A stretch of DNA of 39,993 nucleotides. Source: Acidobacteriota bacterium. GTDB lineage: Bacteria > Acidobacteriota > UBA6911 > RPQK01 > JADFOI01. Every line of letters begins with the position of its first letter. The stretch's first letter is position 1. The position numbers and the translations under genes are program-made. Below the pieces are notes generated by a model. It did no database searches, was not told the origin of the DNA, and saw nothing but the letters and a program-made list of their open reading frames with translations. Location of the stretch: NCBI GenBank assembly GCA_022562935.1, contig JADFOI010000016.1:1-39993 (forward strand), written 5' to 3'. Shown one piece after another: positions 1 through 39,993 of the stretch.

Positions 1-307
1 GGGACATCAATTGCTGGATACCGAAGATGATGTAGCCGTCGGCGTCCACGCCGAATACGAGGCCCGTGTCGCGACTGATTACGTCGGAGCGCAACATACG
101 TTCGGTTAGTTCATTTGTCCGAATCGCCTCAGGAACCGAGCTTGTCTTCCGAAAAACGACGTACTCGTCAGTCGAATGCACATCCGGTTCGCCGGGTTGG
201 CTGACCACTCTGTGTATCTCGACCGAGCTGGATGAGCGTCCGCTGCTATCGCTGTCGATTTTGTGGCTAACCTTCGACAATCGAATCTGTCTATCGGACA
301 AATCCAT
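1..307 (-). CDS. Unrecognised partial ORF at the window edge
   Basis: An open frame of about 102 codons runs off the left edge; the first ATG is at 307-305. I do not recognise the product. It contains the stretch VFGVDADGYIIFGIQQLMS and many GAC, GGC, ATC and TTC codons, which looks like real coding sequence. It is in a different frame from the DUF5916-type fragment beside it and begins at the point where that gene loses its family sequence. It may therefore be the inside of another gene brought here by rearrangement or by an assembly join, with the ATG being fortuitous. A plus-strand frame (66-578) is also open across this stretch, so the strand is not certain. Confidence 0.35.
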   Translation of the reverse strand, partial: MDLSDRQIRLSKVSHKIDSDSSGRSSSSVEIHRVVSQPGEPDVHSTDEYVVFRKTSSVPEAIRTNELTERMLRSDVISRDTGLVFGVDADGYIIFGIQQLMS

Positions 308-719
308 CTCGATGGTTGTGAAAAGTATCCAGAATGATCTCAAAAGTATCGTCGCTTCCAAGCGAATCGTCCCGAGCCCTCTCTTTGGCGATGATTTTTT
401 CGGGTTCAGAATCGTAACAGACCACGCCAAAGTAAATAGCCGTGTTGGTGTAAATAATCTTGACCTCGGTTTTTTCGGTGGCCGGCTCGCCTTCCCTGGG
501 ATCACGCTGGAGAAAATCAGAGGTGGCTGGCACCTGACGCCATATCGCCTCATCCAGATTGCCATCCAGAACCGGTGACTCCTCGACCCGGATGGCTCGA
601 ACCACTTTCCCTTGAGACTCTTGGGGTGGTGCGCCTAGAAGGACGGACTGCGAGAAACAGCTCACCCACAAGCCGATGAGGAAAAGAGCCATGGGCTCGG
701 TGCACGGCGTCCTGGTCAT
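291..719 (-). pseudogene. Truncated CBM9/DUF5916-type outer-membrane protein, N-terminal fragment
   Basis: About 142 codons from ATG 719. A longer frame to 776 exists, but 719 has a GAGGGA Shine-Dalgarno-like site and starts a normal signal peptide (hydrophobic ALFLIGLWVSCFSQSVLLG). The mature part matches the start of carbohydrate-binding family 9-like domains in DUF5916 proteins: VLDGNLDEAIWRQ, DFLQRDPREGEPATEKTEV, IYFGVVCYDSEP and EIILDTFHNHRDGFV. Family members usually continue for 600 or more residues with an outer-membrane beta-barrel-like part. Here the frame ends in TAG at 293-291 directly after the DTFH...DGF motif, and no other frame beyond it carries family sequence. It is a gene fragment cut at about 296-300. 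The family is common in Acidobacteriota and Bacteroidota; its function is poorly defined. Confidence 0.7.
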
Positions 720-849
720 TAAGTGAGTCCCTCTGGAGTAGATCTTTGGCACACCCATCTGGGTTTTGTACGTCATACCGGCTCATCGAGTTCCGAAATC
801 TGTGGAGAAATCCCATTTTTATAGGTGCGGCGTGGGCGTTATACTCACT

Positions 850-1123
850 AGGAGCCTGTCCGAGTAATAGGTGGGGTCGCGCGGATGGGGCTTGCGTGGG
901 CAGGTTGAGGAGCGAGGAGGAGGCGATGCAGGGACATCGGCGACGACAAGCGACGAAGAGATGCACCGCAACCCCCGTCCGCCCAAAGGGTTACGGCGGC
1001 ACCGGGTCATCTACGGTGTTGGCGCTCCTCGACAATGTCCAGACATTGCCTGCGTCGCGCCGCCTGGTATCTGACCCGGCGGCGCCTGTAACGCGACCTC
1101 ACCTATTACTCGGACAGGCTCCT
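850..1123. mobile_element. MITE-like element with 32-bp terminal inverted repeats
   Basis: The left end 850-881 (AGGAGCCTGTCCGAGTAATA...) and the right end 1092-1123 are reverse complements with one mismatch over 32 bases; the outer 24 are identical. The 274-bp body holds open frames on both strands, but none resembles a transposase. The shape is that of a non-autonomous, IS-derived element. No target-site duplication is clear; TCA flanks both sides, but this is too short to trust. It lies between the start of the DUF5916-type gene and the stop of the mannose-phosphate synthase gene, 12 bp from that stop. Confidence 0.7.
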
Positions 1124-1135
1124 CAGTCCCCGCCC

Positions 1136-1870
1136 CTATTCCCAAAAGGGCCTCCAGTACTTATAAATGAAGAGTCGGCAGAGGTGCTGTATATATTTCT
1201 TCTGTTCCGTGAGTGTGAGCTTGCTTTGGCCGAACTGGCGGTCTTTGAAGTGAATGGGAATTTCCTCAATGCGATGCAAGTTACACTTAACCATCAACTC
1301 TAAACCAATCTTGTAACCTATCGGATTCAGCTCGTAAGCTGATTCAAAGGTTTTGCGGGGAAGCGCGAAAAAGCCGGACATTGGATCCTTTACCGAGGTC
1401 AAGGGACGGGCGAGCAGTGTCGCGATTCGGCTGTTCAGCCAGCGGAAAAAACCCCAGGAGGCCTCAGTCAGGCCTCCTGGGGTATAACGGGAGCCCATCA
1501 CGAAATCTGCACCCTTCTCAATCGCAACCAGCATCTCCGGGATTTTCTCAGGGGGATGACTGAGATCGGCGTCCATAACCACAAGAACGTCACCACGAGC
1601 CAATTTGAGTCCCTCCAGTACGGCCCGGCTTAGACCTCGTTCTTCCTTTCGCACCACGAGTGTAATCCAGTCCCTGTCCATTGACGAGACCAGCTCTTGG
1701 GTGCCGTCCTGACTGTCGTCGTCCATAATCAGCAGCTGGAGAGATAAGTGGTGCTTCTGTCGAACCTCCTCCAGTCGTTCAGTGAGCAGAGGAAGGTTTT
1801 CGACTTCTTTATAGGTCGGTACGATTACCGAGACGGAACGCCTTGAGCGCCCTTGTTGGAATTCCTGCAA
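1136..1870 (-). CDS. Polyprenyl-phosphate mannose synthase-like GT2 (Dpm1 type)
   Basis: A family 2 glycosyltransferase. Numbered from an upstream GTG at 1882 (248 codons), it has SVIVPTYKEVENLP (about 17-30), the acidic turn LLIMDDDSQDGT, the metal-binding DAD at about 104-106, DFVMGSRY, KDPMSGFFALPRKTF and QFGQSKLTL, the pattern of dolichol/polyprenol-phosphate mannose synthases. There is no C-terminal membrane anchor, so it is the short peripheral form. Expected reaction: GDP-mannose plus polyprenyl phosphate gives polyprenyl-P-mannose on the cytoplasmic face; the sugar is not proven by sequence. GTG 1882 touches the AAGGAG site, whereas TTG 1870 has GGAGG five bases upstream, so 1870 is preferred. 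It is the last gene of the operon behind three TMTC-like transferases, for which its product is the obvious donor. Confidence 0.85.
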   Translation of the reverse strand: MQEFQQGRSRRSVSVIVPTYKEVENLPLLTERLEEVRQKHHLSLQLLIMDDDSQDGTQELVSSMDRDWITLVVRKEERGLSRAVLEGLKLARGDVLVVMDADLSHPPEKIPEMLVAIEKGADFVMGSRYTPGGLTEASWGFFRWLNSRIATLLARPLTSVKDPMSGFFALPRKTFESAYELNPIGYKIGLELMVKCNLHRIEEIPIHFKDRQFGQSKLTLTEQKKYIQHLCRLFIYKYWRPFWE

Positions 1871-1885
1871 AGCTTCCTCCACTCC

Positions 1886-3922
1886 TTAGTGAACTTTCTC
1901 CGTTTCCTTCAGCAGCAGGTTCAGTTTCTGCCGGGCTCCCGGGTGGTTGGGACGACGTTCCAAGGCTGCTCGATAGTTTTCGATGGCCTCTGGTATTCTC
2001 TCCTGAGCGTTTCTCACCAGACCCAGGTAATAGTAAGACTGAGCAAATTGAGGGTTAATCTCAATGGCCTGTGATAGACGCAGTGATGCTTCTTCTGTTC
2101 GCCCAGCCTTGGCCAGAGCCAATCCCATGTTGGCATGGGCTTCGACATTCTTGGGTTCGATTTTCAGTGCCCTGAAAAAATGTGCTATCGCTTGATTCAG
2201 CCGGTCTGTTGCCATCAAGGCAAGCCCCAGATTGTTGAGGTGATTGTAAGAATCAGGTGCAATCTCGAGAGCCCGATGATACCTATCCATAGCCTCCTCA
2301 TAGCGTTCCTGGGCTGCCAACACCAAGCCCATGTTGCCGTAAGCTGGTGCATAGTTTGGATCAACCTCCAGGGCCTGGGAGAAGAGTAGGGCGGCTTCAC
2401 GAAACTTTCCCTGTCTTAGCCCCACGAGTCCCAGATTGTTGAGCGCATCGACGGAGTCCGGATTAAGCTTCAAGGTTTGAGTAAATCGCTCTACTGCTTC
2501 ATCAAGTCTTTCCTGTTCCAGCAGCACCAATCCTAGATGATTGTAGGCTGGAGCGTACTTCGGGCCGATCTTGATAGCCTCCAGGAATCGTTGCTGAGCT
2601 TGTGCAAACTCCAATTTCTTCATCGCTTCCAGTCCCAGGACATCGTGAGCTACAGAATTGTTGGGATTCACTATGAGAACATGCTCAAACAGTGCGGTGG
2701 TATTGCGCCAGTAGCTGAGCTGCACCCGGGAAAGAACTGACAACGGCATCAGCATACACAGGGCAGCTATTGCCAACCACTCTCTTTTGAAACGCAACCT
2801 TCGCATCATGTCCGTTGCACCCCAGACCGCTATAATGAAAAGACCGATGAAAGGAACGTAGGCGAAACGGTCAGCCATAGAGTGCGCTCCGACCTGGATG
2901 AGACCATTGACCGGGACCATGGTCCCCAGATACCACAACCATCCCACCACCAGATAGCGATACCTTTGATCTTGCCACCATACGACCAGGGAAATTCCCA
3001 GCAGCACCAGTGCCGCCAAAACCACCGGCCATGCTTCCAGGGAGCTTCCCGGATGGGGATAAAAAACCACCAGATCCATCGGCCACACCATCTTTTTCAG
3101 ATAAAGCCCATAGGCCAGGACGGCGTTACCCACTCGAGTCCCCAGTGGCAGCCACTCCCATGACGGGAGAGCTCCAGCCTGTGACTGCGCCTTAATCGCC
3201 ACCACACAGGCCGCTGCCACCGGAATAAACAGCGGCAGCTTCTCTGCTGCCAATTTGGGCAAGCGTTCCCAAAACTCCTTGGGGTCTTTGCCCAGCCTTC
3301 CCAGCGGCCAGTAGTCCAGCAGCAGCAGGACACAGGGCAGCGTTACCAGCATGGGCTTGGCCATCAAGCCCAGCACAAAGATGCCCATCATGCCCAGATA
3401 GCGCTCCCAGCCTGGCTTTCTTACATAGCCCACATAGGCGAGCAGGGTCAGCAGCCAAAACATTGTGCTCAGCACAGTCTTACGCTGCGACACCCAGGCC
3501 ACCGACTCCACGTTGAGCGGGTGCAAGGCAAACAGGGCTGCCACCAATGCGCTGCGCCACACCGCTCCCGTCATCTGCTGAAGTACTACGAACAAAAGGA
3601 GCACATTAGCGATATGAAGAAGTAGGTTGGTGACATGATGGCCGGCCGGGTTCAAGCCGAAAAGCTGGGTGTCCAGCATGTGAGACAGCCAAGTCAGGGG
3701 ATGCCAAAAGGCCGCCTCCATCGCTGTCAGGGACCACAGGACATTGTCCCAGCTTAAGCCCCGCTGGATCTGAGGGTAGTCGGTAAGGTAAAGGTCGTCA
3801 TCGATATTAACAAATTCGAACTGCCAAACGGTGCCGTACGCGATGAGAACAACCCCAACCAGGAGGAGGACCACCACGGATTTTCTGCCTGCCAGGTTCA
3901 CAGAGTTCTCAAGAGTATTCAC
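1886..3922 (-). CDS. TMTC-like membrane glycosyltransferase with TPR tail, copy 1
   Basis: 678 residues. The first about 400 form a polytopic GT-C-like membrane domain. An acidic DDD turn (41-43) follows the first helix, then WHPLTWLSHMLD, HPLNVESVAWVSQRK (134-148), GLMAKPMLVTLPCVLLLLDY and VFYPHP. Residues from about 415 hold seven TPR units of the LGLVLLEQERLDEAVERF type. The plan is that of eukaryotic TMTC protein O-mannosyltransferases, and bacterial relatives are usually annotated only as TPR proteins. Transfer of mannose from a polyprenyl carrier to exported proteins is inferred. GTG 3922 overlaps the stop of copy 2 (GTGA). Unlike copies 2 and 3, which read VAERKN, this copy reads VSQRKT. 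Its membrane domain is almost identical to copy 3, but its TPR part is not. Confidence 0.8.
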   Translation of the reverse strand: MNTLENSVNLAGRKSVVVLLLVGVVLIAYGTVWQFEFVNIDDDLYLTDYPQIQRGLSWDNVLWSLTAMEAAFWHPLTWLSHMLDTQLFGLNPAGHHVTNLLLHIANVLLLFVVLQQMTGAVWRSALVAALFALHPLNVESVAWVSQRKTVLSTMFWLLTLLAYVGYVRKPGWERYLGMMGIFVLGLMAKPMLVTLPCVLLLLDYWPLGRLGKDPKEFWERLPKLAAEKLPLFIPVAAACVVAIKAQSQAGALPSWEWLPLGTRVGNAVLAYGLYLKKMVWPMDLVVFYPHPGSSLEAWPVVLAALVLLGISLVVWWQDQRYRYLVVGWLWYLGTMVPVNGLIQVGAHSMADRFAYVPFIGLFIIAVWGATDMMRRLRFKREWLAIAALCMLMPLSVLSRVQLSYWRNTTALFEHVLIVNPNNSVAHDVLGLEAMKKLEFAQAQQRFLEAIKIGPKYAPAYNHLGLVLLEQERLDEAVERFTQTLKLNPDSVDALNNLGLVGLRQGKFREAALLFSQALEVDPNYAPAYGNMGLVLAAQERYEEAMDRYHRALEIAPDSYNHLNNLGLALMATDRLNQAIAHFFRALKIEPKNVEAHANMGLALAKAGRTEEASLRLSQAIEINPQFAQSYYYLGLVRNAQERIPEAIENYRAALERRPNHPGARQKLNLLLKETEKVH

Positions 3923-5943
3923 GGGTTAACCTTCTCGAGCAAAAGTGCCAGGCGTTGCCGGGCTTCCTGGTTGTTTGGATTCAGTTGCAGGGCTTTACGG
4001 AAGGAGGCGATGGCGTTCTCAATACTTCCTTGATCCGTTCTCACCACACCCAGATTGAAATGTGCATCCCCAAAGTCAGGCTCAATCTCAATGACCTTTG
4101 AAAAGTGTCGAGCGGCCCTCTCCAGATCACCCTCTTCCATGAACATCTTTCCCAGGTTGTTATGGGTTAGATAAGAGTAGGGAGCCAGTTCCAGAGCGCG
4201 GTGATAGTGGGTCATAGCCTCCTCTGAATGTCCTTGCAGATCCAGTGCCGCACCTAAATTGTTGTAAGCCCTAGCCTGATCGGGATTGAGGAGAAGGGAT
4301 TGGGAAAAATACGAGATGGCCTTCTCGACCTGCCCATTTCCCAACAAGAGTGTCCCCAGATTGTTGAGGGCTTCGAAGAGTTGCGGATCAATCTCCAGAG
4401 CCTTGGAAAAATGTTGGATGGCCTTCTCCCCATCTCCCTGTGCCATTCGTATGATCCCCAGGTTGTTGTGGGCATCGGCAAGGTTCGGGTTGATGTCCAA
4501 GGCTTCGGAGAAATAACGGGCAGCCCCATCGAGGTGTCCTTTTTGTTTCAGAGCGAGTCCCAGGTTGTACAGGACTTCAGGACTTTCGGGCTTGATTTCC
4601 AAGGCGATGGAAAGTTGCTCCATACCTTTATCAATTTCACCGGCTTCCAGAAAAACGGTTCCCAGGTTATTGTGAGCTAGATAGTTGTCTTCAGTGGATT
4701 GAATCGCATGTTCGAACAAGGTCACGCTGTTTTGCCAATGGGCGAGCTGCAGCCGAGTGCTGATCGAGAGCCCTAGAAGCAGCAATACACTTGCGGCGAT
4801 CCCCCACCCCTTTTTGACTTGAGAGCCATCCACCCATTGTGTACAACCCCAGACCAGTAGAATGAATAAACCGATCAGGGGTACATACATGTAGCGGTCT
4901 GCCATGGAGTGTCGCCCCACTTGGATCAAACCACTCACAGGCAACAAGGTGCCCAGGTACCAGAGCCATCCCACCAAGAGATAGGGGAATGAGGGTGTCC
5001 CCCACAACACCAGGAGGGAGAGGGTGCCGACCACCAAAATGGCCAGAATGACCTGCCCTACCGGCAGGGAGGCCTCTGGATGGGGATAGAACACCGCCAG
5101 GTCCGTGGGCCAGACCACCTTGCCCAAATAGGCCACGAAGGAGGTCAGGGCGTTGCCGAGGCGAGCAGTCAGGGAGATCTGCTGTAGAGAAGGCAAGGCT
5201 CCCAGCAGATGCTGGGCATGGATGGCCAGAATCCCACTGGCCACGGCTAGGGCAAAAAGCGGCGTTTTTTCCAGCAACAGCGTGGGCCCTTTTTGCCGAA
5301 ACTCGCTCCAGGAAAGGCCCAGTCGGCCTAGAGGCCAATAGTCCAACAGCAGCAACACGCAGGGGAGCGTGACCAGCATGGGCTTGGCCATCAGTCCCAA
5401 AACAAAGAGGACAACGACCCACAAATAACGCTGCCAGTGGGGTTTTCTCACATAGTGGACATAGGCACCCAGGGTGAGGAGCCAAAACAGCGTGCTCAGC
5501 ACGTTCTTGCGTTCCGCTACCCAGGCCACAGATTCCACATTGAGGGGGTGGAGAGCGAACAACGCCGCCACCAAGAAACTACGCCACAGGGCGCCGGTCC
5601 ACCGCTGAAGCAACCCGAAGAGGAGGAGAACATTGAATGTGTGGAGCAACAAGCTCATGAGATGATGGCCGCCAGGGTTCAATCCAAAAAGCTCATAATC
5701 GAGCATGTGGGACCACCAAGTAAGGGGATGCCAAAATCCCGCCTCCAGCGCGGTCAAGGCCCAAGCAAGGTTTGCCCAGCTCAGGCCCTTCTGGATTTGA
5801 GGATTATGGGTAACGTAGAGGTCATCATCCAGGCCCACGAACTGATGGTCCTTGACCGGGAGATAGACGATGAGGGTAGCCACGATCAAGAGCATTCCGG
5901 CCACCCATTTCGAGTGTTGACGAAAGAAGGTCAGAGTATTCAT
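3919..5943 (-). CDS. TMTC-like membrane glycosyltransferase with TPR tail, copy 2
   Basis: 674 residues with the same architecture: a membrane domain to about 400 (DDD turn, WHPLTWWSHMLD, HPLNVESVAWVAERKN, GLMAKPMLVTLPCVLLLLDY, VFYPHPEASLP), then seven TPR units with the typical LGxxxxxxGxxxxAxxxFxxAL spacing. ATG 5943 overlaps the stop of copy 3 (ATGA), and its own stop overlaps the start of copy 1, so the three are translationally coupled. Copies 1 and 2 both start with MNTL. It is the most divergent of the three in the membrane domain, having KGPTLLLEKTPLF where copies 1 and 3 have a shared ERLPKLAAEKLPLF. It has its own TPR sequence, which could mean a different protein partner. The function is inferred as for copy 1. 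Confidence 0.8.
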   Translation of the reverse strand: MNTLTFFRQHSKWVAGMLLIVATLIVYLPVKDHQFVGLDDDLYVTHNPQIQKGLSWANLAWALTALEAGFWHPLTWWSHMLDYELFGLNPGGHHLMSLLLHTFNVLLLFGLLQRWTGALWRSFLVAALFALHPLNVESVAWVAERKNVLSTLFWLLTLGAYVHYVRKPHWQRYLWVVVLFVLGLMAKPMLVTLPCVLLLLDYWPLGRLGLSWSEFRQKGPTLLLEKTPLFALAVASGILAIHAQHLLGALPSLQQISLTARLGNALTSFVAYLGKVVWPTDLAVFYPHPEASLPVGQVILAILVVGTLSLLVLWGTPSFPYLLVGWLWYLGTLLPVSGLIQVGRHSMADRYMYVPLIGLFILLVWGCTQWVDGSQVKKGWGIAASVLLLLGLSISTRLQLAHWQNSVTLFEHAIQSTEDNYLAHNNLGTVFLEAGEIDKGMEQLSIALEIKPESPEVLYNLGLALKQKGHLDGAARYFSEALDINPNLADAHNNLGIIRMAQGDGEKAIQHFSKALEIDPQLFEALNNLGTLLLGNGQVEKAISYFSQSLLLNPDQARAYNNLGAALDLQGHSEEAMTHYHRALELAPYSYLTHNNLGKMFMEEGDLERAARHFSKVIEIEPDFGDAHFNLGVVRTDQGSIENAIASFRKALQLNPNNQEARQRLALLLEKVNP

Positions 5944-7964
5944 TCCCTGGACCGAAGCCGATTGAGATTTTCCTGAGCCTCTCGGTAGTTAGGATGAATC
6001 GTTACGGCCTTCAGAAAGTGATGGACCGCCTGCTGAAAATCGCCTTTTTGGGCCAGTGCTGTTCCCAGATTGTTATGTGCCTCAGCGTGATTGGGGTTGA
6101 GTTGAAGGGCCTTCCGGTAAGCATCAATGGCCTCATCCACCTTTCCTTCTCTTTTGAGCAGAACGCCCAGATTCACGTACGCTTCCAAGTAATCAGGATT
6201 CGCTTCCACGGCCGCCAACAAATGGACCTTGGCATCACTGAAATCAGCCGTCTTGAGCAGTTCTGTCCCTAGATTGTAGTGGGCTTCGGCGAAACCCGGA
6301 CGAAGCTCCAGCGCTTTCCTGAACAACTCGATGGCCTTGGCTCTATTTCCTTTGTCGAGCATTGCGTTTCCCAGGTTTTTGTAAGCCTTCGGAAAGTTGG
6401 GATTGAGGAGCAAAGCTTGAGAAAAGTGATCGATGGCCTCATCCACTCGTCCAGCACCCAGAACGGCGAGCCCCAGATTATTGTGGGCTGCATAGGAGTC
6501 CGGCCGGATCGCAAGAGCTTGTTGATAGTGCTGGATCCCCTCGTCCAATCTGCCCTGCCACGAGAGAGCCAAACCGAGATTGTTGTGGGCGTCGGCATAG
6601 GCGGGATAAATGGAGAGTGCCCGAGTCAGATGCTCGACGGCTTTTTCGAGTTGTTTTTCCTTCGTGAACTCAATCCCCAGGGCATTGTGAGCGACTTGAT
6701 TGTTGGAGGTAACCACCAGAACATGCTCAAAGAGCGCACGGGTACTTTGCCAGTAGCTCAACTGCACTCGGGTGAGAACGGCCAATGCCAACAGCAAGCA
6801 CAGACCCGTGACTGCTACCCATGCTTTTGGGAGGTGCAGAGTCTGTGCCAACTCGGCTGCCCCCCAGACCAGAATGATGAACAGACCCATCAAAGGGACG
6901 TAGGCAAATCGATCGGCCATGGCGTGCCCACCGACCTGAATGAGACCACTGACCGGAACCAGCGTGCCTAAATACCAGAGCCAACCCACCACCAGATAGG
7001 GAGACTTTCGACCTCGGCACCAGAGGCCCAGGGAGAGGCCCCCCAAGAGCAGGGCCGCCAAAGCCACTGGCCCTGCTCCCAGGGAGCTTCCCGGATGGGG
7101 ATAAAAAACCGCCAGATCCATCGGCCACACCATCTTTTTCAGATAAAGCCCATAGGACAGGACGGCGTTGGCCACTCGAGTCCCCAGCGACAGTCCTTCC
7201 CATGACGAGAGCGCTCCAGCCTGTGATTGCGCCTCAATCGCCACCACACTCACCGCTGCCACAGGAATAAACAGCGGCAGCTTTTCTGCTGCCAATTTGG
7301 GCAAGCGTTCCCAAAACTCCTTGGAGTCTTTGCCCAGCCTTCCCAGCGGCCAATAGTCCAGCAGCAGCAGAACGCAGGGCAGGGTCACCAGCATGGGCTT
7401 GGCCATCAATCCAAGCACAAAGATTCCCATCATGCCCAGATAACGCTGCCAGCCCGGCATTTTTACATACCCCACATAGGCGAGAAGGGTGAGCAGCCAA
7501 AACAGCGTGCTCAGCACATTCTTACGCTCTGCCACCCAGGCCACCGACTCCACATTGAGCGGGTGGAGGGCAAACAAGGCGGCTACCATGGCACTGGGCC
7601 ATAGGGCCCCGGTCATTCGGTGAAGCACCCAAAAGAAAAGTACAACGTTGGCCAGGTGAAAGAGCAGGTTGGTGAGATGATGACCGGCTGGGTTTAAACC
7701 GAAAAGCTGATAGTCCAGGATGTGGGACAGCCAGGTCAGCGGGTGCCAAAAGGCCGCCTCCATTGTCGTCATTGCCCACACCACGCTGTCCCACCCTAAA
7801 CCCTGTTGGACCTGCGACACCTCCGTGACATATAAATTGTCGTCGTAGTTGATGAAGGGATAGTCCTTGACGGGCGCGTACACCAATACCACAACGGTGA
7901 TAAGCAGGAATATCGCCAGTCCTTTTTGGCTTCGCAAGGGCAGGCGAATAAACTCGATGTCCAT
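5940..7964 (-). CDS. TMTC-like membrane glycosyltransferase with TPR tail, copy 3 (first in operon)
   Basis: 674 residues and the first gene of the four-gene operon. Membrane helices fill the first about 400 residues, with the acidic DD turn at 41-42, WHPLTWLSHILD, HPLNVESVAWVAERKN (134-149) and VFYPHPGSSLG. Seven TPR units follow. Over residues 173-236 it differs from copy 1 at one position only, while the two TPR tails are clearly different; this suggests gene conversion of the membrane part. ATG 7964 has a weak GAGAG upstream. No good sigma-70 promoter was seen in the 140 bp before it. The operon order (three transferases, then a polyprenyl-P-mannose synthase) supports a lipid-linked-sugar-dependent transferase acting at the outer face of the inner membrane. 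Confidence 0.8.
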   Translation of the reverse strand: MDIEFIRLPLRSQKGLAIFLLITVVVLVYAPVKDYPFINYDDNLYVTEVSQVQQGLGWDSVVWAMTTMEAAFWHPLTWLSHILDYQLFGLNPAGHHLTNLLFHLANVVLFFWVLHRMTGALWPSAMVAALFALHPLNVESVAWVAERKNVLSTLFWLLTLLAYVGYVKMPGWQRYLGMMGIFVLGLMAKPMLVTLPCVLLLLDYWPLGRLGKDSKEFWERLPKLAAEKLPLFIPVAAVSVVAIEAQSQAGALSSWEGLSLGTRVANAVLSYGLYLKKMVWPMDLAVFYPHPGSSLGAGPVALAALLLGGLSLGLWCRGRKSPYLVVGWLWYLGTLVPVSGLIQVGGHAMADRFAYVPLMGLFIILVWGAAELAQTLHLPKAWVAVTGLCLLLALAVLTRVQLSYWQSTRALFEHVLVVTSNNQVAHNALGIEFTKEKQLEKAVEHLTRALSIYPAYADAHNNLGLALSWQGRLDEGIQHYQQALAIRPDSYAAHNNLGLAVLGAGRVDEAIDHFSQALLLNPNFPKAYKNLGNAMLDKGNRAKAIELFRKALELRPGFAEAHYNLGTELLKTADFSDAKVHLLAAVEANPDYLEAYVNLGVLLKREGKVDEAIDAYRKALQLNPNHAEAHNNLGTALAQKGDFQQAVHHFLKAVTIHPNYREAQENLNRLRSRE

Positions 7965-8024
7965 TGTCTCTCATAGTTTAAGAAATTTCACTGAGCGAGG
8001 TCGAGTGGGGCGAGGAGTTCAGGA

Positions 8025-8100
8025 GGAAGTTTAGGGACAGGCCCAGAATTTGCCCGGAGAGTCCCGGAGTTCAAGGAGAACTTTTGGGGGTGGCACCGAA
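8025..8100. repeat. Diverged GGGACAGGCCCAGAATTT repeat
   Basis: The gap between the lhr stop and the TMTC operon start contains GGGACAGGCCCAGAATTT and GTCCCGGAGTTC. These words also occur in the palindromic insertion inside lhr (8507-8586). It is probably a degenerate copy of the same element. No gene is seen in 7965-8105. Confidence 0.45.
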
Positions 8101-8105
8101 TTCCC

Positions 8106-11100
8106 CTAACTAACGGAAGCGGAAAGTGATTTGGCGATCAGAAAGTTCTCCTCTCCCACGGGCACGCCGTCTCGATAATAGGCAAAGTGTGTGGGATGGG
8201 GGCGAAGGCGGGAACCGGGTGTAATGATCCCGATGAGGTTCAGAGGGTCAGCAGCTGAGATTCGGAGAACTTCTCCTGTAGGTTGGCTGCGCCTGATGGC
8301 TCTCAGGGCATCGAGCGCCTCTGGAAGGGCGAACTGTTCACCAACAAATCCGGAGACAAACCTTCCCCTCCGTAACCGTCCCTGAGCCTCCATAGTCCGG
8401 TAAATTTTCAGCAGATCACGCCAGGCAAAGGTGAGGCTCTCCCGAGCCAATAGGTCACGAAAGACCACGCCCCAGCGTTTCAAGAGTTGTCGAGCCACCA
8501 AGTTGAGAATTCGGGGATGGGAGTTCGGGGACGGGCCCAAGAATTTCCCCTGAATTTGGGACCTGTCCCCGAACTCCCCAGAATTCCCCTCGATTCCGGG
8601 TAAGTCCAGAAGAGTCCAACGACCCATGGATCCTTTGAGAGTTCGACGGTGGGACCTGCGGGAGGCTCGGTGTAGGAATCCACGTTTCCGATTGGGATCG
8701 ATGAGGAAGCGAAGACTGTCGAAACCATCGGCCGTGGCCAAGCCTGCAGCCACCAATTCCCATAATCCCTCTTCGACTTCCAGTGGAAGTCTTCCGGTGG
8801 TTCTCACCAGATCCTCAAAGAAACAGGCCCCCCAGCGCTGGAGTTGTTCTAGGACTTCGTGAGCGGGATGGGAGAGATTCGGCTGCTCAACTTGTTGGGC
8901 AGACGGATCCAGCTTCCCGCTTTCAAGGTTGCGAAGCAGAAAAAAGTCGGGCATCTCCATCCGCTTGAAGAAAGCCACCGGTGCCAGGCGCGAGGGCCGA
9001 ATCCCGCGGGGCGATGAATAGGGCCTTTCTTCCATACCTTCCGTTTCCAGGGTTGAAGGTACGGACAACCGACCCCAGGCGAATTCTCCCGAGAGGCATA
9101 ATCGATCCAGGAGTTCAGGAACATACCCGCTGATTCGGCTGGGCAGAAGGAACTCCTCCCAGGCTGCGGCCGCGGCCTCAAAACCCTGTAGTTGATCCAA
9201 TACGATGGAGAGTCCTTGCTCGCCGTGTAACTGAGTACCGGAGGGCAGGTGCTGCCAGGTAATGAGAAATCGCATAAACTCGGCCGGAGAGACCGGTTCA
9301 ATCTCGCGACGCAAACGCCCCAAGGTGAGGCGATGGATTCGAGCCAAAAGCCTTCGATCACACCACTCCAGTTCATCGGCCGAGGTCCGATAGGATCCTG
9401 AAAGAATCTGACCCTCCCTTTGCAGCCCTTGCAGAGCGGCTTCAAGGGCGCACCGGGGGAGATTCAAGAGTCGACATAACTCTCCCAGGGTGGTCGGACC
9501 TGAGGATTGCAAGCGACATCGAACCAATTCACGTATGGCTGGTTCCACCTCCAAATTCCTATCCTTCTCCCACAGGACCCTTTCGGGAAGGTCAGGTGTT
9601 TGAACCATTTGTCGCTCTGAGTAGACGGATTTGATCAGGTTCATCCTTTCCGTTGCGAACCAGAGAGCCACCGGCTCTTTGGGCTGTTGATTTTCCTCTT
9701 CAACCAGAGATTCAACGATCACACGCCCGGCCCTACGTTGCTTCACCAATTGTTCGAGCAGATTTCGGCTGCGCTCAACTTCAGAATCTGTGAGCACTCC
9801 CAGGGTCAGAAGAGCATCGTGCAATTCGTCGGCATTTTCCATGGGAGGCCAGACATCCTGGGCCACCTGCTCAATGGCCTCAGCGTCCAATACACCGAGT
9901 TCTCGGGCCGGCCCGGACAAAGTTCTCCGGGTCTGGACGGCTCGAGCGCGACGTTCCTCCAGAGGGGCATCGTCCAGGAAAGCGTATGCATTGGCGTTGA
10001 GAATCTCATGGCTGAATGGAGAGGGCTCCCGGGTGTCCACGGCTACGCATTGGATTTGTCCACCTTCAATCCTGCTCAAAATCTCAATGAGACCGTCCAC
10101 GTCCATGGCTTCATTCACGCAGTCTCGAATGGTTTCGAAAACCAGCGGATGGTCAGGCACCACAATGTCCCCCTGAATATTTTCCAGACAGGCCGCCTGT
10201 TCCGGAAAAATGGACGCCAGAAGATCATCAGAACGGATTCGTTGAAGGGGAGGTGGAACTTTTCTACCCTGCAAGAAACGGAGAATGGCCAGGGCACGAC
10301 TCGCATTCCAGCGCCAACGAGTTCCGAAAAGAGGAGCGGCCAAAACTGCCTGGATCAGAACCTCGCGTACGCTATGTGAAGACAAGAAAGTAAAAATACT
10401 GTCCAAAGGAAAGCTGTGCTGATCACTCAGAGAGATGAGGATGCCGTTTTCTGTGGCCGCTGCCTGAAGCTCAAAATTGAAGGAGCGGCAAAAGCGTTTA
10501 CGCAAGGCCAGACCCCAGGCTCTGTTGATTCGGCTGCCAAAGGGAGCGTGCAAAACAAGCTGCATCCCTCCTGATTCGTCAAAGAAACGCTCAGCCACGA
10601 CACAGTTCTGAGTGGGCAGTGCCCCCAGAGCCGTCTTTCCAGCCAGCACATAGTGGGCGGCCTGTTCGGCTCCGCGGTCATCGAGGCCGCATTCTCGTTT
10701 GAGCCACTGCTGGGCCTTTTCCTCGCCGAGAGCCACAATCTGCTCTCGAACTTCCGAGAAGGCCTCAGAGAGTTCATCGGACCGTGCGGGTGCTTCACCT
10801 CGCCAGAAGGGAACGGTGGGAGGAGCTCCGCCGGCATTCTCCACCCGCACCACCCCAGTTTCGATTCGGCGGATGCGCCAGGAGGTGTTTCCCAACAGAA
10901 AGATGTCCCCCTGCATACTCTCTATTGCAAAATCCTCATCCAGAGTCCCCACCAAAGTCTCTTCAGGGTCGGCTTTCACCAGATAATCGGCACGGTCGGG
11001 AATGGCTCCTCCTGAGGTGATGGCGGCCAGCCGAGCCCCGCGCCGGGCCCGAATCTTCCCGTTGATGCGGTCACGGTGCAAATACGCTCCTCGACGACCG

Positions 11101-12506
11101 TGACGGGTGGAGATTCCTTCGGCCAGCATCGTCACAACGGCATCAAATTCACTGCGAAGAAGAGAAGAGTAGGGAGCCGCTCTGCGAAAGACCTTGAACA
11201 GTTCTTCCTCCTCCCACTCCCGGCTCGCTGCGGCGGCTACGATCTGTTGGGCAAGAATATCCAAAGGAGCGGGAGGGATTCGGATCTGATCCAATTGTCC
11301 ACTCCTGATGGAACGGACCAGTGCCGCGCACTCGAGAAGTTCATCTCGCGTTGTGGCAAAGATCCGGCCTTTGGGGATACTTCCCTTCCAGTGGCCGGAA
11401 CGTCCAATGCGCTGCAGGGCAAGGGATATCCAACGCGTGGAACCGAGTTGGCAAACCAGGTCAACAGAACCGATGTCGATCCCCAGTTCCAGTGATGCTG
11501 TGGCCACGACCGCCTTGACTTCGCCGGTCTTGAGCCGCTCTTCCGTCTCCAGACGGATCTCTCTCGACAGGCTTCCATGATGAGCGGCAATGGAGTCGTC
11601 TTCGAATCGTTCCGCCAGGTGGTAGGCCACCTTTTCAGCCAGACGGCGAGTGTTCACGAAGATGAGTGTGGTACGGTGTTGGCGGATCAGTTGCGAGAGC
11701 CGGTCATAGATTTCCTCCCACATTTTGTTGCTTGCCACTGCCCCCAGCTCGTCATGGGGAACCTCTACGGCCAGTTCCATGTGACGCTGGTGTCCCAGGT
11801 CGAGGACCGTGGCAGAGCGATCAACTCCGGTCAGGAAGCGGGCAATCGCTTCAATCGGTTTCTGGGTGGCCGAAAGTCCAATACGCTGTAGGGGTTGACC
11901 CGTCAGGTCTTCGAGTCTTTCCAGGGAAAGGCTCAAGTGGGAGCCGCGTTTGTCCCTGGCCAATGCATGGATCTCGTCCACAATGACGGTGGTCACCGTC
12001 TGCAGCATTCTCTGCCCGCTCTCACTGGTCAGGAGAATGAACAGGGATTCAGGAGTGGTGACGAGAATGTGGGGAGGTTGTCGGATCATGCGCTGGCGCT
12101 CTCTCCCCGGGGTGTCGCCCGTGCGCACCAGGGTGCGGATTTCTGGAATTTCCAGTTGCATCTGGCTGGCTACTGCTCGAATCTGCTGCAGGGGTTCCAG
12201 TAAATTCTTGCGAACGTCGTTAGCCAGCGCCTTGAGGGGAGAAAGATAAAGGATTTGCGTGGTATTGGAGAGGTGGCCTCGGATGCCCTGTTGAACCAGA
12301 CGGTCGATAGCACACAAGAAGGCCGCCAGTGTTTTTCCGGAGCCGGTGGGAGAAGCGATCAAAACGTGATCACCCTTTTGGATGACCGGCCAGCCCATCC
12401 TTTGCGGCTCGGTGGCCTCACCGAATCGCTGCTTGAACCATGTGGATAGGGCAGGGTGAAAATGAGCTTCCCCAGGATCTCGTGTGACCCCACTCGTCTT
12501 TTTCAT
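8106..12506 (-). CDS. lhr: Lhr-type superfamily 2 ATP-dependent helicase
   Basis: 1466 residues, close to long Lhr proteins. Helicase motifs in order: Walker A ASPTGSGKT (51-59), TPES, DEIH (177-180), LSAT (211-214), FVNTRR in the second RecA domain, and QRIGRSGH. The Lhr-core winged-helix domain and a long C-terminal region follow, including RQLLKRWGVVFRDLLARE near the end. Lhr enzymes are 3'-to-5' DNA and RNA:DNA helicases linked to repair. ATG 12506 lacks an obvious ribosome-binding site. An 80-bp inverted repeat with GAATTC ends is inserted in frame and encodes about residues 1307-1334 (GNSGEFGDRSQIQGKFLG...), in the loop before the conserved RQLL helix. The frame stays open through it, so the protein is probably functional. 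It stands alone, with no co-directional partner close by. Confidence 0.9.
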   Translation of the reverse strand: MKKTSGVTRDPGEAHFHPALSTWFKQRFGEATEPQRMGWPVIQKGDHVLIASPTGSGKTLAAFLCAIDRLVQQGIRGHLSNTTQILYLSPLKALANDVRKNLLEPLQQIRAVASQMQLEIPEIRTLVRTGDTPGRERQRMIRQPPHILVTTPESLFILLTSESGQRMLQTVTTVIVDEIHALARDKRGSHLSLSLERLEDLTGQPLQRIGLSATQKPIEAIARFLTGVDRSATVLDLGHQRHMELAVEVPHDELGAVASNKMWEEIYDRLSQLIRQHRTTLIFVNTRRLAEKVAYHLAERFEDDSIAAHHGSLSREIRLETEERLKTGEVKAVVATASLELGIDIGSVDLVCQLGSTRWISLALQRIGRSGHWKGSIPKGRIFATTRDELLECAALVRSIRSGQLDQIRIPPAPLDILAQQIVAAAASREWEEEELFKVFRRAAPYSSLLRSEFDAVVTMLAEGISTRHGRRGAYLHRDRINGKIRARRGARLAAITSGGAIPDRADYLVKADPEETLVGTLDEDFAIESMQGDIFLLGNTSWRIRRIETGVVRVENAGGAPPTVPFWRGEAPARSDELSEAFSEVREQIVALGEEKAQQWLKRECGLDDRGAEQAAHYVLAGKTALGALPTQNCVVAERFFDESGGMQLVLHAPFGSRINRAWGLALRKRFCRSFNFELQAAATENGILISLSDQHSFPLDSIFTFLSSHSVREVLIQAVLAAPLFGTRWRWNASRALAILRFLQGRKVPPPLQRIRSDDLLASIFPEQAACLENIQGDIVVPDHPLVFETIRDCVNEAMDVDGLIEILSRIEGGQIQCVAVDTREPSPFSHEILNANAYAFLDDAPLEERRARAVQTRRTLSGPARELGVLDAEAIEQVAQDVWPPMENADELHDALLTLGVLTDSEVERSRNLLEQLVKQRRAGRVIVESLVEEENQQPKEPVALWFATERMNLIKSVYSERQMVQTPDLPERVLWEKDRNLEVEPAIRELVRCRLQSSGPTTLGELCRLLNLPRCALEAALQGLQREGQILSGSYRTSADELEWCDRRLLARIHRLTLGRLRREIEPVSPAEFMRFLITWQHLPSGTQLHGEQGLSIVLDQLQGFEAAAAAWEEFLLPSRISGYVPELLDRLCLSGEFAWGRLSVPSTLETEGMEERPYSSPRGIRPSRLAPVAFFKRMEMPDFFLLRNLESGKLDPSAQQVEQPNLSHPAHEVLEQLQRWGACFFEDLVRTTGRLPLEVEEGLWELVAAGLATADGFDSLRFLIDPNRKRGFLHRASRRSHRRTLKGSMGRWTLLDLPGIEGNSGEFGDRSQIQGKFLGPSPNSHPRILNLVARQLLKRWGVVFRDLLARESLTFAWRDLLKIYRTMEAQGRLRRGRFVSGFVGEQFALPEALDALRAIRRSQPTGEVLRISAADPLNLIGIITPGSRLRPHPTHFAYYRDGVPVGEENFLIAKSLSASVS
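8507..8586. repeat. 80-bp palindromic element inside lhr
   Basis: Both ends are GAATTC (8507-8512 and 8581-8586). The left arm GAGTTCGGGGACGGGCCCAA pairs with the right arm GGGACCTGTCCCCGAACTC around a short centre. The element is in frame within lhr and adds about 27 residues. It shares the GGGGAC/GTCCCC core with other repeats here (8025-8100, 12595-12618, 32205-32240). Confidence 0.75.
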
Positions 12507-12594
12507 CCCGGGAGCAACTATACTACAGGCTCCTTGCTAGCGGGCTTGCGTTAGGAGAGGGGGTACTACACAGCGGGGAGGGTAAGGAAAACAT

Positions 12595-12618
12595 GGGGAC
12601 AGAGGGTGCTCTGTCCCC
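12595..12618. terminator. GGGGACAG hairpin downstream of the OmpA-family gene
   Basis: A perfect 10-bp stem, GGGGACAGAG / CTCTGTCCCC, with loop GGTG, 18 bp past the OmpA-family stop. On the minus strand only a short ATGTTTTCC follows, so terminator activity is uncertain. It also belongs to the GGGGACAG hairpin family of this window. Confidence 0.5.
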
Positions 12619-12635
12619 AAATGAACACTTCCAGG

Positions 12636-13844
12636 CTAAGGCACAAACAACTCAACCTCAACCCGGCGGTTATCGCTCTGGCCCTGAGGAGTCGCGTTAT
12701 CGGCAATGGGTTGGGTCTCGCCGGCACTCTGGGTTTCAATCCGGCCCTCGTCAATGTTCTGCTCCCGCACCAGATAGGCCTTGACTGCATCTGCCCGGCG
12801 CAGGCCCACACCTTCATTGACTTCCTCGCTCCCTCGGTCGTCCGTGTGTCCCGTCAACGTGGCCCTCAGCTGCGGATTCTGCCGTATCTTGAGCGCAATT
12901 TCATCCAACTGGGCTTTGGCCACATTATTGGGGAGATTCCCCTCCATATGTATGACGATCTTCTCACTCACCGAGAACGATTTGGTGTCGCTGGCGGCAA
13001 CGCCGCGATCATCTTCAACGGTCACGGCAACACTATGCCGGCCTCCAGCCAGTCCGCTGGTATTAATCTGCATCCGAGACGAAGACTCGGGACGCCTTTG
13101 ACCATCCAGAGTCCAAGCGTAGGTCAGAGGATCATTTTCCGGATCGCTGGCCTGGGCGCTTGCCCCTACGGTATCCCCGGCATAAACGTCGGTCTTATCA
13201 AGGGTTAACGCTACACTCGGACCCGTATTGGGCCTGGGATCAATGGTGACCGTGAATTCGCAATTGGCCGTCATTCCGTCGGTATCTCTGACGGTTACCC
13301 CGACTCGGTGATCGCCCACTGGGCGATTGATCGTTCCAAACTCAAACGAGGGCTGGTTATTGGTTACCGCTCGGCCATCCACTGTCCAGGAGTAAGTCAG
13401 GGAGTCATTATTGGGATCAGAAGCAGTAACCTGTAGGCGCCTGGATTGGCCCTCAGTGACAAGCATATTAGAGGGTTCACAGGATACGGTGGGTGCCATT
13501 GTATTCTTCCCAACCGTCAGATCTACTTCACAAATGGCCACGTGCTGCTTTTTGTCTTCCACCTCCAGGCTGACGGTGTATGTTCCTGGGCTCAGCGAAG
13601 TCGAATCGAAAACAGCCGATCCATTTTGAGCCACCAATCTTCCCTGGTCGGCGGACCAGGAAAAGGTGAGTTGATCGTTCCGATCCGGATCCGTCGCGTT
13701 AGATTGTATCGTTGTCGACTCTCCTTCGGTCAAGGAGGTCTGGTCGGCGACGCAATTGAGTATAGGAGGGCGATTTGCACAACCTCCAGCCGCTAACAAC
13801 ACTACTATACTGCCCAGTAGCAGAGGTAATCTTAGTTTACGCAT
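12636..13844 (-). CDS. OmpA-family lipoprotein with Ig/PKD-like repeats
   Basis: 402 residues from ATG 13844, which has AGGAG eight bases upstream; an upstream TTG at 13862 is less likely. A lipoprotein signal ends in LLAAGGC, with Cys22 as the lipid anchor. Three Ig/PKD-like beta domains of about 90 residues follow, each with a DPxxDxLTxxWxxDG-type strand (for example ASDPNNDSLTYSWTVDG and ASDPENDPLTYAWTLDG). The last about 100 residues are an OmpA/Pal peptidoglycan-binding domain: LTGHTDDRGSEEVNEGVGLRRADAVKAYL, then NRRVEVELFVP. It should sit in the outer membrane facing the periplasm and hold the cell wall. It has its own promoter with TATAAT at 13898-13893. The Ser/Thr-rich Ig domains are conceivable substrates of the nearby glycosyltransferases, but that is speculation. 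Confidence 0.88.
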   Translation of the reverse strand: MRKLRLPLLLGSIVVLLAAGGCANRPPILNCVADQTSLTEGESTTIQSNATDPDRNDQLTFSWSADQGRLVAQNGSAVFDSTSLSPGTYTVSLEVEDKKQHVAICEVDLTVGKNTMAPTVSCEPSNMLVTEGQSRRLQVTASDPNNDSLTYSWTVDGRAVTNNQPSFEFGTINRPVGDHRVGVTVRDTDGMTANCEFTVTIDPRPNTGPSVALTLDKTDVYAGDTVGASAQASDPENDPLTYAWTLDGQRRPESSSRMQINTSGLAGGRHSVAVTVEDDRGVAASDTKSFSVSEKIVIHMEGNLPNNVAKAQLDEIALKIRQNPQLRATLTGHTDDRGSEEVNEGVGLRRADAVKAYLVREQNIDEGRIETQSAGETQPIADNATPQGQSDNRRVEVELFVP

Positions 13845-13892
13845 TCTCTTGTCTCCTCTCAAGAAATGAGCTTAAGTGTAACATCGACCTGG

Positions 13893-13898
13893 ATTATA
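13893..13898 (-). promoter_or_regulatory. -10 box of the OmpA-family gene
   Basis: A perfect TATAAT on the minus strand, 48 bp before ATG 13844, leaving room for a 40-base leader that contains the AGGAG site. No convincing -35 element is seen at 16-18 bp (CATGGG region). The rest of 13845-14071, between two divergent genes, holds no other clear signal. Confidence 0.5.
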
Positions 13899-14071
13899 CA
13901 CTATCTTAGGATCTCCCCATGTAAGCTTTTGGTCGTTTTTGCACAAACTGAACTTTCGATCAATGGCCTATTCAAGGGGCTCAAACCGTGCAGCAAAGAT
14001 AGTAACAGTTTCCTGGCCTCGAAGAAACCGTTTTATTTGGCTCTTGCAGTCTTTGTCCTGGACTCGATACC

Positions 14072-14956
14072 ATGAAAAGGATGAAGTGGAAATCGATACT
14101 CGGGTCTTTGGGGGCGAGATCCCTTGGTCTGGTGCTTTTGGTGGCTGCCGGGGCCAAGGTCATGGAACCGGGGGCCTTTGCTGAGCAAATCCGTCTGGAG
14201 CAATTGGACTTCTTGTTCTCGGTTCGAATCGTCACACTCATTGCTCTGGCCCTGGAAGTGGGACTGGGAACGGTGCTGATCCTGGGGCTCCGCCGACTTT
14301 GGGTTCTGTTTCCGACCACCCTACTGGTGAGCTTTTTCCTGTTTCTAACCGGCCGTAATTATTGGCTGGTCCTCAACGGACTGAGGGATGAAGACGCCGC
14401 CTGCGGTTGTTTCGGAAGTCTGATCGAGCGCACGCCAGGAGAGGCTTTTTGGCAGGATCTGTTCCTGTTGCTCGTTCCTCTGTCGCTGGCCTATATAGGC
14501 CGGCAGGTGAGCCATCGAGGTTTTCCCTGGCGCCGCCTGCTTGCGGCCGGCTTGCTGGTCATTGGCGTCACGGTTTATGTTGGAGGGAACTCTGACCTCC
14601 AATTCGTGGAGATGGCTGCTGAAATTGCCGATGAAAGCGGTGAAGAGCGCTTTGTCAAGACCGATGACTATGTGCTGGTCCTGGAAGGCTCGGACGTCCC
14701 GGAAGCAGAGATATACGATTCTCAATCAGTGACCTTCCTTGTTTTGAGTCCGCAGCTTCCCGCTGCCGTCGTTTTGAAACTGAGAACCAGTAGCGTGGAA
14801 ACGATAGCTGGGGAGATGATTTTCCGCGGAGACGATGGATCCATCCTCCTCTCATCGGACGCTGTCTATCATCCAGAGGGGGAATTTGAGGTGGATGGAG
14901 AGGGGATTTCCTTTACCGTGCAGGGTGTCCAGCTGCGCTTGAAGAGCAGCCCCTGA
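14072..14956 (+). CDS. MauE/DoxX-like membrane redox protein
   Basis: 294 residues. The N-terminal about 155 residues hold four to five membrane helices of the MauE/DoxX kind: SLGLVLLVAAGAKVMEPGAFAEQI, LALEVGLGTVLILG, LLVSFFLFLTGRNYW and FLLLVPLSLAYIGRQ. The family signature CGCFG lies just before the last helix of that set, in ACGCFGSLIERTPGEAFWQD. MauE-type proteins pass electrons or help disulfide formation outside the membrane. A further helix (LLAAGLLVIGVTVYVGG) is followed by about 110 soluble residues with no recognised domain, which makes the protein longer than simple MauE. ATG 14072 has no clear ribosome-binding site; an in-frame ATG lies nine bases further on. The thioredoxin-fold gene 118 bp downstream is on the same strand and may be a partner. 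Confidence 0.75.
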   Translation: MKRMKWKSILGSLGARSLGLVLLVAAGAKVMEPGAFAEQIRLEQLDFLFSVRIVTLIALALEVGLGTVLILGLRRLWVLFPTTLLVSFFLFLTGRNYWLVLNGLRDEDAACGCFGSLIERTPGEAFWQDLFLLLVPLSLAYIGRQVSHRGFPWRRLLAAGLLVIGVTVYVGGNSDLQFVEMAAEIADESGEERFVKTDDYVLVLEGSDVPEAEIYDSQSVTFLVLSPQLPAAVVLKLRTSSVETIAGEMIFRGDDGSILLSSDAVYHPEGEFEVDGEGISFTVQGVQLRLKSSP

Positions 14957-14957
14957 A

Positions 14958-15054
14958 CGCCGGCCGGAGGCCGGCGGAAATTCAAAATTCCAAATTCAAA
15001 ATCCCAAACAAATTTCAAATTTCAAGCCTAACCTGGAACCTGGAACCTGGAACC
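14958..15054 (+). repeat. Composite intergenic repeat, copy A
   Basis: Starts one base after the mauE-like stop. Order: hairpin GCCGGCCGGAGGCCGGC, then AAATTCAAAATTCCAAATTC-type tract, then three CCTGGAA units. It lacks the distal GCGCGC hairpin. It fills the gap between two plus-strand genes. Confidence 0.8.
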
Positions 15055-15074
15055 GTTAAACTTACTGCCAGATT

Positions 15075-17165
15075 ATGGCGGGGAAGAAGAAGCACACCAA
15101 TCGTTTGAGTGATCAGAGCAGTCCCTATCTTCTCCAGCATGCCCACAACCCGGTGGACTGGTATTCCTGGGGTGAAGAAGCTCTGAATGCAGCGCGAGCG
15201 CAGGACAAGCCCATTTTGCTCAGTGTAGGCTACGCAGCCTGCCATTGGTGTCATGTCATGGAGCAGCAATCCTTTGAGAATGAAGAAATCGCCCAGTTGA
15301 TGAACGAAAATTTCATCAATATCAAGGTGGATCGCGAAGAACGGCCCGATCTGGACGCCATCTATATGAACTTTGTGCAGATGGCAACCGGAAGCGGCGG
15401 ATGGCCACTGACCGTCTTTTTGAGCCCCAATCAGGTCCCTTTCTATGGGGGCACCTATTTTCCTCCCGAGGACTCTCAGGGGCGACCCGGATTTAAGCGA
15501 GTGTTGAGAAGTGTCGCTGAAACTTATCGGACTCGGCGCAGCGAATTAGAGGAGAACCGGGAAGAAATCATCCAAAGATTGGGCCAGATGACTCTAGGGA
15601 AAGGCCGTGAGCAGCTGGAGAAAGGGCTTTTGGATCAGTCTTATACCCAGGTTCTCCATCGATTCGACAGCCAGCACGGCGGGTTTGGAGGCGCTCCCAA
15701 ATTTCCCAGCACCATGATCCTGGGGTTCTTGCTTCGTTACTACCAGAGAACGGGCACCGAAAAGGCGCTTGAGATGGTCCGGCTCAGTCTTGATGAGATG
15801 GCTCGGGGTGGAATTTACGATCAGTTAGGTGGAGGCTTTCATCGATACACTGTGGATGAGCGTTGGCTGGTCCCCCACTTCGAGAAAATGCTGTACGACA
15901 ACGCTCTGTTGTCCCGACTTTACCTGGAGGCCTATCAAGTCACTGGTGATTCCTATTACCGTGAAATTGTGGAGGAGACGCTGGAATACGTCCAACGCGA
16001 GATGATGGATCCCTCTGGGGGGTTTTATTCATCCCAGGACGCTGACAGCGAGGGAGAGGAGGGAAAGTTTTATGTTTGGACTCCCGCCCAGGTGGAAGCC
16101 GTCCTGGGCAGAGAAGATGCCTCAATCTTCAACCCATACTTTGATGTGACGGATTCTGGAAACTTCGAAGGGAAAAGCATTTTGCACCACCGCATGACGT
16201 TGGGCGAGTTGAGTCAGTCCCGCGGAAAATCTGGAGAGGAACTTAAAGGATTTCTGGACCAGGCTCGTCGAAAGCTCCTCGAGGCCCGACAAGAGCGAGT
16301 CAAACCGTCACTGGATGACAAGGTGCTGACGGCCTGGAATGGGATGATGCTCACCAGTTTTGCCGAGGCTGCGTTTGTTTTAAACGATTCCAAGTTTTTA
16401 GAGATTGCTGTGAAAAACGCGGAATTCTTGGCTTCAGCGGTCATGGTGGAGGGACGGTTACTGCGCAGCTGGAGACAGGGAAGGGCACATCTCAACGGAT
16501 ATTTGGAAGACTACGCCTTGGTCATTGAGGGATGGTTGACGACTTACCAGGCAACCGGGGACATGCGCTGGTTGGACCACGCTTGTCGTCTTATGGAGCG
16601 CCAATTCGAGCTCTTTCAGGATGAGGAGGGGAATGACTTTTACTTCACCTCCTCCGATCACGAGACACTCTTGATTCGGCAAAAGGAATACCAGGACAAT
16701 GCAACGCCCGCCGGCGCCGGCGTCACTTGCCTGAATCTCCTTCGTTTGTCGGTTCTGTTGGGAAAGAAGGAGTATCGGGAACTGGCCCAGAGCATGCTTC
16801 ATCAGGTATCGGGAGGACTCTCGCAGTTTTCCTCTGTCTTTGGATATTGGCTGCAAGCATTGGAGTTTTTCTTGAGTCCGGCTCAGGAAATTGCCGTGTT
16901 AGGCAAGGCCTCTGAACGGGAAGCCCTGCTTCAGCCGGTGCGGGAGAGATTTCTCCCCAACAAGGTGCTGGCGTTTCTGCAGGAGCCCGATTCAGAGTTG
17001 GTCCAAAAGATCCCGCTGTTGGACGGGAAGACCGCCATCGATGATCGAGCCACGGTCTATGTTTGCCGGAACTATGCCTGTCAGGAACCTGCCACTACGG
17101 TGGAAGGGCTGGAACGGGTGCTAGCCCGTATTTCTCACACCCGTTCTACTGCATCGGCGCAATAA
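15075..17165 (+). CDS. YyaL/SPATA20-type thioredoxin-fold protein
   Basis: 696 residues, the usual length of the DUF255 family. The N-terminal thioredoxin-like domain includes the family hallmarks [20 protein letters not shown] (about 16-35), [18 protein letters not shown] with the CxxC pair, and [47 protein letters not shown] follows. The rest is an (alpha/alpha)-barrel like cellobiose epimerases: [43 protein letters not shown] and [18 protein letters not shown]. The biochemical role is not settled; a redox or sugar-related function has been suggested for relatives. The pairing with a MauE-like protein upstream favours a redox role. ATG 15075 is the only start giving the conserved N-terminus; no Shine-Dalgarno site is visible, as the upstream bases are repeat copy A. 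Confidence 0.88.
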
Positions 17166-17190
17166 TCCGGCGTGCTGCACCGACTGTGCG

Positions 17191-17229
17191 ACCCGCAAAA
17201 GAGCGGGTACCCCCGACCCGCAAGCGGGT
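17191..17229. repeat. Two ACCCGC/GCGGGT hairpins between convergent genes
   Basis: Stems 17191-17196/17203-17208 and 17216-17221/17224-17229 lie back to back, 25-65 bp past the YyaL-type stop and before the rdgB stop (17280). They may act as REP-like elements or a weak bidirectional terminator; there is no T-run. Nothing else is seen in 17166-17279. Confidence 0.5.
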
Positions 17230-17279
17230 GCTCCCGGCCTCCTCAACGTACTCGTAGGGGTCACTCGTGGCAATCCCCA

Positions 17280-17888
17280 TTAGCAAATGTCAGGGTATTG
17301 ATGGAGCGAGACACTGAGTTTCTCCAGGGCTTGAGCTCGGTGGGAGATCTGGTTTTTTTCTTCGACCGTCATTTGGGCAAAGGTTTTTCCAAGAGGAGGG
17401 TAGTAGAAGATCGGATCGTAACCGAACCCGTGAGTGCCTCTGGGTTCCTGAGCCAGCTCTCCCTGAACTTCGCCCGTCACTTCGATCACGTCCTCAGGCA
17501 GAAGGAGACAGATAGCCGATACAAAACGCGCACTTCTTGAGGAAGGACCGGGACGGGAGTCCAATATCCGCAGGAGCTTTTCGATACGTTCCTTGTCGGT
17601 AGGAGCAAAGCGAGCGGAATGTACCCCCGGTTTGCCGCCCAGAGCATCCACCACGAGTCCTGAGTCTTCAGCCAGTGTGGGGAGCCCAGTCAGTTGGTGA
17701 TAGTGCTCAGCTTTGAGACGCGCGTTTTCGGCGAAAGTCGTACCTGATTCAAGGGCTTCGGGAAGATCGTCTCGTCCCAGCAGAAACTCGAATTCGATGT
17801 TGAAGAGTGAGAGGGCCGAGCAAATCTCCCGGACCTTTCCCTTATTTTGGGTTGCCAGAAGGAATCGCAACTTGCTGGTCGGAATCAC
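17280..17888 (-). CDS. rdgB: RdgB/HAM1 non-canonical purine NTP pyrophosphatase
   Basis: 202 residues, the normal length for the Ham1 family. Motifs: [13 protein letters not shown] near the N-terminus, [44 protein letters not shown] and the closing [10 protein letters not shown]. It hydrolyses dITP, ITP and XTP to monophosphates and keeps deaminated purines out of nucleic acids. GTG 17888 lies inside the 3' end of rph (47-bp overlap). No Shine-Dalgarno site is visible, so translation is probably coupled to rph. The order amidase, gerM, rph, rdgB is a recurring bacterial arrangement. A second house-cleaning NTPase, YjjX-type, is at 29295-29897. Confidence 0.93.
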
Positions 17889-18639
17889 TTTGAAACAGGC
17901 CTGTTAAATTTTCGAGTTGCTCTTCGAGAACAAGTCGCTGCTGCACAATCAGGTCTTGGATGCCGCTTTTGGCCAGATCTAGAAGTGCTTCCAGGTGAGA
18001 TTGTGAAAAAGGCTTTTCCTCAGCTGTTCCCTGGATTTCAACAAAGAGACCCTGACCGGTCATGACCACATTCATGTCCACTTCGGCTGCAACATCTTCT
18101 TCATAGGCGAGATCCAGATAGGGCTCTCCGCCAATAATACCTACGCTTACGGCTGCTACATAGTCTAAGAGAGCAGGCTGATCCAGGCTCCCATCTTCCT
18201 GAAGTTTGGCCATGGCTAGTGCCAGGGCTACGAAGGCCCCCGTGATGGAGGCTGTTCGGGTCCCCCCGTCGGCCTGAATGACGTCACAATCCAACCAGAT
18301 GGTCCTTTCCTTCAAAGCATGCATATCGACAACGGAACGAAGTGATCGGCCGATCAGTCGTTGAATTTCCTGGGTTCGCCCGGAAGGTTTTCCCCTGGTA
18401 GAATCTCGAGTCATTCTTGTTCCCGTCGAACGGGGTATCATGCCGTATTCGGAAGTCACCCAGCCTTTCTTACTGCCCCGCAAAAAGGAAGGGACCTTTT
18501 CTTCAACGCTGGCCGTGCAGATAACTCGGGTGTCTCCGCATTCAATGAGTGCCGAACCTTCTGCATGCTTACTGTAGGCAGGTGTAATGGTCACCGTGCG
18601 CATGTGGTTCGGTAGACGCTGATCACCTCGATCGGGCAT
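17842..18639 (-). CDS. rph: Ribonuclease PH
   Basis: 265 residues from ATG 18639. An upstream in-frame extension to 18750 is rejected because it overlaps the gerM-like gene and lies outside family homology. Key stretches: [86 protein letters not shown] and [21 protein letters not shown]. It is a phosphate-dependent 3'-to-5' exoribonuclease that trims tRNA 3' ends. The start lies 10 bp after the gerM-like stop. The C-terminal about 15 residues ([15 protein letters not shown]) extend past the core and overlap the rdgB start. Confidence 0.95.
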
Positions 18640-18649
18640 TTTGGATATT

Positions 18650-19279
18650 CTACATAAAGGGTTCCCGAATGGAAACATGTCCGGCCAGAGTGGAGCGTTC
18701 CCGCCCTTCAACCAAGAATCTGATCTGTCTGATTTCCTGGATGTTTTCAATCAGCGATCGAGTCATCGAGTAGAGGGCGGAAAGCTCGGCTGCTACACCC
18801 CCGACTGCCGGGTAAATGATCTCCTGCGACAGATCCACAAGCGCGGTTCCGTCCTCTAGTAAATAAACCTGTCGCAGTTTGGCCCGTTCAGAAAAGACTT
18901 GGAAGCCCTCCTTTGTGGAGGGACCTTTGAGGACTTCATGAATGATCTGACGGGCGGTGAGAATAATATTTTCGGTCAGGAATATGGATCGTGTCTCCAC
19001 AGTCAGCAGGTCGGGATAGGGAGCCATGACCCCGGGCTGATAAAAGTACAGCTTAATGGTCAGATCGCCGGAGTTGCGTGCCTCTAATGCGCTGGATTCG
19101 ACATCGAGCCTATTCTGATCGACGTTGCTCACATTCTCCTGATGCTGACGCTCGATGTTGTAGAGGTAAAGCGTCACCATGACAACCAGGGAAACCAATG
19201 CCAATGCGATAAGGATGGTTCGGTGTTCCTTCGTGACCTTGCTCATTCTGGAGCGGAGGATGTTCTTTTGTGTATTCAC
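18650..19279 (-). CDS. GerMN-domain membrane-anchored protein
   Basis: 209 residues. A short basic N-terminus leads into one membrane helix ([20 protein letters not shown], about 22-41), then a polar linker, then one GerMN domain: [60 protein letters not shown] and [25 protein letters not shown]. GerM was named from Bacillus spore germination, but the domain is widespread in non-sporulating Gram-negatives beside amidase genes. A cell-wall role is inferred from that context. GTG 19279 overlaps the amidase stop (GTGA) and has AAGGAA six bases upstream, so coupling is likely. Confidence 0.85.
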
Positions 19280-20832
19280 TCCAGGTTCCTTCCCTGCAGA
19301 AAGGCATTCACTGCGGAAGTTATGGTGCGGGCGACCTGCTCCTGAAACTCCATTGAGCTGAGTTTCCGATAGTCCTCAGGATTGGTCAAAAAACCCATTT
19401 CGATCAGTACTGCCGGTGCCCCGACGGGAGCCAGGCCAGCCAGAGGAATTTCGGCCACCCTGTTTTCGACTCCCCAAAGCAGATTGAGTTCTTCCTGAAG
19501 TAACTCCGCAAGTTCACGGCTTGAGCTGAGATATGTTCTTTGGCCTTCTTCCCAACGGACCAGCTTGTCGCTTTCCTCAAATGTTCGCGAGGGTGGTCGT
19601 CTTGGCGAAAAAAATGATGCGCCCTCCTGGTGGAGCTCGATCATCACTGGTTCTTTATCTTGTGAGTACTTGTGCAGGTAGACCACAGGCCCACGTGTTC
19701 TGGGAGACGGTGAGCCTCCCACATGAATGCTGAGATAGACCTGGGAGCGATAATAATTTCCTACCGACCCTCTCTGCTCAACCGCTAATTCCACATCTCG
19801 AGTACGAGTCAGCATGCCTTTATGCCCGCTTTCCGCGAGCAAGTTCCCGATGCGTCTGGCAATTCGCAGAGTCAAGTGTTTTTCTGCGATTCCTTCCGGG
19901 GAGTTCACTCCAAAATCTCCTCCTCCATGGCCGGGATCGATGGTGATGACATTGCCCAGCACTGGCGGGGAAGGAGGGAGTGTCGATCCCACAGAAAGGC
20001 TCTGCTCCGGAGAATCGGGCTCGCTGTCAGAACCCAAATTCGACATGTTGGGGGGACCGTAAATATCAACGACCTTTCTGACCGGAGCCGTCAGGGTCAG
20101 TTGTCGAAAGTTGTTGTAAAGATCCCCTTTTTGAATGCGAAAGGTTCCGTAAAGATTGCTGGAGTCGAAGTCCACGGAAGAAACCAGGCGACGATCTGGG
20201 GGAATTGCGGAAAACTCCGGCCGAACCAGGAACTGGCCAAAAGTGACCTGAATGTAATCCTTGAATTCTCGGACTTGAATGGGAGCATTGAGACTGGATT
20301 GAAAAACCACTCTTACACGATCCGGATAGTTGCTCACTTTGACCTGGACTGGGTTTTCCGCCAGTGCCTCTACCCGATACCGCATGTCAGACACCTTACT
20401 AAACCTGCGGTTGACCAACAGGGGCAAGGCTTTGGACAAGAAGTCTTCACTCACATACCAGTTGTTGGGTGCTCTTTTCCAAGCGGGTGCTGCCAAAAGG
20501 ATGTACTGGGCTTCAAACCTTACCAGGGGGCGCCCATTCACCAATTGTAAGTTGCCACGGGAACCTGTAATCGTTAAGACCTCCCCATTTTCCATCAGCT
20601 CTAACCCAACAATATCGGCGAAGTCTTTCAGTGGGTAATAGGTCTGACGTCCCCGTTGGTAGGAGTTGATGGTACGTTTGTTCTGGCCTATCCAGACTTC
20701 AAGATCTCCAGATACGGCGGCCCCCTGAGGTGAGAACGGGGCACCCACCGTGAAGGGGAGGGCCAGGCAAAACACACAGCAGCCAGCCAGCCAGTACCTC
20801 AGAAGCCGAATCGTGAAGAGTCTAGAATCCAT
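19276..20832 (-). CDS. N-acetylmuramoyl-L-alanine amidase (AmiC type, Amidase_3)
   Basis: 518 residues with an N-terminal signal or anchor (YWLAGCCVFCLALPFTVGA). Residues about 45-145 resemble a copper-amine-oxidase-N-like fold (YYPLKDFADIVGLELMENGE). An AMIN-like beta domain follows at about 155-265 and the Amidase_3 zinc enzyme at about 295-515. Visible active-site elements: VITIDPGHGGGDFG, the Glu of GIAEKHLTL, LSIH and the late LIEMGFLTNPED Glu. It cleaves the amide bond between MurNAc and the stem peptide in the periplasm, normally for daughter-cell separation. The promoter is an extended -10 (TGCTATAAT, 20849-20841) only eight bases before the ATG, so the mRNA should be leaderless. It heads the amidase-gerM-rph-rdgB operon. 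Confidence 0.93.
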   Translation of the reverse strand: MDSRLFTIRLLRYWLAGCCVFCLALPFTVGAPFSPQGAAVSGDLEVWIGQNKRTINSYQRGRQTYYPLKDFADIVGLELMENGEVLTITGSRGNLQLVNGRPLVRFEAQYILLAAPAWKRAPNNWYVSEDFLSKALPLLVNRRFSKVSDMRYRVEALAENPVQVKVSNYPDRVRVVFQSSLNAPIQVREFKDYIQVTFGQFLVRPEFSAIPPDRRLVSSVDFDSSNLYGTFRIQKGDLYNNFRQLTLTAPVRKVVDIYGPPNMSNLGSDSEPDSPEQSLSVGSTLPPSPPVLGNVITIDPGHGGGDFGVNSPEGIAEKHLTLRIARRIGNLLAESGHKGMLTRTRDVELAVEQRGSVGNYYRSQVYLSIHVGGSPSPRTRGPVVYLHKYSQDKEPVMIELHQEGASFFSPRRPPSRTFEESDKLVRWEEGQRTYLSSSRELAELLQEELNLLWGVENRVAEIPLAGLAPVGAPAVLIEMGFLTNPEDYRKLSSMEFQEQVARTITSAVNAFLQGRNLE

Positions 20833-20840
20833 CAGTTGGA

Positions 20841-20849
20841 ATTATAGCA
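20841..20849 (-). promoter_or_regulatory. Extended -10 promoter of the amidase gene
   Basis: TGCTATAAT on the minus strand with eight bases to the ATG at 20832. Initiation about 7 bases past the -10 box would leave a leader of 0-2 bases. The -35 region falls in repeat copy B and shows no TTGACA-like hexamer. Confidence 0.6.
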
Positions 20850-20857
20850 GTCAGAAC

Positions 20858-21005
20858 GTGCTTCGCGCGCGTTCTTCAGGTTTCAAGTTCCAAGTTCCAG
20901 GTCAGGTTTGGAATTTGGAATTTGGGATTTTGAATTTCCGGCCTCCGGCCGGCGATTTGGAATTTGGAGTTTTGAATTTTGAATTTCAGCCGGTCTGCCG
21001 GCTGT
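20858..21005 (-). repeat. Composite intergenic repeat, copy B (double)
   Basis: Read on the minus strand it starts right after the lpxC stop: hairpin GCCGGCAGACCGGC, an AAATTC tract, a second hairpin GCCGGCCGGAGGCCGG, another AAATTC tract, CCTGGAAC-like units and a GCGCGCGAAGC end. It separates lpxC from the amidase operon. Confidence 0.8.
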
Positions 21006-21007
21006 TG

Positions 21008-21889
21008 TCAGGCGCTGAGACGGGAGCTTTCCACTTGGAGAAGATCCGGTTCCTTGACCTTGCGGCACAGCGTGGGATCGCGTACCAGGGCCGTTGCCAG
21101 GTCGGTGTGCAAAGCATGACCGGCCTTGTGAGCCTTAATGTGGCCAATGAGGGGATAGCCGCACAGGGAGATGTCACCAATGAGATCCAGCGTCTTATGC
21201 CGGACAAATTCATCTGGAGAGCGCAACGGTCCATTCATGATTTCCGTCTCGCTCAAAACCACAGCATTCTCGAAGGATCCGCCTCGGATCAGTCCCTTTC
21301 TACGCAGTTCCTCGACTTCCGAACGGAAACCGAAAGTTCTCGCGAAAGCGATCTCTTTGGCGTATGCCTCGGAGGTCATTTCCAGGTCCAGGACCTGATG
21401 CCCGATGGCGGGATGGGCAAAATCGATTTCATAGGAGATGCGAAAAGTTGAAGAGGGTTCAATCGAGATAAATTTACTCCCCTCCTGCAAACGAAAAGTT
21501 TTTTGGACCTTCAGAAAGGTCCGATCCTTCTCTTGTGTCTGAATCCCCGCCTTCTGGACCATCTCCACAAAGGGAAGTGCAGAACCATCCAGGATGGGAA
21601 CTTCCAGTGAACTGATATCAAGGTACAGGTTGTCGAGACCGAGACCGTACAGTGCCGACAGGACGTGTTCCACGGTCGAGAGCATCACGCCCTTCTTCAT
21701 CAACGTCGTTGCCAGGACAACACGGGAGACCCGTTCGCGCAACGCCTCGATTTCAAACCCTTGAAGATCCACGCGTCTGAAGACGATTCCGGTGTCCGCA
21801 GGTGCAGGGTTCAATTCCAAGGATACCTGGCAGCCTGTGTGAAGGCCGATTCCGGAAATTTGAACCGAATTTTGGATGGTTGCTTGCAT
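21008..21889 (-). CDS. lpxC: UDP-3-O-acyl-N-acetylglucosamine deacetylase
   Basis: 293 residues, typical of LpxC. It performs the committed zinc-dependent deacetylation of lipid A synthesis. Visible: ISGIGLHTG, the TVEHVLSALYGLGLDN helix with a zinc histidine, EVPILDGSALPFVEM, and RHKTLDLIGDISLCG with the second His/Asp ligands. HKAGHALHTDLATALV near the C-terminus carries the catalytic His. The last residues are short and end at a TGA beside repeat copy B. ATG 21889 matches the family start. The upstream 140 bp include a TTGACA with no good -10 partner, so the promoter is not assigned. Its presence implies lipopolysaccharide in the outer membrane. Confidence 0.97.
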   Translation of the reverse strand: MQATIQNSVQISGIGLHTGCQVSLELNPAPADTGIVFRRVDLQGFEIEALRERVSRVVLATTLMKKGVMLSTVEHVLSALYGLGLDNLYLDISSLEVPILDGSALPFVEMVQKAGIQTQEKDRTFLKVQKTFRLQEGSKFISIEPSSTFRISYEIDFAHPAIGHQVLDLEMTSEAYAKEIAFARTFGFRSEVEELRRKGLIRGGSFENAVVLSETEIMNGPLRSPDEFVRHKTLDLIGDISLCGYPLIGHIKAHKAGHALHTDLATALVRDPTLCRKVKEPDLLQVESSRLSA

Positions 21890-22053
21890 CGGAGCCGTCT
21901 CAGTAAAAATACTCGTTTATTGTCAATACGAGAAACCTTATACGCAAGAATTGAGCCAAAGATCAAAACAGAGCACACATGGACACTTACGGTGATCATG
22001 CGCTCTGGGGTGTAACGGTTTGACACAAAACTGTTGCTTAAAAGATACAGTCT

Positions 22054-22174
22054 GAGCGCCCTTCAGGCGCGTTCCAGGTTCCAGGTTCCAGGTTCCAGTT
22101 TGGAATTTGGAACTTTGAATTTGTTTGGGATTTTGAATTTGGGATTTTGAATTTCCGCTGACCGGGGTCAGCGG
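22054..22174 (-). repeat. Composite intergenic repeat, copy C
   Basis: On the minus strand it begins four bases past the stop of the LolA-like gene: hairpin CCGCTGACCGGGGTCAGCGG, AAATTC/CAAATTC tracts, four CCTGGAA units and a GCGCCTGAAGGGCGC hairpin. The remaining intergenic DNA (21890-22053) shows no gene or strong signal. Confidence 0.8.
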
Positions 22175-22178
22175 TTTG

Positions 22179-22949
22179 TTATTTCTTCACCACCGGTTCA
22201 AGGAAGTATTCGGGAGGGATATTCCCATTAAAGGTAATCTCTTCGATGAAAATCTGTCTGGACATCTCCCCGTCCGTGTAGTGGTCGCTGCGCAACGGGG
22301 TGTGCACTCCCTGAATGGTATGCCAATTTGTGAATTCTGTTTCCTCCTTTAGACGAACCCCTACGCTGTTGATGATGTGAGTTTCCGTTTTCAAAGGCAA
22401 ATGGCTCTGCAGGTCAAAGAAGATCACAATCGACTTGTTGGCGGCATCCAGAAAGTCCACGGCTTCGTACTCGCCTGAACCGGAAACTTCATCCGGTCCG
22501 TAATAGAAAAGACTCATGCCCTCTTCATCCACACGATCTCTCAGGAGAATATCTATGTCTCCCTGGACACTCTTTTCAAAGTCCTTGATCTCTTCTTCAG
22601 GGATGTCTTCCACTGAGTTTTTACCCTCCAGGATCCACCCTTTGCCGATTTCCAGATTGTAGATCTGCACTTGTCGACGCTTATCCTTCCCTAATTGGAA
22701 GCGCCACTTGATGGGTTTAAAGACGGTCCAGTCCATGAAGGGAGTGAAATTCCTGCGGCCCCTTTTGTCGAAGATAAAGTATCGGCCAACTTTGTGATAA
22801 TTCTTGATCTCCAGGTAGTTTTTCCCTCCCATCGCCTCAATAGCGGCCGCGATGACCTCATGGGCTTTGGAGGGCTGCTCGGCCCAGACAGCTGACAGCT
22901 GACAGCTGACAACTGACAACAGAACTGAGGCTAGTAGAGACTTTCTCAT
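22179..22949 (-). CDS. Secreted LolA-like protein of unknown function
   Basis: 256 residues with an N-terminal signal peptide (MRKSLLASVLLSVVSC..., cleavage likely near VWAEQ). The mature chain starts HEVIAAAIEAMGGKNYLEIKN, then runs of beta-strand pattern (YFIFDKRGRRNF, VQIYNLEIGKGWILEGK, SIVIFFDLQSHLPLKTETHI, SRQIFIEEITFNGNIPPEYF). This is the layout of periplasmic LolA/LolB-fold and outer-membrane lipoprotein-sorting-like proteins. No catalytic motif is visible, and the exact role is unknown. Residues about 10-22 of the signal peptide are encoded by CTGACAG-type repeats (22885-22930). The gene follows the ThiF-like gene after 149 bp, on the same strand. Confidence 0.6.
   Translation of the reverse strand: MRKSLLASVLLSVVSCQLSAVWAEQPSKAHEVIAAAIEAMGGKNYLEIKNYHKVGRYFIFDKRGRRNFTPFMDWTVFKPIKWRFQLGKDKRRQVQIYNLEIGKGWILEGKNSVEDIPEEEIKDFEKSVQGDIDILLRDRVDEEGMSLFYYGPDEVSGSGEYEAVDFLDAANKSIVIFFDLQSHLPLKTETHIINSVGVRLKEETEFTNWHTIQGVHTPLRSDHYTDGEMSRQIFIEEITFNGNIPPEYFLEPVVKK
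22885..22930. repeat. CTGACAG short-period repeat inside a signal-peptide region
   Basis: About five imperfect units of the 7-mer CTGACAG/CTGACAA on the plus strand, lying inside the start of the LolA-like gene on the minus strand. Confidence 0.75.
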
Positions 22950-23008
22950 GTCGTTAAATGCAGTATAGGCTAGAAGTTATACTCGGTCCATCGCAAGCCA
23001 CAGAGCAC

Positions 23009-23099
23009 AGCCGGAAGACCGGCTGAAATTCAAAATTCAAAATTCCAAACCTGACCTGGGACCTGAAACCTGGAACCTGGATCGCGCGCGTAGCGCGCT
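23009..23099 (+). repeat. Composite intergenic repeat, copy D
   Basis: Hairpin AGCCGGAAGACCGGCT, AAATTCAAAATTC tract, CCTGGAA-like units and a GCGCGCGTAGCGCGC hairpin that abuts the ThiF-like stop codon (23101-23099). Confidence 0.8.
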
Positions 23100-24115
23100 T
23101 AGTTTCCAATATACTTTGCGTAAAGGGCACGGGCCTCGGTGAAGTCGTCGGTTCCTCGAATGATGGAGCGTCCATCGGTAAATAGGACAATCTCATATCC
23201 GTCGACTCGAATTTTCAGCAAGTATTCGTTGAGGTCGATCTGGGCACTCTTATCCAGACGTTTGGAGATCTTCTGGAAATCCGAGCGGGTTGGCCGGGGA
23301 GGAGAAATTTGAACCGCATTGCGGCCGCATAGACGTGTAAGCCTTTTGTGTTCCTGTCCTTCCAGAAAATGGAATTGATGCTTCCCGCAACACCGGCACT
23401 GCTGATTGCGGGCCTTCTCGGCGGTGATCGTTTGCCAGGTCCCGGTCCAGACGTCAATCTGGAGAATCTCTTGAGGAGGATACTCTCCAACTAAGAGTTT
23501 CAGGCTCTGGGCAACCTGAAAGGCTGCGATGACATGCACGATTGGAGCAAGGATACCGGCGGTGTCACAGGTTTCTGTAGTTCCCACATCCGTCGGCTGC
23601 TCAAACAGACATTGAAGACAGGCGGAACGATTGGCCTGGAAGGCAAAGGCCACTCCATAACTTCCCACGCAAGCTCCATAGATCCACGGAACTTCCTTCT
23701 TGACCGCAAAGTCATTGATCAGAAAACGGGTTTCAAAGTTGTCCGTCCCATCCACGATAAGGTCACTGTCTCGGCACAATCTGTCGATATTCTCCCAGGT
23801 GACGTCCTCGATCACTCCCTCGACTTCGACATCGGAATTGATGGCACGGAGCTTTCTTTCGGCAACGGCTGCCTTGGGAAGTCCCTGGTGAGCATCCTTC
23901 TCAGTAAAGAGACTCTGTCGCTGAAGATTGCTCTCTTCCACAAAGTCGCGGTCGATCAGTGTCAACTTACCGATCCCAGCCCTCGTCAACATCTCTGAAC
24001 TGACCGTACCCAGGGCTCCACAGCCGACGAGTACAACTTTGGATGCCTTAATCCGTTTCTGTCCCGCTTCTCCGATTGCAGAAAAAAGAATCTGGCGGGA
24101 GTATCGATCGGTCAT
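23099..24115 (-). CDS. ThiF/MoeB/HesA-family adenylyltransferase
   Basis: 338 residues. E1-like enzyme that adenylates the C-terminus of a small sulfur-carrier protein such as MoaD or ThiS. Motifs: YSRQILFSAIGEAGQ, the nucleotide loop VVLVGCGALGT (about 27-37), ESNLQRQSLF, PKAAVAERKL and DLIVDGTDNFETRFLIND. Two zinc cysteine pairs (CLQC and CRCC) are present, and CDTAGILAP precedes the crossover region. The final about 80 residues (LCGRNAVQISPPRP to FTDGRSIIRGTDDFTEARALYAKYIG) form the extra domain seen in many ThiF-type proteins in place of a rhodanese domain. MoeB or ThiF specificity cannot be decided; no MoaD or ThiS gene is nearby. ATG 24115 overlaps the thrB stop (ATGA). The stop codon touches repeat copy D. 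Confidence 0.9.
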   Translation of the reverse strand: MTDRYSRQILFSAIGEAGQKRIKASKVVLVGCGALGTVSSEMLTRAGIGKLTLIDRDFVEESNLQRQSLFTEKDAHQGLPKAAVAERKLRAINSDVEVEGVIEDVTWENIDRLCRDSDLIVDGTDNFETRFLINDFAVKKEVPWIYGACVGSYGVAFAFQANRSACLQCLFEQPTDVGTTETCDTAGILAPIVHVIAAFQVAQSLKLLVGEYPPQEILQIDVWTGTWQTITAEKARNQQCRCCGKHQFHFLEGQEHKRLTRLCGRNAVQISPPRPTRSDFQKISKRLDKSAQIDLNEYLLKIRVDGYEIVLFTDGRSIIRGTDDFTEARALYAKYIGN

Positions 24116-25062
24116 GGTTTGATTGTATCACCGTGGGAAAGCACCTGGGCACCCGCTGTGTCGAGATCGAATACCCGGAAACCAGCCCGGGTGTCTTGTG
24201 CCGAAAGAGTTTCCAGCATCCAGCCTCCGATCTCTTCCTCGTGATCATCAACCAGTGCAATGACGGCTGAGCCAGAGCCGCTGATGGAAATCCCCAGGAG
24301 CGAGGCGGATAGCTCAGGGTCAAGATTTTCGAGGTCGAGTAGTTGTTGGATACCTGGAACCAGTTGTGCGCGAAACGACTGATGGAGACGGTCAGAAGTG
24401 GCTTCACGCAGCAGGTCCTTACGCCCGCTGTTTAACGCGTGAATCAGCAGAGCGCAGCGCTGCACATTGTGGGTCGCATCTTGAAGAGAATACTTCTTGG
24501 GCAGAATGGCCCGGGCCTCGCGTGTGGAGATGGTTGCCTCAGGAATCGCCAGGACAAACCGGCAGGATAAGGCAGAGAGAAGCTTTTCTGCCTGCATTCG
24601 GTCATCGCTGGCCCACGACAAAACCCAACCTCCCAGCAGGCTGGCGGACAGGTTGTCAGGATGGCCCTCGAGCGGATAGGCGACCTGGAAGATCTGTTCG
24701 GTGTCGAAAGCAGAACCACTGACCGTTTCCGCTATTTTTATGCCCGCAATAATGGCGGCTGCACTGCTTCCCAGTCCCCGCTTGAGTGGGACGGGATTGT
24801 CCATACGGATTCGCAGCCCGGGCGGTTGGACCCCCAGAAGCAAAAAGGCTTCATGCAAGGACCGGGAAATCAGATTATCCTTTTCTGAAAAAGAGGAGCC
24901 GGAATCGGCTCCTTGGACCCACTCGATCTGTTTCCCATCCGTGGGCTCCACCTGTACGGTCAAATAGAGACTTAAAGCCGCAGAAACGGTATCAAAACCG
25001 GAGCCCAGATTGCTGGTGCTGGCTGGAACACGCACGGAGAAGGGCTCAATTACCTTCGTCAT
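24112..25062 (-). CDS. thrB: Homoserine kinase
   Basis: 316 residues of the GHMP kinase family. ATG 25062 gives the expected N-terminus (IEPFSVRVPASTSNLGSGFD); the upstream open frame to 25242 overlaps aroDE and is rejected. The ATP loop is PLKRGLGSSAAAIIAGI, and GISISGSGSAVIALVDD is the C-terminal glycine-rich motif. It phosphorylates L-homoserine for threonine synthesis. It lies 17 bp after aroDE, in a gap made of TTGTCCG/TTGTCAG repeats that leaves no Shine-Dalgarno site. The downstream ThiF-type gene overlaps by four bases. No thrC or homoserine dehydrogenase gene is in the window. Confidence 0.92.
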   Translation of the reverse strand: MTKVIEPFSVRVPASTSNLGSGFDTVSAALSLYLTVQVEPTDGKQIEWVQGADSGSSFSEKDNLISRSLHEAFLLLGVQPPGLRIRMDNPVPLKRGLGSSAAAIIAGIKIAETVSGSAFDTEQIFQVAYPLEGHPDNLSASLLGGWVLSWASDDRMQAEKLLSALSCRFVLAIPEATISTREARAILPKKYSLQDATHNVQRCALLIHALNSGRKDLLREATSDRLHQSFRAQLVPGIQQLLDLENLDPELSASLLGISISGSGSAVIALVDDHEEEIGGWMLETLSAQDTRAGFRVFDLDTAGAQVLSHGDTIKP

Positions 25063-25066
25063 TATT

Positions 25067-25095
25067 CTGTTGTCCGTTGTCAGTTGTCCGTTGCC
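25067..25095. repeat. TTGTCCG/TTGTCAG short-period repeat over the aroDE stop
   Basis: Four imperfect 7-8-mer units. On the minus strand they encode the last residues of AroDE, supply its TGA (25082-25080) and form the leader of thrB. Confidence 0.7.
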
Positions 25096-26549
25096 ACCTG
25101 TTCGTTTTCCCCCGTAGCCTTGCGAATAATCTCCCTCAGCATTTGCCGCTCGGGAGAAAGGCCAGTCCAGGCAGTAAATTGAAGAGCTGCCTGTTCGACG
25201 AACATTTCCATACCCGAAATGGTTTTCAATCCTCGGCGGCACGCCAACTCCAGCAAGTGAGTTTGCTCGGGGCGATAGACCAGGTCATAGATCAGTTCAA
25301 AGTCAAGCTGATCGCTCGTTAAGGGAGAATCCTGGATATTGGGGAACTGCCCAACAGGAGTAGCATTAACGCAGAGATCTGCAGCCATGGGTAAATCAGA
25401 AAACAAAGTATAGCGGCAACCATACTGTTTGGCGAAGTGGGACACCTTATCCCGATTCCGTCCAACCACGGTCACCTCCATTCCCTGGTCCTGAAGAGCT
25501 TTCACCACAGTGTGGGCAACTCCGCCATTGCCCAAAACCAGCGCTGTCTTGCCCTGCAAGGAGCCGTGTGTCTTGAGTGCATGGAGAAAGCCCGGATAGT
25601 CGGTATTTAGACCCTCCCATTGGGAGTTCCTTTTCACCAAGGTGTTCAGGGAATCAACGGGAGACGTCTTCTGCTGGACGACTTTCAGGACGTCGGTTTT
25701 AAAGGGTAGGGTTACACTAAATCCCTGGAAGCAAAGTCGGCTCTTCTCGATGTAGTCAAACCAGACCCCAACATCGTCCAGTGGAAAAGGAAGGTAGATC
25801 TTTTCCAATTGGTGGTGTTGAAAGAGCTGGTTGTGGATATCCGGAGACAGCGAGTGTACGATCGGATTTCCCATCAAACCATAGAACAGGGGAGGACTCG
25901 TCCAGTCGGGCAGCTGGTAGCATTCCAAGGCTTTCTCTAAGGTGAGTTGACCGGGGGCCACCTTACTGTTCTCGTTTTCCGCCACGTAAGTCCAGCTGTT
26001 TCCCAAGAATCCTCCCAGCAAGCGGGAGGGCTGACCCAAATCTCCCATCCCTAAGATGACGCAGGGAGTGGCTTCCAACGCAGATTCCATCCATTTCAGC
26101 AATGTGGCCAGTTGTTGTGTGGTGGTGACGGAGACGGCCAGCTTGATCACATCCCCGCCTGTTTCTCTCATGCTCTGCAATCGAGAGGGCAAATCTTCGG
26201 GGAAATGGTCAAAGCAATGGTAGGATCGGACGATGCGAGTGGAGGAGGGCAGGGCGGGACTTTCCTGGACATCGTGCTCCAGATCCGCCCATGCAAAGCC
26301 TGAGTGGGCAGCCTTTTGCAGCAGGTCCAGCCGATCTTGCTCCGTGCCTCGGTAATGGCCTCCCTCCCGCGAGGGACGGCAAGTGGCGATGAAGTCCGTG
26401 CCCTGATCCGGTTGAACTGAGGGTACTTGTGGCTCGGCCAGGTAATCTAGGCGAACCTCAATATAAGGAACCTGCCCCGTGTATTGGGCGATTTTCTGAG
26501 TTAAGGCGGCAAAGGAGGGATCTGCCAGCGTGAGGCAAAGATTTATCAT
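25080..26549 (-). CDS. aroDE: Bifunctional 3-dehydroquinate dehydratase / shikimate dehydrogenase
   Basis: 489 residues. Residues 1-215 are a type I dehydroquinase: YIEVRLDYL, TCRPSREGG, RIVRSYHCF with the general-base His, and GGDVIKLAV with the Schiff-base Lys. Residues 225-475 are a shikimate dehydrogenase: GNPIVHSLSPDIHN, SVTLPFKTDVL with the catalytic Lys, GLNTDYPGF with the Asp, the NADP loop VLGNGGVAHTVVKAL followed by VVGRNRDKV, and INATPVGQ-like VNATPVGQF. It converts 3-dehydroquinate to shikimate. The fused form is known from plants, chlamydiae and some other bacteria. ATG 26549 is 25 bp past the pgsA stop. The terminal ENEQVATDN is encoded by a TTGTCCG repeat, so the end was probably remodelled by it. 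Confidence 0.94.
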   Translation of the reverse strand: MINLCLTLADPSFAALTQKIAQYTGQVPYIEVRLDYLAEPQVPSVQPDQGTDFIATCRPSREGGHYRGTEQDRLDLLQKAAHSGFAWADLEHDVQESPALPSSTRIVRSYHCFDHFPEDLPSRLQSMRETGGDVIKLAVSVTTTQQLATLLKWMESALEATPCVILGMGDLGQPSRLLGGFLGNSWTYVAENENSKVAPGQLTLEKALECYQLPDWTSPPLFYGLMGNPIVHSLSPDIHNQLFQHHQLEKIYLPFPLDDVGVWFDYIEKSRLCFQGFSVTLPFKTDVLKVVQQKTSPVDSLNTLVKRNSQWEGLNTDYPGFLHALKTHGSLQGKTALVLGNGGVAHTVVKALQDQGMEVTVVGRNRDKVSHFAKQYGCRYTLFSDLPMAADLCVNATPVGQFPNIQDSPLTSDQLDFELIYDLVYRPEQTHLLELACRRGLKTISGMEMFVEQAALQFTAWTGLSPERQMLREIIRKATGENEQVATDN

Positions 26550-26574
26550 TCAGCCGAGCTTGATCCGCACCCGT

Positions 26575-27216
26575 TCAAGATGCTTTTTCCGTGTTGATCA
26601 GTGCACTCAAGTCCTTGCGGCGCCTTCGTAGAATTCGTATGGGGCGTCGAGAGGCGTGGCGTTTGCGGTGTTTGATGCTCTCGTCGATCTGGCTCCAGAA
26701 TTTTTTAAAGTACTGGATCATGGAGACGATGGCCAGCACCACCACCACCCACAGGAAAACGATGCCAGTAGTGTTGAAAATGCTATCAGGATAACGCCAT
26801 CCCAGGATCAGACAGCCCACACAGACCACCTGACTGGCCATTTTTGATTTTCCGAGTTTGGAGGCATCGATGGTGAATCCTTCAGCTGAGGCAATGCTTC
26901 GCAGGCCCGTGACGGCAAATTCTCTGCCCACGATGATCACCACCATCCAGGCCGGGGCGATACCCAGTTCAACCAGGGAGATGAAGGCAGCGGATATCAA
27001 CAGCTTATCGGCGATCGGGTCCAGGAGCTTGCCGAGTGTCGTCACTTGCTTTCGCTTGCGAGCGAAATAACCATCCAGATAATCAGTCAGAGCCGCGATG
27101 ATAAAGACAATGAACCCCAGGATCTCACGGTCTGCAAAGCGTCCGGTCAACAGGACAACGACCAGCAAAGGAATCAGAAAAATCCGAGTTACGGTCAAGG
27201 AGTTTGGAAGATTCAT
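26575..27216 (-). CDS. pgsA: CDP-diacylglycerol-glycerol-3-phosphate 3-phosphatidyltransferase
   Basis: 214 residues from ATG 27216; a GTG at 27231 is possible. Begins MNLPNSLTVTRIFLIPLL and carries the full CDP-alcohol phosphotransferase signature (DYLDGYFAR, then eight residues, G, LLDPIADK). GREFAVTGLRSIASAEG also fits PgsA. It makes phosphatidylglycerolphosphate in the inner membrane. The C-terminal about 40 residues are very basic (KHRKRHASRRPIRILRRRRK), an addition beyond the usual length that may bind the membrane surface or nucleic acid. It is first in a same-strand run with aroDE, thrB and the ThiF-like gene. Confidence 0.93.
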   Translation of the reverse strand: MNLPNSLTVTRIFLIPLLVVVLLTGRFADREILGFIVFIIAALTDYLDGYFARKRKQVTTLGKLLDPIADKLLISAAFISLVELGIAPAWMVVIIVGREFAVTGLRSIASAEGFTIDASKLGKSKMASQVVCVGCLILGWRYPDSIFNTTGIVFLWVVVVLAIVSMIQYFKKFWSQIDESIKHRKRHASRRPIRILRRRRKDLSALINTEKAS

Positions 27217-27276
27217 GACTTTTGAGGCCACTTTAACACAAGGAAGTAGAAGACAGAAGCCAGAATACAGGAGTCG

Positions 27277-27321
27277 GAGCGCCCTTCGGGCGCGTTCCAG
27301 GTTCCAGCGCTCTTCGCGCGC
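27277..27321 (-). repeat. Composite intergenic repeat, partial copy E
   Basis: Only the distal modules remain: GCGCGCGAAGAGCGC, two CCTGGAA units and GCGCCCGAAGGGCGC. It lies upstream of both pgsA and uvrC. Confidence 0.7.
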
Positions 27322-27350
27322 AGAGAATAGAAAATAGAAAAAAGGATCCG

Positions 27351-27493
27351 GTCAGCTGTCAATGGTCTGTTGTCTGTCCTCTGTGCTCAGTCCTCAGCAC
27401 TCAGTCCTCAGTCCTTTCTTCCTGGTGGTCAGGGGGGCAGGGGGCCGACCCCACGACAGCACGACCACACGACCGCACGACTGCACAGCACAC
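27351..27493. repeat. Short-period repeats upstream of uvrC
   Basis: Three blocks: TGTC/TGTTGTCTG words (27351-27382), 7-mer CTCAGTC/CTCAGCA (27385-27414) and 8-mer CACGACAG/CACGACCA/CACGACCG/CACGACTG (27451-27490). The block is open in the uvrC frame but is not part of the protein. The 232-bp space between pgsA and here otherwise holds only copy E. Confidence 0.75.
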
Positions 27494-27496
27494 CAT

Positions 27497-27505
27497 TGGT
27501 ATAAT
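27497..27505 (+). promoter_or_regulatory. Extended -10 promoter of uvrC
   Basis: TGGTATAAT, followed by six bases and then GTG at 27512. A start 6-7 bases past the box puts the transcript's first base on or next to the start codon, so a leaderless mRNA is expected. No -35 hexamer is seen in the CACGAC repeats upstream. Confidence 0.6.
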
Positions 27506-27511
27506 CGAAGT

Positions 27512-29317
27512 GTGTTGGAGGAAAAACTCGATACTCTTCCCGATAAGCCGGGGGTCTATCTCTTCAAAGGCCCAAGCCGGGAAGTGATCTACATTGGCAA
27601 GGCCAAGAGTCTCAAGCATCGTGTCCGTTCCTATTTCCAACTCTCTCGCAATCTCGATGAGAAAACCGAGATCCTGAGAGACCATATCCAGGACCTGGAT
27701 TACATCATCACCGATAATGAACTGGAAGCTCTTTGCCTAGAGAGTAACCTGGTCAAGAAGCAACAGCCCAAATTTAACGTCAGACTCAAGGATGACAAAG
27801 CTTTCCTGCACATCAAAGTCACCGTCAATGAACCTTATCCACAGGTGCTTTTGACTCGCAGAGTTCTGGAAGACGGAGCCCTGTACTTCGGTCCCGTTCT
27901 GCCTGCTTCATTGGCACGCAACACCATCAAAATCATCAACCGCCATTTCCTGCTGCGGACCTGTACTCTGGATATTGACGGAGACCTTGACCGGCCCTGC
28001 CTTGAATACCACATCAAGCGCTGCCTGGCTCCCTGTGTTCGGGGACTCTGCACTCAGGAGGAGTACGCTCAGGCCGTCAAAGATGTGATCCTATTCCTGG
28101 AAGGGAAGAACGAGAAGCTGATTCGCAGCCTGACCCAGAAGATGGTGCAGGCCTCGGAAAAGCAGCATTACGAAGCCGCCGCTTTCCATCGCGATCGGAT
28201 CGGGATGCTACGGGATTTGACCCAAAGACAAAAGGCCATCCAGGGTGGAAAGGACGATGTTGATGTATTTGCCTACTACCGGGAAGGACCCCGGGTGGCA
28301 CTGCAGCTGTTTACGCTGCGAGCTGGAAAAATGGTCGGCAAACGTGAGTTCTACTGGGAAGATCTGGGTTTTTTCCAGCCCGCCCAATTCTTGAGGGATG
28401 CCCTACAGCAGTACTATCTCACTGCAGGCTTCATCCCCCGCCAGATATACCTCTCAGTCGCAATTGAAGATCAGGCATTGATGAGTCAATGGTTGAGTCA
28501 GAAACTTCAAGAGCAGGGCAAGGGCCGGCGTGTGCGCATCCTGGTGCCCCAGAGAGGAAAGAAACACGACTTGGTCCTTCTGGTGGAAAAGAACGCCAAA
28601 AATGCCTTCGAGATACGTTTTAAGATCCTCAAATCTCAAAGGCAGAAGCTCCTGGAAGATTTACAGGTGGCACTGGATCTCCCCGAGATTCCCCGGTGGA
28701 TCGAAGCCTTTGATGTCTCCAATATACAGGGCGCAGAAGGTGTAGCTGCATTGGTCGTGTGCGAAAAGGGCGTCATGAAGAGGAGTCAATATAGGAGATT
28801 CAAGATCAAAACGGTCCAGGGGCCGGATGACTGTCGTTCCATCTATGAAGTGGTTCACCGGCGCTATCGCAGAAGGCTGGCGGATCAAGCTTCTTTGCCC
28901 GATCTCATTCTGATTGACGGTGGAAAGGGCCAGCTGCACTCTGCTTACCAGGCCCTGTCGAAATTAGGAATCGAAGATGTTCCGTTGGCCAGCATCGCCA
29001 AACGCGAAGAAATCCTCTTTGTTCAGGGTCAGGAAGGTTCACTTGTTTTGCCGCGTACCTCTCTCGTGCTTCATTTGATCCAGGAGATTCGGGATGAGGC
29101 CCATCGTTTTGCCGTCACCTATCACCGGAAACGCCGTTCATTACGTGATTTCCACTCAGAGCTGGACCAGATCGCGGGCATCGGTGAAAAGCGGAAAAAG
29201 CGGCTTTTGCGCAATTTTGGGAGTGTGGCCCAGATCCGCCGCGCCAGCGTGGAGGAGTTGGTGCCGTTTGTGGGAGAAAAACTGGCCCGGGAGGTTAAGA
29301 AAAAGCTGACCGCCTGA
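27512..29317 (+). CDS. uvrC: UvrABC excinuclease subunit C
   Basis: 601 residues from GTG 27512. The frame is open to 27362, but those 50 codons are short-period repeats and the family begins at about EEKLDTLPDKPGVYLFKG. Domains: GIY-YIG nuclease (VIYIGKAKSLKHRVRSYF), cysteine cluster region around CLEYHIKRCLAPCVRG, UVR motif (MVQASEKQHYEAAAFHRDRI), the RNase-H-like nuclease (IEAFDVSNIQGAEGVAALVV and LILIDGGKGQLHSAY) and tandem helix-hairpin-helix (IAGIGEKRKKRLLRNFGS). It makes both incisions in nucleotide excision repair. The 3' end overlaps yjjX by 23 bp; its TGA lies in a CTGACCGC repeat (29306-29327). Confidence 0.96.
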   Translation: MLEEKLDTLPDKPGVYLFKGPSREVIYIGKAKSLKHRVRSYFQLSRNLDEKTEILRDHIQDLDYIITDNELEALCLESNLVKKQQPKFNVRLKDDKAFLHIKVTVNEPYPQVLLTRRVLEDGALYFGPVLPASLARNTIKIINRHFLLRTCTLDIDGDLDRPCLEYHIKRCLAPCVRGLCTQEEYAQAVKDVILFLEGKNEKLIRSLTQKMVQASEKQHYEAAAFHRDRIGMLRDLTQRQKAIQGGKDDVDVFAYYREGPRVALQLFTLRAGKMVGKREFYWEDLGFFQPAQFLRDALQQYYLTAGFIPRQIYLSVAIEDQALMSQWLSQKLQEQGKGRRVRILVPQRGKKHDLVLLVEKNAKNAFEIRFKILKSQRQKLLEDLQVALDLPEIPRWIEAFDVSNIQGAEGVAALVVCEKGVMKRSQYRRFKIKTVQGPDDCRSIYEVVHRRYRRRLADQASLPDLILIDGGKGQLHSAYQALSKLGIEDVPLASIAKREEILFVQGQEGSLVLPRTSLVLHLIQEIRDEAHRFAVTYHRKRRSLRDFHSELDQIAGIGEKRKKRLLRNFGSVAQIRRASVEELVPFVGEKLAREVKKKLTA

Positions 29318-29897
29318 CCGCCGGACCATAGGCCTCCGGATGGTAAAAAGGGGCAAAGGCAGCGATTAGGGCAATCACGAATGAATGTTTTCGGGTCAGG
29401 ATATCCTGAGTCAGGACTCCCCAGGTCCCTTGCCTGTTTCCCACCTCCTTTTGGTTGGTGAGACGATCCATGACGATTCCCAGCTCGATCCCGCGATCGA
29501 TGACCGGATCGGCAATGGAAGAGGGGACATAGAGTCCACCCCCGTGTCCGTGAAAGCCCATGTAGCCGTCCGACACATAGGCCCAACTTTCCAGGAAGGC
29601 CTGACGCCGCGGCCCTTGTGAATCAATCACATGGAATCCACCTTCCAGCCCTATGTAAAAGTTGGCCTCAGCCTTCTCTTTTTTTAATTGCAGGGCCAGG
29701 TTTTCGGCACGGCCACGAGCACCTTCCATCAGGTCGGAAACACTCAGAGGCATGTGGGGTGTCCCAATGGAAATGTCGTAGCTGTGGAAGCTGACCTCCT
29801 CCTCAGGATCGCTGAGAATTTTGGTGGCAAAAACCTGCCAAGCCTCTTTGACAGCCTCTACTTTGGGACCACGTGTGCTTCCTATGGCGATCTTCAT
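29295..29897 (-). CDS. yjjX: Inosine/xanthosine triphosphatase (YjjX, DUF84 family)
   Basis: 200 residues. Starts MKIAIGSTRGPKVEAVKEAW, with MPLSVSDLMEGARGRAENL, FYIGLEGGFHV, the SWAYVSDG strand and GTWGVLTQDILTRKHSFVIA, the family's conserved core. It hydrolyses ITP and XTP, as RdgB does, through a different fold. The C-terminal about 12 residues (EAYGPAVRRSAFS) are read from the overlapping uvrC end and its CTGACCGC repeats, so they are unlikely to be conserved. ATG 29897 has no strong ribosome-binding site. It is the last gene of a minus-strand run after suhB, separated by 157 bp of repeats. Confidence 0.85.
   Translation of the reverse strand: MKIAIGSTRGPKVEAVKEAWQVFATKILSDPEEEVSFHSYDISIGTPHMPLSVSDLMEGARGRAENLALQLKKEKAEANFYIGLEGGFHVIDSQGPRRQAFLESWAYVSDGYMGFHGHGGGLYVPSSIADPVIDRGIELGIVMDRLTNQKEVGNRQGTWGVLTQDILTRKHSFVIALIAAFAPFYHPEAYGPAVRRSAFS
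29306..29327. repeat. CTGACCGC repeat over the convergent uvrC/yjjX ends
   Basis: CTGACCGC CTGACCGC CGGACC. It contains the uvrC TGA (29315-29317) and codes for the last residues of YjjX on the other strand. Confidence 0.6.
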
Positions 29898-29933
29898 CCA
29901 AGTTTATTCTATCCTTGTCCTCTGACAGACGCC

Positions 29934-30057
29934 AGCGCGCTTCGCGCAGTGCGCTCGCGCGTTCGTGCTGTGGTGCTGTAGTGCTGTGGTCTGTGCACTT
30001 CGTGCACTTCGTGCTGTCGTGCCGGTCAGAGGTCTGTGGTCTGCGGTCAGGTGGTCA
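29934..30057. repeat. GCGCGC hairpin plus GTGCTGTG/CTGTCGTG short-period repeat
   Basis: Nested AGCGCGCTTCGCGC-type palindromes (29934-29962) are followed by GTGCTGTG, GTGCTGTA, CACTTCGTG twice and GGTCTGTGGTCTG units. It is the inverse complement of the CACGACAG words upstream of uvrC. On the minus strand it begins at the suhB stop (30057-30055) and fills the gap to yjjX. Confidence 0.7.
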
Positions 30058-30843
30058 GCTCTTCATGAGCTTCATCAGCTTCGAGTGAATCTTACCGTTG
30101 GTGGCCAGCAGCTCAGGGTCGTAAATCGTGCAGGGGGAGCCGTCGAAGGCCGTCACACGTCCCCCTGCCTCTTCCACCATCAGGCGACCGGCAGCAATGT
30201 CCCAGCAATTCAAGCTCAATTCCCAGAATCCATCGAACCGCCCGCAAGCCACGTAACAGAGATCCAGCGCTGCTGAACCATCGCGGCGAAGCGCCCGGGA
30301 GTGAAAGATGATGCGATCGAACAGCTCCAGATTTTTCTCGATTTCGGTCTGATCATAGGAAAATCCGGTGCACAGTAAGCTGTCCACCAACTGATCTTCG
30401 ATGGAGACCTGTATGGGCTGGCCGTTTAAAGTCGCACCCTCGCCCTTTCTTGCTACAAATAACTCTTCGGTGACGGGATCGTACACCACACCCAGAGACA
30501 ACTGTCCTTCCCACTCCACGGCGATGGAAACGCAGAAAAACCGGTAACCATTGGCGTAATTGGTGGTTCCATCCAAGGGATCAACGATCCACCTGCAGGG
30601 GCCACTCCCGGTCTGCTTGCCGCCCTCTTCAGCCAGAATCTCATGATCGGGGAAATCCAGACGGATCCGATCGACGATGATCTTTTCAGCCTTCAGGTCC
30701 ATTTCGGTCACCAGATCGATGCGGCCCTTCTTGGAGACTCGAAAGTCGGTCCGCAAATGGGAGAGGAGCATCTTCCCCGCTTCAAGGGCGGCCTCCTGGG
30801 CCACTGAAAGCACCTTGGACAAGCTTTTTGTCTTCACGTCCAT
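30055..30843 (-). CDS. suhB: Inositol-1-monophosphatase family protein
   Basis: 262 residues, standard for the family. Motifs: DLVTEMDLKAEKIIVDRI, EILAEEGG, the metal site WIVDPLDGTTNYANG and CWDIAAGRLMVEEAGGRVT. It hydrolyses inositol monophosphate or related phosphates with Mg2+. E. coli SuhB also works in transcription antitermination, which cannot be judged here. ATG 30843 shares one base with the ispF stop (TAATG), so it is translationally coupled to the isoprenoid genes. The stop codon lies at the edge of a short-period repeat. Confidence 0.92.
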   Translation of the reverse strand: MDVKTKSLSKVLSVAQEAALEAGKMLLSHLRTDFRVSKKGRIDLVTEMDLKAEKIIVDRIRLDFPDHEILAEEGGKQTGSGPCRWIVDPLDGTTNYANGYRFFCVSIAVEWEGQLSLGVVYDPVTEELFVARKGEGATLNGQPIQVSIEDQLVDSLLCTGFSYDQTEIEKNLELFDRIIFHSRALRRDGSAALDLCYVACGRFDGFWELSLNCWDIAAGRLMVEEAGGRVTAFDGSPCTIYDPELLATNGKIHSKLMKLMKS

Positions 30844-31343
30844 TACTTTTCCTTGATGAGCAGTGCAACGGCCTGGACAGCCAGGCCCTCTCGGCGGCCG
30901 ATGGGTCCCTTTCCCTCCATGGTGGTGGCCTTGATGCCGATCTGGTCGGGTTGGAGATGCAGAGTGCGGGCTAGATTGGCTTTCATGGCTTCGATGTGAG
31001 GATAAATCCTGGGTTCTTCGGCGATCACCGTCAAATCGACGTTCCCCACCGAGAAACCCTTTCCTCGAACCAGCCGGTACACCTTCTCCAGAAGCAAGAG
31101 ACTGGAGATTTCCCGGTATCTTGGATCGGTATTGGGGAAATAACTGCCGATGTCCTTGAGTCCGGCTGCTCCCAGTAGGGCGTCCATGATGGCGTGCAGA
31201 AGGGCATCCGCATCGGAATGACCCTTCAAGCCGCGATCATGAGGGATCACCACGCCTCCCAGAACCAGGGTCTGGCCTTCCTCGAAGGAGTGGAAGTCGA
31301 AACCGGTCCCCACCCGAAACTCTGGCCTCATTTCCGAGCTCAC
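30843..31343 (-). CDS. ispF: 2-C-methyl-D-erythritol 2,4-cyclodiphosphate synthase
   Basis: 166 residues, usual length. Zinc site GTGFDFHSF near the N-terminus, GHSDADALLHAIMDALLGAAGLKDIGSYFP, and ATTMEGKGPIGRREGLAVQAVALL near the end. It catalyses the fifth step of the MEP isoprenoid route, closing the cyclodiphosphate with loss of CMP. GTG 31343 overlaps the ispD stop (GTGA) with GGAGG just upstream. The adjacent ispD makes its pathway precursor two steps earlier; ispE is not in the window. Confidence 0.97.
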   Translation of the reverse strand: MSSEMRPEFRVGTGFDFHSFEEGQTLVLGGVVIPHDRGLKGHSDADALLHAIMDALLGAAGLKDIGSYFPNTDPRYREISSLLLLEKVYRLVRGKGFSVGNVDLTVIAEEPRIYPHIEAMKANLARTLHLQPDQIGIKATTMEGKGPIGRREGLAVQAVALLIKEK

Positions 31344-31981
31344 AAATCCTCCTTGCAGGTGACTTTGAGGTTGGATCTCTCTCCAGCCACCACATGAACC
31401 GGAGAACCCAGCCGTTCCACCAGTGCTGCTTCATCGGTTCCATAGAAGCCATCCTGGATGGCCTGTTGGAAGGCCCTTTTCAAGAGTTTGATCTCGAAAC
31501 CCTGAGGGGTCTGAACCAGGCTCAGGCCTTCACGGTCCAGCGTGCGAACAATGCGTCCATCGGAAACCTCTTTCAAGGTGTCTCTCACAGGAAGAACCGG
31601 TACACATGCTTCATGCTGACGGGTCTGTTCAATCACACTGGAGATGAGCTCAGAGGAAGTGAAGGGACGAGCGGCGTCGTGAACCAATACCATCTCGATG
31701 TCCTCTCCGAGGCGGTTGAGGCCCTGATAAACCGAGTCCTGGCGCCGGGGACCACCCGTCTCCAAAATCAACCGGTCCCGGTAGGATAGGGATCGCACTT
31801 GATTCTCCACCTCCTCTTCCCAGCCCTTGGGAAGCACAATGACCGCCACCTCAAAGAAGGAAGAGAAGTGTTCCAAGGCATGGAGGAAAAGAGGCTTCCC
31901 TTCGAGCGGAATAAACTGCTTGGGAATGTCCGACCCGAATCGAGATCCGCTGCCGGCGGCTGCCAGAACAAGACCAATCAA
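31340..31981 (-). CDS. ispD: 2-C-methyl-D-erythritol 4-phosphate cytidylyltransferase
   Basis: 213 residues from TTG 31981. The frame is open to an ATG at 32083, but a sigma-70-type promoter (32068-32039) lies inside that extension, so translation must begin after it. TTG is the first start codon left and gives the family N-terminus IGLVLAAAGSGSRFGSDIPKQF. Other motifs: GGPRRQDSVYQGL, VLVHDAARPF, TLDREGLSLVQTPQGF and GTDEAALVERLG. It joins CTP and MEP to give CDP-ME. An AGGAG is 14 bases before the TTG, longer than ideal. It heads the ispD-ispF-suhB unit. Confidence 0.92.
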   Translation of the reverse strand: MIGLVLAAAGSGSRFGSDIPKQFIPLEGKPLFLHALEHFSSFFEVAVIVLPKGWEEEVENQVRSLSYRDRLILETGGPRRQDSVYQGLNRLGEDIEMVLVHDAARPFTSSELISSVIEQTRQHEACVPVLPVRDTLKEVSDGRIVRTLDREGLSLVQTPQGFEIKLLKRAFQQAIQDGFYGTDEAALVERLGSPVHVVAGERSNLKVTCKEDL

Positions 31982-32038
31982 AGATGTGTCACCCGCTCCT
32001 GCTCGTCCTCTAATGACTGCTAAGTTATTGACAGATCG

Positions 32039-32068
32039 ATTGTAGCGCGTTTGTAGAGAGGGTGTCCA
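32039..32068 (-). promoter_or_regulatory. Sigma-70-type promoter of ispD-ispF-suhB
   Basis: TGGACA (32068-32063), 18-bp spacer, TACAAT (32044-32039). Each hexamer differs from consensus at one base. Initiation is expected near 32032, about 50 bases before the TTG start of ispD. Confidence 0.7.
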
Positions 32069-32084
32069 GAGAAGCGCAGACAAC

Positions 32085-32203
32085 CGCTGACAGCCGTCAG
32101 CGGAAATTCAAAATCCAAAACTTCAAATCCCAAACAAATCCAAAATTCAAAATCCCAAACCTGAAACGCGCGCGAAGCGCGCTGGAACTTGGAACCTTGA
32201 ACC
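32085..32203 (+). repeat. Composite intergenic repeat, copy F
   Basis: Hairpin CCGCTGACAGCCGTCAGCGG, AAATTCAAAATCC tracts, GCGCGCGAAGCGCGC hairpin, then GGAAC/CTTGGAACC units. Here the hairpin precedes the GGAAC units. It lies between the TonB-receptor terminator and the ispD promoter. Confidence 0.8.
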
Positions 32204-32204
32204 T

Positions 32205-32240
32205 AAAAAAAGGGGACAGCCTGAGCTGTCCCCTTTTTTT
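32205..32240. terminator. Bidirectional intrinsic terminator after the TonB receptor gene
   Basis: AAAAAAAGGGGACAGC, loop CTGA, then the exact complement GCTGTCCCCTTTTTTT. It is a 16-bp perfect stem with T-runs on both strands, 25 bp past the receptor stop. The core is the GGGGACAG word shared with other hairpins here. Confidence 0.85.
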
Positions 32241-32264
32241 CAGAATACTGACCGTAGTCAATTC

Positions 32265-35200
32265 TTAGAACAGAATCTTCAGCGCGAACTGGATTTGCCG
32301 CGACGTGCCCGTGGTACTCGTGATCTGGCCGGCGCTTGGATCAGGAACTGGGTCTCCGTTTCTATCTATAGAGGTAAAAACGTCCATCCCGGGCTGGCTG
32401 AAGTTAGCACGGTTGAATAGATTGAAAAACTCGGCCTTAAACTGAAGCGATGTCTCTTCGTGCAGGGTGAAACTCTTGGCCACTCCAAAATCGAAGGTGG
32501 CTTGTCCCGGAGAAATCAGGGTGTTTCTCGCCACATTGCCGAAGAACCCTCGCGGAGCCAACGTGAAGGCATTCACATCATAGTAGGCATTGGGGTCACG
32601 ACCATCGCTCAATACGGGATTGTTGCTGGCTCCCGGTTTCAGTTCCGGCCTCTGCGACAGCTCAAACTGCTGGCTCTCGGCCACGTCAAATGGGAGATTG
32701 AAGGAGCTTGCGGGACCGGTGGCCAGGGTCACAATACCGTTGATCTGCCAGCCTGCCGCAATGATCCCGGCAGCACCCGAAGGATTAAAGGGCAGATCAT
32801 AGGTAAAGTTGGCCGAGAAGGTATGGGCAACGTGGTTTCCACTCAACCCATGCGAGGTGCTCTTATCGTCCGGATCGGGAACAGACCAGCCACTAAACTC
32901 ATCTCGGCCACCGTTGTTGTCAGAGTGACCCGTATTGGAGGAGTCGTCAATTCCCTTGGAGAAGTTGTAGGCGAACTGGAATTGAAGATTCGAGCTGAAA
33001 CGCCTGCTCAATCCAAGCCTGAGGGCGTTATAGGAGGAGTTGCCATCCCACAGTTCCATACGGACCCCGCCGAAGAGTGGGTTTCTTTTCGGTAAGGTGC
33101 CACTCCCACCCGGGAACCTAGCGCCAACTTCAAAGGCACAAGAACCATCAGGAGCATATGTTTGGCAGAACGGGAAATAGGTTCGACCGTTGAACTCCGG
33201 TCCCGGCCCATTGGGAAATTGGCTGGCATCGTACTTGACGGGGACCGCCAAATTGGCGTCGTTGGTCAGACGGGGGAGCTTTCGTCCCAGAGAGCCCTGG
33301 TAGGCGATCGTGAAGACCGTGTTGGGCATGATCTCCTGTTGGATGTTCAAGCTGAATTGCATGATATAAGGCTGCTTGACATCACCCATGGCCCAAAGAG
33401 CTGGAACGGCGCTGGCTCCGCTATAGGGGTCCTCGTTTGGACCAATAGGGGGGAAGGGAGGTGTGAAGGGATTGGCAGCGCGTTGAGAAACACGCTCTGC
33501 GAAAGGTGGGTTGAAAACTGAAGAGGAACCCCACAAGTAAGAGGTCAACTGATCGTGAAACAGACCAAATCCACCTCGAACGGCAGTCTTGCCATTACCA
33601 AAGGGGTCCCAGGCAAACCCGATGCGGGGAGAGAAGTTTTTCAAGGAAGGGTTCGGGAAAAGGGGATTCCCCAGGTGTAATTCGGTATCAAGAATGTGTA
33701 CCAGATTGCCAATACGCCCTTCGATTTCAGGTCGGCCAACACTTTCGCCCGTCCCGACTTCGGTAGGGGAGGTGATAAATTCGTAGCGCAGGCCGAGATT
33801 GAGGGTGAGCCGGGGTGAGAACTTCCAATCGTCTTGAAGATAGAATCCAAATAGGTTTTGCCGCATTCCAGCAACGTATTTAGCAGTTCTGAAGCCATCG
33901 AAGATCAACGGTTCTCCCCGCACAAAATTCAGGACGGAAGTGAAGACGTAAAACCCGTTAGTCCGCACGCCGACAGAGCCATTGAACTGCATGCGGCTGA
34001 AGTTGGCACCCATTTTCAGAAAATGACTGCCTTTGGTCCAACTCAGATCATCGGAGTAGGAGAAATTGTTGGGAATCTGGAAAAGTCCAAGGAAGTTCCC
34101 AAACGAGGATAATCCTCCTCCGACGAAACGACCGATAAGAGGAATAGTCTGATTGCTGAAACGGAGACTAGGATCGACATCAACGGTTTCCACCCCAGTT
34201 TGATTAGCCTTGGAGCGCGTATAGCCAACGCGAAGCTCGTTGATTACATTGGGTGAGAAGATATGCTTTTCCGAGAGGGTCAGGTACTGGTAACGGTACT
34301 CGAATACGAGAGCTGACTGCAGTGACTCAAATTGCTGCTTGTCGGACTGATCCAGAGTGTAGCGAGCGAAAAAGGTATCGGAGTCGGAAAACTGATGGTC
34401 CAGTCGGACCGTATAGAGCTCCTGATCCACAGGAAAGTTCTCAGGACTAAAATGCTCGGCGAGCCCGCCGCCCAAATCTCGGCCGTTGGCCAGGGGAATA
34501 AGGTCCAGGTAGGGTTGCATTCGCGGAGACACTTCCCCCGATATGGGTCGCCTGAGGATAGGATTGAATCCCGTCAGTTGTCCGTCGCGAGCCTCCTGGC
34601 TAGGGACATTTTGGAGTTGGGTTTCTAGTAACCTCTGTCGCATCGCTTCGAAATTGCCAAAGATAAAGGTCTTATCCTTCACAATGGGACCGCCCAGAGA
34701 AAAGCCAAACTGGTTGCGTATGAAGTGCGGAACCTTACTTCGCTCCAAAGGGTTGGTTGGATCGCGGTCAAAGAAGTTACGGGCATCCAGTGCGCTGTTG
34801 CGGTGGAACTCATAGATGGACCCATGCAGCTGGTTGGTGCCTGACTTGGTCACGGCAGTGATGACGCCTCCTGTAAAACGGCCGTACTCGGCACTGAAGG
34901 CCCCCGTGATCACCTTGAATTCCTTGACCGATTCAACTCCGGCCACAACCGCGTTGGCGCCGGCAGGGACGGTTCCCCTGCTGCCCCGAATATCGGTTCC
35001 ATCCAAAAGAAAAGTGGTCTGGTGAATCCGAGTGCCCGCCAGCGATAGGGGGATTCCTTCGTTGCCTGCCTGACCTCGTCCGATCTTCGTGGAGGTTACC
35101 ACCCCCTCCTGCAGGAGGGCCAGTTGGACAACATCTCGTCCGTTGAGCGGCAAGTCTCGAATCTTCTTAGCGTCGATCAGTCCGGCGGTCACGGCGCTGC

Positions 35201-35600
35201 TGGTCTCCACCAGTGCGGCTTCTCCGGTGACCACAACTCTTTCTGTGAGTGCACCTATCCCAAGCGTGAAATTCACGACTGCCTCGCTACCGATGGTCAG
35301 GTTAATGGGCCGGCGAACTTCGGTGGAAAATCCGGTCAGTTCCGCCTGCACTTCGTAGGGTCCCACGGGAAGCAGCGGCAGCCGGTATCGACCTTCGTCA
35401 TCACTGATGGCCGTCCGCGACTGATTGGTTTCTATACTGGTTGCTGTTACGGTGACACCCGGAAGTACAGCTTGCGATTGGTCCTGCACCACTCCCAGGA
35501 TGCTCCCCGTCGTGCCTTGGGCCAAGGGACCGGCAACGAGCCCGATCAAAACCAATACACAGAGAGAAAATTGAAGAGAAATAAGTTGGATCTTATTCAT
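32265..35600 (-). CDS. Oar-like TonB-dependent receptor with carboxypeptidase-regulatory domain
   Basis: 1111 residues. A signal peptide (SLCVLVLIGLVAGPLAQG) is followed by a carboxypeptidase-regulatory-like Ig domain at about 30-118 (GSILGVVQDQSQAVLPGVTV, DDEGRYRLPLLPVGPYEV). The plug is at about 120-245 (DLPLNGRDVVQLALLQ, TTFLLDGTDIRGSRG, FSAEYGRFTGGVITAVTKSGTN). The rest is an outer-membrane barrel with many alternating strands and a terminal Phe (QIQFALKILF). These receptors are numerous in Acidobacteriota and are thought to import large substrates, often glycans or peptides; the ligand here is unknown. It is a single-gene unit: promoter TTGACA-17-TAGAAA upstream, AAAGGGG before ATG 35600, and a strong terminator downstream. 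Confidence 0.92.
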   Translation of the reverse strand: MNKIQLISLQFSLCVLVLIGLVAGPLAQGTTGSILGVVQDQSQAVLPGVTVTATSIETNQSRTAISDDEGRYRLPLLPVGPYEVQAELTGFSTEVRRPINLTIGSEAVVNFTLGIGALTERVVVTGEAALVETSSAVTAGLIDAKKIRDLPLNGRDVVQLALLQEGVVTSTKIGRGQAGNEGIPLSLAGTRIHQTTFLLDGTDIRGSRGTVPAGANAVVAGVESVKEFKVITGAFSAEYGRFTGGVITAVTKSGTNQLHGSIYEFHRNSALDARNFFDRDPTNPLERSKVPHFIRNQFGFSLGGPIVKDKTFIFGNFEAMRQRLLETQLQNVPSQEARDGQLTGFNPILRRPISGEVSPRMQPYLDLIPLANGRDLGGGLAEHFSPENFPVDQELYTVRLDHQFSDSDTFFARYTLDQSDKQQFESLQSALVFEYRYQYLTLSEKHIFSPNVINELRVGYTRSKANQTGVETVDVDPSLRFSNQTIPLIGRFVGGGLSSFGNFLGLFQIPNNFSYSDDLSWTKGSHFLKMGANFSRMQFNGSVGVRTNGFYVFTSVLNFVRGEPLIFDGFRTAKYVAGMRQNLFGFYLQDDWKFSPRLTLNLGLRYEFITSPTEVGTGESVGRPEIEGRIGNLVHILDTELHLGNPLFPNPSLKNFSPRIGFAWDPFGNGKTAVRGGFGLFHDQLTSYLWGSSSVFNPPFAERVSQRAANPFTPPFPPIGPNEDPYSGASAVPALWAMGDVKQPYIMQFSLNIQQEIMPNTVFTIAYQGSLGRKLPRLTNDANLAVPVKYDASQFPNGPGPEFNGRTYFPFCQTYAPDGSCAFEVGARFPGGSGTLPKRNPLFGGVRMELWDGNSSYNALRLGLSRRFSSNLQFQFAYNFSKGIDDSSNTGHSDNNGGRDEFSGWSVPDPDDKSTSHGLSGNHVAHTFSANFTYDLPFNPSGAAGIIAAGWQINGIVTLATGPASSFNLPFDVAESQQFELSQRPELKPGASNNPVLSDGRDPNAYYDVNAFTLAPRGFFGNVARNTLISPGQATFDFGVAKSFTLHEETSLQFKAEFFNLFNRANFSQPGMDVFTSIDRNGDPVPDPSAGQITSTTGTSRQIQFALKILF

Positions 35601-35652
35601 TTTGCTGGTTCCCCTTTTGAGAAATGAATCGTTTTCAAAAAAAAGTTTCCTA

Positions 35653-35681
35653 TTTCTAATTCAACGCCACGAAATTGTCAA
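35653..35681 (-). promoter_or_regulatory. Sigma-70-type promoter of the TonB receptor gene
   Basis: A perfect TTGACA (35681-35676), 17-bp spacer, TAGAAA (35658-35653), in an AT-rich region. A start near 35646 gives a leader of about 46 bases. The rest of 35682-35938 is AT-rich and holds no gene I can see; CACAGTAAG occurs twice in tandem at about 35748-35765. Confidence 0.7.
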
Positions 35682-35938
35682 ATACTTTTTGTTGATGTTC
35701 TGGAGATATTTTTTGAAAATATGTGTTCCGTAGATAACTGTCATCAACACAGTAAGCACAGTAAGCAATAACCGTGCCTGAAACTCTATCATCCAGCGAT
35801 GACTATATTATCCTGCGTTTTATCAACAGGTTACAGAAATCTCTAACAGATCCCCTTAAAGTTTGAAATTCAAAAATATGAACATTTAGTCCAAGAAATT
35901 GAATTACAATGCCCAGCAGACCACAGACCGCAGACAAC

Positions 35939-36049
35939 CGCTGACAGGCTGAAAGCCGTCAGCGGAAATTCAAGATCCAAAACTCCAAATCCTAAACCAT
36001 TCAAAATTCCAAACCTGGAAGGCGCGCGAAGCGCGCTCCGCGCGCTACA
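35939..36049 (+). repeat. Composite intergenic repeat, copy G
   Basis: Hairpin CCGCTGAC...GTCAGCGG with a longer loop, AAATTC/CCAAA tracts, one CCTGGAA, then GCGCGCGAAGCGCGCTCCGCGCGC. The alr stop codon (36047-36045) lies inside its GCGCGCTAC end. Confidence 0.8.
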
Positions 36050-37079
36050 CGGCTACTCTCTCGACTCGACTTCCGATGGAAGTGAATACTTCATAGGGAG
36101 AGGTGCCCAGGGCCTTGGCCCATGCGCTAGCCGAGATAGGAGAATCGGCCTCATCTTCCAGCAACAGGACCTCTTCGCCTGCTGTAAGGTCGGGGAGGTC
36201 GGTCAAATCAACGCTGATCAGGTCCATACTGATCTGACCCAGCACGGGGACAAACTCTCCCCGAATTTTCACCTGACTTCGGTTGGAAAGGAGTCGGTTG
36301 TAACCGTCCGCGTATCCGACCGGCAGAACACCGATGAGACTGTCTCGCTGGGTGACGAAGGTCCCATAGTAACCGATGGGTTCTCCCTTAGGGACTTGCC
36401 GGATGGTCAGGGTGCGAGTCTTCCACTGAAGAATGGGTCGGACAAAGTCCAGGGCCGGGCAGGGTGAGATACCGTAAAGCATCAGGCCGAGGCGAACCGC
36501 GTCCAGTTGAGCTTCTGGAAACTGAAGACCTGCGCTGTTGCTGATATGCCGCGGGTAGGGCAGGTCCGAAGTGGCCTCCTGAAAGCGCTTCAATTGGAGT
36601 TGGGTGAAATCCGGGTCCTGATCGGAGCTGGCAAAATGCGAGAACAAACCGGTAATTTGCGCGGTTAACCCCGTCACCAGGGCCTTGGCCTCCTGCCAGG
36701 GTACGCCCAATCGCGTCATCCCGGTATCGATTTTGACCTCCACCTTCACGTCGTCCGGAGGAGTTCGGTCATCAAACAGTGCGGCCGTCAAATCATGCTC
36801 GCGAAAGGCCTGTTCCTCTCCCTTCAGGCAGCCGTGCAGCACCAGGATCTTCCCCTCGGGGACATATTTTCTGAGTTCGACCCCTTCTTCGAGCGTAGCC
36901 ACCGTGAAATCATGAATTCCACAATCAGTCAGGCCCTTGGAAACGTGTTGGATCCCGTGGCCGTAGGCATTGGCTTTGACCACAGCGATGATGCGGGTTG
37001 AAGGGGAAAGATGGGTTCGAATTGCGGCAACGTTTTCCTGGAGTCGGGATCGGGATACCTCAACCCAAGAACGTTTCAT
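36045..37079 (-). CDS. alr: Alanine racemase
   Basis: 344 residues of fold-type III PLP enzyme. The PLP lysine is in VVKANAYGHG. KIDTGMTRLG carries the carbamylated-Lys/Arg region, HISNSAGLQFP and VRLGLMLYG follow, and the second-subunit catalytic Tyr is in VGYADGYNR. GQISMDLISVDLTD is the C-terminal domain signature. It makes D-alanine for peptidoglycan. It is about 25 residues shorter than common Alr because the segment between ALFDDRTP and VKVEVKIDTGM lacks the usual helix. ATG 37079 overlaps the dnaB stop (ATGA). The C-terminus (GSRVERVAV) ends inside repeat copy G. Confidence 0.93.
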   Translation of the reverse strand: MKRSWVEVSRSRLQENVAAIRTHLSPSTRIIAVVKANAYGHGIQHVSKGLTDCGIHDFTVATLEEGVELRKYVPEGKILVLHGCLKGEEQAFREHDLTAALFDDRTPPDDVKVEVKIDTGMTRLGVPWQEAKALVTGLTAQITGLFSHFASSDQDPDFTQLQLKRFQEATSDLPYPRHISNSAGLQFPEAQLDAVRLGLMLYGISPCPALDFVRPILQWKTRTLTIRQVPKGEPIGYYGTFVTQRDSLIGVLPVGYADGYNRLLSNRSQVKIRGEFVPVLGQISMDLISVDLTDLPDLTAGEEVLLLEDEADSPISASAWAKALGTSPYEVFTSIGSRVERVAV

Positions 37080-38440
37080 TTGAGTTCGCTGGCCAGATTT
37101 TCAAACTTGGTCCACTGATCAATAAAGGCCAGCTTGACTACTCCAGTGGGTCCGTTGCGTTGCTTCCCGATAATGAGTTGGACGATCCCTTCATCCTCAA
37201 AATTCTCATCCTTGTTATAGAGGTCTTCTCGGTAGAGGAAGAGGACCACGTCCGCATCCTGTTCGATCGATCCTGATTCGCGCAGGTCGGAGAGCTGAGG
37301 ACGGTGGTCGCCCCTTCTTTGCTCCGGAGCACGGCTTAGCTGAGAGCAGGCGATCAGGGGAATGTTGAGTTCCTTGGCCAGACCCTTAAGGGATCGACTG
37401 ATGGTGGAGATCTCCTGCTGGCGGTTTTCATAACGCACTCGGCTGCTGGCCGAGGTCCCCGACATGAGCTGTAGATAATCGACAATCAGCAAGTCCAATC
37501 CGTGTTCCGCCTTCAAGCGGCGGGCCTTGGAGCGCATTTCGATAATCGATATTCCCGGAGTATCGTCAATAAAAATAGGCGCTCGAGCCAACTTACTCAT
37601 GGTCTTGGCCAGGCGCTTCCAGTCTTCCTTAGACAGGTAGCCACTGCGCACCTTGTGACTGTCGACTCGAGCTTCCGAACACAACATCCGGGTGACCAGT
37701 TGCTGGGCCGCCATTTCCAGGCTGAAGATACCTACGACTTTTTCCTTTTCCATGGCGGCATTCTGGGCAATATTCAGAACAAAGCTGGTTTTTCCCAGGC
37801 CAGGGCGAGCTGCCACAATGGTAAGTTCGGCGGCTATCAACCCGGAGGTGAGATTGTCCAACTGGTGGAAACCCGTAGGGATGCCTGAGATGAGCTCTTT
37901 TCGCTGGTAGAGTGACTCGATGTTCGCGTAGCTTTCGGTGAGCAAATCCTGGAGTTGGACGAATCCGCCCTGAATTTTGTCCTGGCTGATATCGAAGATC
38001 GATTTTTCTGCTCGTTCAAGCAGGTCCAGAGGGTCTTCCTCATTCGAGAATCCTCGAACCAGAATTTCATTGGCAGAATGGATCAGCTTCCGGAGAAGTG
38101 CCTTTTCTTTGACGATGCGGGCATAGTGCATCACGCTGGAGACTCTGGGAACGCCGTCCAGCAAGGAGGCGATATAAGCGACCCCACCCATGGATTCCAA
38201 TTCCTTTCGTTTCTGCAGCTCCTCTCTCAGCGTCAATGAGTCTATGGTTCGAGCACCAGAAGAGAGGTGCTCCATAGAGGAAAAAATGTTTCGATGGTTT
38301 TGCAGGTAGAAATCCGCTGTCGTCAAGACCTGCGAGGTTTGGTCAAAGAGGGCATTATCCAGCAGAATTGCGCCCAGGACCGCGCGCTCCGCCTCGAGGC
38401 TGTGAGGTAGGCTTTTCTCGACCGTCACATCAGTCTGCAT
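37076..38440 (-). CDS. dnaB: Replicative DNA helicase DnaB
   Basis: 454 residues. The N-terminal hairpin domain (LPHSLEAERAVLGAILLDN, GGVAYIASLLDGVP) is followed by the RecA-like motor: ISGIPTGFHQLDNLTSGL, Walker A VAARPGLGKTSFVLNIA (usually ARPSMGKT), GIFSLEM, Walker B DLLIVDYLQLM, LIACSQLSR and DLRESGSIEQDADVVLFLYR. There is no intein. It is the ring helicase that unwinds DNA at the replication fork. The order S6-S18-L9-DnaB is conserved in many bacteria. ATG 38440 lacks a clear Shine-Dalgarno site and is 403 bp from the rplI stop, the gap being filled with palindromes. Confidence 0.97.
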   Translation of the reverse strand: MQTDVTVEKSLPHSLEAERAVLGAILLDNALFDQTSQVLTTADFYLQNHRNIFSSMEHLSSGARTIDSLTLREELQKRKELESMGGVAYIASLLDGVPRVSSVMHYARIVKEKALLRKLIHSANEILVRGFSNEEDPLDLLERAEKSIFDISQDKIQGGFVQLQDLLTESYANIESLYQRKELISGIPTGFHQLDNLTSGLIAAELTIVAARPGLGKTSFVLNIAQNAAMEKEKVVGIFSLEMAAQQLVTRMLCSEARVDSHKVRSGYLSKEDWKRLAKTMSKLARAPIFIDDTPGISIIEMRSKARRLKAEHGLDLLIVDYLQLMSGTSASSRVRYENRQQEISTISRSLKGLAKELNIPLIACSQLSRAPEQRRGDHRPQLSDLRESGSIEQDADVVLFLYREDLYNKDENFEDEGIVQLIIGKQRNGPTGVVKLAFIDQWTKFENLASELK

Positions 38441-38458
38441 AGATAGACGTACCCGTAG

Positions 38459-38608
38459 GGGTCAGCCGGTGGCTGACCCGAACCGCATGAGTGGCACATT
38501 CTTTACCCATTCTTTTCGGATTCGGCACCTGAGGTGCCTCCCACATTCCGGAGGTCTTTGCAATCCTGACGGTCCCGGCCGAGCCACCCGTGGCGAGCCA
38601 CCGGCTCG
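38459..38608. repeat. Cluster of short palindromes between rplI and dnaB
   Basis: Hairpins in order: GGGTCAGCC-GGT-GGCTGACCC (38459-38479), GGCACCTGAGGTGCC (38524-38538), GCCACCCGTGGC (38583-38594) and CGAGCCACCGGCTCG (38594-38608). They look like REP-type extragenic palindromes. With the hairpin at 38760-38789 they account for most of 38441-38843. An open frame here (38430-38645 minus) is only a translation of the repeats. Confidence 0.6.
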
Positions 38609-38759
38609 TCCCTACCCTTCTTGGTAGCTGGAACCTATGAATCATCGCGGACTAGGAAAGAATACCGCAAAAGTCCTTTTGAGGAAACGGGGGATATTAG
38701 TTCGTCGTAGCTGCAGGCTTTAGAGGGTGTTGCAAGAGTCGGATGACCCAGGTTTCTTG

Positions 38760-38789
38760 TGTAGGGGAGCACGGCCGTGCGCCCCTACA
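38760..38789. repeat. TGTAGGGG...CCCCTACA palindrome
   Basis: Arms TGTAGGGG and CCCCTACA enclose a perfect inner palindrome CACGGCCGTG, with two-base offsets. It is 54 bp past the rplI stop and could help end that transcript, though no T-run follows. Confidence 0.65.
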
Positions 38790-38843
38790 GGCCTTAATCA
38801 AAATCAAGTGGGGTTTTGCGACGCCCTCTTTAACCTGCGGGCC

Positions 38844-39614
38844 TTACTTCTCTTCTTCTTCTTCTTCTTTTCCTTCTTGTTCTTCTGTCGCTTCTTCCGA
38901 TGTCTCTTCTGATGGCTGTTCTTCCGTTTCTGCTTCTGCTTCTCCTTCTACTGTTTCTGTTGCTTCGACTGCGGCGGCGGTTTCCTCTTCTGGCTCTTCT
39001 TCTCGTTGTCGGCTCTCGGCTTCTTCCTCAGGCGGCCGGTCTTCCGGTTCTGGAGAAATGACCCTCTTGGTTGCCATCGACTGTTTCATTTCTTTGAGTC
39101 TCGCTTCCAATTCGGCAACGATCGCATCGCTTTCTTTGTCCTTCTTCTTGATCTTGCTCACCGGCTCGTCACCTTCCATCAGGATGGAAAGCAGAAGTTC
39201 GGCCGTCACCTCGCTGTGAGGCCGGACCTCGATTCTGTAATTGCCAATGCTTTTAATGGGTTGGTTGAGAATAATCTTTCGACGATCCAGCTGTATGCCA
39301 GTGGTTTTGAGAAGTTCGGCAATATCCTTGGAAGTCACGGACCCGAAGAGCGTTCCGGTCTCGCCTGATTTTCGACTGAGCATCAGATGCAATTGGTTGA
39401 GTTCTTGTGTGAGCAGCTCGGCTTCTTCCTGGTACTTGGATTCTTTTTTAGCCATGGCCAGTCGTTGCTGGTCAATCATCTTTCTGTTTCCGGGTGTTGC
39501 GGGAATAGCTAAACTCTTTGGAATCAGATAATTTCGACCATAGCCATCGGCCACTCTAACCACTGTTCCTCTTTTGCCCAGTTCAAACACGTCGTCGATC
39601 AGAATGACTTCCAT
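38844..39614 (-). CDS. rplI: 50S ribosomal protein L9 with a long acidic tail
   Basis: 256 residues from ATG 39614, with AGAGGA nine bases upstream; a longer frame to 39632 is less likely. Residues 1-148 are a complete L9: MEVILIDDVFELGKRGTVVRVADGYGRNYLIPKSLA, the connecting helix, and TGTLFGSVTSKDIAELL...GNYRIEVRPHSEVTAELLLSI. Residues 149-256 are an addition: a short basic coiled-coil-like stretch (VSKIKKKDKESDAIVAELEARLKEMK) and about 75 residues dominated by Glu, ending in a run of Glu and Lys. Normal L9 stops at about 150. L9 binds 23S rRNA near the L1 stalk. The tail is probably disordered; its GAA/GAG-rich DNA could have grown by slippage. It lies between rpsR and dnaB. Confidence 0.95.
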   Translation of the reverse strand: MEVILIDDVFELGKRGTVVRVADGYGRNYLIPKSLAIPATPGNRKMIDQQRLAMAKKESKYQEEAELLTQELNQLHLMLSRKSGETGTLFGSVTSKDIAELLKTTGIQLDRRKIILNQPIKSIGNYRIEVRPHSEVTAELLLSILMEGDEPVSKIKKKDKESDAIVAELEARLKEMKQSMATKRVISPEPEDRPPEEEAESRQREEEPEEETAAAVEATETVEGEAEAETEEQPSEETSEEATEEQEGKEEEEEEK

Positions 39615-39709
39615 AGCGCTTATTCCTCTCACTTCTCGGACCGTTGAAAGGCCGACACGGCCTCAGGGACCAGGACAGAAATTGAATTCCGTGAACATTC
39701 GCCAGCGGA

Positions 39710-39922
39710 TCAGTCGGGGATGTAGGGGAGCAGGGCTACCTGTCGTGCCCGCTTGATAGCCCTGGACAGCTTTCTCTGGTGTGTACTGCACACTCCGGAA
39801 ATCCGGCTGGGGGTGATCTTGGAACCTTCAGGCACAAACGAACTCAGTATCTTCACATCTTTGAAGTCGATGTAATCGACCTTGTCCGAGCAGAATTTGC
39901 AGTACCTTCTTTGCTTCCTCAC
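39710..39922 (-). CDS. rpsR: 30S ribosomal protein S18
   Basis: 70 residues. MRKQRRYCKFC, VDYIDFKDVKILSSFVPEGSKI, SRISGVCSTHQRKLSRAIKRARQVALLPY: a complete S18 with the CxxC and CxxH residues of the zinc-binding form. It pairs with S6 on the platform of the small subunit. GTG 39922 overlaps the stop of the upstream frame (GTGA), as expected for an rpsF-rpsR pair. rplI follows after 95 bp. Confidence 0.97.
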   Translation of the reverse strand: MRKQRRYCKFCSDKVDYIDFKDVKILSSFVPEGSKITPSRISGVCSTHQRKLSRAIKRARQVALLPYIPD

Positions 39923-39993
39923 TGCTCGTTTCCTGCCGCTACCGTGACGGTTTTCTTGTTTTTGATACCCTTGGCTGGTCCACTTCGTTCCTT
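39919..39993 (-). CDS. 3' end of an upstream gene, probably rpsF
   Basis: The last 24 codons of a frame that enters from the right edge: KERSGPAKGIKNKKTVTV and then AAGNEQ, TGA at 39921-39919. It is Lys-rich and its stop overlaps the rpsR start. The position directly before rpsR fits the C-terminal tail of ribosomal protein S6; a single-strand DNA-binding protein is the alternative. Too little is present to identify the product from sequence alone. Confidence 0.5.
   Translation of the reverse strand, partial: KERSGPAKGIKNKKTVTVAAGNEQ

Follow-up and report, generated by a model that had tools for sequence, protein, structure and literature searches.

Three tandem TMTC-like proteins and a Dpm1-type glycosyltransferase in an Acidobacteriota operon suggest a protein O-glycosylation system

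Described systems and the layout of the locus

TMTC1-4 (CAZy GT105), the animal cadherin O-mannosyltransferases, consist of an 11-TM GT-C core with TPRs on the outer side. The motifs reported for this family are M1 (DD) and M2 (SHKSYRP) in EL1, M3 (RxD) in EL2, M4 (KE) in EL3, M5 (DW) in EL4, M6 (PxxP) in TM9 and M7 (ERxxY) in EL5, and the acids of KE and DW were modelled as metal ligands (PMC7801869). The same study had already noted full-length prokaryotic homologues in 2021, without operon or pilin context (PMC7801869). It was the only paper returned by our literature search, which covered bacterial TMTC operons, TMTCs together with pilins, and O-mannosylation in Acidobacteriota and left subscription papers mostly outside its scope; within that scope, no published description was found of the operon, donor-synthase pairing, missing metal ligands or pilin linkage reported here. 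Related arrangements are known from other bacteria. In the three-component Gtr systems, a polyprenyl-P-sugar synthase feeds a periplasmic GT-C enzyme, and the acceptor is a polysaccharide (PMC11127046). In Pseudomonas, the pilin gene is accompanied by tfpO or tfpW, and TfpW is also a GT-C enzyme (PMC11841053). FlmG of Caulobacter shows that a TPR domain can guide the choice of acceptor in bacteria: there it binds the acceptor for the glycosyltransferase domain (PMC7591256).

The operon described here lies on the minus strand of the window, by which we mean the whole stretch of 39,993 nucleotides that was analysed. According to the ORF list, its first gene encodes TMTC-like transferase C (5940-7964, 674 aa), which combines a GT-C membrane core (about residues 1-404) with seven TPRs and a capping helix (423-673). 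Transferases B (3919-5943, 674 aa) and A (1886-3922, 678 aa, GTG start) have the same layout and are followed by the gene for a soluble Dpm1-type GT2 (1136-1882, 248 aa), a probable polyprenyl-phosphate-mannose synthase. Overlaps of 4 nt were found at both the C/B and B/A junctions, and the GT2 gene starts with a GTG located 3 nt past the stop codon of A. A possible alternative start is the TTG at 1870, which has a better placed GGAGG ahead of it. Identity among A, B and C is 60-73% in the membrane domains (residues 1-415) and only about 35-42% in the TPR tails. In the congener G002 the order is kept, with two transferases instead of three (Lhr, two TMTC-like genes, GT2, TyrRS, ftsZ, ftsA, ftsQ, Mur ligase), the gene names having been transferred from the syntenic contig C74 of the window's own genome, which aligns to G002 at 93%. 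This matching gene order indicated a conserved locus rather than a chance pattern of ORFs. The ORF coordinates agreed with the earlier note, which had described three overlapping membrane-GT/TPR genes followed by a Dpm1-type GT2.

Several other features were observed at or near the locus. Contig C74 carries a second, 90% identical copy of the GT2 (772-1482), adjoining a transferase TPR tail and placed in the TyrRS-ftsZ-ftsA-ftsQ context that G002 holds in one locus; this reflects either duplication of the operon or an assembly that mixes strains. Window positions 850-1123, immediately past the end of the GT2 gene, form a MITE-like element with 32-bp terminal inverted repeats that are 97% complementary and 210 nt apart. 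One near-full copy (96%) occurs on contig C38 of the same genome, and about 50 partial copies per genome, mostly of the core near 881-1002, occur in all three genomes of the genus. The element has no Rfam family, and an Rfam search of the window gave zero matches. A CBM9-like exported protein (291-776) stops early near the contig end and is possibly a truncated gene, and positions 25080-26549 encode a fusion of type I 3-dehydroquinase and shikimate dehydrogenase. In the congener G001, by reading of the sequence, a GT9 heptosyltransferase-like gene (L144:409-1638) lies between Lhr and the transferase, and its product starts with MDIEFVRL, nearly as protein C does (MDIEFIRL).

Membrane core and TMTC motifs

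The AlphaFold model of the membrane core, built with 54 sequences, reached a pLDDT of 87.1 and a pTM of 0.90, and the full-length model (88.8 and 0.81) added the TPRs and capping helix. When the core model was compared with the PDB by Foldseek, ArnT was the best match (E 2.9e-4), followed by PglB, human, yeast and archaeal OST, Pmt4, ALG9, AftA, AftB, Pmt1-Pmt2, DPY19 and ALG6. All but one of the first 32 matches were GT-C enzymes, the exception being a GPI-transamidase chain, and TM-scores to GT-C structures were modest (0.33-0.50). When the membrane alignment of 54 members was used as a profile against the PDB, no sequence match resulted, and full-length PDB and NCBIfam searches were dominated by TPR matches. 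Reading the helices of the model yielded 11 TM segments and assigned residues 260-279 to a juxtamembrane helix between TM7 and TM8. The predicted cytoplasmic loops were richer in positive charges (13, 10 and 16 in 67 residues, against 7, 7 and 8 in 186 on the other side), a bias that puts both the catalytic loops and the TPRs on the periplasmic side. The predicted GT-C fold, together with the conserved acidic and basic residues described below, bore out the expectation of a GT-C core with acidic active-site residues and supported, at the level of a structural model, the reading of the three proteins as transferases.

Residues D41-D42, R147, K189, P337, D351-R352 and Y355 of the window family sit in the TMTC motif loops, so that DD in EL1, the R of RxD in EL2, the K of KE in EL3, the P in TM9 and (D/E)RxxY in EL5 occupy the same places as in TMTC1-4. 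Among 54 relatives, D41, R147, K189, D351, R352 and Y355 were invariant and D42 nearly so, as were Y288 (invariant), P190 (nearly invariant) and P337 (one or the other). In contrast to TMTC1-4, both metal-ligand acids are absent from the window proteins, KE of M4 being replaced by KP and DW of M5 by FY. The TM7-TM8 loop domain PF08409 (DUF1736) was not matched by any window protein, even at E up to 1, or by any of the 54 relatives at 0.01; these absences were judged from direct scans, as a genome-wide profile search was silent even in 14 controls. The PMT_2 profile (PF13231) matched B above its gathering score (29.1 bits) and 37 of the 54 relatives, while A and C, taken singly, did not exceed the cut-off.

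Comparison of about 45 relatives separated three classes. Class I, the window type, carries WHPLTWLSHMLD, ESVAWVAERK, AKPMLVTLP, FYPHP and ADRYTYVP, and class II carries HYWPVTYTTFWLE, AKTVVVTLP, VIYPLW and ADRFQYLAG. Class III, the nearest of the three to canonical TMTCs, has YRPV, GRAE or GRKD, AKE and DY, with ERFLF in the copy on contig C88 of the window's own genome; this copy scored only 13 bits against PF08409 (cut-off 27). M4, M5 and PF08409 ruled out an assignment of the window proteins as canonical TMTCs, and, judged from their sequences, they are a distinct bacterial subfamily of non-canonical members. The label TMTC-like, given in the earlier note, rests on architecture (a GT-C membrane core followed by TPRs), topology and partial motifs, all of which were confirmed; it does not extend to PF08409, KE or DW. 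The class III gene on C88 (1226-2437), a fourth TMTC-like gene with canonical KE, DY and ERxxF residues, is arranged head-to-head with another GT2, and the same pair was seen on contig C221 of G002.

Donor synthase pairing and TPR tails

The GT2 domain (PF00535, 101 bits) had as its best PDB relative the dolichol-phosphate-mannose synthase (DPMS) of P. furiosus (5mlz, E 6e-51) and was much less close to ArnC (3e-18) and GtrB (3e-11). The alignment to 5mlz covered the whole GT2 domain (224 residues) and kept the catalytic motifs in the DxD, GSRY, DPMSGFF and terminal SKL regions, which identified the protein as Dpm1-type. Unlike 5mlz, the window GT2 has no C-terminal membrane domain, a layout that we take to be closer to soluble Dpm1. 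A mannose-1-phosphate guanylyltransferase homologue is present in the genome, consistent with a GDP-mannose route.

Dpm1-type matches at 1e-30 were found in 34 of 396 Acidobacteriota genomes. A TMTC-like gene lay within 1 kb of 14 of the 17 GT2s scoring at least 190 bits, as against 1 of 30 weaker GT2s (Fisher p 3e-8), the counts referring to loci read from related and thus non-independent genomes. Among the exceptions, the C74 copy of the window's own genome is interrupted directly behind a TPR tail that shares 82% protein identity with the tail of A, which indicated a true pair; G225 is on a 4-kb contig, and G195 is a real exception. The expectation that these genes would co-occur elsewhere was thereby upheld within the Acidobacteriota. 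Chance adjacency in GT2-rich genomes was rejected as an explanation, since more distant Dpm1-type or generic GT2s adjoin TMTC-like genes in only that single case of 30. Linked GT2s fell mostly in one clade (98/97), with class I (in the window genus) and class II partners, and G003 represented a separate GT2/transferase pairing. Dpm1 as a universal partner was also rejected: outside Acidobacteriota, class I arrays are without a Dpm1-type GT2, and another GT2 family, only remotely like DPMS, abuts them in 13 of 78 loci. The pairing of a GT2 with these transferases therefore seems to have arisen more than once. Within the same family, G004 and G005 have the transferases and lack the Dpm1-type GT2, indicating that this partner is not obligatory. 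A separate arrangement was observed in G054, where an 895-aa fusion (L146:3230-5917) joins a Dpm1-type GT2, a GtrA/DPMS membrane domain and a PMT_2 GT-C domain, uniting donor synthase, possible flippase and transferase in a single chain.

The two halves of the transferases had different histories. At the nucleotide level, C and A were 85-97% identical over codons 126-300 and fell to about 40-55% identity across the TPR tails. The tail of A, which is common to G002 and the C74 copy, was 86% identical to that of the second G002 copy, whereas its membrane domain, homogenised with that of C, shared only 71% with that copy and 73% with C. Conversely, C and the first G002 copy shared 82% in the membrane domain and only 37% in the tails, and the tail of B had its own counterpart in G004 (60%). 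These comparisons show that the membrane (catalytic) halves are homogenised or exchanged while the TPR tails persist independently, as expected if the tails set specificity. The notion of distinct TPR parts, put forward earlier, thus gained support as far as modularity is concerned. FlmG offers a functional parallel for the tails and differs in being a cytoplasmic GT-B enzyme with an unrelated catalytic domain.

Candidate acceptors and alternative functions

In other phyla, the neighbours scanned around class I arrays included GT2s (20 of 111), methyltransferases (12) and genes for type IV pilins (7). Among the loci examined, 8 of 15 major pilins were encoded directly upstream of a transferase and in the same orientation, compared with 0.65 expected (p 2e-8), and one locus (L058) had pilin, TMTC, TMTC and GT2 in a row. 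We extended the count to 31 whole Desulfobacterota genomes picked for transferases, not pilins, seven of which had given the first sighting. Here, a class I transferase was no more than 1 kb away from 13 of the 48 type IV pilin genes, where 0.24 would be expected, and no more than 5 kb away from 21 of them, against an expectation of 0.76. The closer spacing occurred in 11 of the 29 genomes with pilin hits, and in ten of these the transferase gene follows the pilin gene in the same direction. This linkage points to the major type IV pilin as the most likely acceptor of the relatives in many Desulfobacterota. The tie between transferase and pilin gene recalls TfpW/TfpO, to which these proteins are likened by description only; the window operon differs in its TPR tails and tandem copies, and no pilin gene lies next to it.

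For the window organism, the candidates are pilins, with 19 prepilin-like matches in its genome, and a nearby lipoprotein with PKD repeats and an OmpA domain (12636-13862, minus strand). The latter is encoded on the same strand as the operon, past the Lhr gene in both the window and G002, and has a lipobox (LAAGGC) and a bacterial cadherin-like Pfam match. Since cadherins are the substrates of animal TMTCs, it is a candidate, by position alone.

We lean, by a little more than even judgement, towards the operon being a dedicated protein O-glycosylation system with a donor synthase, three GT-C transferases and TPR-based acceptor recruitment. By homology, the soluble GT2 would move mannose from GDP-mannose to polyprenyl phosphate at the cytoplasmic face, and the lipid-linked sugar would then cross the inner membrane; no GtrA- or MATE-type flippase gene was found among the scanned operon neighbours. 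From the fold prediction and conserved residues, the three GT-C cores would use their periplasmic loops to glycosylate Ser/Thr residues of exported proteins with this sugar. The periplasmic TPR superhelices, which have diverged from one another, may each recruit their own acceptors, a role in keeping with the modular evolution observed. Mannose is the presumptive sugar from the likeness of the GT2 to DPMS, as Ser/Thr proteins are the presumptive acceptors in the window organism, and the donor could also serve other PMT-family enzymes encoded in the genome. Against an O-glycosylation role stand the lost metal-ligand acids, the modest TM-scores, the missing Dpm1-type GT2 in G004 and G005, and the lack of an adjacent flippase or pilin gene.

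The main rival is a Gtr-like system in which a polyprenyl-P-sugar synthase and periplasmic GT-C enzymes decorate envelope polysaccharide or LPS, the TPRs binding polysaccharide machinery. It shares the logic of donor synthase and GT-C enzyme (PMC11127046), and the GT2 and methyltransferase neighbours in other phyla and the GT9-like gene of G001 would suit it. We nevertheless consider it rather unlikely, given the strong pilin linkage of the relatives, the TMTC-like architecture, the large periplasmic TPR domains, which are typical protein-binding modules, and the scan of operon neighbours, in which no adjoining polysaccharide gene cluster was found. The window operon also departs from Gtr systems in its three TPR-bearing transferases and in having no flippase gene among those neighbours.

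Protein glycosylation with a donor other than mannose, such as glucose or a modified hexose, would require the GT2 to be Dpm1-like in sequence only. Class I relatives in other phyla do pair with a GT2 only remotely like DPMS, and their methyltransferase neighbours suggest modified sugars there; the window GT2 itself is far closer to DPMS than to ArnC or GtrB, and the genome has a GDP-mannose route, which makes this donor quite improbable. TPR proteins of other kinds are scaffolds in pilus assembly. By that precedent, and with both metal-ligand acids lost, the three proteins might have retained the GT-C fold, lost transferase function and become membrane-anchored TPR scaffolds, an explanation that we regard as very unlikely because D41, R147, K189, D351 and R352 are conserved across 54 divergent relatives and the pairing with GT2 genes is repeated.

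Returning to O-glycosylation, a broader proposal can be offered only tentatively: a widespread bacterial protein-glycosylation class of tandem TMTC-like transferases lacking the metal-ligand acids, supplied by several polyprenyl-P-sugar synthases, with exchangeable TPR tails setting specificity for type IV pilins in Desulfobacterota and for other envelope proteins, perhaps Ig/cadherin-like ones, in Acidobacteriota. As a family of animal O-mannosyltransferases, TMTCs were recognised only recently, and their bacterial relatives have had no assigned function. An operon with its own donor synthase, together with pilin-linked relatives, would provide a simple genetic system for TPR recognition and enzyme mechanism, and it brings forward a candidate class of glycosylation, of pilins and of envelope proteins, in phyla of environmental importance.
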